Below are positions 1 to 64,000 of a stretch of 64,000 bases of DNA, in pieces. The position numbers and the translations under genes were made by a program. Origin of the DNA: Streptomyces erythrochromogenes (GTDB lineage: Bacteria > Actinomycetota > Actinomycetes > Streptomycetales > Streptomycetaceae); assembly GCF_036170895.1 (NCBI RefSeq), contig NZ_CP108036.1:7971501-8035500 (forward strand), read 5' to 3'. The first letter of the stretch is position 1; the number at the start of each line of letters is the position of its first letter. The notes beneath the pieces are model-generated. The model did no database searches. It was given only the letters and a program-made list of their open reading frames with translations, and was not told the origin of the DNA.

Positions 1-152
1 CGGGGGCGGACCTGGCCGCGGTCTGGGCGGTGCGCTGCTGTTGATCGGCCTGCCCCCCGGTCCGACCTGGAAGAACGCAATCAGCATGAGAGCCGCCAGA
101 GCGGGACCATGACCGCGGTGAAGGCGGCGCCGGAGAAGCCGATGAGCTTCAT
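1..152 (-). pseudogene. partial, apparently frameshifted membrane protein (N-terminal part)
   Basis: A minus-strand ATG at 152 sits behind a strong ribosome site (GGAGGAGG, about 161-167) but stops after 23 codons at 81. The first codons encode a hydrophobic N terminus (MKLIGFSGAAFTAVMVPL). If the frame shifts by one base near 100-105, it continues with the hydrophobic stretch AALMLIAFF and stays open to the window edge. I infer a membrane or secreted protein that is frameshifted by mutation or by a sequence error. It is cut by the window edge and its family is not recognised. Confidence 0.35.
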
Positions 153-493
153 CACGCCACCTCCTCCCGCCGAGGCGGAGGCAGGGGGATGACGTACCCG
201 GGCGGTGGTGGCGGGCCGGGCAGCGGAACCGGTACGGACATGGGGCTCCCTTGCGTGCAGGCAGGAATCCGACAGCGGCAGGCGCCGGAAAGGACGTTGG
301 CTGCGGCAGGGCTGGGGCCTCACGGAAGAATTGAACTTGTTCAACCGTGACACGTGCGGGCCGTGTTGAGGCGGGGCGCGCCAGTGCCGGTCAATCTCGC
401 CGCGACACCGTCACCTGGACGCGCGATGCCTCGGCCGCACCCCCTCCAGGAAGATGAGTAACGAATCGTGCACACCGAGGGAAAGCGTGCAAT
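153..493. other. intergenic region, no gene seen
   Basis: About 340 bases between the minus-strand fragment starting at 152 and the secreted-protein gene at 494. Open frames here have Arg/Pro-rich shadow composition. It presumably holds the two divergent promoters; no clear operator or terminator was seen. Confidence 0.4.
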
Positions 494-904
494 ATGCCCG
501 GTCATCACACCTCACTGCGACGCCTGTCGCACGTCGCCGCGACCCTGTGCTGCTCCGCGGTCCTCGCCGTCGCACAGGCGGCGCCTGCCCACGCGGCAAG
601 CCGGACCGTCAACTTCGAGTACCAGCACATCTGGCTGACACCCGAGTTCAAGACGGGCATTCGGGGCCGCATCCACTTCACCGTCAAGAAGTGCGACCAC
701 CCCAATGGGGACATGACCGTACTGCTGCGGCGCACCGACGGCTTCAACTACGTCTCTGGCACGGAGAAGATCAAGTGCCGCGCCGGCCGGACGGCCAAGT
801 TCGAAGACAGCCCGGCGGGCACCTACGAGTTCGAGCTCGGCAAGCTCGACGACTACAAGTTCTTCAAGGGCACCGCCACCTACTCGTTCAACGCCGCCCG
901 GTAG
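494..904 (+). CDS. small secreted protein, unknown function
   Basis: 136 residues. The N terminus is a typical Sec signal peptide: basic start, hydrophobic core (about 14-28) and an A-x-A type site near AHA at 32-34. The mature part of about 100 residues has two cysteines (KKC and IKC), which could form one disulfide, and many Lys, Asp and Phe residues, which suggests a small beta-rich exported protein. The ATG at 494 has only a weak purine-rich stretch upstream. I do not recognise a family. It stands alone, with about 290 bases before the next gene. Confidence 0.7.
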   Translation: MPGHHTSLRRLSHVAATLCCSAVLAVAQAAPAHAASRTVNFEYQHIWLTPEFKTGIRGRIHFTVKKCDHPNGDMTVLLRRTDGFNYVSGTEKIKCRAGRTAKFEDSPAGTYEFELGKLDDYKFFKGTATYSFNAAR

Positions 905-1198
905 CGCCGATTACCGGCAGGGGCCCACGGGGGTTCAGCCGTGGCGAGGCCCCCACCGGCGGCGTCAGCTGCGGCTGTCGGCGACTTCCCTGAGCGAGAG
1001 GTCGAGTTTCGTGGAGCACAGCACATCCGGGAACTCGACGGGTTGAGGTTCCACGGTGCGTGAGGGGAAGGGGATTACCTGCGCCTCGTGTTCCCCCCGG
1101 GCTCATCCGCCTCTTCTCCTCCAGCGCGGTCAGGTGCCGGCCACTGCTCAGCCGACTTTTCGTACCCGGGGCGACGTGTGATCCAGGAAGGTGCTGCT

Positions 1199-2182
1199 GT
1201 GGAGTTTCGTACGATCCAGCGCCCTGACGGGTCCTTCCAACAGAGCGTAACCGCCAGCGATGTCCAGGCGATCGCACGGGCCGCGTTCGGCTGCTGCACC
1301 GTGGTGGAGTCGGCGGTCGAGCTGGGTGGCGGCCTGTACAACAGCGTCTATCGGATCCGGTTGCGCGCCACGGCCGAGCCGGTCGTACTGCGCGTGGCGC
1401 CGCCCGCCGAACGGCAGTTCACCTCCGAGGCGCACCTGATGCGCAACGAGTGCGCCTCCGTGCCGTGGCTGGCGCCGATCGCCGATCTGATGCCGAGGGT
1501 ACTCACCGCGGACTTCACCGGCTCGGTGATCGGCAGGGACTGGATGCTCCAGTCCTTCTTGCCCGGCACCCCCGCGCCCCAGAAGCTGGGCTCCTTTCCG
1601 AAGGACACGCACGGCCTCTTCTTCCGGCAGCTGGGCGAAATCACCGCCGCCGTACACGCCGTCGCGGGCCCGTCCTTCGGGCCGGTCGCCGGCCCCGGTC
1701 ACGCCCGCTGGAGTCAGGCCGTCGTCGCGTCACTGGGCCAGATCGCCAACGACGTGGAGGGCTGCGGCCTGGACGCGGTCGACCTGCGCAGAGCCTCCGA
1801 TGTCGCGCTGGCGGGCGCCCGCCTGCTCGACGAGGTTGGCAAGCCCCGGCTGCTGACTGGGGACCTGTGGACTGTGAACACCCTGCTCGCGCCGGCTCCC
1901 GTTCCAGCGATCTGCGGGGTGCTGGACCTGGACCGCACCTGGTGGGGTGACCCGGAGGCGGACTGGACGATGCGGATGGCCCGGGCCAAGCAGGACGAAC
2001 GGCTGTCCTTCTTCGACGCCTACCCTGCGCGTACGGACACTGAGTCCTGTCGGTGGCGGCGGCGTGTGTACGAGTTGCGTCACCTCGGTGCGCTGCGCCT
2101 GGAGCGTCACCGGCTCGGCAACGAGGCCGGCGTCGAGGACTCGTACCGTGCGGTGGCCGAGAACCTGGCCGCTCTGATGTGA
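1199..2182 (+). CDS. aminoglycoside phosphotransferase (APH)-family kinase-like protein
   Basis: About 327 residues. The GTG at 1199 (first residues VEFRTIQRP) is preferred over the upstream start at 1088 because AGGAAG at 1185-1190 is well spaced. The fold is that of small-molecule kinases: an N-terminal lobe with GGGLYNSVYRI as the nucleotide-binding glycine loop, then the catalytic loop TGDLWTVN near 220-227 and the metal-binding stretch LDLDRTWWGDP. In the usual Brenner motif HGDxxxxN the first residue is His; here it is Thr220, while the presumed catalytic Asp222 and Asn227 remain. The substrate is unknown; such proteins phosphorylate antibiotics, fructosamines, homoserine or other small molecules. 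It is followed by a strong terminator and faces a convergent MFS gene. Confidence 0.8.
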   Translation: MEFRTIQRPDGSFQQSVTASDVQAIARAAFGCCTVVESAVELGGGLYNSVYRIRLRATAEPVVLRVAPPAERQFTSEAHLMRNECASVPWLAPIADLMPRVLTADFTGSVIGRDWMLQSFLPGTPAPQKLGSFPKDTHGLFFRQLGEITAAVHAVAGPSFGPVAGPGHARWSQAVVASLGQIANDVEGCGLDAVDLRRASDVALAGARLLDEVGKPRLLTGDLWTVNTLLAPAPVPAICGVLDLDRTWWGDPEADWTMRMARAKQDERLSFFDAYPARTDTESCRWRRRVYELRHLGALRLERHRLGNEAGVEDSYRAVAENLAALM

Positions 2183-2195
2183 CGACAGGTCACGA

Positions 2196-2233
2196 GGAAG
2201 GGGAGCCGCCCCGCGCGGGGCGGCTCCCCTTCC
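2196..2233. terminator. bidirectional hairpin terminator
   Basis: A perfect 17-bp inverted repeat (GGAAGGGGAGCCGCCCC at 2196-2212, its complement at 2217-2233) with a 4-base GCGC loop. It lies 13 bases after the kinase stop and just past the 3' end of the convergent MFS gene, so it can end transcripts from both sides. It has no U-tract, as is common in Streptomyces. Confidence 0.85.
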
Positions 2234-2257
2234 TGGCTCCGGGCCACAGCTCGGACA

Positions 2258-3739
2258 TCAGGGCCCGTCGACCAGCGAACACGCTCCCCGGAACCCTCTA
2301 TTTGCTCGGTACCGTAACCGGGCCGCCGGGTGGTCGAGCGACCCCTTCCTGTGGCGACGCCGGTTCCCTCGAGCGTGACCAGCCAAGGCGCGTAGCACCC
2401 ATTCACAGGCGGTCCACGCCGCGAGCAGCGAGCGCGTCCCCGCTGCTCGCCATCGAGTCGGTGATGGCATTGGGCGCGGATGTCCTTGTTGTCGGGTACG
2501 CCGGTGGCGGCCGAGGCGACGGCCTGGGCCGAGCTTGCGGCGGGCGAGGATGAGGATGGTCAGCGCGGTGGCGGCGCCGCCGGCGGGGAGCGCGGCCAGA
2601 ACATCGGGGTGGGCGGCGAGGGTTGCGGCGAGCGCGGTTCCGGCCGCCTGCCCGGTGCCGACCGACAGGATCAGCCAGGAGTACGCCTCGGTGGTGCGGG
2701 AGGCGGAGGCCAGAGCGTCCACGGTGTGGAAGCCGTTGGTGATGATCAAGGTGAAGAACAGCCCCGGGATTGCAGCGAGGGCGAAGGCTGTGCGGGGGTC
2801 GGGCTGTGCCAGCAGGGGAGCCCAGCCGAGGAGGAACAGGGCGCTGGTGGTGATGAGCTGGGATTTGGTCGTGCCGGGCCACGCCCGGCGGGCGTAGATC
2901 AGGCTGCCCAGGAAGCTGCCGGTGGAGAAAACGGCAGGCAGCAGTCCGCAGAGCATTGCCTGCCCGTGGGTGCCGGCCATGCCTGCGGCCCACACGTTCA
3001 TCGCTCCGAATGCGAACCCCGTTCCTGCCAGCGCGGTGAGCAGCAGGACCAGGCCGGCGCTCACCAGTCGCCCTCTTCCCATCACCCCGGCGGCAGGACG
3101 CCAGGTCTGCGACGGTGCGGCGGTCAGGACGACCGTCGTGCCCACGAGCCCGAGGGCGGCGGTCGCGGCCAAGGCGGTGTCGGGCCCTTGCGTGGTTGCC
3201 AGCCACGAGGCGAGCAGGGGGCCGGCGATGTATAGGAGTCCTTGCGAGCCGGTGTCGAGGGCTTGGACGACTCGGCGCCGCCCGAAGTCAGGCAGGACTG
3301 TCGGCCAAAGCGCCCGAAGCCCTGCCTCCAGCGGAGGTGTGACCAGACCCGCGAGCCCGACCACCGCGGTCACCGCCGCGGGGTGCCCGCCCGCCCCGAT
3401 CAAGGGGAGCGCTGCCAGGCAGCCGGCGTTGAGCAGCACCGCCGGTGTCGACACACGGGTTTGACCGTAGCGGTCCATCAGCCTGCCTTTGACCGGCTGG
3501 GACAGCCCGGACGCCAGGCCGTAGAGGGCGGCGAGCATTCCGGCGAAGGCCAGCGAGCCCCCGCCGCCGGTGATCCACAGGACGAGTCCCACCGGAACCA
3601 TGGAGTTGGGCAGGCGCCCGATCAGAGTGCCGCCGAGCAGGCGGACGACGTGTCGGCTGCCCAGTACGGCGCCGTATGTGGCGAGCGGCGGGGCAGTGGT
3701 CGGGTGTTCGGCCAGGGTCAACAGGGCAGGGCTTTCCAT
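2258..3739 (-). CDS. major facilitator superfamily transporter
   Basis: 493 codons. Residues about 30-400 show the alternating hydrophobic segments of a 12-helix MFS exporter, with an MFS loop motif in GRLMDRYGQTR after helix 2-3. The last roughly 90 residues, after LILARRKLGPG, are Arg/Pro-rich and soluble-looking, unlike family members of about 400 residues; they may come from loss of the original stop or a frameshift near 2520. The substrate is unknown. There is no good ribosome site before the ATG at 3739, so the start is uncertain. The 3' end faces the APH-like gene across a shared terminator. Confidence 0.75.
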   Translation of the reverse strand: MESPALLTLAEHPTTAPPLATYGAVLGSRHVVRLLGGTLIGRLPNSMVPVGLVLWITGGGGSLAFAGMLAALYGLASGLSQPVKGRLMDRYGQTRVSTPAVLLNAGCLAALPLIGAGGHPAAVTAVVGLAGLVTPPLEAGLRALWPTVLPDFGRRRVVQALDTGSQGLLYIAGPLLASWLATTQGPDTALAATAALGLVGTTVVLTAAPSQTWRPAAGVMGRGRLVSAGLVLLLTALAGTGFAFGAMNVWAAGMAGTHGQAMLCGLLPAVFSTGSFLGSLIYARRAWPGTTKSQLITTSALFLLGWAPLLAQPDPRTAFALAAIPGLFFTLIITNGFHTVDALASASRTTEAYSWLILSVGTGQAAGTALAATLAAHPDVLAALPAGGAATALTILILARRKLGPGRRLGRHRRTRQQGHPRPMPSPTRWRAAGTRSLLAAWTACEWVLRALAGHARGNRRRHRKGSLDHPAARLRYRANRGFRGACSLVDGP

Positions 3740-4511
3740 CAGAGGAGTGCGGGGCGGGGCAGGGCCTGTCGTCTTGCGTGGACGCGGTGGTGGCCGAAGG
3801 TGCTGCGGCCACCGGGCGTGGTGTCACGGCCGCGGAGCGGAGTGTGGTACGGGGGGGTGATACGGCGGCAGGACCGCGACGGCTTCCTCCAAGTGCCGGC
3901 CGATCTGTGCGAGGTCTTGGGCATGGTGGGTGGTTCGCGCTGAGAGCGACCGACCGCAGGTGGACAGCGATCTCATGGCAGGCCCGGGCGCTCGGCGCGG
4001 GCGCCGCGGAACCCGGAGCGGGGAGCGTAGCCCGGAGCCGACCGCTCGTCGCGGAACTTGTGATCTTCCGACAAGTCTGCAGGGGCGGGCCGTAGTTGTA
4101 GCGGAAAAGCGATGCTGGCGCGGGCCGCACGCGCATCGTGCGGCGCACGAAGGACGACCGGTCGGGGCGGACGGGGTCAGCTCCCACGCAACGTGTCCTG
4201 GAGTGGCGATCGACGCCCTTCTGGAAGCTGGCCAGCCTCCGTCGGCCAGGACACGCAAGACGGCCCTGACCGGATCTTCGCGGTGGGCGCGTTTGCTGTC
4301 GGCTCCACAAGGGTGCGTGACGGGTGGGCAGCCCCGCACTCTACAAGCGGTCGGTAACGGGCGTAATGAGCCACGGGATTGGCGTGACTCGAATGGTCCA
4401 GACCTCTTGGTTCTCGTCATTCGACCCGCCGCTCCGGGCCGCTCCGGGAAGTCCCAGGTCACAAGGGGGTGAACAGTCCTGGAACTCCAGGCCGTCCGCC
4501 TACAGGAAGCC
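3740..4511. other. long gene-poor stretch
   Basis: About 770 bases between the MFS start and the photolyase stop. Open frames exist on both strands but are Arg/Pro/Gly-rich without domains. A short minus-strand patch near 3850-3930 (DLAQIGRHLEEAVAVLP) looks more protein-like and could be a remnant of a lost gene, but I cannot assign it. No RNA gene or clear terminator was seen. Confidence 0.4.
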
Positions 4512-6017
4512 TCACGGAGCGCTGTCGCCGCGGTCGCGTTCCTGCCGGAGCAGCTCCGGCAGGTCCCCCAGCCGGTCGAGTCCCCGGACCGGGCCGGCGG
4601 TGCGGGCGCCCCGCCCCAGCAGGGCCCGGTGGCGGTGGAGGAAGGACCAGTACCCGGCGGTGTAGGGGCAGGCGTCCTCGCCGCTGCGGGAGCCGGGGCG
4701 GTAGCGGCACGGCCCGCACAGGTCGCTCATCCGGTCGATGTAGGCGCCGCCGGACGTGTAGGGCTTCGTCGTCATCCAGCCCCCGTCCGCGTACTGCGAC
4801 ATGCCGACCACGTTGGGCAGCATGACCCAGTCGTAGCCGTCGACGAACGAGCGGTGGAACCAGTCCGTGAGCGCGGCCGGGTCCCAGCCCCGCTGGAGCG
4901 CGTAACCGCCCAGCACCATCAGCCGCGGAATGTGATGGGTCCACCCCGTGTCCCTGACCTGGCGGAGCACGGTCGACAGGCAGCGGGCCGACACGGCGTC
5001 CGCGTCGAGCGAGACCCACCACGCGGGCAGCGGGGCGGTGTGCCCCAGGACGTTGGACGTCCGGTACTCCTCGCCGAAGTGCCAGTAGAGGTGCCAGACG
5101 TACTCGCGCCATCCGGCGATCTGCCGGACGAAGCCCTCGACGGAGTTGAGCGGCGCGGCGCCGGCCCGCCACGCGGCCTCGGCGCGCTCCACGCACTCCG
5201 CCGGATCCAGCAGGCCCAGGTTGAGCGAGGAGGACAGCAGGCTGTGGCTGAGCACCGGGTCCGCGGCCAGCATGGCGTCCTCGTGGGCGCCGAACCCGGC
5301 GAGCCGGTGGTCGACGAAACGCCGCAGCGCGGCGAGCGCCTCGCGCCGGTCGGCCGGGAAGAGCCGCGGTCCGTCCCGGCCGACGAACGAGACGGCGCCG
5401 GCCCGCTCCCAGCGGTCGAGGTCTTCCCGGACGCCGGCATCGATGTCGTCCTCGCGGGGCCGGTAGGGGGCGGGTGCGCCGAGGGCCTGCGCTCCCCGCG
5501 GCGGCGGCTCCCGGTTGGCGTGGTCGAGGCTCCACCGCCCGCCGGCCGGCTCGCCCCCGTCCATCAGCAGATCGTGCTCCCTGCGCACGTGGCGGTAGAA
5601 GTTCTCCAGCCGCAGCCCTCCGTCGCCGCGGCCCGCCGCCCACGCCGCGAAATCCTCGTGGCCGACCAGGAAGCCCCGTGCGGGGAGGACGGTCACGTTG
5701 CCCAGGGAGTTCACCAGGGCCGCGGCCGCCCGGGAGGTCGGGTGGTACACCGTGACGGGCGAGCTGCCGACGGCTCGGCGCAAGCCCTCGCGGTAGGTGT
5801 CGGCCTTGACGTAGACCACGCGGTCCCCCAGCTCGGCGGCGCGATGACGCATCGCCGAGAGCACCAGGTGCGCCTTGGCCCGGTGGAACCGCCGTCGCCG
5901 GAACACGGCCTGAGATTCGATCATCACCAGTCGGGTGTCACGGGGGATCCCGCCGTTCCCCGGGGAGGTGAAGGCGGGGCCCAGCTGATCGCCGAAGATC
6001 CAGTGCGCGCCGGTCAT
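4512..6017 (-). CDS. cryptochrome/photolyase of the iron-sulfur (FeS-BCP, PhrB-like) class
   Basis: 501 residues; ATG at 6017 with AAGGG upstream. The N-terminal domain begins HWIFGDQLGP, typical of deoxyribodipyrimidine photolyase-related proteins (DPRP). The FAD-binding C-terminal half has GWREYVWHLYW and HHIPRLMVLG. Four cysteines at 346, 434, 437 and 450 keep the spacing of the [4Fe-4S] ligands of Agrobacterium PhrB (350, 438, 441, 454 as I recall them). Family members repair (6-4) photoproducts in DNA with light, using FAD and often a ribolumazine antenna. It is transcribed divergently from the UBP/DUF427/MerR-B12 genes, which suggests light-controlled expression. There is no sign of damage. 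Confidence 0.9.
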   Translation of the reverse strand: MTGAHWIFGDQLGPAFTSPGNGGIPRDTRLVMIESQAVFRRRRFHRAKAHLVLSAMRHRAAELGDRVVYVKADTYREGLRRAVGSSPVTVYHPTSRAAAALVNSLGNVTVLPARGFLVGHEDFAAWAAGRGDGGLRLENFYRHVRREHDLLMDGGEPAGGRWSLDHANREPPPRGAQALGAPAPYRPREDDIDAGVREDLDRWERAGAVSFVGRDGPRLFPADRREALAALRRFVDHRLAGFGAHEDAMLAADPVLSHSLLSSSLNLGLLDPAECVERAEAAWRAGAAPLNSVEGFVRQIAGWREYVWHLYWHFGEEYRTSNVLGHTAPLPAWWVSLDADAVSARCLSTVLRQVRDTGWTHHIPRLMVLGGYALQRGWDPAALTDWFHRSFVDGYDWVMLPNVVGMSQYADGGWMTTKPYTSGGAYIDRMSDLCGPCRYRPGSRSGEDACPYTAGYWSFLHRHRALLGRGARTAGPVRGLDRLGDLPELLRQERDRGDSAP

Positions 6018-6199
6018 GTCGCCACCCTTCCTCACACGGTGTTTGCGTCCCCCTTGCCCTTTCCCGGATGCGGGGCGCTTCGGACGCACCCTGCGGGTGG
6101 CGGGTCCGCGACGCATCCGTTCGTGGCACTCGCACAGAAGAGGGAGCACAGGAGTGTCCGCGAGCGGCGGACGCCTTCCGATCGCGGAGCGGAGGCTCG
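6018..6199. promoter_or_regulatory. divergent promoter region of the light-response block
   Basis: 182 bases separate the photolyase start (minus) from the UBP-zinc-finger gene (plus). Both promoters must lie here, and the MerR/B12 regulator encoded downstream is the obvious candidate to bind. I did not find a clear MerR-type spaced palindrome by eye. Confidence 0.4.
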
Positions 6200-6568
6200 A
6201 TGGGAGGATCCGGGCAGTGGCAGGTCGCGCCCGACGCGGGGCGCCCGGACGGACGCGCCTGCGCGCACCTCGACCTCCTGGAGCACGAGCGGGCGGCCCC
6301 GGCGGCACCGGCCGCCGGCTGCTCGGGGTGCCTGCCGCGCGGACTGCCCTGGGTGAGGCTGCGGCAGTGCGTGAGCTGCGCGTACGTCGGATGCTGCGAC
6401 AGCTCCAGGGGCCGCCACTCCTACGCGCACCACCTGGAGAGCGGGCACCCTGTAGCGGTGTCGCTCGCACCGGACGAGGACTGGGCCTGGTGCTTCCGGG
6501 ACGAGGTCTTCCTGGTCCGGGCAGGGCGGAACGCTGCGGACCCGCCGGCCGGCGGGACACGGTACTGA
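6200..6568 (+). CDS. UBP-type zinc finger domain protein
   Basis: 122 residues. The ATG at 6200 follows GGAGG at 6191-6195; a longer open frame from 6068 has no ribosome site. The body carries the Cys/His pattern of the ZnF-UBP domain (PF02148): CxxC in GCSGC, CxxC in CVSC, GCC, and HHLESGHPVAVSL. In eukaryotes this domain binds ubiquitin tails; small free-standing actinobacterial versions have no established role. It is 12 bases upstream of the DUF427 gene and co-directional with it. Confidence 0.85.
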   Translation: MGGSGQWQVAPDAGRPDGRACAHLDLLEHERAAPAAPAAGCSGCLPRGLPWVRLRQCVSCAYVGCCDSSRGRHSYAHHLESGHPVAVSLAPDEDWAWCFRDEVFLVRAGRNAADPPAGGTRY

Positions 6569-6580
6569 CGGGAGGTCCTC

Positions 6581-7078
6581 ATGGGAACGAACGGAGTGGA
6601 CAGGGCGGCGACGGAATCGGTGTGGGACTACCCGCGCCCGCCCCGGATCGAGCCCGACACGCGGCACGTGGTGGTACGGCACGCCGGCGTGGCGCTGGCC
6701 GACTCCCGGCGCTGCCTCCGCGTCCTGGAGACCAGCCACCCGCCGGTGTTCTACATACCGCGGGCCGATGTGCGCATCGAACTCCTCCGGGCCTCGGAGC
6801 ACCGGAGCGTGTGCGAGTGGAAGGGCACTGCCACCTACTGGCGGCTCGGCCCGGAGCACGGCGTCCCGCCCGCGCCCGACATCGCGTGGAGCTACGAGGC
6901 CCCGCGGCCCGACTTCGCGCCCATCACCGGTCATCTCGCGTTCCATGCCGACCGGGTCGAGGCGTGCACGGTGGACGGAGAGCGGGTCCGGCCCCAGCCG
7001 GGCGGCTTCTACGGCGGGTGGATCACGGACGAGATCACGGGCCCCTTCAAGGGCGTGCCCGGGAGCCGGGGCTGGTGA
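6581..7078 (+). CDS. DUF427 domain protein
   Basis: 165 residues; ATG at 6581 preceded by GGGAGG. Recognisable DUF427 (PF04248) features are RVEACTVDGERV near the end, the Tyr/Trp-rich SVCEWKGTATYW, and the core VFYIPRADV. DUF427 proteins are small beta-tent proteins of unknown biochemical function that are common in actinobacteria, often beside photolyases or stress genes. The stop TGA at 7076-7078 overlaps an ATG that could start the next gene, indicating cotranscription. Confidence 0.85.
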   Translation: MGTNGVDRAATESVWDYPRPPRIEPDTRHVVVRHAGVALADSRRCLRVLETSHPPVFYIPRADVRIELLRASEHRSVCEWKGTATYWRLGPEHGVPPAPDIAWSYEAPRPDFAPITGHLAFHADRVEACTVDGERVRPQPGGFYGGWITDEITGPFKGVPGSRGW

Positions 7079-7104
7079 TGGGTGGGTCCCGAGGTGGTGC
7101 CGCC

Positions 7105-8124
7105 ATGCCCGAGAAGTTCCCCTGTACTCCCCGCATGACGACCGGAGCCGTGGCCAGGCGCCTCGGGATCTCGCCCACCACCCTCAGGTCCTGGGACCGG
7201 CGCTACGGCATGGGCCCGGCGGTACGCGACGGCGGGCGGCACCGGCGCTGGACCGTCGAGGACATCGCCGTCCTGGAGGACATGTGCCGGCTCACCACGT
7301 CGGGAGTGTCCCCTTCGGAGGCCGCCGGTGTGGCGCTGTCCCGGGCGAACCGGTCCCGCGCGGTGGACCCCGGCCCGCTGCCCGCCGCCGAAGCGCGCCG
7401 GGCCCAGGGCCCCGGACCGGGTGGCGGACTGCCCCTCGGGGACATCCGGCAGGAGTTCCGGGGCCTGGCCCGCGCGGCGGTACGGCTGGACGGCCCGGCC
7501 ATGGCCGGGCTGCTGGCCGCTCTGGTGCAGGGCCACGGGCTCGTGGTGGCCTGGGAAGAGGCCATCGCACCGACCCTGCACGCGGTGGGCCGCACATGGG
7601 AGTCCTCCGGCGACCGCTACGTCGAGGTGGAGCACCTCCTGTCCTGGCACGTCTCCACCGTCCTGCGGCAGGCCGTCGGCAACGCCCCGCCGAGCCCCCG
7701 GGACGCGGCGCCGGTGCTGATGGCATGCGTTCCCGGCGAGCAGCACTCCCTGCCCCTCGAAGCGCTCGCCGCCGGCCTCGCCGAGCGCGCACTGCCCTTG
7801 CGGATGCTGGGCGCCGCGGTACCGGCCGAGGCCCTCGCGGCGTCGGTGCGCAGGACCGGGCCGTCCGCCGTGGTCCTCTGGTCCCAGTCCCGGCACACGG
7901 CCGACCGCACCCTGGCCCGCCAGGTAGCCGCGACGGCCTTCGGTGTCCGCGGCGCCCGCACCCGTCCGCTGGTGGTCCTCGCCGGCCCCGGCTGGGGCAA
8001 TCGGGCCCCCGGTCCCGGCATGCTCCGCCCGACCGGTCTGCGCGAGGCGCTGGACGTCCTGGACCGCCACTGCGCGGCCGTGGCCGGCCCGCTCACCTCC
8101 TCGGCGGCGGCCAGACGGCCCTGA
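7105..8124 (+). CDS. MerR-family regulator with cobalamin-binding domain (CarH/LitR-like)
   Basis: 339 residues. ATG at 7105 has GAGGTGG upstream with good spacing; an ATG at 7078 overlapping the previous stop is possible. Residues about 11-75 are a MerR winged helix (TGAVARRLGISPTTLRSWDRRYG). Residues about 130-200 resemble the helical B12 cap: Trp165 and Glu176-His177. The C-terminal B12-binding fold has GEQHSLP with His214 in the place of the cobalt-ligand His of the E/D-x-H-x-x-G motif. CarH/LitR proteins bind adenosylcobalamin and leave their operators on illumination. Here the Trp to Glu-His spacing is ten residues instead of the nine I recall, and Pro replaces the last Gly. The neighbouring photolyase supports a light-sensing role. 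Confidence 0.85.
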   Translation: MPEKFPCTPRMTTGAVARRLGISPTTLRSWDRRYGMGPAVRDGGRHRRWTVEDIAVLEDMCRLTTSGVSPSEAAGVALSRANRSRAVDPGPLPAAEARRAQGPGPGGGLPLGDIRQEFRGLARAAVRLDGPAMAGLLAALVQGHGLVVAWEEAIAPTLHAVGRTWESSGDRYVEVEHLLSWHVSTVLRQAVGNAPPSPRDAAPVLMACVPGEQHSLPLEALAAGLAERALPLRMLGAAVPAEALAASVRRTGPSAVVLWSQSRHTADRTLARQVAATAFGVRGARTRPLVVLAGPGWGNRAPGPGMLRPTGLREALDVLDRHCAAVAGPLTSSAAARRP

Positions 8125-8142
8125 GCGGGGCGCGACGCGGGG

Positions 8143-8322
8143 TCACCACCCCGCGATGCGCGCGACGAAGAAGGCGGCGACCAGGGCGGCCCCTATGACG
8201 ATGAGGGCCAGGAACACCCCCGGGTGCTCCCACACCCCGCCGTCGCCGCGTTCCGGATGGGCCGAGGAGATGGATCCCTCCGCCGGGGGAGTCTCCCCGG
8301 GCGGTATCCGTGGAGTGGACAT
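8143..8322 (-). CDS. DUF6480-like small membrane protein
   Basis: 59 residues; ATG at 8322 behind GGAGG. The N-terminal half is Pro/Glu-rich and contains PPGETPPAEGS, which I associate with the Streptomyces DUF6480 family. A single hydrophobic helix near residues 35-55 (PGVFLALIVIGAALVAAFF) ends the protein. Function unknown; probably a single-pass envelope protein. It converges on the MerR-B12 gene with 18 bases between stops. Confidence 0.75.
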   Translation of the reverse strand: MSTPRIPPGETPPAEGSISSAHPERGDGGVWEHPGVFLALIVIGAALVAAFFVARIAGW

Positions 8323-8404
8323 GATGCCTCCGAACTCCCCGAGATCCCCACGGTCACGCGCCCGGGCCCCCCGGTGCAACTCGCAGTGTTTCTGCATCGA
8401 AACG

Positions 8405-8435
8405 GCGGCCCGCCGCCGGGCGGGCAGCGGGCCGC
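8405..8435. terminator. probable terminator of the LuxC/LuxE-type operon
   Basis: GCGGCCCGC at 8405-8413 pairs with GCGGGCCGC at 8427-8435 around a 13-base loop. It starts 10 bases beyond the stop of the LuxC-like fusion gene on the transcribed strand. Confidence 0.55.
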
Positions 8436-8444
8436 GTACGGGAC

Positions 8445-10955
8445 CTACCTGCGGGCGTCGACCACCGCGAGGAGCTTGCCGCTGGTCGGGCTGCGGTCCA
8501 GCGACGCGCCGTCGACGGCCTCCACGACCAGGTCCAGCAGCCGCTCCGCGACCGCCGACCGGAGCTCCGGGTAGCCGGCGAGGAAGACCTCCCGCAGCCG
8601 CTCCGGATCCGTCGCCCCCGTGCGTTCCACCCGTACGGTCAGCCGTTCGCACGCGTCCGTGACGTCGAGCCGGACCTGCAGCTCGCCGCGGTGGCCGCCG
8701 CCCTCCCCGGCCAGGTCCAGGAAACGGCGGTGGTTGAGGAAGTACGTCGCCACCCGCATCACGTCGCCCGTGCGGCCCCGCAGTTCGAAGCGGGGCGCGT
8801 ACCGACCGCACGGACAGCGGCCCGGGACCTCCCGGCCGAGGTCGCCGATCACGTACCGGCCCAGCTGCTGGCCGCGCCGGGCATGCGTGGTGAAGACCAG
8901 CCGGCCCGTCTCGCCCGGCGCCGCCGGCCGGTCCTCGGCCAGGTCCAGGATCTCCATGGTGTGCAGGTCGGCGTGCAGGTGGTGGACGCCGCCGGTGCTC
9001 TCGGTGCACTGGTAGCCCAGCGGCCCGAGGTCGGTGCTGCCGTAGGTGATCGAGCGGATCACCTCGATGCCGAAGGTGTCCTTCAGGGTGCGCTGCTGCT
9101 CCGGCGTGAAGTGCTCGCCACCGTAGAAGACCTTGCGCAGACCGCCGTAGGCCCGCAGCGCGTCCGCCTCCGCGTGCAGCAGCTGCCACAGATAGGAGGG
9201 CATCCCGAACAGCGTGTCGGCCCCGTGGTCGATGAGCGCCTGGGCCGTCGCCCGGTGGTCGGGGCCGGCCGACAGCGGCAGCTGCACCCCGCCGAGGCGT
9301 TCCAGCACGGAGAAGAAGCTGATGAAGCTGCCGTACATGGCGCCGCAGTAGAAGAGGTTGGCGGTGCGGTCCCCGACCGGGTCGTAGCCGGCCGCGAGCA
9401 GGCCGCGGGCCGCCGCGTGCATCTGGGTGTCGTAGTCGTCGTAGCTGAAGATCGACAGCGCGGGCGCTCCGGTGCTGCCGCCACTGCGGAAGTACAGCTC
9501 GGCATCGGCGCGCGCCACCCGCCGGGCCGGTTCCTGCACGTCCTCCTTGCCGAGCAGCGGGCCCGCGGGCGGCGGCAGGACGACGGGCCGGGCCAGGTCG
9601 TCCAGGCAGGCGGTGGTGGCGAAGAGGGCCGGGTCTGCCTGGACGGCGACGCGGCGGCTGTAGCGCTGGAGGGCGTACACGCCGTCGTGCGGCTCGCCCG
9701 CGTAGCTCTCCAGCATGGCGCCGATCGGCGTCACACGGGTGACGCCCGCGGCCAGGGCGGTGCGGGAGAGCTCGGCGATGTCGGTCCGGCTGCCCGCGAG
9801 GCCCGCCGTCTGCAGGTAGCGGCGCATCGGGCGCAGGGTGGCGATCATCCGCTTGCGCGGCAGCGGCTTGACCCAGACGCTGCGGTGCAGCGGCGAGGCG
9901 GTGAGCGGGGACCGGGTGTCGGCCATGACCCGCCACGAGCCGTCCGGCGCGGCGAACACCCGGGTGAGACCGAGGTGTTCCTCCAGCCGGGCCATCAGCT
10001 CGGTGGTGGTCAGCTCGGCGGCCTCGGCCGGGTCCGGATCGGCCGTCGACGCGGCGCCCACCGCCGGCGGCCGGGCCGCGAGCACGGCCGCGAAGCGCTC
10101 GGCGAAGGCGAACACCTCGCCCTCGTCCTCGGTGTCGAGGTAGACCACCTGGGGGCTGGAGCAGGCCTGCTGCTCGTGCAGGCACACGTCGTCCGCGAGG
10201 GCGCCGAGCGTCACGGCGTCCGACCAGGCGTCACTCGTCAGGTAGGCGAAGGAGATCCGGTGCCCCCACTCCACCAGCCGGCAACCGGCCGGCACGTGGG
10301 CCGCCACACCTTCCACGGCGCCCTCCCCGCCCCACACGGCCACGGCGTCCGCGGGCGCGCACATGAGGCGCAGCCACTCCTGCCGGGACGACGGGAACCG
10401 CAGCACGACGATCCGCGCGGCCAGCGCGCCACTGGGGTCCAGGGCCGCCAGCTCGGCCATCAGGTGCTGGGTGAGCAGCGTGTCGGCACTGCTGGTCTTG
10501 AGGACGTTGACGTTGCCGGCGAGCAGGCCCTCGACGATGCTCAGCGGTGCCACCGTCGACGCGTTGCCCGGGGCGATGTGGGCGACCAGGCCCACGGGCG
10601 CCCACGCCTCGTAGACCGTCTCGCGCGGATCCGCCCGGTTCAGCCGGCCGGGAGCCGTGTCGCCCAGTTCCCGGCGCAGCTTGCGGGTCAGCTCACGCCG
10701 ACCGAGGAGGGCGCCGAGCTCGGCCAGGACCGCCGGGTCCTCGCCCTCCGGCAGATGCGCGGCGAGCCGGCCGTGCACCGCGTGGTCCGGGTCGCACAGC
10801 GCGGCGGAGAGGGCGTCGCAGGCGGCCAGCACGGTCTCGGTGTCCAGTTCCGTCGCCAGCGCGGCCTCGACGGCGGCCGGCAGCTCGGCGAGGCGGCGCC
10901 CGGCCTCCTCGTCGCCGACGAAGGAGCCCTGCCAGTAGTGGTGGTGCACGCTCAT
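8445..10955 (-). CDS. LuxC-type acyl reductase fused to PaaK/LuxE-like AMP ligase
   Basis: 836 residues; ATG at 10955, two bases after the upstream LuxE-like stop (TGA CC ATG). Residues about 1-430 match the long-chain acyl reductase LuxC (PF05893): APGNASTVAPLSIVEGLL, VNVLKTSSADTLL, and EQQACSSPQ with Cys265 as the likely acyl-accepting cysteine. Residues about 480-836 are a phenylacetate-CoA-ligase-like adenylating domain: P-loop FRSGGSTGAP, YGSTDLGPLGYQC and ending SPTSGKLLAVVD. LuxC proteins take an acyl group from LuxE and reduce it to an aldehyde with NADPH. The fusion could let one chain activate and reduce a substrate. Normal LuxC is about 480 residues and unfused. No luciferase gene is nearby. 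Confidence 0.85.
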   Translation of the reverse strand: MSVHHHYWQGSFVGDEEAGRRLAELPAAVEAALATELDTETVLAACDALSAALCDPDHAVHGRLAAHLPEGEDPAVLAELGALLGRRELTRKLRRELGDTAPGRLNRADPRETVYEAWAPVGLVAHIAPGNASTVAPLSIVEGLLAGNVNVLKTSSADTLLTQHLMAELAALDPSGALAARIVVLRFPSSRQEWLRLMCAPADAVAVWGGEGAVEGVAAHVPAGCRLVEWGHRISFAYLTSDAWSDAVTLGALADDVCLHEQQACSSPQVVYLDTEDEGEVFAFAERFAAVLAARPPAVGAASTADPDPAEAAELTTTELMARLEEHLGLTRVFAAPDGSWRVMADTRSPLTASPLHRSVWVKPLPRKRMIATLRPMRRYLQTAGLAGSRTDIAELSRTALAAGVTRVTPIGAMLESYAGEPHDGVYALQRYSRRVAVQADPALFATTACLDDLARPVVLPPPAGPLLGKEDVQEPARRVARADAELYFRSGGSTGAPALSIFSYDDYDTQMHAAARGLLAAGYDPVGDRTANLFYCGAMYGSFISFFSVLERLGGVQLPLSAGPDHRATAQALIDHGADTLFGMPSYLWQLLHAEADALRAYGGLRKVFYGGEHFTPEQQRTLKDTFGIEVIRSITYGSTDLGPLGYQCTESTGGVHHLHADLHTMEILDLAEDRPAAPGETGRLVFTTHARRGQQLGRYVIGDLGREVPGRCPCGRYAPRFELRGRTGDVMRVATYFLNHRRFLDLAGEGGGHRGELQVRLDVTDACERLTVRVERTGATDPERLREVFLAGYPELRSAVAERLLDLVVEAVDGASLDRSPTSGKLLAVVDARR

Positions 10956-10957
10956 GG

Positions 10958-12115
10958 TCACGCCATTCCCTTCATCAGTTCCGCCGCGGCCACGGCGCAG
11001 CTCCGGTTGCGGCTCACCCCGGCACGGCCGTGCACGGTGAACCAGGGGGTCTCCAGTTCGCACCCGCACGCCTCGCCCGGCTGCAGGGAGGCGAGGTCGC
11101 CCATGACCACGCTCTGCGCCGGCACCGAGGTGATGTACGGCGACACGAGGTGCAGGTAGCCCCGCTCCCCGTACGGCAGGGGCTCCAGGTCCCGGGTGGA
11201 GCGGATCGTCACCCGGGACCAGACGGGGGCGTGCAGCCGGTGGTGGTCGCACTCGATGTAGGGGATGCAGTGCTCCACCGACCCGAAGGTGTCCCGGATC
11301 CGCTCGCCCGGAATGCCGAGCTGCTCGGTGACGCGCGCGTACAGCTCCTCCTTCTCGATGCGCCGGTCGGCGTGGCCCTTCCAGCCGCCGCCGAGGACGA
11401 CGAGCGAGCCCTCGGGCAGGCGCAGCGGCGCCATCCCCATGGCCCGCATCCGCTCCAGGGTGAAGAAGAGGAAGGCGGGGAAGCCGAGGATGCGGACCGG
11501 GGCGTCCTCCCCCTCGAAGCGGCGCAGCGCGGCGATGCAGCCGAAGGGGTCGAACTCGTGGTCGCCGCCGGTGTTGCGCAGCGCGTACTCGACGCTGCGG
11601 GCCGGCGCGAAGTCGCACAGGTAGTTGTCGGTGAAGGCGGTGCCCAGGTTCAGCGACGGGGCGGGCTCATAGCTGTACAGGAGGTAGTTGACCTCCTGGT
11701 CCGGGGTGATCCAGCCGTTGCGCTCGAAGATCCGGGCGACCATGCGCTGCGCGGAGCGGATGGTCCAGTGGTCGAAGAACATCTGCGACTTCTGGCCGGT
11801 CGTGCCGGAGGAGGTCAGGTGCAGCTCGACGTCCTCGCGGGGTATCGAGAGCACCTCGTGGCGCTTGAAGAAGTTCGCGTGGACGAGCGGCGTACGGTAC
11901 GGCTCCGCCGGGGGAGTGGCCTCGTACAGGGAGCGGAAGAACGCGGAGCGTTCGGTGTGCCAGGCGTTGGTCTCCGCCATGGCGGCGGCGAACAGCTCGT
12001 CCACCGCGGGCCCGTGGGCGTAGGGGTCGGTCAGGTCGCACAGCTGTTGGACGTGTGGCAGGAGGGCCGGGTCGGGTACGGCCACCGGCGCGAGATGGGG
12101 GTTCATGCGGTTCAT
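10958..12115 (-). CDS. LuxE-type acyl-protein synthetase
   Basis: 385 residues; the ATG at 12115 overlaps the GNAT stop (ATGA) and has CGAGGT upstream. It shows the LuxE family (PF04443) layout: the P-loop LTSSGTTGQKSQ near 115, YSYEPAPSLNLGTAF, and a C-terminal SRNRSC with Cys373, which corresponds to the cysteine near the end of LuxE that carries the acyl group. LuxE activates a fatty acid as acyl-AMP, loads it on this cysteine and passes it to LuxC. Full length compared with the usual 370-380 residues. The directly downstream LuxC-like fusion is its expected partner. The acid substrate is unknown. Confidence 0.85.
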   Translation of the reverse strand: MNRMNPHLAPVAVPDPALLPHVQQLCDLTDPYAHGPAVDELFAAAMAETNAWHTERSAFFRSLYEATPPAEPYRTPLVHANFFKRHEVLSIPREDVELHLTSSGTTGQKSQMFFDHWTIRSAQRMVARIFERNGWITPDQEVNYLLYSYEPAPSLNLGTAFTDNYLCDFAPARSVEYALRNTGGDHEFDPFGCIAALRRFEGEDAPVRILGFPAFLFFTLERMRAMGMAPLRLPEGSLVVLGGGWKGHADRRIEKEELYARVTEQLGIPGERIRDTFGSVEHCIPYIECDHHRLHAPVWSRVTIRSTRDLEPLPYGERGYLHLVSPYITSVPAQSVVMGDLASLQPGEACGCELETPWFTVHGRAGVSRNRSCAVAAAELMKGMA

Positions 12116-13257
12116 GGGGCAACCTCGGATGGTGTGGGCAGGTGCGCCGACGCCCAGGCCGACGCGTAGCAGTCCAGATAGGGCTGGAGGGGCGGTTCGA
12201 CGGCGACGCCGCGGAAGTCGATCCGCTCGCTGGAGCGGGACAGGACGGCGTAGTCGTGGAAGCCGTCGCCGTCCGCGCGCATCGCCGGGTAGAGGGCTCC
12301 GGCGACGAACCCCTGGGCCAGGAAGGCGGAGAGGGCCTCCTGGTGGGCGAGCGGCACCAGCGCCTCCACGTAGCCGGCGCCCGCGCGGGCCAGGGCGCGG
12401 GTGACGGGTTCGAGGTGGGCGGCCGCGGCCGCCGGGTCGGGGTGGGCGGTCAGCAGGGAGCAGTACCCGCCGGCGCGGTTGAGGTAGGCGTACACCTCGA
12501 ACCGGCCGTCCTCGGGAGTGAGCAGCACGTTCGGGGTGTGCAGCGGGTAGAACCAGCCCTCCGCGCCCGGGAACCGCTCGCGGAAGCGGCGGCGTACGAA
12601 CGCCGGCGCCTCGATCATCTCCAGCTGCTCCACGGCCCCTCGCGGCGCTGGCGCCGGCAGCGGGCCGGCCGCGGCGCGCACCTGCGGGTAGCCGATGCCG
12701 AGGGCTTCCCCGGCCGTGCGCAGCAACGGCAGCAGCACGGCGGGCACTTCGGTGACGGGCACCCGGCGGTCGAGCACCCCGGGGGAGTGACGCGCGTAGA
12801 GCGCGAGGCTCTCGCGGCTGCGGAGATCCACGGCGTTGGGCAGGATGCCCAGCGGACGGAAGCCGTTGCGGGCGACGACCCGCTGCGGACCGGAGCCGAC
12901 GGTGCGGACGGTCGCGTACACCGAGTCCAGCCGGCCCGTGTCCAGCATCTCGGCGCAGAGCGCCTCGGTCAGGGTGGCGGCCAGACCGGCCGAGCGGTGC
13001 TCGGGATGCACGGCGATGCCCTCCAGCCGGGCGATCCGGCTGCCGGCCTCGCCGTGGATGGCGGCGGACGCGGCCAGGGCCCCGGTGGCGGCGCAGCGGG
13101 CGACGAGCCACAGGGAGTGCGGGTCCGCCATGAGCAGGGCCATCTCGGCCGGGTCGGTGCCGAGCGCCACGGGGTAGTGCGGTCCGTAGACCGCGTAGTA
13201 GAGCTGGCGCAGTTCGGCGATGTCCGCGGCGGTGGCCGCGGTGATGACGGGGTTCAC
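12112..13257 (-). CDS. two-domain GNAT acetyltransferase-like protein
   Basis: 381 residues; GTG at 13257 overlaps the upstream stop (GTGA). The N-terminal half has the GNAT acetyl-CoA loop EGIAVHPEHRSAGLAATL near residue 75-95 and DSVYATVRTVGSG. The C-terminal half (about 215-370) looks like a second, degenerate GNAT-type fold without a clear P-loop (WFYPLHTPNVLL, YLNRAGGYCSLL, ALVPLAHQEALSAFL). Proteins of this layout acylate amines with acyl-CoA or use aminoacyl donors. Its place inside the coupled operon suggests it modifies the product, for instance acylating an amine derived from the aldehyde; that is inference. Confidence 0.75.
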   Translation of the reverse strand: MNPVITAATAADIAELRQLYYAVYGPHYPVALGTDPAEMALLMADPHSLWLVARCAATGALAASAAIHGEAGSRIARLEGIAVHPEHRSAGLAATLTEALCAEMLDTGRLDSVYATVRTVGSGPQRVVARNGFRPLGILPNAVDLRSRESLALYARHSPGVLDRRVPVTEVPAVLLPLLRTAGEALGIGYPQVRAAAGPLPAPAPRGAVEQLEMIEAPAFVRRRFRERFPGAEGWFYPLHTPNVLLTPEDGRFEVYAYLNRAGGYCSLLTAHPDPAAAAAHLEPVTRALARAGAGYVEALVPLAHQEALSAFLAQGFVAGALYPAMRADGDGFHDYAVLSRSSERIDFRGVAVEPPLQPYLDCYASAWASAHLPTPSEVAP

Positions 13258-14540
13258 CGGGCGCCCCCGACGGCTTCCGGCTCCACCGAGGGCGCGGGTG
13301 CGGGCGTACCGGACCCCAGCAGGGCCAGCGCGCAGGCGGCGGGCAGCAGGCCGACACCCTGCACCAGGCACAGCGCCTGCGGGGAGAGCAGGTCGCCCGC
13401 GGAGCCGAACACCAGGGACGCCACCGGCAGCGAGGCGCCCAGGACGGCCTGCATCACGGCGAAGAAGCCGGGCTTGTCGGCGGTGGGCACCAGCCTCTGG
13501 AAGAGGGCCACGAACCGGACGCTGACCGCCCCGGCACACCAGCCGGCCACCGCCAGACAGCCCGCGATGACCAGGCGGTGGGCGAACAGGCCGGGCAGCG
13601 CCAGAGCGAGGGCCATCAGCCCCAGGCACCAGGCGCCGGCGACCGTGGGCCGCCCGGGAACGCGCGTGCCGGTGAAGGCGCCGACGAGGGCGCCCGCGCC
13701 CAGCGATGCCTCCAGCAGGGCGACCGTGCCGCCACCGCCGTGCAGGACCGAACGGGTGTAGAGCGGGATGACGACGAACACGGCGGCGGTGAAGAGGTTC
13801 GCCGCGGTGAAGCAGACCAGGATCCGCCGCACGTAGGGCAGTTCGCCGAGGATGCGGCGCAGCGGGCGCTGCGCAGGCGGCGCGTCCGAGCCGGCCGCGG
13901 ACGACGCCGCGTTGCGGAAGCGGGCGCTCGTGACGAGGAGGGCGGCGCCGGCGTAGGCGGCCGCGCAGCCCGCGGCGAGTCCCGCCACACCGGCCCGGTC
14001 GACCGTCAGTGCGCCGAGCAGCGCGCCGCCGAGGCCCGCCAGGGACTGGGTGGACAGCTCGAAGCCGGTCGCCGTCTCGATGTCGGCGTCGTCGACCAGC
14101 TCGGGCACCGAGGTGGTCAGGCAGGGGTCGAAGAACGCCTGGCAGGTGGCCAGGGCCAGAGCGGCGGCGTACACCCAGGCGAGCGGCGGTCCGCCGCCCT
14201 GCGCCCATACCGCGAGGAGGCCGGCGGTCGCCGCGGCCAGGCCGGCGGCGGTCCGCAGCACCGAACGGTGGGCGAACCCGGCCACCGTCCGGGCCACCAC
14301 GGGAGCCAGCACCACGGCGGGCAGCGTGCACAGGGCCATGAACAGCCCGGAGGCCAGACCGCGGGAGCCCTGCACGGCGTAGGCGACGATCCACCAGGAC
14401 ACGCCGACCTGGAACATGCGCACGGCGGCTTGGGTGAGGACCTGGCCCAACCACACGGCGGCGAAGGCGCGGTTGCGCAGGATCAGCGGGCTGCGCCGGC
14501 CCGGGGGAGCGGCCGCGGGGGTGCTGGGGGCGGCGGTCAT
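13254..14540 (-). CDS. MFS exporter of the LuxC/LuxE-type operon
   Basis: 428 residues; ATG at 14540 overlaps the stop of the upstream ligase (ATGA), and its own stop overlaps the GNAT start (GTGA). It starts with a cytosolic Pro/Ala tail, then NRAFAAVWLGQVLTQ opening helix 1, and has about 12 hydrophobic segments; the layout resembles MFS_3-type drug exporters such as enterobactin/EntS or macrolide pumps. It most likely exports the product of the operon or gives self-protection. Substrate unknown. Confidence 0.8.
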   Translation of the reverse strand: MTAAPSTPAAAPPGRRSPLILRNRAFAAVWLGQVLTQAAVRMFQVGVSWWIVAYAVQGSRGLASGLFMALCTLPAVVLAPVVARTVAGFAHRSVLRTAAGLAAATAGLLAVWAQGGGPPLAWVYAAALALATCQAFFDPCLTTSVPELVDDADIETATGFELSTQSLAGLGGALLGALTVDRAGVAGLAAGCAAAYAGAALLVTSARFRNAASSAAGSDAPPAQRPLRRILGELPYVRRILVCFTAANLFTAAVFVVIPLYTRSVLHGGGGTVALLEASLGAGALVGAFTGTRVPGRPTVAGAWCLGLMALALALPGLFAHRLVIAGCLAVAGWCAGAVSVRFVALFQRLVPTADKPGFFAVMQAVLGASLPVASLVFGSAGDLLSPQALCLVQGVGLLPAACALALLGSGTPAPAPSVEPEAVGGAR

Positions 14541-15826
14541 GCCGTCGGCCTCTCGTCGAGGACCCGGACGAGCTTGCCCGAGCGCGGGTTGACGGCGAGG
14601 TCGCGGTGGCGCGCCCACTCCACGGACAGCGGGTGCACGAACCCGGCACGCACGCTGTCGGGATACAGCGGCCGTACGCTCTCCAGCTCCGCGACGACGG
14701 CCCGCGCGAGGGACTCCCGCCGATCCGCTTCCCGGCGATCCGGGTCGTGTTCGTCCCCGGGGGCGGTCGCCAGCCGCAGGACGAGCCCGTCGCGGCCCTC
14801 CCAGCGCCGGACGACGAGCTGCATGCCGACGACCTGCCCGGCGGTGTCGGCCGCGGCCACGGCGTCCTGGGCGTCCTGCGTGTAGAGGGACACGGGTCCG
14901 ACGCGTACGCCCTCCTCGGCGCGGCCGAGGATCCGGAAGTGCCCGGGTCCGGTGCCGGTCCATTCGGCCCGGTCGCCGGCGGGGTAGCGGATGATCGGCA
15001 TCAGGCGGCGGAACAGGCTCGTGACGACGACCCGGCCGGGCCGGCCCGGCTCGGTGACGGGCTCGTCCGTGGAGTCGTCGAGGATCTCGATGAGGGAGTA
15101 CGGGGTGAAGGCCCGGTGCACCCGCGCGTCGGCGCCCGGCACGGGCCGGCCGAGCAAGCCGGCGTCCACGCTGGCGTAGCCGACGGAGCGGACCTCGGCG
15201 CCGGGGAACGCGGCCGCCAGCAGACGCCGTTGGTCGTCGAAGAGCGCCTCGCCGCCGAAGAGGAGCAGCTCGACGGAATCGAGCCGGACGCCGGACCCGA
15301 CGACCTGTTCGGCGAGCCGGCACAGGGTGGTGGGCGTACCGGCGAGCACCTGCGCGGCGAGATCGCGCAGCGTGGGGATCGTCGACTCCAGCGGGGCGCC
15401 GCCGCCGATGGGCAGGCGGACGTTGTCCACGGGCGCGTGGGCGAGCGAGTCGAGGACGAACAGGAAGCTGGCGTACAGCTCCCCGGCGTAGAAGAGGTCG
15501 GCGACGCGGTGTCCCGGGCGCAGTCCCGTGTCCACGAGGCCCTGCCCGAAGGAGGTGACGAAGGTGCGCCACTCGTCCCGGGTGTAGACGGAGAACTTGG
15601 GGGATCCGGTGGTGCCGCCGGTCTTGTAGACCGTGGCCTCGCTGAGCGGGCCGGTCAGTACGCGGCTGTCGTGCAGGGTGTTGGCCGCCCAGAACGCCTG
15701 CTGGTCGACCACGGGAAGGTCGCTGAGACGGTCGGCGTGAGGCGGCAGGGATCCGTAGAGGTCCCGGTAGAAGGGCGAGTTGTGACGGGCGAAACGTATG
15801 AGGTCCGAGAGTTGCTGGGCGGACAT
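14537..15826 (-). CDS. stand-alone PaaK/coenzyme F390 synthetase-like AMP ligase
   Basis: About 429 residues from the ATG at 15826 (MSAQQLSDLIRFARHN). An in-frame GTG at 15976 would add about 50 Pro-rich residues without homology and without a ribosome site, so I prefer the inner start. Motifs are FYRDLYG at the N terminus typical of PaaK-like ligases, the P-loop YKTGGTTGSPK near 90, ELLLFGGEALF, and a final RSGKLVRVLDE. The family forms acyl- or aryl-adenylates and usually thioesters. It heads a run of five coupled genes and probably activates a carboxylic building block. Its similarity in design to the C-terminal part of the downstream fusion suggests the two act on different acids or in sequence. 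Confidence 0.8.
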   Translation of the reverse strand: MSAQQLSDLIRFARHNSPFYRDLYGSLPPHADRLSDLPVVDQQAFWAANTLHDSRVLTGPLSEATVYKTGGTTGSPKFSVYTRDEWRTFVTSFGQGLVDTGLRPGHRVADLFYAGELYASFLFVLDSLAHAPVDNVRLPIGGGAPLESTIPTLRDLAAQVLAGTPTTLCRLAEQVVGSGVRLDSVELLLFGGEALFDDQRRLLAAAFPGAEVRSVGYASVDAGLLGRPVPGADARVHRAFTPYSLIEILDDSTDEPVTEPGRPGRVVVTSLFRRLMPIIRYPAGDRAEWTGTGPGHFRILGRAEEGVRVGPVSLYTQDAQDAVAAADTAGQVVGMQLVVRRWEGRDGLVLRLATAPGDEHDPDRREADRRESLARAVVAELESVRPLYPDSVRAGFVHPLSVEWARHRDLAVNPRSGKLVRVLDERPTA

Positions 15827-16074
15827 GGGCCTTTGCCTAGGTGACGGAAGTGGGACGGGAGCCACGGTGGGGCACGGCGAGAGCAAGGACTCGCCTGCCG
15901 CATCGACCGGTGCGAGCGGGGGACCCCCCGGCGCCCCCGCCTCCTCGACGCACGTCGAAAGCTGACGTGCAGTCACGATGATGAAACATCAGTGCGCAAG
16001 TCACCAAATTGAGCGAAGATTCCAGGCCATTGTGGCAACATTCAACAATTCTTGCGGCACGGGCCCGTGTTCCA
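15827..16074. promoter_or_regulatory. promoter region upstream of the LuxC/LuxE-type operon
   Basis: About 250 bases between the PucR regulator stop and the ligase start. The part at about 15970-16060 is clearly richer in A/T than its surroundings (for example AACATTCAACAATTCTTG near 16036), which is unusual here and fits a promoter/operator for the minus-strand operon. No defined palindrome was recognised. Confidence 0.5.
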
Positions 16075-17154
16075 TCAGTCGTCCAGCAGCCGCCACGCGG
16101 TGAGGGCGAGCCCCGCCCGCATCAGGCCGGCGGGCCGGGTCAGTTCGATGCCCAGGGTCTTCGTGATCTGTTCCAGCCTGCGGGCGACGCTGCTGTGGTG
16201 CAGGTGGAGGCGGTCGGCGGCCCTGCGCAGGGAGCCGGTGGCGCAGAAGGCGTCCAGCGTCTCCAGGTCCTCCGGGTTGCGGGCCATGCGGGCGATCGCG
16301 GCCACGTCGCCGTTGGCGCGTGCGGCGTCCTCGGGTATCTCGGCCAGAAGGGCCAGGGCCCCCAGGTCGTCGTAGCGGACGACCGGTTGGCGCGCGGATG
16401 TGAAGCGGAGGGCGGTCAGGGCCTCCCGCCAGGACCGGGCGGGATCGTCGCAGGCGCCGATGCCGGCGCGGACGTCCGCGGGGAGGCGGTCGGGGAGCCG
16501 GCCCAGGGGGATGGCCGTGGCCGTGGCCGGGGCGATGGCGGTGGCCAGGACGACGCCGACGCCGGCGAGCGGAGCCGCCTTCACCGGGCGGCGGCCCGGG
16601 CAGAGCAGCCCGGCGGCCCGGTCCAGCGGAAGCTCCGACCGTACGGCGGCGACACGGACCGGCAGGTCGGCGGCGAAGCCGAGCAGTCGCAGCGCCCGGG
16701 CCCGGCCCGCCTCGTCGCAGTCGGAGCTGACGACCAACTCCACGAGGGCGGGGTCGGCCATGGTCGTGCGGGCCGGGCCGTACCGTTCGACGACCGCCGC
16801 GACGGCGATGGCCAGTCGGTCCAGCAGGACCTCGTCGAGCGGGTTGGGCGGGCCGGGGCGCTCCAGCCAGACCGTACCGATCTCCTCCTCGTCGAGGGTG
16901 ATGGGCGCGGCGGTGGACGCGGACGCCGGCGGGGGCGGGGCGGGCGCGTCGGCGCCGTCGGGCGAGGCGCGGACCACCCGCCCCGTGCCGTGCAGCCGGA
17001 CCCCGGCCACGCACTCGGCCAGGCCTGCCGAGGACCTGGCCAGCGCGGCCAGATCCACCCGCCGGCGCATCAGCGTGTCGTAGAACGCGACGACGCGGAT
17101 CGCGCCTTCCGCGTGTGCGTCCAGTTGCGACAGCCGTGCGGCGAGTGCCTCCAT
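16075..17154 (-). CDS. PucR-family transcriptional regulator (C-terminal HTH_30)
   Basis: 359 residues from ATG 17154. The last about 60 residues are the PucR/CdaR-type helix-turn-helix: ETLDAFCATGSLRRAADRLHLHHSSVARRLEQITKTLGI. The middle is a weak GGDEF-like/PAS-like sensory part usual in the family. PucR proteins activate catabolic or biosynthetic operons in response to a metabolite. It lies just upstream of, and in the same direction as, the five-gene LuxC/LuxE-type operon, so it is the probable pathway regulator. There is no clear ribosome site at the chosen start. Confidence 0.85.
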   Translation of the reverse strand: MEALAARLSQLDAHAEGAIRVVAFYDTLMRRRVDLAALARSSAGLAECVAGVRLHGTGRVVRASPDGADAPAPPPPASASTAAPITLDEEEIGTVWLERPGPPNPLDEVLLDRLAIAVAAVVERYGPARTTMADPALVELVVSSDCDEAGRARALRLLGFAADLPVRVAAVRSELPLDRAAGLLCPGRRPVKAAPLAGVGVVLATAIAPATATAIPLGRLPDRLPADVRAGIGACDDPARSWREALTALRFTSARQPVVRYDDLGALALLAEIPEDAARANGDVAAIARMARNPEDLETLDAFCATGSLRRAADRLHLHHSSVARRLEQITKTLGIELTRPAGLMRAGLALTAWRLLDD

Positions 17155-17263
17155 GCCTGGAGGATAGGTCGCCCGGACCGCGCGGGCGGGGCGCCGATCG
17201 GCGCGCGGTCGGGGCGGAACGGGCGACGGACGGCGGGTGGTGGTGGCCTGCCGTGGGTTGTCG

Positions 17264-17701
17264 TCAGCCCTTCTCGGCTCTCGTCGGCCTTTGTCGGTCG
17301 AGCTGGTAGTCGAACCAGATGCGGTGCGTGCCGTCGGCGTCGACGGCCATCCCTCCGGCCCCGGAGATCCCTGCCAGGTCGCCGGTGCCGCTGGAGGGCG
17401 CGATGTGGAAGAACTCCGCGGTGCGGTCGCTGCCGGACGTCGTCGCCGAGTGCACGAAGTTGAACGCGCCCTCCCGCCCGTCCAGCGAGCCTTCGAACGA
17501 CTCCATGGCCACGTAGGTGCCGACGCCGGTCCCGTGGTCGAACGCGGAAGTGAACAAGGTCGCCGAGTGGCCCGCGGCCGCTCCCTCGAAGTGCTTCTCC
17601 ATCGTCGCCACACTCACCGGCAGCCCGGTGGGCACGGCCGGCTCGGGCGTCAGCCCGGTCGGTGCGAACGCTTGGACGGTGAACGTTGCCGTAGCCCTCA
17701 T
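17264..17701 (-). CDS. DUF3224 domain protein
   Basis: 145 residues from ATG 17701. It has the DUF3224 (PF11528) pattern: MEKHFEG near the N terminus, the Glu/Phe core YVAMESFEGSLDGREGAFNFVHSATTS and GISGAGGMAVDADGTHRIWFDYQL. These are small beta-barrel (allene-oxide-cyclase-like fold) proteins of unknown function. The gene is divergent from the DUF1398 gene, with a perfect palindrome between them. Confidence 0.85.
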   Translation of the reverse strand: MRATATFTVQAFAPTGLTPEPAVPTGLPVSVATMEKHFEGAAAGHSATLFTSAFDHGTGVGTYVAMESFEGSLDGREGAFNFVHSATTSGSDRTAEFFHIAPSSGTGDLAGISGAGGMAVDADGTHRIWFDYQLDRQRPTRAEKG

Positions 17702-17756
17702 GTGCCGACCGTACCGATGGGGTCTGACAGTCGAGGGCGGACTCGGCTCACCATTA

Positions 17757-17770
17757 GACAACATGTTGTC
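17757..17770. promoter_or_regulatory. perfect 14-bp palindrome GACAACATGTTGTC, putative operator
   Basis: GACAACATGTTGTC is an exact inverted repeat in the 88-base divergent spacer between the DUF3224 (minus) and DUF1398 (plus) starts, 20 bases from the latter. This position fits an operator controlling both genes. The cognate repressor is not obvious in the window. Confidence 0.55.
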
Positions 17771-17789
17771 GGTGTGTCATCATGATGTC

Positions 17790-18212
17790 ATGAGTGACAT
17801 CGATGCGATCAGTCATCTGCAGGCCGCCCTGGAGCGCGGTGCGGCCCTACGGCCCAAGGTCGGCGGCTTTCCCCACCTCGCCGAGAGCCTGCGCCAGGCC
17901 GGCGTGAGCCGCTGCCGGATGGCCGTCCCCTCCAACGCCTTCCTCTACCTGACCGAGCACGGCAACGTCGTCGTCCAGGGCGAGCCGCTCGTCACCGGCT
18001 TCGCCGCCGCGCCGCCCTTCGACCGGGCCGGCCTGATCGCGGCGCTGCGCGCGGACCAGGCCGGGGAGACGACCTTCCCCGAGTTCGTCCGGGGCTGCTG
18101 GAACGCGGGCATCGTCTGGTACGACGTCGACACCGCCGTCCGCACCTGCACCTACTACGGCGCGGACGGCGAGTCGTACACCGAGGACTACCCGTCCGTC
18201 GTGCTCGCCTGA
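17790..18212 (+). CDS. DUF1398 family protein
   Basis: 140 residues from ATG 17790. The features I associate with DUF1398 are PKVGGFPHLAESLRQAGVSR near the N terminus, the phage/envelope-type core TTFPEFVRGCWNAGIVWYDVD and the end CTYYGADGESYTEDYP. Function unknown; E. coli relatives include the prophage protein YbcV. It is divergent from the DUF3224 gene across a palindromic operator. Confidence 0.8.
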   Translation: MSDIDAISHLQAALERGAALRPKVGGFPHLAESLRQAGVSRCRMAVPSNAFLYLTEHGNVVVQGEPLVTGFAAAPPFDRAGLIAALRADQAGETTFPEFVRGCWNAGIVWYDVDTAVRTCTYYGADGESYTEDYPSVVLA

Positions 18213-18458
18213 GCGGGAGACGGGAGACGGGAGACCAGGCACGAGGCGCGAGGCTCAGGACGCACGGGAAGAGGTTCGGCGGCCCCCGGGCTGTCGCCGC
18301 CGTACGCGGCCGCGCCCGTGGCAGACTCGGTCACTCCGGCCCGGCCGCCGCGCAGCGGACGGGACGTCCGGCCCGATCAGCAACCCCACAGCCCCGCGGA
18401 TCAGCCGCGCCCGCTTTCGGCCGCGCGCGATCCCGGGCCCGGTCCCGCGGGAGGCCCC
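18213..18458. other. spacer with short tandem repeat
   Basis: About 245 bases upstream of csxA. GGGAGAC occurs three times in tandem near 18215-18236. The rest is the probable csxA promoter; no defined operator was seen. Confidence 0.4.
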
Positions 18459-21209
18459 GTGCTCCGCCGCCTCGCCCACCGCCAGCGCCACCGCCGCGCG
18501 AGGACCGTCGCCCTCGCCGTGGCCGGCCTGGTCCTCGTCCTCGCCGCGGGCCCCACCGGAGCTGCGGCTCCCGCCGCCCGGCACGCAGGGGCGGCACCCC
18601 GTACGGTGGCCGCGACGACCGCGGTGCCCGCCGCGCCCGGCAGCGCCACCCCGCTCTCCGGCTTCGCCGTCCAGTCCACCGCGAAGGTCGCCGACACGGC
18701 GGAAACCGTGTCCAGCCCCGGCTATCCGGCGACCGGCTGGTATCCCGCAGGCCCTCGCTCCACCGTGCTGGCCGCGCTGCTGGCAGCCGGCGTGTACCCG
18801 GACCCCTTCCACTCCACCCAGCAGAAACTGATCCCCGCCGCGGACTTCGCCGTTCCCTGGTGGTACCGCTCCGACTTCACCGTCGCCGACACGACGGCCC
18901 GTACCCACCTGGACTTCAGCGGCGTGATCTCCGCCGCCGACGTCTTCGTCAACGGCCGCCGGATCGCCACCACGAGCACGGTCGCCGGCGCGTACACCCG
19001 GCACGAGTTCGACATCACCGCCCTCGTCAGGCCCGGCACCAATACGGTCGCCTTCCGGATCCAGCCCAACAACCCGCGCAAGCACCTCACGATGGGCTGG
19101 CTCGACTGGCTGCAACCGCCACCGGACGAGAACATGGGCATCGTCCGCGACGTCACCGTCCGCCGCGCCGGCCCCGTTGCCCTGCGCGACGCGCACGTGG
19201 TGACCGCCCTGGCCGTGCCGTCCATGGCCTCGGCCGACCTGACCGTCAAGGCGCGGGTGCGCAACGACTCCGACGCCACCGTCACCACGACCCTGTCCGG
19301 CACCGTGGGCGGAGCAGCCGTCGCCGGCAGCGTCACACTCGCCCCCCACGAGACCAGGGCCGTGGTCTTCACCCCCGCCGAACACCCGGCGCTGCGCCTG
19401 GAATCGCCCCGCGTGTGGTGGCCGGCACACATGGGCGGGCAGCCGATGTACGAGCTCGACCTCACCGCCACCGTGAACGGCGCCCCCTCCGACACCGCCC
19501 ACCAGGCCTTCGCCATCCGCGACGTACGAGCACCCCTCAACGCGGACGGCGCCCGCCAGTACGAGGTCAACGGCCGCCCGCTCCTCCTCAAGGGCGGCGG
19601 CTGGTCCCCCGACGAGTTCCTGCGCTGGGACCCGACCTACGTCGAGGACCGCCTCAAGTACGCCCTCGACCTGGGCCTGAACACCCTGCGCCTGGAAGGA
19701 CACATCGAGCCGGACGAGTTCTTCGACCTCGCCGACCGCCACGGCATCCTCACCCTCCCCGGCTGGGAGTGCTGCACCAAATGGGAGGCCGAGTTCAACC
19801 GGGGCGGGTCCGGGGAGCGGTGGACCGCTGCGGACCACTCCGTGGCGAGGGCCTCGATGGCCGCCGAAGCCGCCCGCCTGCGCCACCACCCCAGCGTCAT
19901 CTCCTTCCTGATCGGCAGTGACGCCGCCCCGAACGAGGAGATCGAGCGCGGATACCTCGACGCGCTGAAGGCCGCCGACTGGACCGCCCCCGTGATCCCC
20001 GCGGCCGCGGACACCGCGTCCCCGATCACCGGCCGCTCCGGCATGAAGATGACCGGACCGTACGACTGGGTCCCGCCGGGCTACTGGTACGACAAGCGCG
20101 AGGGCGGAGCGAGCGGCTTCAACTCCGAGACCAGCGCCGGCCCGGACATCCCCACCCTCGACACGCTCCGCCGCATGATGACCCCGGCCGAGCTCGAAAC
20201 CCTGTGGAAGGACCCGGCCGCAGTCCAGTACCACCGCTCCCCGTCCGCCACCTTCGACACGCTGGAGCTCTACGACAGCGCCCTCACCGCCCGCTACGGA
20301 GCCCCGGCGAGCCTGGAGGACTACGTACGCAAGGCCCAGCTCGCCCAGTACGAGAACGTGCGCGCGCAGTTCGAGGCGTACTCCCGCAATGCCAAGGACC
20401 CCGAGGATCCGTCGACCGGCGTCATCTACTGGATGTTCAACAGCGGCTGGACCTCGCTCCACTGGCAGCTCGTGGACCGCTACCTCGACCAGGGAGGTGC
20501 CTACTTCGGCGCGAAGAAGGCGAACGAGCCCCTGCACGTCCAGTACGGGTACGACGACCACGCGGTGGCCGTCGTCAACAACCGGAACACACCGGCCACC
20601 GGTCTGACGGCCCGGGTGACGCTCTTCGCCCCCGACGGAACGCAAGTGTACGACCGCACGGTGACCGGCCTGAACGTCGCCGGCGGCGGCGCGAGCAGCA
20701 CCGCGCTGACGGTCCCCGGGTCGGTGCCCGGCCTGCCCACCACGTACCTGGCCAGGCTGCTCCTCACCGACGCCGCCGGACGGGAGGTGAGCCGCAACGT
20801 CTACTGGCTCTCCACCGAGGCGGACGTCCTGGACTACGAGCGCAGCGACTGGTACTCCACGCCCACCACCTCCTACGCCGACCTCCGCGGGCTGAACTCC
20901 ATGGCGCGGACGGCGGTCGCCGCCACGGCCTCGACGACGGCGGACGCCTCGGGGGCGTCCACGACGACCGTGACCCTGCGCCACGCGGGCACCGGCGGCA
21001 CCCCGGCCCTGCTCGCGGACGTCCACCTCGTGGGGGCGCAGGGAGCGCCGGTGCTGCCGGTGCGGTGGACCGACAACCAGGTCAGCCTCTGGCCGGGGGA
21101 GTCGGTCACGCTGACGGCGACGTACCGGACGGCGGACCTGCACGGTGCCGCGCCGAGACTGCGGATCTCCGGCTGGAACACACCGACGGCCACGGTCCCG
21201 GCGGCCTGA
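18459..21209 (+). CDS. csxA: secreted exo-beta-D-glucosaminidase (GH2)
   Basis: About 916 residues from GTG 18459, which has GGGAGG four bases upstream; an upstream GTG at 18318 lacks a ribosome site. A signal peptide (Arg-rich, then TVALAVAGLVLVLAAGPTGA) targets it outside the cell. The rest follows Amycolatopsis CsxA closely: the sugar-binding N-terminal domain, TIM barrel and C-terminal Ig-like domains (VSLWPGESVTLTATYRTADL). Asp488 in IGSDAAPNEE and Glu557 in GFNSETSAGPDIP match the CsxA acid/base Asp469 and nucleophile Glu541. It removes GlcN units from the non-reducing end of chitosan oligomers, so it serves in chitosan use. Monocistronic. Confidence 0.92.
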   Translation: MLRRLAHRQRHRRARTVALAVAGLVLVLAAGPTGAAAPAARHAGAAPRTVAATTAVPAAPGSATPLSGFAVQSTAKVADTAETVSSPGYPATGWYPAGPRSTVLAALLAAGVYPDPFHSTQQKLIPAADFAVPWWYRSDFTVADTTARTHLDFSGVISAADVFVNGRRIATTSTVAGAYTRHEFDITALVRPGTNTVAFRIQPNNPRKHLTMGWLDWLQPPPDENMGIVRDVTVRRAGPVALRDAHVVTALAVPSMASADLTVKARVRNDSDATVTTTLSGTVGGAAVAGSVTLAPHETRAVVFTPAEHPALRLESPRVWWPAHMGGQPMYELDLTATVNGAPSDTAHQAFAIRDVRAPLNADGARQYEVNGRPLLLKGGGWSPDEFLRWDPTYVEDRLKYALDLGLNTLRLEGHIEPDEFFDLADRHGILTLPGWECCTKWEAEFNRGGSGERWTAADHSVARASMAAEAARLRHHPSVISFLIGSDAAPNEEIERGYLDALKAADWTAPVIPAAADTASPITGRSGMKMTGPYDWVPPGYWYDKREGGASGFNSETSAGPDIPTLDTLRRMMTPAELETLWKDPAAVQYHRSPSATFDTLELYDSALTARYGAPASLEDYVRKAQLAQYENVRAQFEAYSRNAKDPEDPSTGVIYWMFNSGWTSLHWQLVDRYLDQGGAYFGAKKANEPLHVQYGYDDHAVAVVNNRNTPATGLTARVTLFAPDGTQVYDRTVTGLNVAGGGASSTALTVPGSVPGLPTTYLARLLLTDAAGREVSRNVYWLSTEADVLDYERSDWYSTPTTSYADLRGLNSMARTAVAATASTTADASGASTTTVTLRHAGTGGTPALLADVHLVGAQGAPVLPVRWTDNQVSLWPGESVTLTATYRTADLHGAAPRLRISGWNTPTATVPAA

Positions 21210-21215
21210 CGACGG

Positions 21216-21809
21216 TCAGGCCACCAGCGCGGCGGCCTCCTGCCGGGCCTGCCGGAGCCAGGCCAGGCGCGCCTCGTCGGTGGAGTCGGTGACCGTACGG
21301 AAGACGGTCCGCCGCACGTCGGCGACCCCCACGTACGGCAGGACGCACGCCGCCCAGATCCTCTGGAGGGGGTCGCCGAACTCGCCCTCCTCCCGCTCGC
21401 CCGGGGTGTCGGAAGTGTTCAGCACGAGGGCCCGGCCGGCCTGGAGCAGCCTCGCGGGCTCCCCGTCGGCGGTCCCCAGCTTGTAGGCCACGCCGGGCAC
21501 GAGGACGCGCTGCACCCACCCCGTCAGGACGGCCGGCGGCATGCCCCACCAGTTCGGGTGGACGAACACCAGGGCATCGAGCGCGGCCACCTCGCGCCGG
21601 TGCAGGGCCACTTGCGGATCGTCCGCGCCGGGGGCCGAGGAGACGGTCCCCGTCTCCTCGGCGGACAACACCGGCGGAAACCCCTCGGCGCACAGATCGT
21701 GCGCGACAACCCGGCACCCCCGCCCCTGCAACTCGTCCACGACGGCGCCGAACACCGCGTGGTTGAAACTGCCCGGCCGCGGATGAGCGAGGTACACCCC
21801 GACACGCAT
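21216..21809 (-). CDS. NAD(P)H dehydrogenase (quinone)/flavodoxin-fold oxidoreductase
   Basis: 197 residues from ATG 21809, with a G-rich ribosome site (GGGGGGA). Residues VGVYLAHPRPGSFNH form the FMN phosphate loop of the Flavodoxin_2/NQO1-KefF family, and FVHPNWWGMPPAVLTGWVQRVL is the family hallmark after beta strand 3. It likely reduces quinones or related electrophiles by two electrons. Stops of csxA and this gene face each other with six bases between them. Confidence 0.85.
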   Translation of the reverse strand: MRVGVYLAHPRPGSFNHAVFGAVVDELQGRGCRVVAHDLCAEGFPPVLSAEETGTVSSAPGADDPQVALHRREVAALDALVFVHPNWWGMPPAVLTGWVQRVLVPGVAYKLGTADGEPARLLQAGRALVLNTSDTPGEREEGEFGDPLQRIWAACVLPYVGVADVRRTVFRTVTDSTDEARLAWLRQARQEAAALVA

Positions 21810-21932
21810 GTTCCGTTCCCCCCAGACGACTTGAGTCGTCGGACATTGTCCACGACCACCGGCGCGCGCCGTCCTCTTCGTCATCGGCCCCGAACCGGCC
21901 CGCCCTCCGCGGACCGGCGTTCGGGCGGGGCG

Positions 21933-22439
21933 TCAGTTGGCGGGCGGGGTCCAGTCGGCGGGCAGGCCGGACTGGCGCAGAACGGTGGCCAGACTGTAGT
22001 GGTCCTTGTCGGAGGTGATCCGGCAGCGGTTCTCGTCGAGGTCGAGGACGGTGGTCATCGGCACGGCGAACGGCTTGGGCGCGCCCTTGAGATGACCGGA
22101 GTAGACGGCCTGGACGGTGACACGGTCCCCGGCGGAGCGGGTGGTGCGCACGGTGACGTGGACGTTGTCGATGAGGGAGTCGGCGCGGGCCTTCCACCCG
22201 GAGATCTCCTTGCGGCCGCGGAAGGTGACGGCCACGGCCTCGTCGGTGTAGGTGCCGTCGGCGGTGAACAGGGCGCCGAGGGCCCGGGGATCGGTGCCGT
22301 TCCAGGCGCCGGCCCAGGCCGTGACGATCCCCGGCGTACGCCGGTTGGTGTCCTGCGCGGCATGGGCGGTGGAGGCGGTGCCGCAGAGGGCAGCGGCGGC
22401 GGCCAGCACGGTGACGGTACGCAGCGGGCGGGAGGTCAT
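21933..22439 (-). CDS. secreted SnoaL-like/NTF2-fold protein
   Basis: 168 residues from ATG 22439, behind AAGGAG. A Sec signal peptide (hydrophobic core TVTVLAAAAALCGTAS, AHA site near 28) leads to a SnoaL-like domain: TAWAGAWNGTDPRALGALFTADGTYTDEAV and DNVHVTVRTTRSAGDRV. The fold hosts polyketide cyclases, isomerases and small-ligand binders; the export signal argues for an extracellular binding or detoxifying role rather than polyketide cyclisation. No partner gene is evident. Confidence 0.8.
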   Translation of the reverse strand: MTSRPLRTVTVLAAAAALCGTASTAHAAQDTNRRTPGIVTAWAGAWNGTDPRALGALFTADGTYTDEAVAVTFRGRKEISGWKARADSLIDNVHVTVRTTRSAGDRVTVQAVYSGHLKGAPKPFAVPMTTVLDLDENRCRITSDKDHYSLATVLRQSGLPADWTPPAN

Positions 22440-22686
22440 GACGGACTCCTTCGTCAGTGGGTGGGTGGGCGGGGCTGGGTGCCGGTCGAGCGCATTGGCT
22501 CGCTGCCTCACCCGTCACACACCGTCGCGTCGAGCGCTGTCCACCCACCAGTCCCCGCGGCGCCGACGACTGACCACCGCTGTCCACACGTGTCCACGCC
22601 GCTCCCGGCTCGTGCGGATCTAGAATGCGCAGCTCGCAGTTGGCAGCCGTCGTCGACGGCCCGTGTCGAAGGAGGTGAGGGCGACG

Positions 22687-23157
22687 GTGCACAACCCGCC
22701 CTGGCTGCACGTCATTCCGGAAGGGGGCGCGCTGCCCGTCGATCTCCTGCTCCCCACCGCGGGCACGACGCACGTGGCGCGTCTCGACGGCCGGGAGATG
22801 GCCGACATGGACGCCGTCTTCCAGAGCTTCTACGACGGGCTCCGGCTGCCCGACTGCTTCGGGTGGAACTGGAATGCCCTCTCCGACTGCCTGCGTGATC
22901 TGCACTGGCTGCCCGCGGACCACCGCGTCCTGATCGTCGAGGCCGCCGACGCGGCGCTCCCGGACGATCCCGATGACCGGATGGTGCTCTTCAGGACCCT
23001 GCTGAGCGCCGGAAGGCGCTGGTCGTACACGCGGAAGCCCGACAGCACCGCACTCGGCAGTCTCGTTCTGGTCCTGTGCTGCGACCCCGCGTCCGTGCCG
23101 CTCCTCCAGGAAGGGCTGCAGTCGTGCTGGGAAGAGCTGATCGCCACCCCCGCATAG
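22687..23157 (+). CDS. barstar-family protein (ribonuclease inhibitor fold)
   Basis: About 156 residues from GTG 22687; AAGGAGGTGA at 22669-22678 is an almost perfect anti-16S match. In-frame GTGs at 22663 and 22675 are alternatives. The barstar (PF01337) core is clear: DMDAVFQSFYDGLRLPDCFGWNWNALSDCLRDL, whose acidic helix residues bind barnase in the Bacillus pair. An N-terminal extension of about 30 residues precedes it. No barnase-like RNase is adjacent, so it is an orphan immunity-type protein or regulates a distant RNase. Confidence 0.85.
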   Translation: MHNPPWLHVIPEGGALPVDLLLPTAGTTHVARLDGREMADMDAVFQSFYDGLRLPDCFGWNWNALSDCLRDLHWLPADHRVLIVEAADAALPDDPDDRMVLFRTLLSAGRRWSYTRKPDSTALGSLVLVLCCDPASVPLLQEGLQSCWEELIATPA

Positions 23158-23224
23158 ACGCTCGCGCATGCGGATGAGCGTTTCGGCTATGTTGCGTCTC
23201 GGTCCGTTCGCCTTGACTGAGGTC

Positions 23225-24079
23225 ATGACGAAGACGACGAAGAACGACACGCAGACCACGGACCAGGCCATCACCCTCGTCATCGGGGGGAACGGCAAGA
23301 CCGGCCGCAAGGTCGCCGAGAAGCTCACGGCCCAGGGCCGGCCCGTCCGGGTCGGTTCCCGCAGCGGGGAGCCGGCCTTCGACTGGAACGAGCCCGGCAC
23401 CTGGCTGCCGGCGCTGGAAGGCGTCGACCGGGTGTACGTCACCTACTACCCCGACCTCGCCTTCCCGGGCGCCGTCGAGCAGGTGGGGGCCTTCGCCGAG
23501 GTGGCGGTGGCCGCAGGGGCACGCCGTCTCGTGCTGCTGTCCGGGCGGGGAGAGGAGGCCGCGCAGCTCAGCGAGGAGAAGCTGAAGGCCTCCGGGGCCG
23601 ACTGGACGATCGTACGGGCGAGTTGGTTCAACCAGAACTTCGACGAGAGCTTCTTCCTGGATCCGGTGCTGGCCGGCGTGATCGCCCTGCCGACCGCGGA
23701 CGGGGTCGAGGCGTTCGTCGACACCGGGGACGTCGCCGACGTGGTGGTGGCAGCGCTGACCGACGACCGGCACATCGGCAGGACGTACGAGCTGTCGGGT
23801 CCGCGGCTCATGAGCTTCGCCGACGTCGCGGCCGAGCTGTCGAAGGTCACCGGCCGTGAGATCGCCTACGTGCCGGTCTCGGACGAGGCCTACCGTGCGG
23901 AGCTGCGGGAGCACGGTCTCCCGGAGGACTTCGCCGAGTTGTTCACGCTGATCCTGGACGGGCGCAACGCGCACCTGGTCCACGGGGTCGAGGAGGTCCT
24001 GGGCCGGGCGCCCAGGGACTTCGCGGACTTCGCCCGCGAGGCGGCGGCCACCGGAGTCTGGGACGCGCCCTCCGCCTGA
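23225..24079 (+). CDS. NmrA-like NAD(P)-binding protein (atypical SDR)
   Basis: 284 residues from ATG 23225 (GAGG just upstream); a longer start at 23168 is less likely. TLVIGGNGKTGRKVAEKL is the Rossmann glycine motif GxxGxxG. RVYVTYYPDL and RASWFNQNF follow the NmrA/SDR_a5 pattern, and no canonical YxxxK catalytic pair is seen. Related proteins sense NADP(H) redox or act as NAD(P)H-dependent reductases. The AraC-type gene 43 bases downstream in the same direction may be cotranscribed. Confidence 0.85.
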   Translation: MTKTTKNDTQTTDQAITLVIGGNGKTGRKVAEKLTAQGRPVRVGSRSGEPAFDWNEPGTWLPALEGVDRVYVTYYPDLAFPGAVEQVGAFAEVAVAAGARRLVLLSGRGEEAAQLSEEKLKASGADWTIVRASWFNQNFDESFFLDPVLAGVIALPTADGVEAFVDTGDVADVVVAALTDDRHIGRTYELSGPRLMSFADVAAELSKVTGREIAYVPVSDEAYRAELREHGLPEDFAELFTLILDGRNAHLVHGVEEVLGRAPRDFADFAREAAATGVWDAPSA

Positions 24080-24122
24080 CCGCACGTCACCCCGGAACGG
24101 CGGGAGTGGAGAAGATGTACGC

Positions 24123-25151
24123 ATGGACATGTTGACCGGTCTGCTCGAAGGCCCTCAGGCCCGGGGTGCCTTCCTCCTCAAGTCCGTCCTGAACCCGCCG
24201 TGGGCCATGCGGATCGAGGACCGGGCTCCGCTGTCGGTGGCGACGATGGTGCGCGGTTCCGCGTGGATGCTGCCCGACGGGGGCGAGCCGGTGCTGATCG
24301 CCCCGGGCGACGTGGCGGTGGTCCGCGGGCCCGACGCGTACACGGTGGCCGACGCCCCGGACACGCCGGTGACGGTGACCGTGGGGCCCGACCAGCGGTG
24401 CAGCACGCCGGAGGGCGAGGACGTCACGGAGTCCATGGCGCTGGGCGTGCGGACATGGGGAGCGGCCCACCAGCACGCAGGTTCGGCGGTGATGCTCAGC
24501 GGCACCTATCAGGCGCCGAACGAGATCGGCCGCCGGCTGCTGGGCGCACTGCCGAACGTCCTGGTCAGACCGGCGAGAGCGGCGGACGCGACCCTGATCG
24601 ACCTGCTCGCCTCCGAGATCTCGAGCGAAGAGCCGGGCCAGGAGGTCGTGCTGGACCGGCTGTTGGACCTGCTGCTGATCGGGGTCCTGCGGGCGTGGCC
24701 CTCGGCGGCGGATTCGAGCGCGCCCGCCTGGTTCCGCGCCCAGGGCGATCCGGTGGTCGGCCCGGCGCTGCGGCTGCTCCACGAGAGCCCGGCCCATGGG
24801 TGGACCGTGGAGGAACTGGCCGTACGGGTGGGGGTGTCCCGGGCGTCGCTGGCACGCCGGTTCAGGGAGGTGATGGGGGAGCCGCCGGTCGGTTATCTGA
24901 CGGGCTGGCGGCTCGCGTTGGCGGCGGACATGCTGCGAGAGCCGGACGCCACGGTCGAGAGGGTGGCCCGCCGGGTCGGGTACGGCAGCGCGTTCGCACT
25001 GTCAGCGGCCTTCAAACGGGTCCGGGGGATGAGCCCGCAGGCGTTCCGCGCGGGCACGGCCGGACCCGACGCCGGACTGGCGTCGGGGCCCGGGGGCACG
25101 GTGGTACTCAGCGCGCCGGAGGTGCGGCTGCGGCCGTCCGGTCGAGGGTGA
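24123..25151 (+). CDS. AraC-family regulator with N-terminal cupin (AraC_binding_2/Cupin_6 type)
   Basis: 342 residues from ATG 24123. Residues about 1-180 form a cupin-like ligand domain (MLPDGGEPVLIAPGDVAVVRG is the barrel). The C-terminal about 100 residues carry two AraC helix-turn-helix motifs: WTVEELAVRVGVSRASLARRF and ATVERVARRVGYGSAFALSAAFKR. Such proteins often control the adjacent oxidoreductase gene, here NmrA-like. The 3' end overlaps the convergent GNAT gene by 44 bases. Confidence 0.88.
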   Translation: MDMLTGLLEGPQARGAFLLKSVLNPPWAMRIEDRAPLSVATMVRGSAWMLPDGGEPVLIAPGDVAVVRGPDAYTVADAPDTPVTVTVGPDQRCSTPEGEDVTESMALGVRTWGAAHQHAGSAVMLSGTYQAPNEIGRRLLGALPNVLVRPARAADATLIDLLASEISSEEPGQEVVLDRLLDLLLIGVLRAWPSAADSSAPAWFRAQGDPVVGPALRLLHESPAHGWTVEELAVRVGVSRASLARRFREVMGEPPVGYLTGWRLALAADMLREPDATVERVARRVGYGSAFALSAAFKRVRGMSPQAFRAGTAGPDAGLASGPGGTVVLSAPEVRLRPSGRG

Positions 25152-25632
25152 GCACGCCGACGCGTTCCTCACCGATGAGTTCGCCGGTGGGGGTGAAGCC
25201 GAGGCCGAGGTAGAAGGGTTCGGGGCTGCCGGAGCCGACGTGCCAGCTGACGTGCGCAGCCCGGTGGGTGCCGCGCCGGAGGATCTCCTCGACGACGGCC
25301 TGAACGGCGAAACGGCCGTAGCCCTTGCCCTGGCGGCCGGCGTCGATGTTCAGGCGCCAGATGCCGCTGCGCCGGTCGGTCGGATCGGCCGCCGGGTCCC
25401 AGACGATGTCGTGGAAGGCCATCACGAAGCCGACGACGTCGTCGCCGTCGACGACGGCCCGTGGCCAGGCGCTGGTGGGGTGGACGTACGCCTCGGCGAG
25501 GGACTTGACCACGGGCGAGACCAGATGTGCCTGGTCGGGGCGCACTTGTACGGCGCACACCGCGTCGAAGTTGTCGGCGGTGACGGGTTCCAGTCGCAGG
25601 GTCCGCTGCGACGGGACGATCATGGCGGGCAT
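25108..25632 (-). CDS. GNAT N-acetyltransferase (RimI/diamine-acetyltransferase-like)
   Basis: 174 residues from ATG 25632 (or 25623), with GAGG upstream. The acetyl-CoA loop is RLNIDAGRQGKGYGRFAVQAVV near 95-115, and FYLGLGFTPTGE is the usual C-terminal GNAT strand. VGFVMAFHDI and AYVHPTSAWPRAVV resemble spermidine/diamine N-acetyltransferases. Its 3' 44 bases are antisense to the AraC gene's end, so transcription of one can affect the other. Confidence 0.85.
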   Translation of the reverse strand: MPAMIVPSQRTLRLEPVTADNFDAVCAVQVRPDQAHLVSPVVKSLAEAYVHPTSAWPRAVVDGDDVVGFVMAFHDIVWDPAADPTDRRSGIWRLNIDAGRQGKGYGRFAVQAVVEEILRRGTHRAAHVSWHVGSGSPEPFYLGLGFTPTGELIGEERVGVLTLDRTAAAAPPAR

Positions 25633-25653
25633 GACCTCACCCTAACTCCGGCG

Positions 25654-25679
25654 CCGCCTCCCCCGCCCGGGGGAGGCGG
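25654..25679. promoter_or_regulatory. GC-rich hairpin in divergent spacer
   Basis: CCGCCTCCCCC at 25654-25664 pairs perfectly with 25669-25679 around a GCCC loop. It lies about 20 bases upstream of the GNAT start on the minus strand, so it would sit in that gene's leader or form an insulating terminator for leftward transcription. Confidence 0.4.
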
Positions 25680-25775
25680 TTCCCTCCGGTGGGGGAGGCC
25701 GCGGACCGGGACGAGCTGAGACCTTGAAGGCAGCGGGCGAGTAACCGACTCCCCACTCCCCATGGAGGTCTGACC

Positions 25776-25963
25776 ATGCGAAAGTTTCCCTCCGTCGTCG
25801 CGCTCGGCACCGCGACCGCGGCCCTCGCGGCCGGCTTTGGCACTGGAACCGCCGCAGCGGCATCCCCACCGGGGCGACGCCCGGACCGTCGTCCACGAGT
25901 GACGTCCAAGCACCCTCGGGCGCTGTTTGCGCCGCTGTCAAGACACGAACTTCCGAGACATGA
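25776..25963 (+). pseudogene. signal-peptide ORF, apparently frameshifted
   Basis: An ATG at 25776 after GGAGGT encodes a clean Sec signal peptide (RKFPSVVALGTATAALAAGF, ending GTAAAA). In the same frame the sequence then turns Arg/Pro-rich, typical of a wrong frame. In another frame it reads as a plausible short mature part (PTGATPGPSSTSDVQAPSG then AVCAAVKTRTSET) ending at a TGA at 25961. I infer a small secreted protein broken by one indel near 25865, or a sequence error. Confidence 0.35.
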
Positions 25964-26034
25964 CCCGCGGTCCTGCGGTGATGTCTGGTGGAAGTCAGTG
26001 CCGCCGCACAGCGACACGGGAGAGGTGAGTGGCG

Positions 26035-27273
26035 ATGGCTCCTCAGGACGAGCGGTGTGCGTCGACCCTTCGGGCGGTCAGACGCTGGGTGGCCGCCGAC
26101 CAGGTACCGGTGGAATCCGACGGCCTCGCCCTGGCCCGGTCCGTCAACGACCACGTGCGGCGCACGGGAAAGCACTTCCTGCCGAAACGCATGCTGATCC
26201 GCCTGAGCGAAATCCGCCACCGGAATACGGCAGGTCTCCCCTTTCTCCGCGCCTTTCTCGAATGTGTGCTGGACAAACACGAAAACCGCTTCTGGAATCG
26301 CACCTATCTTTCGCTTCCCGTTCTGGAGCTCCTCCTGGACGAACGGAAATCCGCAGTGAGCGCGGACCGGATGGCCACCCTGCTCATGGCCGATGTCATC
26401 CGGTTCGAGGCAGCGGCTGCGGGCGGGTCGCGGGAGGGGCCCGGCCGGGGCCGGCCGGATGCGGAGACGGTGAGCACGCGGTTGAGGCATGCCCTGAGGT
26501 TCGTCTCCCAGGGTATCGGCGGATCCGGGGCCGAAGACCTGCCGTCACGCCTGGACGGCGGTCGCTGGTCGCGTCTGGAGGGCCTCGCCGATCATCTGCC
26601 TCAGCCGCCGGCGACGGACGCCTGGTCATGGTTCGACGTGACCGTCCAGCCGGTTTACGTACTGCACGACGAATACTTCTTCATCCGCATTCTCCAGGCA
26701 CATGAAATGCTCTTCACCTCGATGTCGGAGCATGTGAAATCGGCCGTCTCCGCACTGCGGGAAGGGTATCCGGAGGAATGTGCCCAGCGAATAGACGACG
26801 CGGTTGCGGTGTTCGAGCGGGCCGCCGGGCTGTTCCGGACGGTCGCCACGATGCGGGCGGAACATTTCGCCACCTTCCGCCATTACACCCAGGGGGCCAG
26901 CGCCATCCAGTCCGAGCAGTACAAACGCTTCGAGAGCCTCTGCGGCGTGCCGCACGCTTCGCGCCTGCACTCGACCGCCTTCACGAGCGTCCCCGCCGTA
27001 CGGGCCGAGACGCTGCACCCCGGCCACGACACCGTCACCCGCGCCTACCTCGACCTCCGCCACGAGCGAGGGCCGGGCGGGGCGGCATGGAGCGGCCTCG
27101 ACGCCGCGCTCGGCCGACTGGAGGCCAGGCACCAGCGGTGGAAGTCGGCCCATCGCGGCCTCGCCGCGCGCATGCTCGGCGACGCCCACGGTTCCGGTCA
27201 CACCGACGGCGTGCCGTACCTGACCGGGGCCCTGGAGAATCGCCTGTTCCGGCAACTGCCCTTGAGCCGCTGA
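26035..27273 (+). CDS. tryptophan 2,3-dioxygenase-superfamily heme protein (divergent)
   Basis: 412 residues from ATG 26035 (GAGAGG upstream; GTG 26029 also in frame). TDO landmarks are seen in order: LHDEYFFIRILQAHEMLF (residues 210-227), GASAIQSEQYKRFESLCG like the TDO GFQSxQFR helix, and the proximal-heme region with Trp369 and His373 in RWKSAHRGLAARMLG, then GSGHTDGVPYLTGAL like the TDO GTGGSSGxxYL loop. By my alignment the distal His of TDO (Xanthomonas His55) is replaced by Leu220. It is longer than TDO (about 280-300) because of N-terminal and central insertions. Part of the gene is less GC-rich than its neighbours. It may use an indole or other substrate in specialised metabolism; none is proven. 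Confidence 0.75.
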   Translation: MAPQDERCASTLRAVRRWVAADQVPVESDGLALARSVNDHVRRTGKHFLPKRMLIRLSEIRHRNTAGLPFLRAFLECVLDKHENRFWNRTYLSLPVLELLLDERKSAVSADRMATLLMADVIRFEAAAAGGSREGPGRGRPDAETVSTRLRHALRFVSQGIGGSGAEDLPSRLDGGRWSRLEGLADHLPQPPATDAWSWFDVTVQPVYVLHDEYFFIRILQAHEMLFTSMSEHVKSAVSALREGYPEECAQRIDDAVAVFERAAGLFRTVATMRAEHFATFRHYTQGASAIQSEQYKRFESLCGVPHASRLHSTAFTSVPAVRAETLHPGHDTVTRAYLDLRHERGPGGAAWSGLDAALGRLEARHQRWKSAHRGLAARMLGDAHGSGHTDGVPYLTGALENRLFRQLPLSR

Positions 27274-27412
27274 GCGGCGCCATCGCCGGTGATGCCGCTG
27301 GGGGCATGCCCACGGCCCCTCCCTTCCAGCGTCCGCAGCGGCACCTCCGCCTGCACCCGGACGGGACCGGCGTACAGGTGACGTCGTCGGGGCGTCGTGC
27401 GTTGGTAGGGGC

Positions 27413-27604
27413 ATGGATGACGTACTGGACCTGCTGGACGCACTGCTCGACGGGGTCACGGAACCCCGCCTGAAGCTGATCAGCGCGGACGAGGCGCGGG
27501 CGCTGATCGTGCTCCTCGGCCTGCTCGAGGACGACGGGCAGCCCGAGGAGATCCGCCGAGCCGCCGGCGACATGCGATACCGCATCAGCACCCGCCTGGC
27601 CTGA
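27413..27604 (+). CDS. small acidic hypothetical protein
   Basis: 63 residues from ATG 27413, mostly helical, Leu- and Asp/Glu-rich (DDVLDLLDALLDGVTEP then a second helix with LIVLLGLLED). There is no signal peptide and no recognised family. Codon use fits a real gene. It stands in a run of plus-strand hypotheticals. Confidence 0.5.
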   Translation: MDDVLDLLDALLDGVTEPRLKLISADEARALIVLLGLLEDDGQPEEIRRAAGDMRYRISTRLA

Positions 27605-27721
27605 GGCCACCGGCGTGTCTGCCGTGCCCCGGTCCGGCCGCGCGGTAGGGGTGGTGGGCGGACTCCCGGGGCGGCGGCAGGGTCCGATCCGGCGAGACGG
27701 GCGAGAGCGGGAGCGTGGCTT

Positions 27722-28228
27722 GTGGCGATGGTCGGACTGTTCTGGGTCACCGCGGACGCCGTGTACGTGGGGTCGCCGCCGACCGCCATCGGCTGCTGCG
27801 TCCGGCTGACCTCCGACGGGCTGGAGACCGTGGACCCCGACGGCTCCCGGGCGTGGACGTGGGCCGAACTGCGTTCCGCCGTCGTCGAGGACGTGCCCAC
27901 CGCGGGCACGCCCGGCCGTGTGTCGAGGCTCCTGGGGTCGATGGTGTCGGCCGCGGTCGGGGCCTTCCTCGGGGAGGGCCCGCCCGAGATGCGGCTGCGG
28001 CTGGAGACGGAGGCCGGGCCGCAGGAGGTGACCGTGCACGCGGCGGCGGCCGGCGGATACGAGGCCCGGGAGGCCGCGCTCTCCCAGGACCTGCTCGACC
28101 GCTTCGTCGCCGGGACCGCAGACCCGCGCCCCCTCGGAGCGTGGGGTCGCGAGCACGCACTGGAGGGCACGCCCAAGCCCGCCGTCCGGGAAGCCCTGCT
28201 GGAGACGTGGGCACGGGCACAGGCCTGA
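27722..28228 (+). CDS. hypothetical protein
   Basis: 168 residues; GTG at 27722 (an ATG two codons later is an alternative). It starts with a short beta-rich part (VGLFWVTADAVYVGSPP) resembling PH-like or scaffold folds, with a central helix (RVSRLLGSMVSAAVGAFLG). I do not recognise a family. It is co-directional with the next hypothetical gene 50 bases on. Confidence 0.65.
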   Translation: MAMVGLFWVTADAVYVGSPPTAIGCCVRLTSDGLETVDPDGSRAWTWAELRSAVVEDVPTAGTPGRVSRLLGSMVSAAVGAFLGEGPPEMRLRLETEAGPQEVTVHAAAAGGYEAREAALSQDLLDRFVAGTADPRPLGAWGREHALEGTPKPAVREALLETWARAQA

Positions 28229-28277
28229 CGGCACCCCCCGAGGCTCTGCGAGGGGACGCATCGGGCAGACTGCCCGG

Positions 28278-28907
28278 GTGATCGTTCTGCAGCCGGTCCT
28301 GGAGATCCGGGCGAGGCGTGACGGCTTCGACCTTTGGCCGGTGGCCGAGGCGGAGCCGTACGGATTCCTGCCGCTCAGCGGTGCGCTGTCCCCGGCAGAA
28401 GTCGGTACGGCGGTCGTGTCGATCGCCGCGTGCAACGACTGCGACCCCGACGACGGGCGCCCGCCGCGGCCCGCCGACCCGCTCGGAGCCTTCCTGCACG
28501 GTCTGCTCACCATGGACGACCTGTTCGCGTCCGGCGGGCTGCGGGTCACCGACACGGTTCACGGCAGGACGCTGGTGCCGGGCTGCTGCAACGGGATCGA
28601 CGAGCGAACCGACTGGGCCGAGGTCGTCGACGGCTCCGGCTGGGCCTCCTTCGGCCACGACCCGTCACCGTTCGCCGAACGCTTCGGCGAACGGGTCCGG
28701 TTGACCGTGGATGCCGACCAGGAGGACAGCCCGGTGATCGAGCTGCCGGTGACAGAACTGCGCGGCCTGCTCTCCCGCGCGGAGCGCGACCTGGCGGACT
28801 TCATGCACCTGGTCGAGCCGTGGGCGGCCCGTCACGTTCCCGGTCACGCCGAGGCCGCCACCGCGGCCGTGGCCCGCGCACTGGCCGTACCTGCGCCCGT
28901 ACAATGA
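28278..28907 (+). CDS. hypothetical protein
   Basis: 209 residues from GTG 28278. Two Cys-containing patches occur (ACNDCDPDDGR and GCCNGIDERTDW), along with GSGWASFGHDPSPF, a pattern I have seen only in actinobacterial hypotheticals. No signal peptide or membrane helix. The stop at 28905-28907 lies inside an inverted repeat upstream of the MarR gene. Confidence 0.7.
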   Translation: MIVLQPVLEIRARRDGFDLWPVAEAEPYGFLPLSGALSPAEVGTAVVSIAACNDCDPDDGRPPRPADPLGAFLHGLLTMDDLFASGGLRVTDTVHGRTLVPGCCNGIDERTDWAEVVDGSGWASFGHDPSPFAERFGERVRLTVDADQEDSPVIELPVTELRGLLSRAERDLADFMHLVEPWAARHVPGHAEAATAAVARALAVPAPVQ

Positions 28908-28932
28908 CAACAAGTTCCCGAACTGTCATTGT
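28901..28932. promoter_or_regulatory. inverted repeat upstream of marR, putative autoregulatory operator
   Basis: ACAATGACA (28901-28909) and TGTCATTGT (28924-28932) are exact 9-bp inverted arms 14 bases apart, with an inner AGTTC-CC-GAACT. The site ends 25 bases before the MarR start and overlaps the upstream gene's stop. MarR proteins usually bind such palindromes in their own promoter. Confidence 0.6.
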
Positions 28933-28957
28933 GCTGTCGGTTGCTGGAGGGTGTGAC

Positions 28958-29404
28958 GTGTCGGAACAGCTGGCGCTGCTGGTGGCGGACGTGTTCGAGG
29001 CCGCCGGCTTGCTCCGCAAGATGGGGGAGGGCGTCGCAGCGGCCGAGGGACAGACCCAGGCCCGCTGGCAACTGCTCAGCGTGGTCTCCGAGGAGCCGCT
29101 GACCGTCGCCCGGGCCGCCCGCCGCCTGGGGATCGCCCGCCAGGGAGTGCAGCGGGTCGCCAACGACCTCGTCCGCGAGGACCTCGCCGGCTTCCACCCG
29201 AACCCGGACCACCGCGGATCACCGCTCCTGACCCTCACCCCGCTCGGACGCACCACACTGGAGCGGATCACCGACCGCGCGAGCGCGATCCATCAGGTAC
29301 TTTCCGCCGACATCGCCACGGCCGACATCGCGGCCGCGCGCAGCCTCCTGCACCGACTGATCGACGAGGTGCACCGCTACGAGGAACAGGCCGCGGACGG
29401 CTAG
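28958..29404 (+). CDS. MarR-family transcriptional regulator
   Basis: 148 residues; GTG at 28958 with GGAGG seven bases upstream. The winged helix is EEPLTVARAARRLGIARQGVQRVANDLVREDLA followed by the wing NPDHRGSPLLTLTPLG. Flanking helices form the usual dimer interface. The last codon pair GGC TAG uses the CTAG that flanks a MITE, so the natural end of the gene is preserved by the target duplication. It is likely autoregulated through the palindrome just upstream. Confidence 0.88.
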   Translation: MSEQLALLVADVFEAAGLLRKMGEGVAAAEGQTQARWQLLSVVSEEPLTVARAARRLGIARQGVQRVANDLVREDLAGFHPNPDHRGSPLLTLTPLGRTTLERITDRASAIHQVLSADIATADIAAARSLLHRLIDEVHRYEEQAADG

Positions 29405-29564
29405 GCCCTCTCTTTCGGATCTTGCCGGGCCCGCGCCGCCCGGCACCGCACCTCGCCGCGTTGTCGGGGCGCCCGAGTACGTCCAGTACTCGGGCGCCCC
29501 TCCGCCTTGCGATGCACGGCACCGGACGACGCGGGCTCTACCGACAAGATCCGAAAGAGACGGC
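29405..29564. mobile_element. 160-bp MITE with CTAG target-site duplication
   Basis: Terminal inverted repeats at 29405-29428 and 29541-29564 match at 22 of 24 positions and share TCTCTTTCGGATCTTG. The element is flanked by CTAG on both sides (29401-29404 and 29565-29568), the duplication made by IS5-type transposases. It encodes nothing. Inside is a perfect 15-bp hairpin (29466-29500). It sits exactly between the convergent MarR and NUDIX genes, whose TAG stops both lie in the flanking CTAGs. I infer a non-autonomous derivative of an IS5-family element. Confidence 0.85.
29466..29500. terminator. perfect hairpin inside the MITE, acts as bidirectional terminator
   Basis: GGGGCGCCCGAGTAC (29466-29480) pairs fully with 29486-29500 around a GTCCA loop. 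Lying between two convergent genes, it can end both transcripts, so the MITE may have brought a terminator. Confidence 0.65.
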
Positions 29565-30068
29565 CTAGTCCTCGCCCGGAAGCACCTCGACCGCTCGTGC
29601 GATGAGGTCGTGGACCAGGAACTCGCCGGGCCTGCGGTTCTCCTTGAGGAGGACGAGGTCGTCCCGGCCGAACCAGCCGTAGGCGGAGTGCTTGGTCCAC
29701 TCCAGCGCGGGATCGTCCAGGTCGCCGTCGACCTCGACGAGATAGTCGGCCTCGTGACGGAGCCCACCGCCGTCGTCACCCGTCCAGGTGGTGGTGCCCA
29801 GGAACCGCCGCACGCGGCGCAGGCGCCAGCCGGTCTCCTCCTCGACCTCGCGCGCGAGGGCCTCCAGTACCGTCTCGCCGGCCTCGACATGGCCGCCCAC
29901 GACGTCCCACGTGTCGGGGAACAGCCGCCGCTCCGCGCTCCGCTTCTGGGCGAAGGCCGCACCGTCGCGGTCGAGGATGACGGCGCCGACGGTCCAGACC
30001 TCGCCCGCCGCGGGAACGGGCACCTCGACGCCGGCGTCGACGCTGAATGACGGCCTGTGAACGGACAT
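29565..30068 (-). CDS. NUDIX hydrolase
   Basis: 167 residues from ATG 30068 (weak ribosome site). The full Nudix box is present: GGHVEAGETVLEALAREVEEETGW near residues 60-82. It hydrolyses a nucleoside diphosphate linked to another group; the sequence does not tell which. The stop TAG (complement of 29565-29567) is within the right-hand CTAG of the MITE. Confidence 0.88.
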   Translation of the reverse strand: MSVHRPSFSVDAGVEVPVPAAGEVWTVGAVILDRDGAAFAQKRSAERRLFPDTWDVVGGHVEAGETVLEALAREVEEETGWRLRRVRRFLGTTTWTGDDGGGLRHEADYLVEVDGDLDDPALEWTKHSAYGWFGRDDLVLLKENRRPGEFLVHDLIARAVEVLPGED

Positions 30069-30261
30069 GCCCGGCAGCCTATGCCGCAAGCCCGTTGGGA
30101 GCCACGAGCTCCGGGGCGGCGACACGCCCGCGGCGGCGAGTGTCGTGCTGACCGGCTACCGGGAGGGCGAGGTGAAGGCGTCCATGAGTGAGCTGAAGGC
30201 GGCCGGTTGGGCGGGCCGGGGGCGCCTTCGGGGGCCGCGGACCGCCGCGTAGGGTCGGTGC

Positions 30262-30789
30262 ATGCGTGATCAGACAGACCAGGGGCACGGCAGCGTCGGC
30301 GGTCCCGCAGAAGCCGGGGCCGTGGTGTTCGCGTGCGCCGCGTGCGGTGTCCCGCTGACCGGTCCGCTCAGCCCGCTGCCCGCGGTGCCCGAAGCCCCCT
30401 ACCACGCCTGGTCGGAGGACGATGAGCCCGGTCCGCTGCCGGCGACCGTGCCGTCCGGACGCTACGCGATCGAAACGGAGCCGCACGGTGCCCCCTTGGT
30501 CGTCGCCGAGGCACCGGGACCGGTGATGCCGCGTTTCGGCGGGCACTGGAATGCGGACGGCAAGCCGCTGGTGTCGCGGGGCCCGCGGGGCAACATCGTC
30601 GTCAACCCGGACGACGCCCGCGGCCTGGAGCTGGAACACGCGGCCCCGGCCTGCTGCGGAGCCAGCCCGGACGGCGGAATGAACCAGCTGTGCGCCTGCG
30701 GAACCCTCGTCGCGACCCTCTCCTCCGACTGCGCCATGCCGTACGAGCTCCACCTCTCGGCCGCCCACGTACGCGCGGTCCGGCCGTGA
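30262..30789 (+). CDS. hypothetical protein with zinc-ribbon-like cysteines
   Basis: 175 residues from ATG 30262. CAACG near residue 30 and CCG / CACG near 130-150 could form a metal site. The middle is Pro-rich and has GPRGNIVVNPDDARGL. No known family recalled. Its TGA overlaps the GTG of the SUKH gene (GTGA), so the two are translationally coupled. Confidence 0.65.
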   Translation: MRDQTDQGHGSVGGPAEAGAVVFACAACGVPLTGPLSPLPAVPEAPYHAWSEDDEPGPLPATVPSGRYAIETEPHGAPLVVAEAPGPVMPRFGGHWNADGKPLVSRGPRGNIVVNPDDARGLELEHAAPACCGASPDGGMNQLCACGTLVATLSSDCAMPYELHLSAAHVRAVRP

Positions 30790-31502
30790 CGCGCGGGCAG
30801 CCTTCCGCCGCAGACGACGACGCGCTCATCGCCCGGCTCCGCGCCCGCGCATGGGATCCGGGCCTCCGCCTCGACCGGGCCACCCTGCCCGCCGCCTGGA
30901 TCCGCGAGAGCTACGGAGCGGACCACCTGGACCGGATCAGCTCCGACATCCTGTCGTACGGCAGCAACGGCACGGTCCAACTCGCCTCCCGGCGGGAGGA
31001 AGTGACCGCCTACTTCGCCGACGCTCCCCGCGGCCCCCTGTTCGCCCCGCTCTCCCGCACCGACGTCGACGAGGCGGAACGCAGCCTCGGCCGCCGCCTG
31101 CCCCGGCTGCTTCGCCGCGTCTACACGGAGATAGCCGACGGGGGCTTCGGCCCCGACGGCGGACTCGCCTCCCTCGCCCGGGGCAACCGCGCACCGGGAC
31201 ACCTCCACGACTGGACCTCCGCAGTGGACGTGCACGAGCGCAACCGCGCAGTCGACGGCGTGCCCGCATCGTGGTTCTTCCTCACCGGCGGCGGCTGCTC
31301 GATGGAGTGGTACGTCTCGCTGGCCGCCGTCGACCATCCCGTACTTCTCTACGACGCCGACGGCTGGGTCGCCGACTGGGGCGAGGACCCGCACGACGGC
31401 CTCCGGCACGCCACCGCCTCGCTCAGGCACTGGCTGTGGACCTGGGCCGACGGCGACGACGTATGGGAAGAGGTCCTCGCCCGACAGCGTGCCGAAGAGT
31501 GA
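30786..31502 (+). CDS. SMI1/KNR4 (SUKH) family protein
   Basis: 238 residues from GTG 30786. The SUKH core is visible: SRTDVDEAERSLGRRLPRLLRRVYTEIADGGFG, followed by the acidic loop, FFLTGGGCSMEWYVSL and SLRHWLWTWADG. In bacteria many SUKH proteins are immunity proteins to polymorphic toxins; no toxin gene is adjacent, so this may be a free-standing cytosolic version. Coupled to the upstream hypothetical. Confidence 0.8.
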   Translation: MTRGQPSAADDDALIARLRARAWDPGLRLDRATLPAAWIRESYGADHLDRISSDILSYGSNGTVQLASRREEVTAYFADAPRGPLFAPLSRTDVDEAERSLGRRLPRLLRRVYTEIADGGFGPDGGLASLARGNRAPGHLHDWTSAVDVHERNRAVDGVPASWFFLTGGGCSMEWYVSLAAVDHPVLLYDADGWVADWGEDPHDGLRHATASLRHWLWTWADGDDVWEEVLARQRAEE

Positions 31503-31536
31503 CCTCCCGCCGTACGTCCGCTGGGACAATCACGGC

Positions 31537-31995
31537 ATGCACCTCCGCATCGACGCCTCCGACCTGCCCGGCCGCACCTACGCCCCGTCCGGGGCGCAGC
31601 CCTACCGCAACGTCCACGTGGCGGTCCAGCGCCGCGACCGCCCGGCCGAGCTCCTCGACCCGCAGCCCGGTGACGCCCCGACGGCGGTGTGGACCCTGCA
31701 ATGCGCGACGGTCGCCACACCGGCGGGGACCGACGTCAAGGGCCCCTACGTCCAGGGCCGTCCGGGCACCCGGTTCGTCTACCTCTCGTGGAACGCGGTC
31801 GACGAGGCGGGCGCCTTCACCATGTTCCGGCGGGCCAAGCTGATGCTCGACGCGGTCCCCGCGCCGGTACTGGACGCGGCCGTGCGCACCGGGCTGCTCG
31901 TCGGACGACTCGGCCTGACCGACGCCTGGGGGGCGCCCCTGTGCGCCGGGGTCGTGCCGCCCCGCATCACCTGGAGCGCGGAACCTGCCGACTGA
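31537..31995 (+). CDS. DUF5990 family protein
   Basis: 152 residues from ATG 31537, chosen because the family starts with a strand like HLRIDASDLPGRT; a longer GTG start at 31489 overlaps the SUKH gene by 14 bases. The core is VHVAVQRRDRPAELLDPQPGD and TDVKGPYVQGRPGTRFVYLSW. Function unknown. The stop faces the DUF1963 gene. Confidence 0.8.
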   Translation: MHLRIDASDLPGRTYAPSGAQPYRNVHVAVQRRDRPAELLDPQPGDAPTAVWTLQCATVATPAGTDVKGPYVQGRPGTRFVYLSWNAVDEAGAFTMFRRAKLMLDAVPAPVLDAAVRTGLLVGRLGLTDAWGAPLCAGVVPPRITWSAEPAD

Positions 31996-32016
31996 CCGGG
32001 GGCGGCAGACCGGTGC

Positions 32017-32835
32017 TCAGGAACAGTCGAAGCGTTCCTTCACCGGCCGCCCCGGGCAGCGCCGGCACTCGAAGAGGTAGACCCCGCCCGCGTCACCCAG
32101 CATCAGACCGGCGTCCTCGTACCGGACACCCTGGTCCTCCACGGGAGTCCACGTCAGCCGGGACGCGGCGTCCGCCTCCCGGCTCTCCACCGTCAGCAGG
32201 TGGTCCATGCGCTGCCCGCACCCCGAGCAGTCCGGCCACTGCGGATCCTGGCACCAGCCGGGATACCCGCCCAGCTTGGTCCCCGGCGCGGTGGACAGGT
32301 GGTACTGGTAGTCCCAGCCCGTCTCCGCCTCCACCTGCTCGAATCGCGGCTCCAGCAGGTCCCACAGCTCGTAGGGCAGGTCCCAGCTCGGGTACTCCTC
32401 GACCAGTTCCGGGTGGACGACGCACGGCCTCGGGATCTTCCCGTACGGGACCTCGCCACCGACCGCCGGTGCCTCGCGGACGGCACCGACGGCCGCCGCG
32501 TCCCGCCAGTGCACCTCGGGGACCACCCAGCACCCGTCGTGACGCCGCGGGCACCACAGCACCTGCAACAGATCACGGCCGGCCGGGAACGGTACGAGCC
32601 CCAGGGCATCGGCGGCGCGGACCTGCACGACCGGCACCATCGCAGACCGGTGGTGGTACGGACACACGGGCCACGGCTCCTCCAGCGGCCACAGCAGCGG
32701 ACCGCCCACCGAACTGTCCCGGCACGTCGGAGCACCGGCACGGGGGTGCAGCCGCACCGTCCGCTTCCGGAGCGGGGCGACCTCGGGGAACAACTGCTCC
32801 ACGTCCAGCGGGCGGGGAGGCGTACGGCGGGTCAT
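32017..32835 (-). CDS. DUF1963 (YwqG-like) protein
   Basis: 272 residues from ATG 32835. The C-terminal half has the DUF1963 signature KLGGYPGWCQDPQWPDC, then a CxxC (SGCGQRM), DHLLTVES and GVYLFECRRCPGRPV with another CxxC, suggesting a zinc site. Free-standing DUF1963 proteins have no assigned reaction. Cytosolic. Confidence 0.8.
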   Translation of the reverse strand: MTRRTPPRPLDVEQLFPEVAPLRKRTVRLHPRAGAPTCRDSSVGGPLLWPLEEPWPVCPYHHRSAMVPVVQVRAADALGLVPFPAGRDLLQVLWCPRRHDGCWVVPEVHWRDAAAVGAVREAPAVGGEVPYGKIPRPCVVHPELVEEYPSWDLPYELWDLLEPRFEQVEAETGWDYQYHLSTAPGTKLGGYPGWCQDPQWPDCSGCGQRMDHLLTVESREADAASRLTWTPVEDQGVRYEDAGLMLGDAGGVYLFECRRCPGRPVKERFDCS

Positions 32836-32885
32836 GGGGCACAGGCTACGTGCACGGTCGCCGCAGGTGGGACGGGATATTCGGT

Positions 32886-33071
32886 TCACGGCCGCGCTAC
32901 GCGGCGGCACACTGCGGGGTGTTGCGCGGCGGCCCGTTCGGCCTGGTGCCGGGAGACACGGCCGGACACGGCGGTCGCGGTGCCGGCGGCGGCGACGGCG
33001 GTGCGTGCGGCGACGCGGACGACACCCGGCCGTCCGGCACGTCTCAGGGGGCGGCCCAGCATGGTCCTCAC
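32886..33071 (-). pseudogene. truncated SHOCT-protein gene (N-terminal part only)
   Basis: From GTG 33071 the frame encodes RTMLGRPLRRAGRPGVV and RTAVAAAGTATAVSGRVSRHQAERA, the conserved N terminus of Streptomyces SHOCT proteins. After about 50 residues it runs into CRRVARP and stops; the Gln/Pro linker and the SHOCT helix pair are missing. I infer a deletion joining the remnant to the DUF1963 upstream region. Confidence 0.6.
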
Positions 33072-33101
33072 CTTGCCCTTTTCGGTCGCGGGCCGAGTGG
33101 A

Positions 33102-33341
33102 TCAGGCGGCGTCCTCGTACGCCCGCTCCACCACGGCCGCCGGGATGCGCTCGTGCGCCACGAGCTCACCGCCCGCCCTGCGGACGGCGCCGGTGATACC
33201 GGCGGCCCAGGTGTCCTCCCAGACCAGCATCGCCGCGGACGAGTTCGGCACGAGGTCCTCGGCGGTCAGCGCGAGGTCCTCCTCGCTGAACAGGCCGCCG
33301 ACCTCACCCTCGATGTCGTCGAACACCGACGCCCCGGAGGG
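33102..33341 (-). pseudogene. truncated DUF6325/DUF1269-like gene (C-terminal part only)
   Basis: The frame ending at 33102 reads SGASVFDDIEGEVGGLFSEE, NSSAAMLVWEDTWAAGITGAVRRAGGELVAHERIP, the C-terminal half of a small alpha/beta family (DUF6325) usually encoded next to SHOCT genes. Upstream, the frame becomes Arg-rich and no start or N-terminal half is found before the PPK2 gene. It pairs with the truncated SHOCT gene as remains of one operon. Confidence 0.6.
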
Positions 33342-33505
33342 ATCGAGGGCGCCCCGGACCGCACCGTCGGCCCGCCGCCGAGCCACCGCACCACGACGGC
33401 GGCGGGCGTACCGACACGCCCGGGCCGGACGGACGTCGTTGCGCCCGGATGCCCGCCGTGACTGACTTGATCGACACATCGGACCACGACGGGGAGGCGA
33501 GCGCC

Positions 33506-34297
33506 ATGGGTCTCAAGAGGGCGGTCTACGAGCAGGAGCTGCTGCGGCTGCAGACGGAGCTGGTCAAGCTCCAGGAATGGGTGCGTACGGAGGGTGCACG
33601 GCTGGTCGTGGTCTTCGAGGGACGCGACGCGGCGGGCAAAGGAGGAACGATCAAGCGGGTCGCCGAGCACCTCAACCCGCGCGTGGCCCGCATCGCGGCC
33701 CTTCCGAAGCCGACGGAACGCCAACGCGGCCAGTGGTACTTCCAGCGCTACGTGGAGCACCTGCCGGCCGCCGGCGAGATCGTGCTCTTCGACCGCAGCT
33801 GGTACAACCGCGCCGGCGTGGAGCACGTGATGGGCTTCTGCACCCCCGCGGAGCACCAGCGCTTCCTGCGCCAGTGCCCGGTCTTCGAGCGCATGCTGGT
33901 GGAGGACGGGATCCTGCTCCGCAAGTACTGGTTCTCCGTCAGCGACGCCGTCCAGGAGGAACGCTTCCGCCGCCGTACGGAGGACCCGTTGCGGCGCTGG
34001 AAGCTCTCCCCGATGGACCTGGAGTCCCTCACCCGCTGGGAGGCGTACTCCAGGGCCAAGGACGAGATGCTCGTCCACACGGACACGGAGGACTGCCCCT
34101 GGTACGTGGTCGAGAGTGACGACAAGCGCAGCGCGAGGCTCAACATGATCGCCCACCTGCTGTCCTCGGTGCCGTACGAGGACGTGGCCCTGCCATCGCT
34201 CACCCTCCCGCCGCGGCCCCCGTCGACGGGCTACGTGCGCCCGCCCAAGGACCTCCAGAAGGCCGTCCCCGACCACGCGGCCGGCCTCACCCGCTAG
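33506..34297 (+). CDS. ppk2: polyphosphate kinase 2 (PPK2)
   Basis: 263 residues from ATG 33506, with GGGGAGG eight bases upstream; a start at 33449 would add 19 residues. Walker A is FEGRDAAGKGGTIKRV near residue 40, Walker B FDRSWYNRAGVEHVMGF near 95-110, and the lid helix RRRTEDPLRRWKLSPMDLES follows. Single-domain PPK2 uses polyphosphate to phosphorylate nucleoside mono- or diphosphates. The 3' end overlaps a terpene-synthase-like fragment on the other strand by 11 bases. Confidence 0.92.
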   Translation: MGLKRAVYEQELLRLQTELVKLQEWVRTEGARLVVVFEGRDAAGKGGTIKRVAEHLNPRVARIAALPKPTERQRGQWYFQRYVEHLPAAGEIVLFDRSWYNRAGVEHVMGFCTPAEHQRFLRQCPVFERMLVEDGILLRKYWFSVSDAVQEERFRRRTEDPLRRWKLSPMDLESLTRWEAYSRAKDEMLVHTDTEDCPWYVVESDDKRSARLNMIAHLLSSVPYEDVALPSLTLPPRPPSTGYVRPPKDLQKAVPDHAAGLTR

Positions 34298-34748
34298 AGG
34301 TTTCGGCGTCCCACGCGGCGCCGGCGTGCGGGCCGAACAACGCCTCCGTCCGCCGGCGGAGGTCGCGCACCGCGTCGGCGACCGGGTCCCGCGGCAGCAG
34401 CGTCGCGGCGGGGTGCTCGGCGGCGTACAGCAGCCGGCTCAGGCGGTCGGCGAGCCCGGCGGGCCGGACGCCCGGCGGGCCGCCCTCGCAGTCGTCGTCC
34501 ACGTGGAACAGCCCCAGGTCGCCGAGGAGCTGGACCGCCTCCCGGCCCGCCCCGGGCAGCACCCGGGCGGCCGGCTCGCCCATCCGGTGGCCCAGCAGCG
34601 CCTCGTGGCCGGGCAGGCCGTCGAGCCCGGCCGCACGGGCCCACCGGCGCGTGCCCTCCTCGACCTGACGGTGGTCGGGGTGGATCGCCCCGGGCAGCGG
34701 GCAGAAGAGCCGGGGGCGCGGCGGGGACACCGACGACGGTCCGGACAC
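34287..34748 (-). pseudogene. truncated class I terpene-synthase-like gene
   Basis: About 153 residues from GTG 34748. LFCPLPGAIHPDHRQVEEGTRRWA is the N terminus typical of bacterial sesquiterpene/monoterpene cyclases, and FHVDDDCEG stands where the metal-binding DDxxD/E motif is expected. Full enzymes have about 320-350 residues with an NSE/DTE triad; here the frame ends at 34287 inside the PPK2 3' end, so the second half is lost. Most likely a dead remnant; a short functional derivative cannot be excluded. Confidence 0.55.
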
Positions 34749-34968
34749 GACCCACCCCCTCGCACGCACCGGGACCGGGCCCCGGCGCGGCCGGAGCATT
34801 CCCGCGCCCCGCCCCCGGCAGCCCGGATTCACCCCGATGCGCCACCCGCACCACCCCCTGCGCGTCCCTCCAAGTCAGCCTACGCGTAGGGCAGATGCCG
34901 CCTTGCCCGGAGCCGCTGTCAGTGGGTGCAGAGAGGATCCGTACGTCGGCACCCGGAAGGAGAACACC

Positions 34969-35406
34969 ATGGGCACCTGGGACGTCGGGCCCTTCGACAA
35001 CGACACCGCCGCCGATTTCGCCGGAGACCTCGACGACGCGGCTCCCGCAGAGCGCCTGCCGATGATCCGCGGCGCCCTCCTGCGGTGCGCCGACTCGGGC
35101 GAGTATCTGGACGCGCCGGATGCCGAGCGCGCCGTGGCAGCGGCGGCCCTGGTCGTCGCACAGCATCCGGAGGGTCCGCCGGCGTGTTCGGTGTACGGCC
35201 CTTCGGAAGCGGTACCCAGGCTGCCGGGAGAGCTCCGGCTGCTCGCCGTCGAGGCGCTCGACCGGGTCGTCGCCCCCGCCTCCGAGCTGGCCGAGCTGTG
35301 GGGCGATGCACCGAGCGGACCACGATGGCGTCGGGGCGTCGCCCGCCTCCGTGATGCTCTCGACCCACCGGTGCCGCCACAGGAGGAAGTCCTGTTCGCC
35401 GTCTGA
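34969..35406 (+). CDS. DUF4259 family protein
   Basis: 145 residues from ATG 34969, behind AAGGAGA. It starts with the DUF4259 hallmark GTWDVGPFDNDTAADFAGDL and continues with helices (AVAAAALVVAQHPEGPP). Function unknown; the family is small, cytosolic and common in Streptomyces. Monocistronic. Confidence 0.88.
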   Translation: MGTWDVGPFDNDTAADFAGDLDDAAPAERLPMIRGALLRCADSGEYLDAPDAERAVAAAALVVAQHPEGPPACSVYGPSEAVPRLPGELRLLAVEALDRVVAPASELAELWGDAPSGPRWRRGVARLRDALDPPVPPQEEVLFAV

Positions 35407-35482
35407 AACCGTGCTTGACGTGGGGGCGGTGGGGCGACAGCCTTGCCCGGAGTTACCGGTAGGTAGGGGCGAAGGGGCGGGC

Positions 35483-36898
35483 ATGGACAGGGACGACGCG
35501 GAGCTGATGTTCCAGGGAGTCGAGCGGCAGGCCGAGCTGGTGCGCACCGGCAAGGTCACCTCCCGGGCCCTCGTCGAGGCCGCGCTGCGCCGCATCGACC
35601 GGTTCGACCCCGCCCTCGGAGCCTTCCGCGTCGTCCTCGCCGAGCAGGCCCGCGCCGAGGCCGACGCCCGGGACGCGGAGGCGGAGCAGGGGCGGGGCCC
35701 GCTGCACGGCGTGCCCATCGCCGTCAAGGACGAGCTCGACGTCGCCGGGCAGGTCACCACCTTCGGCGGCGTCGCCAACCACACCCCCGTCGCCGCCGAT
35801 TCGGAGGCCGTACGCCGCCTGCGCGCCGCCGGAGCCGTCGTCATCGGCAAGACGACGATGCCCGAATTCGGCCAGTGGCCCTTCACCGAATCCGACGCCC
35901 ACGGCACCGCCCACAACCCCTGGGACACCACCCGCACCCCCGGCGGCTCCAGCGGCGGCAGCGCCGCGGCCGTCGCGGCCGGACTGGTCGGGGCGGCGCT
36001 CGGCGGCGACGGCGGCGGATCCATCCGCATCCCGGCCGCCTGCTGCGGGCTGTTCGGCCTCAAACCGCAGCGCGGCCGGGTCTCCACCGCCCCGAACGCC
36101 CACCTCTGGTACGCCCTCGGCACCGTCGGACCGCTGACCCGCAGCGTCCGGGACGCCGCCCTCCTCTACGACGTCCTCGCCGGCACCACCGCCACAGACC
36201 GCTGGAGCGCCCGCCCCGTCACCACCGGCTGGCTGCGGGCCCTGGAGACCCCGCCCGGCCGACTGCGCATCGGCTACTCCGCCAAGCCCGCCGTACCCGG
36301 GGTGCGCCCGCACCCCGAGCACGTCGGAGCCCTGCGGGAGACCGTACGGGCGCTGCGCGAACTGGGCCACGACGTACGGGAGGTCAACCCCCGCTACCCG
36401 GACGCGACGGCCCCCTTCGCGGCGCAGTTCTGCGGCGGGGTGCGCGCGGAGGCCGCCGCCGTCGAACGCCCCGACCTGCTGGAGCCGCGCACCCGCAGCA
36501 CCCTGGCGCTCGCCCGCCTGGTCCCCGAATCCGCCGTGGAACGCGGGATCCGGGCGGGGGAGCGGCTGGCGGGGCGCGCCGACCGGATGTTCACCTCCAT
36601 GGACCTGCTGCTGACGCCGGTCGTCGCCGCCCGGCCGCGCCCGGTGGGCGCGCTGGACGGTGCCGGGCTGCTGACCGCGCTGGCGCGTTCACGCCCGATG
36701 GTCGCCTACACCGCGCTGTGGAACGTCACCGGACACCCGGCGGCCTCCGTACCGGCGGGCCTGGGCACGGACGGGCTGCCGCTCGCCGTGCAGTTGGTCG
36801 GCCGCCGCGACGACGAGGTGTCCGTGCTGCGGGTGGCGGCGCAGCTGGAGGAGGCCCGGCCGTGGGCCGCCCGCCGCCCGCCGCTGACCGACTCCTGA
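35483..36898 (+). CDS. amidase (amidase-signature family)
   Basis: 471 residues from ATG 35483. The Ser-cisSer-Lys triad of the family is visible: Lys in GVPIAVKDELD, the cis-Ser in PGGSSGGSAAAVAAG, and the nucleophile in GGDGGGSIRIPAACCGLFGLKP (normally GSDTGGSIR, so D-G-G here instead of D-T-G). Length and C-terminal half (ALWNVTGHPAASVPAGL) are usual. It hydrolyses an amide; the substrate is not predictable. It is not a GatA context because no gatB/gatC is near. Confidence 0.88.
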   Translation: MDRDDAELMFQGVERQAELVRTGKVTSRALVEAALRRIDRFDPALGAFRVVLAEQARAEADARDAEAEQGRGPLHGVPIAVKDELDVAGQVTTFGGVANHTPVAADSEAVRRLRAAGAVVIGKTTMPEFGQWPFTESDAHGTAHNPWDTTRTPGGSSGGSAAAVAAGLVGAALGGDGGGSIRIPAACCGLFGLKPQRGRVSTAPNAHLWYALGTVGPLTRSVRDAALLYDVLAGTTATDRWSARPVTTGWLRALETPPGRLRIGYSAKPAVPGVRPHPEHVGALRETVRALRELGHDVREVNPRYPDATAPFAAQFCGGVRAEAAAVERPDLLEPRTRSTLALARLVPESAVERGIRAGERLAGRADRMFTSMDLLLTPVVAARPRPVGALDGAGLLTALARSRPMVAYTALWNVTGHPAASVPAGLGTDGLPLAVQLVGRRDDEVSVLRVAAQLEEARPWAARRPPLTDS

Positions 36899-36907
36899 CG
36901 GGCGGGC

Positions 36908-37051
36908 TCAGGCGAGGCCGTAGACCGCCAGTAGGCAGGCGAGGCCGATGGCCACGACTGCCGCCAGGGCAGCGGCCACGGCCACGATGACGGTGCCGGC
37001 ACGTTCCACGCCGCGCCGGTGACCGGCGGGCTTCCATTCGGGCTGGTTCAT
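36908..37051 (-). CDS. small single-pass membrane protein
   Basis: 47 residues from ATG 37051. A polar, basic start (NQPEWKPAGHRRGVERA) precedes one long hydrophobic helix (TVIVAVAAALAAVVAIGLAC). Its stop faces the amidase stop with nine bases between. Function unknown. Confidence 0.5.
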   Translation of the reverse strand: MNQPEWKPAGHRRGVERAGTVIVAVAAALAAVVAIGLACLLAVYGLA

Positions 37052-37075
37052 GGATCCAGCCTGCGGGCACGCGGG

Positions 37076-37111
37076 CGCCTCCGCATGAGTACGAGTACCC
37101 ATGCGGAGGCG
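37076..37111. terminator. hairpin terminator of the alpha-glucoside operon
   Basis: CGCCTCCGCATG (37076-37087) pairs perfectly with 37100-37111 around a 12-base loop. It lies 27 bases past the stop of the last permease gene in its direction of transcription. Confidence 0.7.
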
Positions 37112-37137
37112 GTGTGCGGAGCCCGGGCCGACCGGTG

Positions 37138-38118
37138 CTATTTCACCGATCCGGCCATCACGCCCTGGACGAAGTGCCGTTGGAAGGCGAAGAAGACGAC
37201 CAGGGGGACCACCAGCGACAGGAAGGCCCCCGGCGCGAGGACGCCGATGTTGCTGCCGAACTGCCGCATCTGGGACTGCAGCGCGACCGTGAGCGGCTGC
37301 GACGCGGTGTCCGCGAAGAGCAGCGCCACGAGCATGTCGTTCCAGACCCAGAGGAACTGGAAGATGGCCAGGCTCGCGATGGCCGGACGGCCGAGCGGCA
37401 GCACGAGCCGGGAGAAGATCCGCCACTCGCTGCCGCCGTCCATCCGGGCGGCCTCCAGCATCTCGCGCGGGATCTCGGCGAAGTAGTTGCGCAGGAGGAA
37501 GATCGCGAACGGCAGTCCGTAGGCGACGTGGAAGAGGACGACGCCCGCGATCGTCCCGAACAGCCCCACTGCGCCGAAGAGTTTCGCCACGGGCAGCAGC
37601 CCGATCTGCACCGGTACCACGAGGAGCCCGACGACCACGAGGAAGACGCCGTCCCGGCCGGGGAATTCCAGCCACGCGAAGGCGTATCCGGCCAGTGCCG
37701 CGATGGCGACGACCAGGACTGTGGTCGGCACGGAGATCAGGACGGTGTTCCAGAAGGCCGCCCCGATGCCGGAATCCTTCAGCAGGGCAGTGTAGTTGTC
37801 CAGGGACAGCTGGGAGGGATCGGCGAGGGCCGTCCACCAGCCGTCGGTGGCATTGTCCTGTTCGGAGCGCATCGAGGACAGGAGCAGGCCCGCCAGCGGT
37901 GTGATCCATACGAGGGCGACCAGGATCAGGACGCCCTGGACGGCGGAGCTGCCCAGGAGGCGCGATATTCGGCCTCCGCGACGCCGGCCGGGCACGGACG
38001 CGCGGGACGCAGGGGACGGGGTGGAGGACGAGGGCGGGGGAGAGGACGGGGCGGCGGCCCCGACCGTCGCCGCCCTCCGGGACGGGCCGTTCCGCTCGAC
38101 GGTGCTGTGGCCGCTCAT
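37138..38118 (-). CDS. carbohydrate ABC transporter permease (MalG/AglG type)
   Basis: 326 residues from ATG 38118, with AAGGAG upstream and an ATGA overlap with the preceding permease. An N-terminal disordered Ser/Pro tail of about 50 residues is followed by six membrane helices. The EAA loop that contacts the ATPase is EMLEAARMDGGSEWRIFSRLVLPLGRP near 215-240. It forms the membrane channel together with the next upstream permease. As in many Streptomyces sugar systems the ATPase (MsiK type) is not encoded here. Confidence 0.9.
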   Translation of the reverse strand: MSGHSTVERNGPSRRAATVGAAAPSSPPPSSSTPSPASRASVPGRRRGGRISRLLGSSAVQGVLILVALVWITPLAGLLLSSMRSEQDNATDGWWTALADPSQLSLDNYTALLKDSGIGAAFWNTVLISVPTTVLVVAIAALAGYAFAWLEFPGRDGVFLVVVGLLVVPVQIGLLPVAKLFGAVGLFGTIAGVVLFHVAYGLPFAIFLLRNYFAEIPREMLEAARMDGGSEWRIFSRLVLPLGRPAIASLAIFQFLWVWNDMLVALLFADTASQPLTVALQSQMRQFGSNIGVLAPGAFLSLVVPLVVFFAFQRHFVQGVMAGSVK

Positions 38119-39509
38119 GCTCCACTCCTTCGGAAACGCCGGACGTTGAAGATCATCGCCGGGACGACGAGCAGCAGGAGCACCATGCTGAGCGCACTGC
38201 CGAGGCCCTGGTCGTCGCCGCCGCCGAAGGAGACCATCCACATGCGGGTGGCCAGCACGTTCGCCTCTTCCTGGACCGGTCCGGGCGCGATGATCCACAC
38301 CAGGTCGAAGACCTTCATCACGTTGATCACGAGGGTCACGAAGACCACGGTGAGCACCGGCGCGAGCAGCGGCACGGTGATCTTGCGGAAGATCTGGCCC
38401 TCGGTGGCCCCGTCCATGCGCGCGGCCTCCAGCGCGTCGCGCGGGATGGCGGCGAGGCCGGCGCCGATCAGGACCATCGAGAAGCCGGTCCAGACCCACA
38501 GGTAGGCGCCGATGATGGCGGGCGTCACCAGCGCCGGGCCGAGCCAGTGCACGCCCTGGTACGGGGCTTCGAAGTTGGCCGCGGGCAGCCGGACGGTGTA
38601 GTCGCCGTCGGCCAGCCCGGCGAACCGGAAGGAGCCGTCCTCGGCCGTGGTGGCGGTGGCGGCCACCCGGCCGTCCCGTACGGCCTCGACCTTCATGCCG
38701 GGCAGGCCCTTCTCGCCCGGGTCGACCCGGCCCGGCGTGCCCGCCCCGCCGGGGGCGAAGTCGAGGTAGACGACGCCCCCGATCGCGTCGGCGGCGGGCG
38801 CGGCGCCCGCCGGGCCGGCCGGATCGGACGCGGCCTTCGCGCCGGCCGGCATCGCGTCGGGTGCGACCCCGATGAACCCGAGGCCGATCGAGCCCCCGGG
38901 CCGTACGGTCGCCGCGGTGCTGTACGGGCCGCCCGCCCCGCCCGTCAGGCCGTGGCCCTCCCGGGCCCGGGCCGTCGGATACGCGGCGGCGTCGTCGAAG
39001 CCGTCGTGGACGGCGACGGCGGCGGCGTTGAGGACACCGCGGTCCGGGTCCTGTTCGTAGGCGAGCCGGAAGATGATGCCCGCCGCGAGGAACGACACGG
39101 CCATCGGCAGGAAGAGCACCAGCTTGAACGCGGTCGCCCAGCGCACCTTCTCGGTGAGGACCGCGAGCATCAGCCCGAGTCCGGTGAGCAGGGTGGGGGC
39201 GACGACGACCCAGACCGCGCTGTTGCGGATGGCCTTGAGGGTGGCCGGGTCCTGCACGATCGCCGCATAGTTGGCGGCTCCGACGAACCGGTCGCCGTCG
39301 GCGTCGAAGAGGCTGCGGCCGAAGGAGAAGAGGACGGGGTAGACGACCAGCGCGCCGAGCAGCAGCAGGGCCGGCAGGACGAAGACGACCGCGAGGCGGC
39401 GCTTCCTGCGCCGGGCCAGGCGCCGCCCGTCGGCCGCGGGGCCGCCGGTCGCAGGGCGGCCGGGCGCGGGGCCGCCGGGCGCGGGGCGGTCGGTCATGGT
39501 GTCAGCCAT
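38115..39509 (-). CDS. sugar ABC permease (MalF/AglF type) with extracytoplasmic insertion
   Basis: 464 residues from ATG 39509. Helix 1 is VVFVLPALLLLGALVVYPV; the EAA loop is DALEAARMDGATEGQIFRKITVPLLAP near 370-395. Between the third and fourth helices there is an insertion of about 140 residues that is Ala/Gly/Pro-rich and ends in a beta-sandwich-like stretch (GLPGMKVEAVRDGRVAATA, TTAEDGSFRFAGLADGDYTVRLP), typical of SdrD-B/carboxypeptidase-regulatory domains. Normal MalF-type permeases in actinobacteria have about 300 residues. The inserted part would face outside and may hold the binding protein or sugar. Confidence 0.88.
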   Translation of the reverse strand: MADTMTDRPAPGGPAPGRPATGGPAADGRRLARRRKRRLAVVFVLPALLLLGALVVYPVLFSFGRSLFDADGDRFVGAANYAAIVQDPATLKAIRNSAVWVVVAPTLLTGLGLMLAVLTEKVRWATAFKLVLFLPMAVSFLAAGIIFRLAYEQDPDRGVLNAAAVAVHDGFDDAAAYPTARAREGHGLTGGAGGPYSTAATVRPGGSIGLGFIGVAPDAMPAGAKAASDPAGPAGAAPAADAIGGVVYLDFAPGGAGTPGRVDPGEKGLPGMKVEAVRDGRVAATATTAEDGSFRFAGLADGDYTVRLPAANFEAPYQGVHWLGPALVTPAIIGAYLWVWTGFSMVLIGAGLAAIPRDALEAARMDGATEGQIFRKITVPLLAPVLTVVFVTLVINVMKVFDLVWIIAPGPVQEEANVLATRMWMVSFGGGDDQGLGSALSMVLLLLVVPAMIFNVRRFRRSGA

Positions 39510-39519
39510 GGGGGTCGCC

Positions 39520-40851
39520 TCAGTTCCCGTAGGCCTTGGCGGCCTCGGCCTCGAGCTTGGCGGCGGTGCCCTGCGGGTCGGAGGGGTCGCGCAGGAAGTC
39601 CTGGAGGAGCTTCCACTCTCCCGCGCCCTTGGTGCCGCCGAACGCGGCCGGGGCCTGGTCCGACATGTCGAAGCGGATCGAATTGCCCGCCGCGATGAGC
39701 GAGTTTGCGGTGCTGCGCGTGGTGTCGTCGCCGTACGAGGCGAAGTCGACCTCGTTGTTCGGGGACAGGAAGCCGCCCGCGCCGGCCCAGACCTCGGCGG
39801 CCTCGGAGCCCGCCAGGAACTCGACCAGCTGCATGCCGGCCTTGCCGTTCTTGCCGTCCTTGAGGACGACCGCCGCGTCACCGCCGCTGACCACCGGCGC
39901 CCGGCCGCCGTCGACCGAGGGGAAGGGGAAGAACTTGGCGTCCTGCCCGAGCTTCTTGCCGAACTGCCCCTTGGCGATGCCGCCGACGAAGTCGCCCTCG
40001 TAGACCATGCCCGCCTTGGGCTCCGGGCCGAAGACCTGCGCGACCGAGGAGGGGAAGTCGGTGCCCAGCGCCGCCTGGGCGCCGCCGGCGACGAGCTGCT
40101 TGTCCTTGAACAGCTCCCCGAGGGTGGTCAGGGCCCGCACGACGCTCTCGTCGGTCCACTTCAGCTGGTGCTGGGCGAGCTGGTCGTACTTCTCCGGTCC
40201 GGCCTGGGAGAGGTAGATGTTCTCGAACCAGTCGGTGAGGGTCCAGCCGTCCTCGCCGGCTATGGCGAAGGCCGGGCGGCCGGAGTCCGCGAGGGTGCGG
40301 CCGGTCTTCAGCATGTCGCTGTAGCTCTTGGGCTCGCCCACGCCGGCCTGGGCGAAGGCCTCGGGCGAGTACCAGACGGTCGACTTGTGGGCGGCCTTGA
40401 AGTAGAGGCCGTAGTACGTGCCGTCGACGGTGCCGTAGTTCTTCCACACCGGCGCGAGGGTGGACCCGGCCGTCCGGGAGGTCTGGTCGGACAGCGGCTG
40501 GAGCCAGCCCTTCTTCGCGAACTGCTGGAGCACGCCCACCTGGGGAACCATGACCACGTCGGGCGCGGCGCCCCCTTCGATCTTGCTGCCGACGAAGGTG
40601 GAGACGTTGTCGCCGGAGGGCACGAAGACCGTCTTGGCGCCGGTCTTCTGGGTGAAGGCGTCGAGGACCTTCTTGAAGCTCTCCTGCTCGGCGCCGGTCC
40701 ACACACCCGCCACGGTGACGGTCTGGCCGCTGAGCTCGCCGCCGCTCGCGGGTCCGGTGGCGCCGCCGCAGGCGGTGGTGCCGAGGGCGAGGGCGAGGGC
40801 CGCGGTGGCGGTGGCGGCACTGCGGCGGGTCGTCTTGCCGGGTCGTCGCAT
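39520..40851 (-). CDS. sugar-binding lipoprotein of the alpha-glucoside ABC system
   Basis: 443 residues from ATG 40851. The signal peptide ends in the lipobox LGTTAC, so it is lipid-anchored. The SBP_bac_1 fold is seen from VTVAGVWTGAEQESFKKVLDAF through APDVVMVPQVGVLQQFAKKGWL to the C-terminal lobe. It has the size of AglE/alpha-glucoside-binding proteins. It lies 10 bases before the permease gene and downstream of the GH13 gene, forming one operon: glucosidase, binding protein, two permeases. Confidence 0.9.
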   Translation of the reverse strand: MRRPGKTTRRSAATATAALALALGTTACGGATGPASGGELSGQTVTVAGVWTGAEQESFKKVLDAFTQKTGAKTVFVPSGDNVSTFVGSKIEGGAAPDVVMVPQVGVLQQFAKKGWLQPLSDQTSRTAGSTLAPVWKNYGTVDGTYYGLYFKAAHKSTVWYSPEAFAQAGVGEPKSYSDMLKTGRTLADSGRPAFAIAGEDGWTLTDWFENIYLSQAGPEKYDQLAQHQLKWTDESVVRALTTLGELFKDKQLVAGGAQAALGTDFPSSVAQVFGPEPKAGMVYEGDFVGGIAKGQFGKKLGQDAKFFPFPSVDGGRAPVVSGGDAAVVLKDGKNGKAGMQLVEFLAGSEAAEVWAGAGGFLSPNNEVDFASYGDDTTRSTANSLIAAGNSIRFDMSDQAPAAFGGTKGAGEWKLLQDFLRDPSDPQGTAAKLEAEAAKAYGN

Positions 40852-40941
40852 GAGAAGTCCTTTCGGGGAAGTCCGGGACTGGGGAGGGGCTGCTGGGGGA
40901 CTGCGGGGTGACAGGGGCTACGGGGCTACGGGGCTACGGGG

Positions 40942-42645
40942 TTACGGCTGCGCGGCCGCCGGGCCGGGAGCCGGGTGGTCGCCCGCCCACCAGGCCGCGG
41001 TCGCCGCGGGCAGCACCCCGTCGGGACAGGGACCGCTGGCGAGCAGCGGCGTACCGGGGACCGGCGCGGGTACCGGCTCCGTTCCGAAGTTGACCGCGCA
41101 GATCAGGCCCTCGCCGCGGGCGATGGCCAGTACCTGCGCGGGCGCGTCCAGCCAGCGCAGGGTGCCGTCGCCGAGTTGAGGCAGGGTGCGCCGCAGGTGG
41201 AGGCCGTCGCGGTAGAGGTGCCAGAAGGAACGGGTGTCGGCCAGGGCGCGGTCGGTGGAGTGCTCGGCGAACCACTCGGGCTGCGGCAGCCACGGCTTGA
41301 CGCCGGCCGTCTCCTGGCTGAAGCCGAAGGGAGAGGCGTGCCCGGACCAGGGCAGGGGCACCCGGCAGCCGTCCCGTACGTGCTTGCGGCTGCCCGTACG
41401 GCGGAAGATCGGGTCGGTGAGGACCTCGTCGGGCAGGTCGAGGACCTCGGGGAGGCCGAGCTCCTCGCCCTGGTACACGTAGGCGGCACCGGGCAGGGCG
41501 AGCATCAGGAGGGCCGCGGCGCGGGCGCGGGCGGCTCCCAGTCCGCTGCCCTCGACCCCGGGCTCGCCCGCGTAGCGGGTGACCGTGCGGACCTGGTCGT
41601 GGTTGTTGAGGACCCAGGTCACGGTGGAGCCGGTCCCCGCGATGTCGCGTATCGCCTCGGTGATCGTCGTACGGAAGGCGTCGGCGTCCCAGGGCGCGCT
41701 GAGCAGGTCGAAGAAGAACGCCTGGTGCAGTTCGTCCGGGCGGACGTAGTCGGCGTGCTCGCGTGCGGTGGGCACGGACACCTCGCCGACCAGCAGCCGC
41801 TCGTGACCGTCCCGGGCGGTGTACTCCTCGCAGACCGAACGCCAGCGGCGCCACACGCCGTGCACCTCGGGCTGGTTCCAGGCCAGCTGGTTGACGGCGT
41901 CGCGGGCCCGCTCGTCCGCTGCGGGGTCGTCCGAGTCGGGCAGCTCGGGGTGCTTGAACAGCCCGGCGGCGACGTCGATGCGGAAACCGTCGACGCCCCG
42001 GTCCAGCCAGAAGCGGAGCACGCGCTCGAAATCGTCGCCCACGACGGGGTCGCGCCAGTTCAGGTCCGGCTGCTCGGGCGTGAAGAGGTGGAGGTACCAC
42101 TCCCCGGGCGTGCCGTCCGCCGCGGTGGTGCGGCTCCAGGCCGGGCCGCCGAACATGGCGCGCCAGTTGTTCGGCGGCTCCTCGCCCTGCGGGCCGCGGC
42201 CCGGAGCGAAGTGGAAGCGGGAGCGGGCCGCGCCGCCGGGCGCCGCGGCGAGCGCTTCGCGGAACCACGGGTGCTCGCTGGAGCAGTGGTTGGGGACGAT
42301 GTCGAGCAGCAGCCTGAGGCCGAGCCGGTGGGCGTCGGACACCAACCGGTCGAACTCGGCGAGGTCGCCGTAGACCGGGTCGACGCCGCAGTAGTCGGCG
42401 ACGTCGTAGCCGTGGTCGTGCTGCGGCGACGGGTAGAAGGGGCTGAGCCAGATGCCGTCGACACCGAGCTTCCTGAGGTAGGGAAGCCCGGCGCGCACGC
42501 CGGCGAGGTCGCCGACGCCGTCCCCGGTGCTGTCGAGGAAGCTGCGGACGTAGACCTGGTAGATCACCGCGTCGCGCCACCAGGGGGCGGAAGGGGCGGC
42601 GCTGCGGGAGGGGTGACCGGTACCGGCCGGAAGGGTGCTGAGCAT
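40942..42645 (-). CDS. alpha-glucosidase/oligo-glucosidase (GH13)
   Basis: 567 residues from ATG 42645. GH13 signatures: WWRDAVIYQVYVRSF at the start, DIVPNHCS (region I), GFRIDVAAGL with the nucleophile Asp (II), LLVGEVSVP with the acid Glu (III) and NNHDQ (IV). No signal peptide, so it acts in the cytoplasm on imported alpha-glucosides such as maltose, isomaltose, trehalose derivatives or kojibiose. It heads the uptake operon. Specificity cannot be read from the motifs alone. Confidence 0.92.
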   Translation of the reverse strand: MLSTLPAGTGHPSRSAAPSAPWWRDAVIYQVYVRSFLDSTGDGVGDLAGVRAGLPYLRKLGVDGIWLSPFYPSPQHDHGYDVADYCGVDPVYGDLAEFDRLVSDAHRLGLRLLLDIVPNHCSSEHPWFREALAAAPGGAARSRFHFAPGRGPQGEEPPNNWRAMFGGPAWSRTTAADGTPGEWYLHLFTPEQPDLNWRDPVVGDDFERVLRFWLDRGVDGFRIDVAAGLFKHPELPDSDDPAADERARDAVNQLAWNQPEVHGVWRRWRSVCEEYTARDGHERLLVGEVSVPTAREHADYVRPDELHQAFFFDLLSAPWDADAFRTTITEAIRDIAGTGSTVTWVLNNHDQVRTVTRYAGEPGVEGSGLGAARARAAALLMLALPGAAYVYQGEELGLPEVLDLPDEVLTDPIFRRTGSRKHVRDGCRVPLPWSGHASPFGFSQETAGVKPWLPQPEWFAEHSTDRALADTRSFWHLYRDGLHLRRTLPQLGDGTLRWLDAPAQVLAIARGEGLICAVNFGTEPVPAPVPGTPLLASGPCPDGVLPAATAAWWAGDHPAPGPAAAQP

Positions 42646-42801
42646 CTCGCGTCGACCTGTCTCTGAATGCGAGAGCGCCCTGGATCAGGTGCGCTGTTAT
42701 GCATGCATGTTAAGTAGCGGAGACTGGAAGGTGTCAACGATGTGTCCAGAAACAGGCGAAAGCTGGGATGGTTTGTCCCTGAATGACCGCGTGCATGAGA
42801 G
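42646..42801. promoter_or_regulatory. promoter region of the alpha-glucoside operon with repeated motif
   Basis: CATGTTAAGTAG at 42707-42718 is the exact inverted copy of CTACTTAACATG at 42810-42821, about 90 bases away in the next hairpin. Both copies lie upstream of the glucosidase gene. A repeated inverted 12-mer here suggests binding of a LacI-, ROK- or GntR-type regulator, which is not encoded in the window. Confidence 0.5.
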
Positions 42802-42836
42802 AGGGCTCCTACTTAACATGTAAGTAGGAGCCCTCA
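42802..42836. terminator. 15-bp hairpin after the upstream binding-protein gene
   Basis: GAGGGCTCCTACTTA (42802-42816) and its complement (42822-42836) flank a 5-base loop. It begins 20 bases beyond the stop of the binding-protein gene at 42856, so it can end that transcript; its inner part also carries the CTACTTAACATG motif, so it may double as an operator. Confidence 0.65.
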
Positions 42837-42855
42837 GGAAGGTGCAGAAGTGCGA

Positions 42856-44133
42856 TCAGTCTGTGCGGGAAATGGCCCCGAGCTCGCGCGCCAGCCGCGC
42901 CACCGCCTCGTCGGGCGTCTGGCGCAACGCCATCACGTCCTGCCCCACCGCCTGCACGGCCAGGCTCACCTGGTCGTAGCGCGGGCTCTTGGGACGCGGC
43001 ACCGCCGACAGCACGCTCTCGCGCAGCGTCGGCAGGTACGGATACGCGCGTACCAGCTCGGGATCCTCGTACAGCGCGGCGCGCACCGGTGGCAGCGAGC
43101 CCTCGGTGAGGACCCGTCGCTGCACCCGTTCACTGGTGAGGTAGGAGATCAGGTCGGCCGCCGACGCAGGATGGCGCGCGTGGCTGCTGACGGCGAGGTT
43201 GGAGCCGCCCAGCACGCTGGTGCCGGGCCCGTCGGCGCCCGGCAGCGGCACGGCGCCGAACCTGCCCGCGACCTTCGACCCCGCCGCGCTCGCATCCGCG
43301 TACACGTAGGGCCAGTTCCGCAGGAAGAGCAGCCGGCCGTCCTGGAACGCCTTGCGGGACTCCTCCTCCTTGTAGCCGAGCGCCTCGCGGGAGATCCAGC
43401 CCTCCCGCACCCCGTCCGCGAGGAACCGCAGCCCGGCCCGCGCCCCGTCGGAGTCCACGGTGACGCGGGCGCCGTCGTCGCGCAGGATCGAACCGCCCGC
43501 CGAATGCACGGCCTCGGTGGCGTTGACGGTGAGCCCCTCGTACGGGAGGAACTGGCCGGCGTAGCCGTCCAGCCCGTGCTGCGGGGCGATCGTGCGCGCC
43601 TGACGGGCCAGTTCGGACCAGGTCCGCGGCGGCTGCTCGCCCGCCAGGTCCAGGATGTCCTTGCGGTAGTAGAGCAGGCCCGCGTTCGTGACGTACGGGA
43701 CCGCGTACAGCCGTCCGTCGAAGGTCGCGGTGTCCACGACCGGCCGCAGGAACGCGTCCAGCGGGAACCGGTCCCGTTCGAGCGGGGAGATCCATCCGGC
43801 CGCCGCGAACTCGGAGGTCCAGGCCACGTCGATGTTCAGCACGTCGAACCGGTCGCGGCCCGATCGCAGTTCGCTGATCATCTGGGCCCGGGTCTCGTCT
43901 GCCGAGTCGGGCAGCTCGACGAGAGTCACGCGCTCGTCGGGACGGCTCTCGTTCCAGTCGTCGAGGAGCGGGCCGAGGTAGTCGGTCAGGTCGCCCGCCG
44001 TCACGAGCGTCAGGGGGCCGCGGGCGTCGGAGGCGGCGGCGCCCGCGTCGGGGCGCACGCCGAGACCGGAGTACCCCGCCAGTACGACCGCCACGACCAG
44101 GAGAGCTCTACCCGCGGCACGCATCCACCGCAT
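42856..44133 (-). CDS. ABC sugar-binding protein lacking the lipobox cysteine
   Basis: 425 residues from ATG 44133 with GGGAGGAA upstream. The SBP_bac_1 fold (LTLVTAGDLTDYLGPLLDDWN, RFDVLNIDVAWTSEFAAAGWI, AVPYVTNAGLLYYRKDIL) resembles trehalose/maltose-binding proteins. The N terminus VVLAGYSGL looks like a lipobox LAGC in which Cys is replaced by Tyr21, a single-base change; the protein would then be released or anchored by its helix. No permease is directly attached; it may feed the downstream alpha-glucoside transporter. Confidence 0.82.
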   Translation of the reverse strand: MRWMRAAGRALLVVAVVLAGYSGLGVRPDAGAAASDARGPLTLVTAGDLTDYLGPLLDDWNESRPDERVTLVELPDSADETRAQMISELRSGRDRFDVLNIDVAWTSEFAAAGWISPLERDRFPLDAFLRPVVDTATFDGRLYAVPYVTNAGLLYYRKDILDLAGEQPPRTWSELARQARTIAPQHGLDGYAGQFLPYEGLTVNATEAVHSAGGSILRDDGARVTVDSDGARAGLRFLADGVREGWISREALGYKEEESRKAFQDGRLLFLRNWPYVYADASAAGSKVAGRFGAVPLPGADGPGTSVLGGSNLAVSSHARHPASAADLISYLTSERVQRRVLTEGSLPPVRAALYEDPELVRAYPYLPTLRESVLSAVPRPKSPRYDQVSLAVQAVGQDVMALRQTPDEAVARLARELGAISRTD

Positions 44134-44300
44134 AGATTCCTCCCAGAACACGATCCGGCCGCACTGCCGACCATCGTGGCCTATATATACCCGTTAGGCA
44201 TGGGCGATACTAGACGTCCAGGCAGACAGGACGGACGTCACCGACATACGGCCGGGCGCCAGTGAACGGTTGACTACGGAGCGGGAAGGAGGGGGAGCGA
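44134..44300. promoter_or_regulatory. divergent promoter region
   Basis: 167 bases between the binding-protein start (minus) and padR (plus). It contains an unusually AT-rich patch, CTATATATACCCGTTAGGC near 44181-44199, a likely -10 type element. AAGGAGGGGG just before 44301 is the padR ribosome site. Confidence 0.45.
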
Positions 44301-44807
44301 GTGCGGCTGGCGCTCCTTGCGCTCCTCACCCGTAGCCCTGCGCACGGTTACGAGCTCAAGCAGGACCTTGAGAAGCTCCTGGGCGCCGCGTACCCTCAGC
44401 CGAACGTCGGCCAGATCTACGTCACCCTCGGCCGGCTGGAGAAGAGCGGCCTGATCGAGGGCGAGGACGTCGAACAGTCGGGCCGCCCCAACAAACGCAC
44501 GTACAAGCTGACGGACGCCGGGCGCGAAGCCGTACTGGCGTGGTTCGAGGAAACGGCAGAGGAACCCCGGGTACGGGACGAGTTCTTCATGAAGCTGGCG
44601 CTCGCACCGCAGTCGGGTCTGGCCGATCCGATCGCCCTGATCAACAAGCAGCGGCGCCAGTACCTCAACACCATGCGGGACCTGTCGAAGCTGGCCGCCG
44701 CCGAGGACCGCGACAACAAGATCTCCCAACTGCTGATCGAGGGCGCCATGCTGCACCTGCAGGCCGACCTCGACTGGCTGGAACGCTGTCAGGAGGAGCT
44801 GGAATGA
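44301..44807 (+). CDS. PadR-family transcriptional regulator
   Basis: 168 residues from GTG 44301 after a strong ribosome site. The PadR winged helix opens LALLTRSPAHGYELKQDLEKLLG and NVGQIYVTLGRLEKSGLIEGE; the C-terminal helical Vir_act_alpha_C-like part follows (DLSKLAAAEDRDNK). It overlaps the ABC ATPase gene (ATGA), a common PadR-ABC arrangement in which the regulator represses its own transporter and is relieved by a drug-like ligand. Confidence 0.92.
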   Translation: MRLALLALLTRSPAHGYELKQDLEKLLGAAYPQPNVGQIYVTLGRLEKSGLIEGEDVEQSGRPNKRTYKLTDAGREAVLAWFEETAEEPRVRDEFFMKLALAPQSGLADPIALINKQRRQYLNTMRDLSKLAAAEDRDNKISQLLIEGAMLHLQADLDWLERCQEELE

Positions 44808-45595
44808 GCGACGACGCCACCGCCGCTCCAGCCGTGCCGCCCACCGTCCGCCCCGCCGTGCCGATCGTCCGCGCCGAGGGCCTGACCAAGACGCACCACG
44901 GCGAGGGCGCACCGGTGCCCGCCGTCCGCGGCGTGGACCTGTCCGTCCGGCCCGGCGAGTTCGTCGCGGTCACCGGGCCGTCCGGAGCCGGAAAGTCCAC
45001 ACTGCTGCACCTGATCGGCGGCCTCCAGCGGCCCGACGGCGGCAAGCTGTGGCTCGACGGGGAGCGGGTCGACGAATACCGCGAGGCCCGCTGGGCGATG
45101 CTGCGGCGCCGCAGCATCGGCGTCGTCTTCCAGTTCTTCAACCTCGTCTCCAACCTCACCGTCGCCGACAACGTCGAGCTGCCCGCCCTGCTCGCCGGCG
45201 TCTCCCCGAAGGCCGCCCGCGACTCCCGCGCCGAACTCCTCGCCGAACTCGGCCTCGAAGGCCGCGAGCGGTCCATGCCCGGCGAGCTGTCCGGCGGCGA
45301 ACAGCAGCGCGTCGCGCTCGCCCGCGCCCTGGTCAACCACCCCCGACTGCTGCTCGCCGACGAACCGGCCGGCAGCCTCGACAGCAAGGGCACCCGAGAG
45401 GTGCTGCGGCTGCTCACGCGGTTCCACCAGCGCGGCCAGACGATCATGATGGTCACCCACGACGCCCGGATGGCCAGCGCCGCCGACCGCGTCATCAGCT
45501 TCTTCGACGGCCGAATAGCCGACGACGCACAGCTCGGCGGCGGACGTCCCGGGCCGGCCGGCGGCGTCTCCGGCGTGCTCGAACTGAAGGAGTGA
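44804..45595 (+). CDS. ABC transporter ATP-binding protein (MacB/LolD type)
   Basis: 263 residues from ATG 44804. Walker A GPSGAGKSTLLHLIGG, Q-loop in VFQFFNLVSNLTV, signature LSGGEQQRVALARAL, Walker B LLLADEPAGSLD and switch His in MMVTHDARM are all intact. This subfamily drives FtsX-type permeases in lipoprotein, peptide or antibiotic export. The gene two bases downstream encodes that permease. Confidence 0.93.
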   Translation: MSDDATAAPAVPPTVRPAVPIVRAEGLTKTHHGEGAPVPAVRGVDLSVRPGEFVAVTGPSGAGKSTLLHLIGGLQRPDGGKLWLDGERVDEYREARWAMLRRRSIGVVFQFFNLVSNLTVADNVELPALLAGVSPKAARDSRAELLAELGLEGRERSMPGELSGGEQQRVALARALVNHPRLLLADEPAGSLDSKGTREVLRLLTRFHQRGQTIMMVTHDARMASAADRVISFFDGRIADDAQLGGGRPGPAGGVSGVLELKE

Positions 45596-45597
45596 CC

Positions 45598-47940
45598 GTG
45601 CGGGCCACCCTGCGCTGGGCGCAGGCCGACTTCCGCGCACACCGCGGCGAAGCCCTCTTCGTCGTCCTGGCCAGCGCCGGGGTCATCGCCTCGCTCCTGC
45701 TGGCCGGCGCGCTGTTCGGCTACGCCGCGAACCCCTGGCAGCGGGTCTTCAACCAGTCCCACGGCGCCCACATCTGGCTGCACACCCGCGCCGGTGCGGA
45801 CACGGACGCCCTGTCCGGCGTGGACGGGGTCGCGGCGCTGTCGGGGCCCTACCGCACGACGGCGACCACGGTCGAGTCCCGCGGCGCCCGCGCCGGGGTC
45901 ATGCTCCGCGCGGCCCCGGTGGAGCCCCCGCAGACCGGACGGCCGCTCGTCGGCACGGGCAGCTGGCTCACCGCGCCGGACGAGGGCCCCGGGTCGGGCT
46001 CGGGCTCGGGCGTCGGCTCCGTCGTGCTGGAGACCTCGGTCGCGCGGGCCCTCTGGGCGGAGCCCGGCGACACCGTACGCGTCACCGGGCCCGACGGCGC
46101 CCCGCACCTGCTGCGGGTGAGCGGGACGGCCGACGCCGCCGAGCCCCGCTACCAGCCGGGCGGCGCGGCGGGTATCGGCTGGGTGCTCCCCGCCACCCTT
46201 GAGGAGATCGCCCGGGGCGACACCGGACAGAGCGTGGGGCTGCGTCTGGAGGATCCGGGCGACACGGACTTCATCGTCCAGCGCGCGGTCACCGTACTCG
46301 GCGCCGACCGGGTGGCCGAGGTCACCAAGTGGCAGCAGGCACGCGCCGACGCGGGCGGCGACGACCGGCTCCTGGGCGCGATGTTCGCCGTCTTCGGCCT
46401 CGGCGCCCTGCTCGCGGCCGCCCTGGCCGCGTCCGGAGCGATCGGCGCCCGTGTCCGGGGCCAGCTGCGGGACATCGCCGTCCTCAAGGCGATCGGCTTC
46501 ACGCCCGGTCAGGTGGCCCGCGGCTTCCTCGTCCAGCACCTGGCCTTCGCGCTCCTCGGCGTGGCCCTCGGCACCACGGCGATCGCCCTGCTCGGCGCCC
46601 GGATACCCGGGCGGATCGGGGAGGCCGCCGCCGTGTGGCATGACCTGCCCGGCCACACCGCCCTGATGATCGGCATCCCCGTCGGCGCGGTGCTGCTGAT
46701 CGCGGCCTCCACCGGACTCTCGGCCTGGCGGGCCGGGCGGGTGCCCCCGGTGCCGGTGGCCCGGGCCGCGCTGCCGTCGGCCGCGCCGATGACCGCACTC
46801 GGGAAGCGGGCGCTCGGCGTACGGGTGCCGCCCGCCCTCGTCCTGGGGTGGCGCGCGGCGTTCCCCCGACGCGGCCGGACGCTGGTGCCGGTGGCCCGGC
46901 TCGCGCTGCCCCTGGTACTCATCACGGTCGCCCTCGTCGCCTGGTCGACCCTGGACCAGTTCCGCAGCCGCCCCGCGCAGATGGGGCTGGCCGCGGCACT
47001 GACCGTACGGGCCGAGCAGCCCGCCGGACCGTCGGACGCGGAGCTGGAGGAGACCCTCGCGACGGTCCCGGACATCGAGGCCGTCCATCCGGGCGCGGAG
47101 ATGGCCGCGCTCGTCCCCGGACAGACCGGCACCATCACGCTGCGCGGACTGGGTACGGCCCGCCGGCCCTACCCCTCCGCGGTGGTGGAGGGGCGGGCGG
47201 TCGCCGGACCCGACGAGGCGGTGGCCGGCCAGGGACTGCTGGACCTCCTCGGCGTGCGGGTCGGCGACTGGGTACGGATGACGGTCGGCGGACGGCCGCA
47301 GATCCTGCACCTCGTCGGCCGCACCATCGAGCCCGAATCCGGCGGCCGGGTGATCACCACGACCCTCGACGCACTGCGCGAGCGCGACCCGCAGCTGCGG
47401 CCCGCCTACCACGCCCTGGTGCTGCGCGAGGGGGCGGACCCCCGGGCCGTGAGCGGCGCCCTCGCCACGGCCGCCGGCGCAACCCTGGAGATCCGCGAGA
47501 CACCCAACCCGGCCGACCGGCTGGAACCGGCACGCGGGGTGATCGGCGCCCTGATCGCCGTACTGGCCCTCATCGGGCTGATCGAACTGCTGACCCTGAT
47601 CGGCACCGGCGTACGCGACCGGGGCCGCGACCTGCTCGCCCTGAAGGCGATCGGGCTCACGCCCCGGCAGATCGGCGCGATGATCGTGACGGCCGCCGGC
47701 CTGACCGCGCTCGCAGCCGCACTGGTGGGCACGGGGGTGGGCCTCCTGTCCGGCACCTGGCTGGTGGACACCCAGGGCGCGTCGAGCGGCATCGGCGCGG
47801 GCATCGCCCAACTCCCGCCATTGCCCGTGCTGTTGACGGTGACCGCCGGGGCGGTGCTGGGTGCGGTGGCGGCAGCGGCACTGCCGGCGACCCGGGCGGC
47901 CCGCCGCCGCCTCGCGGACTCGCTCAGCGAAACGCTCTGA
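45598..47940 (+). CDS. FtsX-like ABC permease
   Basis: 780 residues from GTG 45598 with AAGGAG upstream. It has two FtsX domains: each a large extracytoplasmic part followed by three helices (first near 255-400, second near 640-775), with repeated DIAVLKAIGFTPGQV and DLLALKAIGLTPRQI. This is the usual 10-helix layout of actinobacterial MacB-like exporters. The substrate is unknown; the PadR context suggests drug or cell-envelope stress response. Confidence 0.9.
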   Translation: MRATLRWAQADFRAHRGEALFVVLASAGVIASLLLAGALFGYAANPWQRVFNQSHGAHIWLHTRAGADTDALSGVDGVAALSGPYRTTATTVESRGARAGVMLRAAPVEPPQTGRPLVGTGSWLTAPDEGPGSGSGSGVGSVVLETSVARALWAEPGDTVRVTGPDGAPHLLRVSGTADAAEPRYQPGGAAGIGWVLPATLEEIARGDTGQSVGLRLEDPGDTDFIVQRAVTVLGADRVAEVTKWQQARADAGGDDRLLGAMFAVFGLGALLAAALAASGAIGARVRGQLRDIAVLKAIGFTPGQVARGFLVQHLAFALLGVALGTTAIALLGARIPGRIGEAAAVWHDLPGHTALMIGIPVGAVLLIAASTGLSAWRAGRVPPVPVARAALPSAAPMTALGKRALGVRVPPALVLGWRAAFPRRGRTLVPVARLALPLVLITVALVAWSTLDQFRSRPAQMGLAAALTVRAEQPAGPSDAELEETLATVPDIEAVHPGAEMAALVPGQTGTITLRGLGTARRPYPSAVVEGRAVAGPDEAVAGQGLLDLLGVRVGDWVRMTVGGRPQILHLVGRTIEPESGGRVITTTLDALRERDPQLRPAYHALVLREGADPRAVSGALATAAGATLEIRETPNPADRLEPARGVIGALIAVLALIGLIELLTLIGTGVRDRGRDLLALKAIGLTPRQIGAMIVTAAGLTALAAALVGTGVGLLSGTWLVDTQGASSGIGAGIAQLPPLPVLLTVTAGAVLGAVAAAALPATRAARRRLADSLSETL

Positions 47941-48008
47941 AGTGCTCGGGCGAATACCGCCCGGCCGGCGCGGCGGCAGCCACACCGGCCGGACCGGGAC
48001 CCTGGGGA

Positions 48009-48572
48009 CTACAACCGTCCTCCGGTCGTCCAGAGGCGTGACATCGCATCGGCCAGGGCGGGGTACCGTGCGGCCTCGCAGAGCATTTCCGATAGCACGA
48101 GCATTCCGTAAGCGGTGCTCCGCGGATCGTTGTTCCGGTGCAGCCGGATGACGGCGAGGCTCAAGTGACTGCGCCCCAGCATGATCCCGGCGCGCCGGAC
48201 GGCGGCGGCCGTTTCGAGGTCGGCGCGGTCTCCGCCGAACGGCAGGGTTTCCGTCCGGTCGATGCCCTGCGGCGCGACCGCGTCCCGCACGCGGTGCACG
48301 GACGCTTCCGGCGGGGCCTGGCCGTTGTCGACGAGGTTCCGGAACCCGGCGATGCGCAGGCTCGTGTTGCGGGGGCGGAGCTCGATGAAGAGCTCGATGA
48401 ACAGACCCCGGAGTTTGATGTGGAGGGGGAGGTGCGGCATCTCGCCCTCCTTGCGCCCGGCTCCGCCGAAGAAACCCTGCGCATCTTCCGCCTTCGCGCG
48501 GATGGTTGACGTCAGGGATCGATACTCGTGGGCCGAAGCCTGCGCCGGCGAGAACGGGATGGGCATCAGCAT
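48009..48572 (-). CDS. ribosome-inactivating-protein-like (rRNA N-glycosidase fold)
   Basis: About 187 residues from ATG 48572 (no clear ribosome site; 48566 or 48632 are alternatives). The C-terminal part has LSEMLCEAARYPALADAMSRLW, which matches the RIP active-site helix: Glu166 and Arg169 keep the E-x-x-R spacing of ricin Glu177/Arg180, with a Trp after the helix. The N-terminal part (EYRSLTSTIRAKAED, then LFIELFIELRPRNTSLRIAGFRN) follows the RIP beta sheet with its xxGFRN strand. RIPs depurinate the sarcin-ricin loop and stop translation. No signal peptide and no immunity gene are seen. It is somewhat less GC-rich than its neighbours. Confidence 0.7.
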   Translation of the reverse strand: MLMPIPFSPAQASAHEYRSLTSTIRAKAEDAQGFFGGAGRKEGEMPHLPLHIKLRGLFIELFIELRPRNTSLRIAGFRNLVDNGQAPPEASVHRVRDAVAPQGIDRTETLPFGGDRADLETAAAVRRAGIMLGRSHLSLAVIRLHRNNDPRSTAYGMLVLSEMLCEAARYPALADAMSRLWTTGGRL

Positions 48573-48833
48573 GGCCGGCCTGCCAGGGGAGAGATCCAGG
48601 ACCCGGACTTGTCGTAAGTGGTCCGACCGCAATCGCTTGGGCTGGACTCACGCATACGCTCACCACCTTCGCCATCATTCCGACCACCGACGGGTTCCTT
48701 ACCCTCATCGGGGGTCGGGTTCGGTCCGATGCGATCCTTTGTAGTCGTCCAGTAATGGGCCAGGAGAATTGTTGGCTTCCCGTGCTAAGAAATCAGCGCG
48801 GGGAACTCGCGAGCCGGATCGGTCGCGGACCTC
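48573..48833. other. intergenic stretch upstream of the RIP-like gene
   Basis: About 260 bases with lower GC than usual (for example TTTGTAGTCGTCCAGTAATG near 48738). It must hold the RIP-like promoter. No gene or terminator is evident. Confidence 0.4.
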
Positions 48834-49259
48834 TCACGAATGCCGGTGATATGCCTTGTTGGCGATGCGCCAGCCGTCGTCGACGAGGACCAGCAGGAAG
48901 ACGTCGGTGAAGGTGTCCGCGCCGTGCGAAAGCGTCATGGTCGCGGTCGCGACGGTGCCGTGGACATCGACGGCGTCGATCCGGCGGGACCGGGTCGGCT
49001 CGTCGGGAGCCGGCCGGCCCGGGAAGAGGCCGCAGTACTCGTCCAGGGGCCACGAGACGAATGCGCCGTCCCGGATTCCTTCGATGTGGGCGGTGGGCAG
49101 GAATGCGTCCCGGAAATGAGCGGGGTCGCCGGTGGCGTGTCCGCGGACGTAGGCGCGCAGCGGTTCGAGCGCGGCGTCGGGCACGGCGGGGCTGCCGACC
49201 GGACCGGCTGCGCCACGCACGTGAGTTCGGTCCGTGTCGTGAGTGTGAGGTGAGGTCAT
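48834..49259 (-). CDS. nuclear transport factor 2-like (lumazine-binding-type) protein
   Basis: 141 residues from ATG 49259, with GAGG upstream. LEPLRAYVRGHATGDPAHFRDAFLPTAHIEGIRDG opens a classic NTF2-like cone, ending FTDVFLLVLVDDGWRIANKAYH. Proteins of this type bind small hydrophobic ligands or are isomerases; no specific substrate can be named. Confidence 0.85.
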   Translation of the reverse strand: MTSPHTHDTDRTHVRGAAGPVGSPAVPDAALEPLRAYVRGHATGDPAHFRDAFLPTAHIEGIRDGAFVSWPLDEYCGLFPGRPAPDEPTRSRRIDAVDVHGTVATATMTLSHGADTFTDVFLLVLVDDGWRIANKAYHRHS

Positions 49260-49373
49260 GCCCGCCACGTTGGTGCACGGCGAGGGCTGCGACAAGCGCA
49301 GATGTCGCAGGCCGGCTCTGCGTGATGCGCATACCGGCTGGTCGCTGCGCACGTCCCGTTCCGGACGGTCGGC

Positions 49374-50924
49374 TCAGCCGCTCTTCAGGCGACGGAGGAA
49401 CTCGTCACCCAAGCTGCGCTGAAGGTCGGCCAGTTGATCGTCCGTCAGGCCCTTGAGGTCGCCCGGGGCTCCTCCGCCGCTTCCCGAGCCTTTCGCGGCC
49501 TCGTCCTGCTGCTTCTGCTGCTCCCTGCGTTTGAGCTCCTGATCTTCGGGAGAGCCGGGCGCCGCGTACGCGCACCGGATGAGGGCGCCGTCGGCGGCCT
49601 TGAGGCAGGTGGCTTCGCGCCCTTCGACCGGCCCCCTGCCCTCCACGCGGTAGCGGATGTTCTGCTCGCTGCCGATGGTGGCCGTCCACGTGCTGCCCCC
49701 GGTGGGGACGACCTCGAACACCTGGTCGTCGTTGTAGCAGCAGACGTCCCGGTACTCGGCCTTGATGAGCGCCACCAGCGCCTTCGGAGACGACCAGGCC
49801 GGATCGAGGCGGTGGACGGTCATCGGCGCGAGAGCGCCGCCCCGGTGACGGGTGGGCACCCTGGAGACGGCCACCACCGAGCTGGCCTCGCCCTGGGGAG
49901 TGAGGGGGGTGACGTAGGCACTGCCCGCGGCGCCCGCGTCAGCGCCGCCGTAGCGCAGGGTGAACTCGGCCTCGTTGCCCTCGTTGGCGCCGTCCTCGGA
50001 CGCGTCCCAGCCGCTGCGCTCGAACCACCAATCGCTGAAGCTGCCCACCGCCGCCGTGCCTTCCCGCTGGCGGGCGGCAAGACTCAACGGGTAGGAGGGG
50101 CCGGGGACCGCGGACGTGTCGGTGGTGACCGTCAGCTTCCCGGTCCTGCCGTCGTAGAGGGCCACGCCGGCGGGGCGTTCGGTCACGACGAGGAGGCCGG
50201 TCTGGCGCTTGAGGGGGACCACCACGACCGGTGTGCCGTTCGAGCAGGTCACGTAGGCGTCGTCGGCCTCGAAGCGGACCCACCGCTTCTCGGCAGAGAT
50301 CTTCCGGCCGAGGTTGTGGCCGAACCAGCCGCTGATGCGGGCGTCGGCCTTCTCCACGTCGAACGGACAGCGCTCCTGGCTCCGACCGCTGCCGCCCAGC
50401 GGAACCTCCTGCACGAGACCCACCTCGTACCCGGCGAGCCAGCCGCGCCGCTCGACGAGAGTGCCGAAGCGGTCGGAGTCGGGCAGGTAGGTGATGTCGG
50501 CGATCTCGCCGGTGACATCGCCGAGGTGCGGGGCGGCCTGTGCCTTGCCGACCAGGTACGGGGAGCGGGCGGAGAGCGTGGGGACCGGATCGGTCACGAT
50601 CTGCGCGGTGGCCATGTACGCGCGGTCCTGGAGGTAGGCCCCGTACACCAGCCAGCCGACGGCGAGCACCAGTCCGAAGACACCGCCGAGCCACGCCAGG
50701 ACGGCGGTCGTGTTCGCCCCGCCGACCGAACGCCCCGTGCGCCGTCGGATCTGCCGCAGCACCAGCCCGGTCGCGACGCAGCACGCCACGGCCAGCAGGG
50801 GCAGGGCGAACCACGCGAGGAGCTTACGCAGCTCCCAGACCACGACCGTCGTGTAGTAGGAGGCGTACCACAGCACGAATCCTGCCACCAGCAGGCTCAT
50901 TCCCCAACGCCATGCCCGCCCCAT
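49374..50924 (-). CDS. membrane protein of unknown function
   Basis: 516 residues from ATG 50924 with a G-rich ribosome site. Three hydrophobic helices lie near the N terminus (about 8-120: SLLVAGFVLWYASYYT, WFALPLLAVACCVATGLVL, VLAWLGGVFGLVLAVGWLV). A large soluble part of about 350 residues follows, with scattered Cys and Trp, and a Gln/Lys/Gly-rich tail before a final short helix. It looks like an envelope sensor or scaffold. No family recognised. Confidence 0.7.
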   Translation of the reverse strand: MGRAWRWGMSLLVAGFVLWYASYYTTVVVWELRKLLAWFALPLLAVACCVATGLVLRQIRRRTGRSVGGANTTAVLAWLGGVFGLVLAVGWLVYGAYLQDRAYMATAQIVTDPVPTLSARSPYLVGKAQAAPHLGDVTGEIADITYLPDSDRFGTLVERRGWLAGYEVGLVQEVPLGGSGRSQERCPFDVEKADARISGWFGHNLGRKISAEKRWVRFEADDAYVTCSNGTPVVVVPLKRQTGLLVVTERPAGVALYDGRTGKLTVTTDTSAVPGPSYPLSLAARQREGTAAVGSFSDWWFERSGWDASEDGANEGNEAEFTLRYGGADAGAAGSAYVTPLTPQGEASSVVAVSRVPTRHRGGALAPMTVHRLDPAWSSPKALVALIKAEYRDVCCYNDDQVFEVVPTGGSTWTATIGSEQNIRYRVEGRGPVEGREATCLKAADGALIRCAYAAPGSPEDQELKRREQQKQQDEAAKGSGSGGGAPGDLKGLTDDQLADLQRSLGDEFLRRLKSG

Positions 50925-51163
50925 CGGTGTACCCCCGCCCCCGGACCGGGCCCCCGCCCGGTGTCGCAGGCTCGATTCTGCACCCACGGGCGGGCCGTGT
51001 CACCGGCCAGGGCGCAGGCGCGATCGACCGGCTCCACCCCGGTCGGCCTGACCCGCATGAAGAAGTTGACGAGGTTGCAGCCGCTGGGAAGACCCCGATC
51101 GTCCGTGGTGTGGTGACGTCGGTGCTACCTTGGCCGAAATCCGCTGAAGGGTCTGGTGAGCAG
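50925..51163. other. divergent intergenic region
   Basis: About 240 bases between the membrane-protein start and the HEAT-repeat gene. It likely contains both promoters. No clear operator was seen. Confidence 0.35.
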
Positions 51164-51604
51164 GTGGACAGTACCCTGCGGCGTGCTGCCGTCCTGGCGC
51201 TCGGCGAGCTCGGTCGAAGAGGCGAAGCCGGGGACCGGGCGGACGCCGGTCGTGGTCTGGCGGGGTTCGCCGAGATGGACGAGGCCGTCGGTCCGCTGCT
51301 GGCGCTGGTGCTCGATCGCGAGAACACCTTCGTCACACGAGCGACCGCAGAAGCCTTGCTTCGACGCCAGGACAGGTCCGGGTTGAGAGTGGTCGCGTCC
51401 GCCCTGGCGATCGCGGATCCGAACCATGGCGATTGGATCCGCACCGCGGTTCTTGATGCTTTCGCCGTCTACGCCGACGAACGTGACGACGCGATGCGGA
51501 TCTGCGAGGAATTGGCGGGGGAACCTGACGAGCGGGTCGCCTCGGGGGCTCGCGAACTGCGCACAAGCCTGGCCGGGATCACGTGCGTACTTCACCCCGC
51601 ATAG
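51164..51604 (+). CDS. HEAT-repeat-like protein
   Basis: 146 residues from GTG 51164; in-frame GTGs at 51110 and 51113 are alternatives, so the start is uncertain. Paired helices typical of HEAT/armadillo repeats are seen: STLRRAAVLALGELGRRGEAGD, DEAVGPLLALVLDRENTFVTRATAEALL and DWIRTAVLDAFAVYADE. It should be a protein-binding scaffold; such genes are common next to toxin-immunity-like hypotheticals. Cytosolic. Confidence 0.65.
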   Translation: MDSTLRRAAVLALGELGRRGEAGDRADAGRGLAGFAEMDEAVGPLLALVLDRENTFVTRATAEALLRRQDRSGLRVVASALAIADPNHGDWIRTAVLDAFAVYADERDDAMRICEELAGEPDERVASGARELRTSLAGITCVLHPA

Positions 51605-51625
51605 CAGGGCGCACACGCTGTGGCT

Positions 51626-52132
51626 TCAGGCGCCCGGTGTCGCGGGCGTTGCGGCTGTCGCGGGGCAGTCGTGGCGGTGCGGCGGAGGACCCACGACGTT
51701 GAGGACGGGCTCCTCCCCGTCCGGGATCTCGAAGACGAAAACGACACCGGAGGACGTCGCCAGGATCGAACACTGGTCGCTGAAGGTCAGCGGTTCGTAG
51801 GGCTCCCAGGCGCAGGGTGCGCGGTCAAGAGCGTCGATCACGTCGGCGTACGTGGGCTTGCCCGGGGCGGTGTCCCCGCCGGCCAGGCCGGCAGGGAGTT
51901 CGATGACATCGCGCCAGGTCTGGAGGCAGATCAGAACGATCCTCCGGCAGCGGCAGACACTGAGCTCGAGGTCCCCGTAGGCGAACAGACGCGGCCACGA
52001 CCGACGGTTGCCGATGGTCACTTCCCAGGGCTCGCCGAGCATCGCGGTGACCGTGTCCCAGGCTGCGCCGTTCGCGACGGGGCCCAGCCGTCCCGATCGT
52101 GCGAGTTCTGTCAGGACGTCGAGTGGCTCCAT
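51626..52132 (-). CDS. hypothetical protein
   Basis: 168 residues from ATG 52132. It has GAAWDTVTAMLGEPWEV, FAYGDLELSVCRCRRIVLICLQTW and FSDQCSILATSSGVVFVFE, an alternating strand/helix pattern I have seen in actinobacterial hypotheticals of immunity-protein type. No signal peptide or helix bundle. Function unknown; it is convergent with the HEAT-like gene. Confidence 0.65.
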   Translation of the reverse strand: MEPLDVLTELARSGRLGPVANGAAWDTVTAMLGEPWEVTIGNRRSWPRLFAYGDLELSVCRCRRIVLICLQTWRDVIELPAGLAGGDTAPGKPTYADVIDALDRAPCAWEPYEPLTFSDQCSILATSSGVVFVFEIPDGEEPVLNVVGPPPHRHDCPATAATPATPGA

Positions 52133-52219
52133 GGTGCGCGAGCCTGTCATCTGCCGGGACGGACTGTCCAACCGTTCGGGGCGGGCTCGGGCTGCCGGGG
52201 ACGTGACGGACGGGGTACG

Positions 52220-52693
52220 TCAGCGGTCGGCCGGGCTCAGCAGAGAGGCGGCTGCGGCGATGAAGGCGACGGACGCTTCCTTGGCAGCATGCCGCCGTGC
52301 GTCCAGCTCGGTGCGGTCTGCCGCCTTGCGCAGCGCGTACGTGGCGTCTGCGGCCTGCTGGGCGGCGACTGCCAGTTCGGGGACCAGGACCTGAAGGCGG
52401 ATGTGGGGCGCGGTGACTGCCGCCCGGGTGTCGTGGGACCTCGTCTGGGCTTCCAGCTCGTGCTCGGTGCCGGTGGTCCCGGTCAGGGTCAGGCGCTCCC
52501 GGTGGAACATCGCCGATCGGTGCGCGTCCAAGGCGGCCGCGAACTCGGTGACGGCGCCGAGCTGGTCCTGACGGTGGCTGGCGGCGCGCTCCTCGGCGCG
52601 TGCGCTGCGCGCCGAGCGGTGCTGGAGAAGTCCGGCGGTCAGGGCGCCGGCGAGGGTACCGAGCACGGCGACGATCGAAGGCCATATGGACAT
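52220..52693 (-). CDS. membrane-anchored helical protein (pRL2-23/KilB-like)
   Basis: 157 residues from ATG 52693. One N-terminal membrane helix (SIWPSIVAVLGTLAGALTAGLL) is followed by a long charged coiled-coil-like helix (RSARSARAEERAASHRQDQL) and an Ala-rich four-helix region. The same plan is found in Streptomyces plasmid proteins described as pRL2-23 or KilB-like, linked to conjugative plasmids or their integration; that link is remembered and tentative. No transfer genes are nearby. Confidence 0.6.
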   Translation of the reverse strand: MSIWPSIVAVLGTLAGALTAGLLQHRSARSARAEERAASHRQDQLGAVTEFAAALDAHRSAMFHRERLTLTGTTGTEHELEAQTRSHDTRAAVTAPHIRLQVLVPELAVAAQQAADATYALRKAADRTELDARRHAAKEASVAFIAAAASLLSPADR

Positions 52694-52822
52694 GGGGTGT
52701 TGGGTCCTCTCGGGCAGGGAGCACACTCCATGATCACTTGCCCCGAGCAGCCGCCCGGCACACGTGAGCAGGAGCGGGCCCGCCGCCACCTGCCGCCCCG
52801 GGCAGCAGCCTCGCGTTCACGG

Positions 52823-52851
52823 CAGAAGGCCCCGCGTCGCGGGGCCTTCTG
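52823..52851. terminator. perfect hairpin after the scabin-like gene
   Basis: CAGAAGGCCCCGCG (52823-52836) and its complement (52838-52851) form a near-continuous palindrome (realistically an 11-12-bp stem with a 5-base loop). It starts 44 bases after the stop of the ADP-ribosyltransferase-like gene in its direction. Confidence 0.7.
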
Positions 52852-52894
52852 TGTTCCCGTGGCGCCTTTGCGGCACAACGGGTTGCTGCTGGGT

Positions 52895-53602
52895 TCAGCG
52901 CGCCAAGGTGTAGCCGGCAGGCTCGGACTTGTAGGGAGCGAAGCCGGAGTTCTCCTTGCAGCCGAGCTGTTCCCAGGTCTTCTCGTTGGTGACCGGGTCG
53001 GTGCCGGTCAGCCGGTACTTGCACGCCCCCTTGATGAAGTTGCCGTCGACGCCGCCGGGGAAGTCGATCTCCTTGTTCCACAGGTACGGCGACTGGTAGT
53101 TGTTCACCCGCGCCGTCGCGTTCACGTCGATGCCGCCGGGCGCGTAGATCTCGTACACCCAGCCGGTCTGCTCCGCACCGTACGTGGCGAACCTCTTCGC
53201 CACCGAAACGTCGCAGCTGGTGCTGAGGTGGGCACTGAGCTGGCCCCCGCCCTTGACGATGTACTCCGCCAACGGGGTGAGCTGGTCCCCGCGGGGGGTG
53301 AAGCCCGTCCGGAAGATCTCCTCGACCGTTTCCCGGGTGTCACCGCGCCACAGGGTGTTGACGTCGTTGCGCCACTGCCAGCGCTCGCTGGAGGCCTTGG
53401 CCGCGACCGAGCGGGCGATCTGCGGAATGGTGGTGGTGCGCCACCAGTCGATGGCGCGGTATTCGACGACCGGTCCACAGGGGGCGGTGGTCTCGTCCTC
53501 TGCGGCGGGTGCCGCTGCGGCGGACGGTGTGATGGCGGCGGAGAGCAGGAACGTGGCGGCGAGGACTCGGAGAGCGACCTTCAGCATGGCATGACGACCC
53601 AT
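52895..53602 (-). CDS. secreted scabin-like mono-ADP-ribosyltransferase
   Basis: 235 residues from ATG 53602 (ATG 53587 also possible). A Sec signal peptide (LRVLAATFLLSAAITPSAAAA) precedes an R-S-E class ART fold: Arg86 in LWRGDTR, Ser127-Thr-Ser129 in HLSTSCD, and Glu178 in LWNKEIDFPGGVD. VYEIYAPGGIDVNATA and FPGG strongly recall Scabin and the pierisins, which modify guanine bases of DNA or nucleotides. The pierisin/Scabin Gln-x-Glu is Asn176-Lys-Glu178 here. It is a candidate secreted toxin against neighbours, insects or plants. No immunity gene is evident. Confidence 0.8.
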   Translation of the reverse strand: MGRHAMLKVALRVLAATFLLSAAITPSAAAAPAAEDETTAPCGPVVEYRAIDWWRTTTIPQIARSVAAKASSERWQWRNDVNTLWRGDTRETVEEIFRTGFTPRGDQLTPLAEYIVKGGGQLSAHLSTSCDVSVAKRFATYGAEQTGWVYEIYAPGGIDVNATARVNNYQSPYLWNKEIDFPGGVDGNFIKGACKYRLTGTDPVTNEKTWEQLGCKENSGFAPYKSEPAGYTLAR

Positions 53603-53819
53603 CAGTCAAATGGTGGGGTGAGCGACATCCCCTGTATATAGAGGGGCCGCGGGCCGCCGGGCATGGTCGGGCGGATGATCCACTCGCATGGGTGGATCAG
53701 TCATATCGGGAGTTCCGGCAACGCTGCGAGCAGGCTGGGCGTGACGTTCGAGGGCCCGGTCCACTCTCTCGGCCGACACCGACGTGGGGCGGAGGCCCGA
53801 AGCCGGGTAGGCGCCATCC
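53603..53819. other. divergent intergenic region
   Basis: About 217 bases. CTGTATATAGAGG near 53631 is AT-rich and close to the scabin-like gene start, a candidate -10 region. No gene seen. Confidence 0.35.
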
Positions 53820-54377
53820 ATGAACACGAAAACGCTCGACCCCGCGAAGGCCGCCCCCGCCCTGAACGCCGCTTCCGGGCGGTGGCTGACGACCCTGGGC
53901 CGCATCGAACGGACCACAGTGGCCGACCCGGCGATCCGCGTCCTCCAGCGGGGGATCCGCTCGCTCCCGTTGGGCGAGGTGAGGGACCTGCTGAAGGGAA
54001 GGCCGCTGGGCCATCCCCTCCATCCCGTCCTCGTCCAGGTGCCCATCGGATGCTGGCTCTCCGCCGCGGTACTGGACGTCGTACCCGGCGAGCGCCGCGG
54101 GGCCACGACCCTGACGGCCGTCGGCCTGGCGGGTGTGGCCCCCGCCGCGATCGCCGGCTGGGCGGACTGGGCCGACCAGCCGCCCGAGCAGGCCCGGGTC
54201 GGCCTGGCCCACGCGGCCTCCAACGCGGTCGCCGTCAGCTGCTACGCGGTCTCCCTCGCGGCGCGCCTGGGCGGACGCCCGATGAAGGGCAGGATGTGGG
54301 GATGGGCCGGGCTGGCGGCGGTGGCCGTCACCGGGGCTCTGGGCGGCCACATCGCCTTCCGGCAGGACACTCCCTAG
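53820..54377 (+). CDS. DUF2231 membrane protein
   Basis: 185 residues from ATG 53820. The DUF2231 core is GHPLHPVLVQVPIGCWLSAAVLDV followed by helices at about 100-125 and 130-150 and a final GALGGHIAF. This family resembles small heme/cytochrome-like or vitamin K-type membrane proteins, often next to Rieske or ferredoxin genes; here none is adjacent. Inner-membrane protein with four helices. Stops of this gene and dhaK lie six bases apart. Confidence 0.85.
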   Translation: MNTKTLDPAKAAPALNAASGRWLTTLGRIERTTVADPAIRVLQRGIRSLPLGEVRDLLKGRPLGHPLHPVLVQVPIGCWLSAAVLDVVPGERRGATTLTAVGLAGVAPAAIAGWADWADQPPEQARVGLAHAASNAVAVSCYAVSLAARLGGRPMKGRMWGWAGLAAVAVTGALGGHIAFRQDTP

Positions 54378-54383
54378 AGGCGG

Positions 54384-55388
54384 TCAGCGGCCCCAGCGCA
54401 GGGCCGGCGTCTGCACCGGCGCGTCCCACAGCCGCAGGAATTCCTCGTCGGCCCGGCACAGGGTCACCGAGCACCCCGCCATGTCCAGCGACGTGACGTA
54501 GTTCCCGACGAGGGTCCGCGCCACCGGTACGCCGCGGTCCGCGAGCACCCGCGCCACCTCCGCGTGGAACCCGTACAGCTCCAACAGCGGCGTCGCGCCC
54601 ATCCCGTTCACCAGGGCCAGGACCGGTCCGTCGGCCGGGGCCACGTTCGCCAGGTCGTCCAGTACGGCGCCCACCGCGAAATCCGCGATCTCGCGGGCCG
54701 ACATCATCGGGCGGCGCTCACGGCCGGGCTCGCCGTGGATGCCGATGCCGAGTTCGAGCTCGCCGTCCGGCAGGTCGAAGGTGGGGCTGCCCTTGGCGGG
54801 CGTGGTGCAGGCGCTCAGGGCCACGCCGAAGCTGCGGGAGGCCTCGTTGACCCGCTTGGCCACCGTCGCGACCTGCTCCAGCGGAGCGCCCTCCTCGGCG
54901 GCGGCCCCGGCGATCTTCTCGACGAAGAGGGTGGCTCCGGTGCCGCGCCGGCCGGCGGTGTAGAGGCTGTCGGTGACGGCCACGTCGTCGTCGACGAGCA
55001 CGCGCTCGACCCGGATGCCGTCCTCCTCGGCGAGTTCGGCGGCCATGTCGAAGTTCAGAACGTCCCCGGTGTAGTTCTTGACGATGAACAGCACCCCCTG
55101 GCCGGAGTCCACGGCCTTGGCCGCCCGCAGGACCTGGTCGGGCACGGGGGAGGTGAACACCTCGCCCGGACAGGCGGCGGACAGCATGCCGGGGCCGACG
55201 AAGCCGGCGTGCAGGGGCTCGTGACCGGAGCCGCCGCCGGACACCAGGCCGACCCGCCCGCCCTCGCGCGCGCCCTTGCGCACGACGACCCGGGCCTCCG
55301 GATCCACGTCCAGCTCCGGGTGGGCGGCGGCCAGCCCGCGCAGGGCGTCGGCGACCACGGTCTGGGGATTGTTGATCAGCATTCTCAC
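54384..55388 (-). CDS. dhaK: dihydroxyacetone kinase subunit DhaK
   Basis: 334 residues from GTG 55388 (VRMLINNPQT), with GGGAG just upstream. The glycine motif GLVSGGGSGHEPLHAGFVG and the substrate His in ELGIGIHGEPGRERRP (E. coli His218 equivalent, which holds dihydroxyacetone covalently) are intact. DhaK needs DhaL, with ADP and DhaM (PTS) or ATP, to phosphorylate dihydroxyacetone. In most genomes dhaK-dhaL-dhaM are contiguous; here the gene stands alone before a convergent DUF2231 gene, so the partner must be elsewhere or is missing. Confidence 0.92.
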   Translation of the reverse strand: MRMLINNPQTVVADALRGLAAAHPELDVDPEARVVVRKGAREGGRVGLVSGGGSGHEPLHAGFVGPGMLSAACPGEVFTSPVPDQVLRAAKAVDSGQGVLFIVKNYTGDVLNFDMAAELAEEDGIRVERVLVDDDVAVTDSLYTAGRRGTGATLFVEKIAGAAAEEGAPLEQVATVAKRVNEASRSFGVALSACTTPAKGSPTFDLPDGELELGIGIHGEPGRERRPMMSAREIADFAVGAVLDDLANVAPADGPVLALVNGMGATPLLELYGFHAEVARVLADRGVPVARTLVGNYVTSLDMAGCSVTLCRADEEFLRLWDAPVQTPALRWGR

Positions 55389-55620
55389 GTGTATCTCCCG
55401 GGGGTGACAGGTGACTCTCTGAGCAGCGTTTTTGCAGGTCGGAATGAACGACGATCGATATTGACCCGGGCGGTCCTCCGCTCTTTCGTCCGGCGCGCCG
55501 ACCGCGTGCCGCGCACTCCGACGGTAGGGGAGTCCGCCCCGCAGATGCAGGCAGACGAGTATCCGGGCGTGGCACACGCCTGACGCGGCACCACTTGCCC
55601 CGGTCGCAGGCGGGACAGGC

Positions 55621-55655
55621 CGATGGCCGGCGCCCCGTGGGGGTGCCGGCCATCG
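55621..55655. terminator. terminator of the paired DUF21/CBS genes
   Basis: CGATGGCCGGC (55621-55631) pairs with GCCGGCCATCG (55645-55655), with CCCC/GGGG extending the stem inside. It is 18 bases after the stop at 55673 on the minus strand. Confidence 0.7.
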
Positions 55656-55672
55656 TGCTGCTCGGGTCGGGG

Positions 55673-56698
55673 TCAGGCGTCGGCGTCGTGGGCGGCGCCG
55701 ACGAGTTCTTCGAGCAGGTCTTCCATGGTGACGAAGCCGAGGACGGTGCCCTGGGCGCCGGTGACGGCGGCGAGGTGGGTCCCGGCCGCGCGCATGGCGG
55801 TCATGGTGTCGTCGAGCGGGGTGTCGAGGGCGACCTCGGTGACGGTGTGCAGGGCGCCGCGCGGGAACGGAGCGGTGCGGTCGGCGGCGCCGAGGGCGTC
55901 CTTGATGTGGAGGTAGCCCAGGATCTCGTCGCCGGGTCCGGTGACCGGCAGGCGGGAGAAGCCGTGGGCGGCGGCCGCCCGTTCCAGGCCCTGGGGGGTG
56001 ATGTCGTGGGCGACGGTGACGACCCGGTCGAGGGGGGTCATGATGTCGCCGACGGGCCGGGTGCCGAGCTCCAGGGCGTCCTGAAGGCGTTCGCCGTCCT
56101 CGGGAGCGAGGAGGCCGGCGGCGCTGGAGTCCTTGATCAGGCGGGCGAGTTCGTCGTCCGTGAACACGGATCCGACTTCGTCCTTCGGGTCGACCTTCAA
56201 CAGGCGCAGCATGGCGTTGGCGAAGGCGTTGATGCCGAAGACGAACGGGCGCAGCGTGCGGGTGAGGGCCACGAGGGGCGGGCCGAGGAGCAGTGCGGTC
56301 GGCGCCGGGGCGGCGAGCGCGATGTTCTTCGGCACCATCTCGCCGACCAGCATGTGCAGGTACGTCGCCAGGGTGAGCGCTATGACGAACGCGATCGGGT
56401 GGATCAGCGACTCGGGGACGCCGATGGCCTGGAACGGGGGCTCCAGCAGATGCGCGATGGCCGGTTCGGCGACCGCGCCGAGGACGAGGGAGGACACGGT
56501 GATACCGAGCTGGGCGGTCGCCATCATCGCGGAGAGGTGCTCAAGCCCCCACAGCGTGGTCTTCGCCCGCCGGTCGCCCTTCAGCGCCGCCGGTTCGATC
56601 TGGCTGCGCCGTACGGAGATCAGGGCGAACTCGGCACCGACGAAGAAGGCATTGGTGATCAGGGTGAAGGCGCCGATCAGCAACTGGATCGCGGTCAT
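55673..56698 (-). CDS. CNNM/hemolysin-C-type transporter (DUF21-CBS), short form
   Basis: 341 residues from ATG 56698 (ATGA overlap with the upstream paralogue). The DUF21 domain has four helices (AIQLLIGAFTLITNAFFVGAEFALISVRRSQIE and VGEMVPKNIALAAP), then two CBS motifs (RPVGDIMTPLDRVVTV and TPLDDTMTAMRAAGTHLAAVTG). Unlike its neighbour it lacks the C-terminal CorC_HlyC domain. These proteins are divalent-cation (Mg/Co) transport or homeostasis factors; the pair probably forms a heterodimer. Confidence 0.88.
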   Translation of the reverse strand: MTAIQLLIGAFTLITNAFFVGAEFALISVRRSQIEPAALKGDRRAKTTLWGLEHLSAMMATAQLGITVSSLVLGAVAEPAIAHLLEPPFQAIGVPESLIHPIAFVIALTLATYLHMLVGEMVPKNIALAAPAPTALLLGPPLVALTRTLRPFVFGINAFANAMLRLLKVDPKDEVGSVFTDDELARLIKDSSAAGLLAPEDGERLQDALELGTRPVGDIMTPLDRVVTVAHDITPQGLERAAAAHGFSRLPVTGPGDEILGYLHIKDALGAADRTAPFPRGALHTVTEVALDTPLDDTMTAMRAAGTHLAAVTGAQGTVLGFVTMEDLLEELVGAAHDADA

Positions 56699-58026
56699 CG
56701 GCCCTGCTCCTCGGTGATGGGGGAACCGGCGGGGGCGGTGATCGACACCCGGTCTGCGCGGTGGTGCTCTATGTCCAGTACGGACAGCTCCCAGCCGTGG
56801 ACGCTCACGGTGTCGCCCTCGACGGGGATGCGCTCCAGGCGGGTGGCGATCAGGCCGGCCAGTGTCTCGTACGGGCCCTCGGGCGCAGCCAGGCCGATCT
56901 CCGCCAGCTCGTCGAGGCGGACACTCCCCTCCGCCTCCCACACCTTCCGGCCGTCCTGCTCAGGGCCCTCGATGAGGTCGGGGACCTCCATCGGGTCGTG
57001 TTCGTCGCGGACCTCACCGACGACCTCTTCGATGATGTCCTCGACGGTGGCGACTCCCGCGGTGCCGCCGTACTCGTCGATGACCACGGCCATGGTGCGG
57101 GCCCTGCGCAGCCGTCCGAGCAGGCGGTCCACGGTCAGGGAGTGCGGCACGAGCAGGGGCTCGGTGATCAGGTCCGTGACGGGGGTGCCGTCGCGCTTCT
57201 CCTCTTCCAGGGCGAGCACGTCGCGGATGTGGAGGGTGCCGATCACGTTGTCCAGGGCGTCGCGGTAGACCGGGAAGCGCGAGATGCCGGTGGCCAGCGT
57301 CAGTTTCGCGGCGTCGGCCGCGGTGGCGCGGGCCTCCAGGGCCTGTACGTCCACCCGCGGGGTCATCACGTTCTCCGCCGTCAGCTCCGCCAGGTGAACG
57401 GTCCTGACGAACAGCTCGGCCGAGTCCGCCTCGATCGCACCCTGGCGGGCGGAGTGCTGGACGAGCGCGACCAGCTCCGCCGGCGTACGGGCGGAGGCCA
57501 GCTCCTCGGCGGGCTCCAGCCCGAAACGGCGCACCAGCCGGTTCGCGGTGTTGTTCAGGTGCCGGATCAGCGGCGCGAAAGCGGCGGTGAAGCCGCGCTG
57601 CGGGCCCGCGACGACCTTCGCCACGGCCAGCGGGTGCGAGATGGCCCAGTTCTTCGGCACCAGCTCGCCGACCACCATCAGGACGACCGTGGACAGGGCC
57701 ACGCCCAGCAGGGTCGCGGTGGCGGAGACGGCCCCGGCGGGCAGTCCGGCGGCCTCCAGCGGGCCTCGTAGGAGGGCGGAGACGGACGGCTCGGACAGCA
57801 TGCCGATCACCAGCGAGGTCAGCGTGATGCCCAGCTGGGCACCGGACAACTGGAACGTGAGGCGCTTGGCGGCCTTCAGCGCGCCCTCGGCGCCCCGCTC
57901 GCCGGCCGCGGCGGCTCGTTCGAGCTCGCTGCGCTCGACCGTGGTGAGAGAGAACTCGGCGGCGACGAACACCGCGCACGCCAGCGTCAGGCCCAGCGCG
58001 AGAAGCAGCAGGAGGACTTCGGTCAC
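56695..58026 (-). CDS. CNNM/hemolysin-C-type transporter (DUF21-CBS-CorC)
   Basis: 443 residues from GTG 58026, with AGGGG upstream. DUF21 helices occupy about 1-190 (EVLLLLLALGLTLACAVFVAAEFSL and VGELVPKNWAISHPLAV), two CBS domains about 205-330 (NVMTPRVDVQALEA, AVVIDEYGGTAGVATVEDIIEEVVGE), and a CorC_HlyC domain at the end (GPYETLAGLIATRLERIPVEGD and VLDIEHHRADRVSI). It likely works with the coupled short paralogue in Mg/Co efflux. Confidence 0.9.
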   Translation of the reverse strand: MTEVLLLLLALGLTLACAVFVAAEFSLTTVERSELERAAAAGERGAEGALKAAKRLTFQLSGAQLGITLTSLVIGMLSEPSVSALLRGPLEAAGLPAGAVSATATLLGVALSTVVLMVVGELVPKNWAISHPLAVAKVVAGPQRGFTAAFAPLIRHLNNTANRLVRRFGLEPAEELASARTPAELVALVQHSARQGAIEADSAELFVRTVHLAELTAENVMTPRVDVQALEARATAADAAKLTLATGISRFPVYRDALDNVIGTLHIRDVLALEEEKRDGTPVTDLITEPLLVPHSLTVDRLLGRLRRARTMAVVIDEYGGTAGVATVEDIIEEVVGEVRDEHDPMEVPDLIEGPEQDGRKVWEAEGSVRLDELAEIGLAAPEGPYETLAGLIATRLERIPVEGDTVSVHGWELSVLDIEHHRADRVSITAPAGSPITEEQGR

Positions 58027-58371
58027 CGTGCCACCCCTGCTTCCCGGCTCGGAATCTGCGGGCAGGGCGTGGCACGGCTCGTACTGGGAGGTTCACCCAT
58101 TGCGGGTCTGCTGCTCCTTCTTCCATCGGCGGACCCAGCCGGGTCCGGTCTGCTGCGCGCGGCGGGACAGTATCCGCCCGACCATGGTAAAGGGCGGGCA
58201 AAACTCCTGGCTGGTCCGGGTGGCCGAGCCCCTCCCCGCCGCTCCTGTGCTTCTACATGTGGGTGGATAGTGCCCGAGCGCCGCCGGTGCGGCCGGCCCG
58301 GCGGCCGGAGTCGTCGGCGGAACCGAGACGCCGAGGGCGCCGCTGTCATCGTCGAACCGAAAGCGACTGCC
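58027..58371. other. intergenic region, no gene seen
   Basis: 345 bases between the divergent CNNM and acetyltransferase genes. The plus-strand frame of the acetyltransferase is open through much of it but is Arg/Pro-rich and unlike a conserved N terminus, so I do not include it. Promoters for both genes must lie here. Confidence 0.35.
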
Positions 58372-59016
58372 GTGAACCGACTCCCCCCGGACCCGACGGT
58401 GCTCCACCCCTTCCCGGACCAGCCGCGTGTGGTCTTGCTGAAGCCGCTGGTGACGTCCGATCTGATCGATGTCGGGGAGTACTCCTACTACGACGATCCC
58501 GACGACCCGACTGCGTTCGAGACCCGGAACGTGCTCTACCACTACGGGCCGGAGAGGCTGGTCATCGGGAAGTACTGCGCGCTGGGTACCGGGGCGAGGT
58601 TCATCATGAACGGCGCCAACCACCGTATGGACGGCCCCTCCACCTTTCCCTTCCCCGTCATGGGCGGCTCCTGGGCGGAGCACTTCGACCTGCTCACCGG
58701 CCTGCCGGTCAGGGGAGACACGGTGGTCGGCAACGACGTCTGGTTCGGCCACCACGCCATGGTCATGCCCGGAGTGCGCATCGGGCACGGCGCGATCGTC
58801 GCCTCCGGTGCCGTCGTCGTGGACGACGTCCCCGACTACGGCATCGTGGGCGGGAACCCGGCCAGGCTCATCCGCACCCGCTACAGCGAGGACGACATCG
58901 CCCGCCTGCTTTCGCTGGCGTGGTGGGACTGGCCCGCGGAGCACCTCACGGAACACGTCCGGACCCTCATGTCCGGCACGATCGCAGACCTCGAAGAGGT
59001 CGCCCCCCGAGGCTGA
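58372..59016 (+). CDS. hexapeptide xenobiotic acetyltransferase (Vat/CatB-like)
   Basis: 214 residues from GTG 58372. The left-handed beta-helix (LbetaH) family start YSYYDDP is followed by VIGKYCALGTGARFIMNGANHRMDG, where the His is the catalytic residue; then GDTVVGNDVWFGHHAMVMPGVRIGHGAIVASGAVV and the cap helix IARLLSLAWWDWP. Vat enzymes acetylate streptogramin A and CatB-type enzymes chloramphenicol; which one, if any, this uses is open. There is no clear ribosome site. Confidence 0.85.
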   Translation: MNRLPPDPTVLHPFPDQPRVVLLKPLVTSDLIDVGEYSYYDDPDDPTAFETRNVLYHYGPERLVIGKYCALGTGARFIMNGANHRMDGPSTFPFPVMGGSWAEHFDLLTGLPVRGDTVVGNDVWFGHHAMVMPGVRIGHGAIVASGAVVVDDVPDYGIVGGNPARLIRTRYSEDDIARLLSLAWWDWPAEHLTEHVRTLMSGTIADLEEVAPRG

Positions 59017-59152
59017 GCATTCCCGTCGCGTCCACGATCCGGTGCGGCGGGCGGCCCGGTCGGCGCCTGCAAGAGCAGCCGTCCGGCAGCGGGTTCCCGG
59101 GCGACTGGGCCGTACCGACCACCATCAGCAGCGCCAGGCACGGCGTGCTGCA

Positions 59153-59164
59153 TACTGGCCAGTA
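59153..59164. promoter_or_regulatory. 12-bp palindrome TACTGGCCAGTA
   Basis: A perfect palindrome 51 bases after the BlaI-type gene's stop. Its location at the 3' end makes an operator role uncertain; it could be a weak terminator element. Confidence 0.35.
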
Positions 59165-59214
59165 CGGTGGCGACGTAGGTCCGGAGCCGGGCGGCGGCGC
59201 GCGGGTGAAAGCGG

Positions 59215-59619
59215 TCAGTCTTCTCCTTCGCCGGGGGTCCGGGCCAGCAGGTCCCTCAGGACGCGCTCGTCGCCGGGCGGCAGTGCGGTGATGAAGCTGG
59301 CCAGCACCGCCTCCCGGTCCGCCTCGGCGTCCAGTACCTTCCGCATCCGCAGCGCGGCCAGTCCCGACTCGTCCGCGACCGGTGTCCACTCGAAGGAACG
59401 GCCCGTGCGCCGGCGGGCGACGGCGCCCTTGGCGTGCAGTCGGGTCAGGATGGTCATCACGGTCGTGTACGCGAGGCCGCCGCCGAGGTGCTCCTGCACC
59501 CAGGCCGCGTTGGCCGGCCCGGGCGCGGCGTGGAGGGCGGCCAATGCCTGCGCCTCCAGCTCACCCTGGCCGCGGCGGCGGGAAGGCCGGGCGCTGCCGC
59601 CTGCGATCCGGTCCGTCAT
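59215..59619 (-). CDS. BlaI/MecI-type winged-helix repressor
   Basis: 134 residues from ATG 59619, with GAAGG upstream. Penicillinase-repressor layout: LEAQALAALHAAPGPANAAWVQEHLGGGLAYTTVMTILTRLHAKGAVARRRTGRSFEWTP, with a C-terminal dimerisation helix (VLASFITALPPGDERVLRDLLAR). Family members bind TACA-type dyads and are cleaved by BlaR1 or respond to redox. No M56 protease gene is adjacent. A CTACA-N4-TGTAG dyad lies between this gene and terD. Confidence 0.88.
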   Translation of the reverse strand: MTDRIAGGSARPSRRRGQGELEAQALAALHAAPGPANAAWVQEHLGGGLAYTTVMTILTRLHAKGAVARRRTGRSFEWTPVADESGLAALRMRKVLDAEADREAVLASFITALPPGDERVLRDLLARTPGEGED

Positions 59620-59757
59620 GCCTTCACCCTCCCCGCCCCTCGGCTCCGCCGACCGTCGCGGAGCGGTTCATCGTACTGATCGGTAACCCTCGCCGTCGTG
59701 CGGTGTCCGTGTGCTGTCGGCGTCCGCGGCCGTCAGCGTGGGTCTCCCACAATATTT

Positions 59758-59771
59758 CTACACCAATGTAG
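59758..59771. promoter_or_regulatory. BlaI-type dyad CTACA-N4-TGTAG
   Basis: CTACACCAATGTAG fits the TACA/TGTA operator of the BlaI family. It is in the divergent spacer, 68 bases upstream of terD and 138 from the BlaI-type start, in an AT-rich patch that also suggests a promoter. It suggests that the repressor controls itself and terD. Confidence 0.6.
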
Positions 59772-59839
59772 ATTTCAGGCTCCGGCACTGGCGCCCGGAA
59801 CCACCGCGTTCCGGCGCCCGGACACGAGAGGGATGCGAC

Positions 59840-60409
59840 ATGGGTGTGAGCCTTTCCAAGGGCGGCAATGTATCGCTGAGCAAGGAGGCCCCGGGCCTGA
59901 CCGCCGTACTGGTCGGCCTGGGCTGGGACGTCCGCACGACCACGGGCACCGACTACGACCTCGACGCCAGTGCGCTGCTCGTGGGGGAGTCGGGGAAGGT
60001 CGCTTCCAGCGGCAACTTCGTCTTCTACAACAACCTCAAGAGCCCCGACGGGTCGGTCGAGCACACCGGTGACAACCTCACGGGCGAGGGTGAGGGCGAC
60101 GACGAGGTCATCAAGGTCGACCTCGCCGCCGTCCCCGCGGACGTCACGAAGATCGTCTTTCCGGTCTCCATCCACGAGGCCGAGAGCCGCGGGCACAGCT
60201 TCGGCCAGGTCCGCAACGCCTTCATCCGCGTCGTCAACCAGGCGGGCGGCACCGAACTCGCCCGCTACGACCTCTCCGAGGACGCCGCGACAGAGACCGC
60301 GATGATCTTCGGTGAGCTCTACCGCAACGGCGCGGAGTGGAAGTTCCGCGCGGTCGGCCAGGGTTACGCCTCCGGCCTGGCCGGCATCACCGCCGACTTC
60401 GGCGTGTAA
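59840..60409 (+). CDS. terD: TerD-family tellurium/stress protein
   Basis: 189 residues from ATG 59840 (GAGAGGG upstream). It starts [28 protein letters not shown] and has [35 protein letters not shown] and [26 protein letters not shown], all TerD hallmarks with the Ca-binding Asp pairs. TerD proteins are implicated in tellurite resistance, calcium signalling and development in Streptomyces. It is probably under a BlaI-type repressor, judged by the upstream dyad. Confidence 0.93.
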
Positions 60410-60709
60410 GGCGTGTCAGGCGTGTAAGGGGACGGGCGGCTGGGCGGGCCGGTATGCACCCCGCCCGAGCCGCCGTACCCGGGGGCGGCGCACGGCCCCG
60501 AAGACCTCAGGGGCCCGCCGGGTCGGGGGCCGACGGCACGGGAGGCCGCGGTGTGGTGCTGCTCGACAGTGACGGCCGGGGGTGCTCGTACGGTGCCGGG
60601 CTCCACGGCGTGGGGGCGGGCACGGGCGCGGGCTTGAACGGTCCGGCCGCCTCGTCTCCCCGCGCTCGGATCCCGGCCTGCCGGAACCCCCCCGACGAAT
60701 CGGGCAGTT
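60410..60709. other. gene-poor stretch after terD
   Basis: About 300 bases. GGCGTGT occurs three times close together at about 60401-60426. The rest is Pro-rich in all frames. It contains the degenerated 3' end of the P450 remnant's frame; no gene is assigned. Confidence 0.35.
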
Positions 60710-61442
60710 GCGGATGCCGTCGATGTCGACCAGGACGTGCCGCGGTCCGCGGAAGATCTGGTTGCGCCGGTACGGCGGCGGGTCCTCGACGAGCCGGGGG
60801 TTCTCCACCCGGCGGACGAACTCGCCGACCGGGTTCTGGACTTCGAGCCGCGCGAGCGGAGCGCCGAAGCAGAAGTGGATGCCCTGACTGAATCCGAGGT
60901 GCTGGTTGTCGCGGCGCTCGAGGTCCAACTCGTCGGGTTCGGTGAACTGTTCCGGGTCGCGGTTCGCCGAGCCGTACGCCAGGAAGATCGGCGCTCCCTT
61001 GGGGACGGTGGTGCCGGCGATGTCGATGCCTTCCGCGGCGGAGCGGGTGGGCCAGAACTGCACCGACGACTCGAAGCGCAGCAACTCCTCCACCCCGGGC
61101 ACGGTCAGCTCCGGTCGGCGGCGCAACTGCTCGAGCGCATCGGGGTGCCGCAGCAGGGCATTGCCCGTGAGCAGGCCCTTGGACATCCGTCCCTCGGGGC
61201 CGTCCTCGTTCACCATCGCCCAGAGCATGCCCGGTCCTGGCTGTTCGGCGTACCTGTCGTACAGCTCTGCTGCGAACCGTCCGAAGTCCTGCACGGCCTG
61301 ATTGCCCGTGGCCAGCCGGCTCTGGAACTCTTCGGAGGCGGTCTCGGGACGGTACTCCCAAGCGTTCAGGGCGGTCTCGAACCAGTGGTGGAAGCGTGGC
61401 TCGTCCTCCAGCGGCACCCAGAACCTTGCAGATCACCGTCAC
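60710..61442 (-). pseudogene. cytochrome P450 remnant (frameshifted, internally deleted)
   Basis: The main frame from 61417 reads PLEDEPRFHHWFETALNAW, then PELTVPGVEELLRFESSVQF (ExxR helix) and FSQGIHFCFGAPLARLE (the heme-Cys loop). But VTVICKVLG, which should precede it, is in another frame at 61420-61442, so a base is missing at about 61418. The start and roughly the first third are gone. The I helix with AG-x-[DE]-T is missing between LLTGN and ALLRHPDALEQL. So this P450 cannot fold normally. Remnants of its redox partners follow upstream. Confidence 0.75.
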
Positions 61443-61543
61443 CGGCAGGATAGGCGGAGTCGTCGCGCTGCATCCGCGCGGCGATCTCCCCGATCACCCC
61501 GCCGAGCGCACCGCTCAACGGGCCGAACCCCCCTCGACGACGG

Positions 61544-62095
61544 TCACCGGACGTCGAGCTCCCGGCACACGGAGGCCACTTCCGAGCCGATGAAACCCGC
61601 GCCGATCACCAAGACCCGTGACGGCGGCTCGGCCAGCGCCTTCCGCAACTGTGCGGCATCGTCACGCGTGCGAATCGTGTGGACCCCGTGAAGGGCGGCC
61701 TCGGTCGGGTTCGGCCGCTGCCGAGCGCGGGTGCCCGTGGCGATGAGCAACCGGTCGTACCCGCCCTGCTCGCCGTCGGCCAGGCGCACATGCTTGCCGG
61801 CCCGATCCCGACCGGTGGCAGCCACCCCCAGCCGCCAGTCCGCATCCACCTCTCGCATGCGGGGGAGCTTGGTGTGGTCGGCCGCCACCCAGCCTTTGAG
61901 TACTTGTTTGGACAGTGGGGGACGGTCGTAGAGCTCGTACGGCTCGTTCCCGATGATGGTCAAGGAACCGGTGAAGCCCTCCTCGCGCAGCGCCTCCGCG
62001 GCCCGCAGCCCGGCCAGAGATGCCCCGACGGCGACGATCCGGCCGTTGGCCCTGAACTCGCGCACCAGCTCTGCCACCGTGGCCGGCAGGCCCAT
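61544..62095 (-). pseudogene. ferredoxin reductase, C-terminally truncated
   Basis: 183 residues from ATG 62095. RIVAVGASLAGLRAAEALREEGF is the FAD-binding motif, ELYDRPPLSKQVLKG the family loop, and RVLVIGAGFIGSEVASVCREL the start of the NAD(P)-binding domain, after which it stops at DVR. Full proteins have about 400 residues, so the NAD and C-terminal domains are lost. It is the electron-transfer partner of the adjacent P450 remnant. Confidence 0.75.
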
Positions 62096-62118
62096 GACGT
62101 CTTGCCCCGCCCCGCGCC

Positions 62119-62205
62119 GTCCAAGCGGTCGATCACGATCGCCTGCACCGGACACGCCACAGCAGCTCGCTCGACCTGCAGGCGCCGCTCATCGCAAACC
62201 CGCCG
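62119..62205 (-). pseudogene. ferredoxin fragment
   Basis: The frame encodes CDERRLQVERAAVACPVQAIVIDRLD, the C-terminal third of the small P450 ferredoxins, with only the last cluster Cys (ACPVQA) kept. The N-terminal part with the other cluster cysteines is absent. It lies just upstream of the truncated reductase, completing the decayed P450 set. Confidence 0.55.
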
Positions 62206-62425
62206 GGCCGGCCCGCGAGGCCCCCGGACACAGCCCGCTGCCCGCTCCATACAGGAATACGCCCCGAGCCGAGCCGTCCGTTCCGCCCTTTAGCCGAAGT
62301 TGCTCAACCAGCTCCGTCCCGGGGCCGGCAGCACTATCGTCCACATCCCGTCATGACCTCGAGACGATCGATTTCCGGGCGGCGGTGCCGCCGCTGACGA
62401 CCGCCACTTCGGAGACTGACTGTTC
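62206..62425. other. spacer before the copper-protein gene
   Basis: About 220 bases, including TAGCCGAAGTTGCTCAACC near 62291. It should hold the promoter of the CopC-CopD gene. No obvious metal-responsive operator was recognised. Confidence 0.35.
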
Positions 62426-64000
62426 ATGCACCTTGGATCGCCTCCCGCGAGGACCTCCCTGACGGTCCTCGCGCTGGTCGCCGCCATACTCGCCCTGGTC
62501 CTCGGCGGCGCAGGCTCGGCCTTCGCGCACGCCGGCCTCAGGGGCTCCGACCCTGCAGAAGGCTCCGTCCTGGCGACTGCTCCGAAGCAGGTCACGCTCA
62601 CTTTCACGGAGTCGGTCGGCTTCTCCGACGACTCACTCAGAGTGCTGTCTCCGGAGAACGCGCGTGTGAACCCACGCCCGGCCCAGCACGTGGACGGCAA
62701 GGACAACACCGCACGGGTGGAGCTGTCGGACAAGCTCGCCCAGGGCACCTACACGGTGGCCTGGCGCGTCGTCTCCGCCGATGGCCACCCGATCTCGGGC
62801 GCGTTCATCTTCTCCATCGGCAAACCGTCCGGCACCGCCGCCGTGGTGGCGACGGACTCCCTCGAGGACACGGCGGCCGCGCGCCTGTACGGCTTCCTCC
62901 GCCATGTCGCCTACAGCGGACTGGCCCTGCTGGTCGGGGCTGCCGCCTTCGTCCTCCTGTGCTGGCCCACCGCCGCGGCGGTCCGCCCGGTGCGCAGGCT
63001 GCTGACAGTCGGCTGGGCGGCACTGGTGGTGTCCACCGTGGCCCTCCTGTTGCTCCGCGGCCCCTACGAGACGGCCGGATCGCTGACATCGGCGTTCGAC
63101 CTGTCCCAGCTGGGTCGAACCGTCACCGGGAGGCCCGGGATCGCACTGGTCGTACGGCTCGGCCTGCTCGCGAGTGCCGCGGTGCTGCTGAGACGGCAGG
63201 CCCTGCGACTGGACCGTCACGAGGACGGAACGACGCCGGGTGACCTCGGTACCCGTGTCCGTGTCGTCGGGGCGGCGCTCGCCCTGGCCCTGGCGTTCAC
63301 CTGGGCCGGCGCGGAGCACGCCTCCGCGGGCATCCAGGTGCCGCTGGCCGTTCCCGTCGCCGTGCTGCACCTGTTGGCGATGGGAGTCTGGCTGGGCGGC
63401 CTGATCACGCTGGCGATCGTCCTGCGGCGGCGAGCCCCCGGCGGCGGTGACGTCCCCGCGTCCGCGATCGGGCGCTTCTCCACCGTGGCCTTCACGGCCA
63501 TTGCCGTTCTGGTCGGTACGGGAATGTACCAGTCCTGGCGGCAGGTCGGCTCGTGGGAGGCGCTGTCCACCACGTCGTACGGCAGGATCCTCGCCGTGAA
63601 GCTCGCCGCAGTCGTTCTCGTGCTGGCGGTGGCGTTCTTCTCCCGCCGTTGGGCGGACCGCCTCGATCACGAGGCGCTGCCGGCCGCTGAAGAACGGCAG
63701 GCGGTGCCCGAGCCTGCGCGGGTGAGGGTCGTGGAAACGGTCGGTGCGCCGTCTGCACCCCTGGCATCGGTCGCCGACAGTACGCCGGACGGACCCGCCG
63801 GGGGTGAGCCGGGAGACGGCACCGAGCCGCCCGCCCTTGGGACCGAAGTGCACCGGCGCAGGCTGCGCCGCACGGTGGCCGTCGAAGCCGTACTCGGTGT
63901 CGTGGTCCTGGCGATCACGACCCTGCTCACCGGAACCCAGCCCAGCCGCGCCGCCAACGGGGCACCGACGGCCGCGGCGACCGCCTCGGAGCCACAGGCG
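62426..64000 (+). CDS. CopC-CopD fusion copper protein (partial, runs off the window)
   Basis: 525 codons from ATG 62426 to the window edge, no stop. A signal peptide (LALVAAILALVLGGAGSAFA) exposes an N-terminal His (HAGLRGSDPAEGSV), the usual CopC copper ligand, and DGHPISGAFIFSIG gives the second. CopC ends at about residue 130. Then come CopD membrane helices (LRHVAYSGLALLVGAAAFVLL, LHLLAMGVWLGGLITLAIVL) with conserved His, and a soluble Pro-rich loop before a last helix at about 500. The YcnJ/CopCD family imports or buffers copper. Its C-terminal end is outside the window. Confidence 0.9.
   Translation, partial: MHLGSPPARTSLTVLALVAAILALVLGGAGSAFAHAGLRGSDPAEGSVLATAPKQVTLTFTESVGFSDDSLRVLSPENARVNPRPAQHVDGKDNTARVELSDKLAQGTYTVAWRVVSADGHPISGAFIFSIGKPSGTAAVVATDSLEDTAAARLYGFLRHVAYSGLALLVGAAAFVLLCWPTAAAVRPVRRLLTVGWAALVVSTVALLLLRGPYETAGSLTSAFDLSQLGRTVTGRPGIALVVRLGLLASAAVLLRRQALRLDRHEDGTTPGDLGTRVRVVGAALALALAFTWAGAEHASAGIQVPLAVPVAVLHLLAMGVWLGGLITLAIVLRRRAPGGGDVPASAIGRFSTVAFTAIAVLVGTGMYQSWRQVGSWEALSTTSYGRILAVKLAAVVLVLAVAFFSRRWADRLDHEALPAAEERQAVPEPARVRVVETVGAPSAPLASVADSTPDGPAGGEPGDGTEPPALGTEVHRRRLRRTVAVEAVLGVVVLAITTLLTGTQPSRAANGAPTAAATASEPQA

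Follow-up and report, generated by a model that had tools for sequence, protein, structure and literature searches.

The question of which compound is made when LuxE- and LuxC-type enzymes are encoded together with two AMP-forming ligases, an N-acyltransferase and an exporter is raised by a five-gene operon of Streptomyces erythrochromogenes (GCF_036170895.1, NZ_CP108036.1, positions 7,971,501-8,035,500 of the forward strand; these 64,000 nucleotides are the whole stretch analysed, here called the window). The operon lies on the minus strand at 8445-15826, and its genes overlap or sit two bases apart: the A/B and C/D junctions are ATGA overlaps, B/C is GTGA and D/E reads TGA CC ATG. Its features and an element upstream of it are as follows.

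14537..15826, minus strand: gene A, PaaK-like AMP-forming ligase, 429 aa (Pfam, NCBIfam and PDB matches)
13254..14540, minus strand: gene B, MFS exporter, 428 aa (Pfam MFS_1)
12112..13257, minus strand: gene C, two-domain GNAT N-acyltransferase, 381 aa, GTG start (Pfam Acetyltransf_1)
10958..12115, minus strand: gene D, LuxE-type acyl-AMP/acyl-protein synthetase, 385 aa (Pfam LuxE, 82 bits)
8445..10955, minus strand: gene E, LuxC acyl reductase fused to a PaaK-like ligase, 836 aa (Pfam LuxC and AMP-binding)
9654..10850, minus strand: LuxC domain of E, about residues 36-434, catalytic Cys265 (Pfam, 294 bits; alignment)
8448..9497, minus strand: PaaK-like ligase domain of E, about residues 487-836 (Pfam AMP-binding, 38 bits; alignment)
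15962..15992, minus strand: upstream element with the palindrome GATG-TTT-CATC (conservation upstream of A)

The five coupled minus-strand genes and the families assigned to them in an earlier sequence-only reading are borne out by the coordinates, the junctions and the Pfam matches, and the arrangement is not due to chance because the reading frames are open and conserved across many species. Some minus-strand query proteins used for searches and Pfam lacked the first residue, and the start codons chosen by script are approximate. In the five proteins, Pfam detected neither carrier-protein nor condensation domains, and luxA, luxB and luxD are missing from the operon; that reading was right that the luciferase genes are absent and that an exporter and an acetyltransferase are present.

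A leupeptin locus, leupABCD, was reportedly described by Li et al. in 2020 in Klebsiella michiganensis/oxytoca, Photorhabdus and Xenorhabdus. According to the available parts of the sources, the Klebsiella locus comprises four genes, spanning 5,831 bp by coordinates (CP011636.1, 315353-321183, in K. michiganensis CAV1374), and an adjacent transporter (PMC8283571), leupeptin in Xenorhabdus bovienii is made by separate AMP-dependent ligases and a reductase outside NRPS (PMC11212599), and the reduction of leupeptin acid uses NADH and ATP (PMC7714073). In the operon, A, C, D and E are likewise four biosynthetic genes with an adjacent transporter (B) and without an NRPS. The earlier suggestion that no counterpart had been described for this gene set is not supported, since the published non-NRPS locus with its transporter resembles it in gene content.

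The best-supported explanation is that the operon would be the Streptomyces counterpart of the gammaproteobacterial non-NRPS leupeptin pathway, with substrates, an assignment of bonds to ligases and a product that we infer. The operon's probable product, made by separate small enzymes and not by an NRPS, is leupeptin (acetyl-Leu-Leu-argininal), a peptide in wide use as a protease inhibitor, or else a closely similar N-acyl-tripeptide aldehyde. In the proposed mechanism, C would move an acetyl (or propionyl) group from CoA onto leucine, the stand-alone ligase A would adenylate N-acyl-Leu and couple the second leucine, and the ligase half of E would adenylate N-acyl-Leu-Leu and couple arginine, giving leupeptin acid. 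The arginine carboxylate would then be adenylated by D and bound to its Cys373 as a thioester; from there the acyl group would pass to Cys265 in the LuxC half of E and be reduced with NAD(P)H to the argininal, which B would export. Such a product, an N-capped tripeptide aldehyde, fits a set of genes with two AMP ligases, a two-part reductase that depends on ATP, an N-acyltransferase and an exporter.

D contains a P-loop at 102-110 and a C-terminal cysteine, Cys373; this cysteine is identical in all 53 aligned rows and corresponds to a C-terminal cysteine in the LuxE of PDB 7xc6, and Cys265 of E is invariant in an 18-row alignment. Both had been put forward as active-site residues, and conservation in the alignments confirms their positions. 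With the two cysteines intact, D and the LuxC half of E are predicted to form a C-terminal aldehyde, as in the leup-type pathway. The structure model of the whole E is weak (pLDDT 70, pTM 0.41) and was left out of the argument.

A role like that of the fatty aldehyde of luciferase systems was also considered and rejected: there is kinship at the level of enzyme families only, the five genes include no lux partners, and no queried neighbour travels with them. Of the link previously drawn to LuxE/LuxC fatty-aldehyde synthesis, the family relationship stands and the lux system does not, LuxD and luciferase being absent among the five genes.

Some D relatives are paired with LuxC alone, a point against the leupeptin reading. 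A plasmid of Streptomyces europaeiscabiei carries such a pair, a D relative and a LuxC-only relative, after the gene for an MNIO-family (PF05114) enzyme and before a 53-codon ORF with four FPFR repeats. The position of the pair beside this ORF would fit an action on peptides ending in Arg, a point in favour. It is conceivable, although somewhat doubtful, that D and LuxC form a portable reductase of Arg-ending peptides that serves two unrelated types of pathway, namely leupeptin operons free of NRPSs, like the present one, and a ribosomal (RiPP) pathway of S. europaeiscabiei that would yield peptide-argininals; a limited literature search did not find ribosomal peptide-argininals as a described class. 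For the synthesis of peptide aldehydes, a reductase of peptide acids made up of two proteins would be useful.

Regarding the ligases, the domain in E has a P-loop, a C-x-C-G motif at 714-717 and the A10 lysine, Lys827. A scores 27.1 bits with Pfam AMP-binding, below the 29.9 cut-off, and its NCBIfam and PDB matches are PaaK-like; its P-loop and A10 lysine are conserved in the alignment across loci (51 rows, of which the L046 row is actually the E ligase half; in the E alignment, the L054 row is a wrong ORF, the contig ending inside E). A is far from the ligase halves of E, with 28-31% match in the relative loci compared. Like the ligases of the leup-type pathway, A and the C-terminal ligase domain of E are separate AMP-dependent enzymes, and they are predicted from their sequences to form amide bonds.

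The solved relatives of both ligases include PaaK and AjiA1, to which EhpF is added for A. In GriC/GriD (grixazone) and EhpF/EhpG (griseoluteate), one PaaK/F390-type ligase works together with a reductase of the LuxC type on an aryl acid that the same cluster supplies. These relationships speak for a non-peptide aldehyde, whereby an aryl or fatty acid would be activated and reduced while the GNAT modifies or detoxifies the product. This is very unlikely: two ligases plus a LuxE-type enzyme exceed the needs of one reduction, the published leup description fits better, and no queried flanking gene travels with the cassette, for which reason the substrates should be primary metabolites.

The proposed N-acylation would be due to C, whose AlphaFold model (mean pLDDT 84) has a GNAT fold in the N-terminal domain. 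The fold comparison covers mainly the first 164 residues, the second half being barely tested, and aminoglycoside acetyltransferases score about as high as N-alpha acetyltransferases; by sequence, C has one weak match in the PDB.

Upstream of the operon, the gene at 16075-17154 has a PucR-type HTH (Pfam). The PucR regulator noted earlier is therefore there, but it does not belong to the unit, as a relative occurs at only one of 49 loci; as a dedicated regulator of the operon it is rejected on the same count. For a 28-base core of the upstream element, taken from the window, 19 of 43 loci have a match of at least 25 positions upstream of A and the other 24 do not (L039, L046, L055, L076, L077 and L080 are left out), the best shuffled control, with one shuffle per upstream region, reaching 16 positions and the mean 14. 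The element is proposed as a putative promoter or operator of the operon; recent common descent could also explain its conservation.

The five genes travel together in 49 loci of named genomes, whereas the flanks, including the PucR gene, do not. This number is a lower bound, as the scan used short exact peptide patterns, and D is present by selection. A is seen in 48 of the 49 loci, the exception being L046, where a contig edge lies and the match belongs to the ligase half of E; C is likewise found in 48, and B in 45 at half coverage or more, with no match in two Streptacidiphilus loci and a Bdellovibrionales MAG and a contig edge cutting it in L046. Among 293 genomes of the order, 40 contain full-length E, and the very same 40 contain C; A is present in all of them (presence lists compared by eye). 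Eight of the 293 hold a relative of A at 50-54% without C or E; these, and the Bdellovibrionales copy, which has neither C nor B nearby, count against the leupeptin reading. Distances of the operon parts correlate at 0.91-0.98 (L046 and L055 excluded); the gene-spacing count across loci excludes L039, L046 and L054. The operon is also present on some plasmids, and on these comparisons the five genes are a mobile cassette. The conserved synteny that was to be checked is found, many Streptomyces carrying an intact syntenic operon with intact active sites, which supports the suggestion of an aldehyde-making small-molecule operon with exporter and acetyltransferase.

Other amino acids could be used in the same chemistry (N-acylation, two ligations and C-terminal reduction), so that the product would be a sister peptide aldehyde and not leupeptin. 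D identity among operon copies falls to 66% in Streptacidiphilus and 54% in Bdellovibrionales; ligase specificity is a prediction, a second operon copy without A in genome G279 (L123) would suit an N-acyl-dipeptide aldehyde, and the leup operons of Xenorhabdus/Photorhabdus also give a homoarginine variant of the leupeptin-derived pyrazinone, according to the available part of PMC11480411. The sister aldehyde is nevertheless unlikely, given that two carrier species have strains reported with leupeptin (tentative) or acyl-Leu-Leu. In the accessible portions of these reports, S. xanthophaeus no2 lacking one PPTase produced acetyl- and propionyl-Leu-Leu (PMC9769936), and broth of S. virginiae THA-960 showed a leupeptin mass, called tentative by the authors (PMC13273461). 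Other strains of S. xanthophaeus and S. virginiae carry the operon (L053 and L036); the reported producers are different strains.

A report of leupeptin from actinomycetes dating from 1969 is listed in PMC10548850, where S. roseus ATCC 31245 serves as a leupeptin producer, and no Streptomyces leupeptin genes were found named in the available parts of the leupeptin literature examined. As far as their available text goes, PMC10548850 and PMC11212599 count Streptomyces leupeptin, by grouping or assignment, among the products of NRPSs, the latter attributing that of Streptomyces strain LN699 to an antipain NRPS, a point against the present reading. The operon might accordingly be a decayed or silent relic, with Streptomyces leupeptin coming from antipain-type NRPSs instead, which is extremely improbable: the catalytic motifs are intact in nearly all copies, no internal stops occur among the matches listed, and the genes are inherited jointly over large distances. 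The leupeptin reading makes the operon a compact candidate for the Streptomyces leupeptin genes, and it would unite the Streptomyces and gammaproteobacterial pathways.

Among known systems, the LuxC/LuxE fatty acid reductase of luminous bacteria (PDB 7xc6) is homologous to D and the first half of E, cysteines included; in the operon, however, luxA, luxB and luxD are missing, LuxC is fused to a PaaK-like ligase, and the proposed substrate is a peptide acid. The PaaK-like ligases (PaaK, AjiA1, PDB 6siw and EhpF) match A and the C-terminal half of E in sequence, with the adenylation motifs kept, but the operon ligases are predicted to form peptide bonds. With respect to GriC/GriD and EhpF/EhpG, A is weakly akin to EhpF, and no aryl-acid gene is found among the five. 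The NRPS peptide aldehydes of Streptomyces (antipain, MAPI and flavopeptins) and livipeptin belong to the same or a neighbouring class, that of N-capped peptide aldehydes. An antipain-type NRPS has adenylation, carrier and condensation modules and a terminal reductase, whereas the operon lacks carrier and condensation domains by Pfam; for livipeptin, a tRNA-utilizing enzyme and an NRPS have been proposed (PMC10548850, available part).

An enterobacterial relative with the same families, which speaks for the leupeptin reading, is carried by Salmonella plasmids and serves as a stand-in for leupABCD; no near match to it was found in E. coli genomes. Its order is D-E-A-GNAT after a shortened MFS gene, versus A-B-C-D-E here, and its GNAT has 294 aa versus 381 in C; the two are only 26% identical over 140 residues, a point against that reading. 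The published leupA and leupB primers have no match within three mismatches in the Salmonella locus L087. They are of no use as a homology test: of seven residues that the leupB primer encodes, four agree with the Salmonella D and likewise four with A, and none of the four Salmonella proteins begins with residues that fit those encoded by the leupA primer. Judged by the available part of its published description, leupABCD is non-NRPS as well, with separate AMP-dependent ligases and a reductase among four biosynthetic genes next to a transporter.

The five genes that the sequence-only reading had claimed for this region were all found on the minus strand, with the positions and coupling it described. 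They are listed here in transcription order; Pfam and NCBIfam are in agreement:

14537-15826, minus: A, PaaK-like ligase, transcribed first
13254-14540, minus: B, MFS exporter, second
12112-13257, minus: C, GNAT acyltransferase, third
10958-12115, minus: D, LuxE-type enzyme, fourth
8445-10955, minus: E, LuxC-type reductase fused to a second PaaK-like ligase, transcribed last

The window covers positions 7.97-8.04 Mb on a contig of 8.50 Mb, in a genome of 8.6 Mb.

Scanning named genomes by sequence patterns, with D as query, yielded 49 loci, in which gene presence was scored by tblastn at a coverage of half or more. E was matched in all of them, C in 48 and B in 45, while A was also matched in 49, the true count being 48 since locus L046 is cut by a contig edge. 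The order A-B-C-D-E is kept in 45 of the 49 loci; L046 shows B-C-D-E at the contig edge, two Streptacidiphilus loci lack B and read C-D-E-A, and a MAG from Bdellovibrionales (L080, 9959-14916) carries a three-gene operon, D-E-A, with no acyltransferase or exporter adjoining. Four-base stop-start overlaps are common (B/C 41/43, C/D 37/45, A/B 29/43 and D/E 19/46, counted without L039, L046 and L054). None of the flanking ORFs queried was detected by tblastn in more than 4 of the 49 loci, and the PucR gene noted upstream of the operon accompanies it in only one. Among 293 genomes of the order, full-length E occurs in 40, and one further genome (G184) matches its ligase half only; presence lists matched up by eye place C in the same 40 genomes, and A in these plus eight others, at 50-54% identity. 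Over 903-1081 pairs of copies, the distances calculated for A, B, C, D and both halves of E correlate with one another at 0.91-0.98, and some operon copies are plasmid-borne. A-E is a self-contained cassette inherited as one, and it probably also moves as one.

As regards the product, the two ligases would form two bonds, the ATP-using LuxE/LuxC pair would generate an aldehyde and the GNAT would add an N-acyl cap. Because no further gene was seen travelling with the cassette, the substrates should be primary metabolites. The idea of an aldehyde pathway proposed earlier is upheld, and the enzyme set suggests an N-acyl-tripeptide aldehyde, which is exactly what leupeptin (acetyl-Leu-Leu-argininal) is. 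A second, divergent operon copy (L123, G279:C1:522000-540000, at 5845-12090) has B, C, D and E with no A within 18 kb, and would suit an N-acyl-dipeptide aldehyde.

Related to this, Streptomyces xanthophaeus no2 lacking one phosphopantetheinyl transferase yielded acetyl-Leu-Leu and propionyl-Leu-Leu, the authors noting that the first of these is regarded as a leupeptin degradation product (PMC9769936); such a pair could be the output of an acyl-CoA GNAT, and the operon is present in another strain of this species (L053). A leupeptin mass, tentative according to its authors, was found in broth of S. virginiae THA-960 (PMC13273461), and S. virginiae NRRL ISP-5094 (L036) has the operon. These links are leads and not proof, because the producing strains differ from the sequenced ones. 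Speaking against the operon as the source, leupeptin of Streptomyces has been grouped with NRPS products (PMC10548850), and that of strain LN699 was assigned to an antipain NRPS (PMC11212599); the genus may hold both an NRPS route and the operon route.

LuxE and LuxC types are also paired in other settings:

L088, NZ_CP109155.1, 8325-14713: MBL-fold, MNIO/DUF692, LuxE-type and LuxC-type genes with a 53-codon ORF
L089, Chloroflexota plasmid, 9815-12216: two-gene LuxE and LuxC operon without ligases
L130, genome G405, 6871-9278: two-gene LuxE and LuxC operon without ligases

L088, a linear plasmid of S. europaeiscabiei, has a relative of D (50%) and a ligase-less LuxC after an MNIO-family enzyme (PF05114), with a YcaO-like gene nearby on the opposite strand. 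The annotated ORF (14552-14713) starts 80 bases past the pair and contains a 27-base repeat four times, every copy coding for FPFR preceded by one or two D, E or N residues. If these repeats are cores, their ends are Arg, like that of leupeptin acid. The locus is a possible RiPP pathway to peptide-argininals. No FPFR-type ORF was recognised beside the pairs of the Chloroflexota plasmid or G405, and no second one was seen beside the examined subset of matches when 391 genomes were searched with the L088 relative of D.

Outside the operon, relatives of ligase A (48-53%) occur in L137-L142. Those of L137, L141 and L142 have a short-chain dehydrogenase as neighbour, those of L139 and L141 an MFS gene, and L139 in addition has a second PaaK-like ligase and an ATP-grasp gene of RimK-like type; this is perhaps another small ligase pathway. 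On a Priestia megaterium plasmid (L092, 5723-11655), the gene for a distant homologue of LuxE (24%) is lined up with those for a fatty acyl-AMP ligase, oxidoreductase, carrier protein, Fe-S scaffold and cysteine desulfurase, an arrangement that looks like another small pathway. Three genes annotated as peptidase inhibitor I36 (L134, 13398-14765) lie directly past the operon on the linear plasmid of Streptomyces sp. NBC_00158, giving the impression of a grouping of protease inhibitors.

Enterobacterial relatives were found on at least two Salmonella plasmids:

L087, CP053580.1, and L133, CP054717.1, Salmonella enterica IncF plasmids typed as conjugative: shortened MFS-like gene, then D-E-A, then a GNAT gene

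The first gene is MFS-like on our reading, Pfam assigning it no family. Identities of L087 to the window are 53% for D, 40% for A, and 34 and 42% for the halves of E. One plasmid has a broken GNAT frame; the frame of the other is open (294 aa), with 26% identity to C over 140 residues. These copies put the same enzyme set in the bacterial family where the non-NRPS leup locus was described.

The leup pathway was originally reported by Li et al. in 2020. In Xenorhabdus bovienii, leupeptin is made by a non-NRPS route that employs a reductase and AMP-dependent ligases acting as separate enzymes (PMC11212599); leupABCD of Klebsiella, whose stated coordinates cover 5,831 bp, has a transporter next to it (PMC8283571), and reduction of leupeptin acid uses NADH and ATP (PMC7714073). 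A Leupeptin region type of antiSMASH appears in a Photorhabdus table (PMC12542766), so existing software may already flag the A-E operon. None of the open-licence paper listings and passages surveyed describes these genes in Streptomyces, and a report may exist elsewhere. The view that the gene set has no described counterpart is not borne out: set beside leupABCD by its published description, the operon fits best as a Streptomyces representative of the leup kind.
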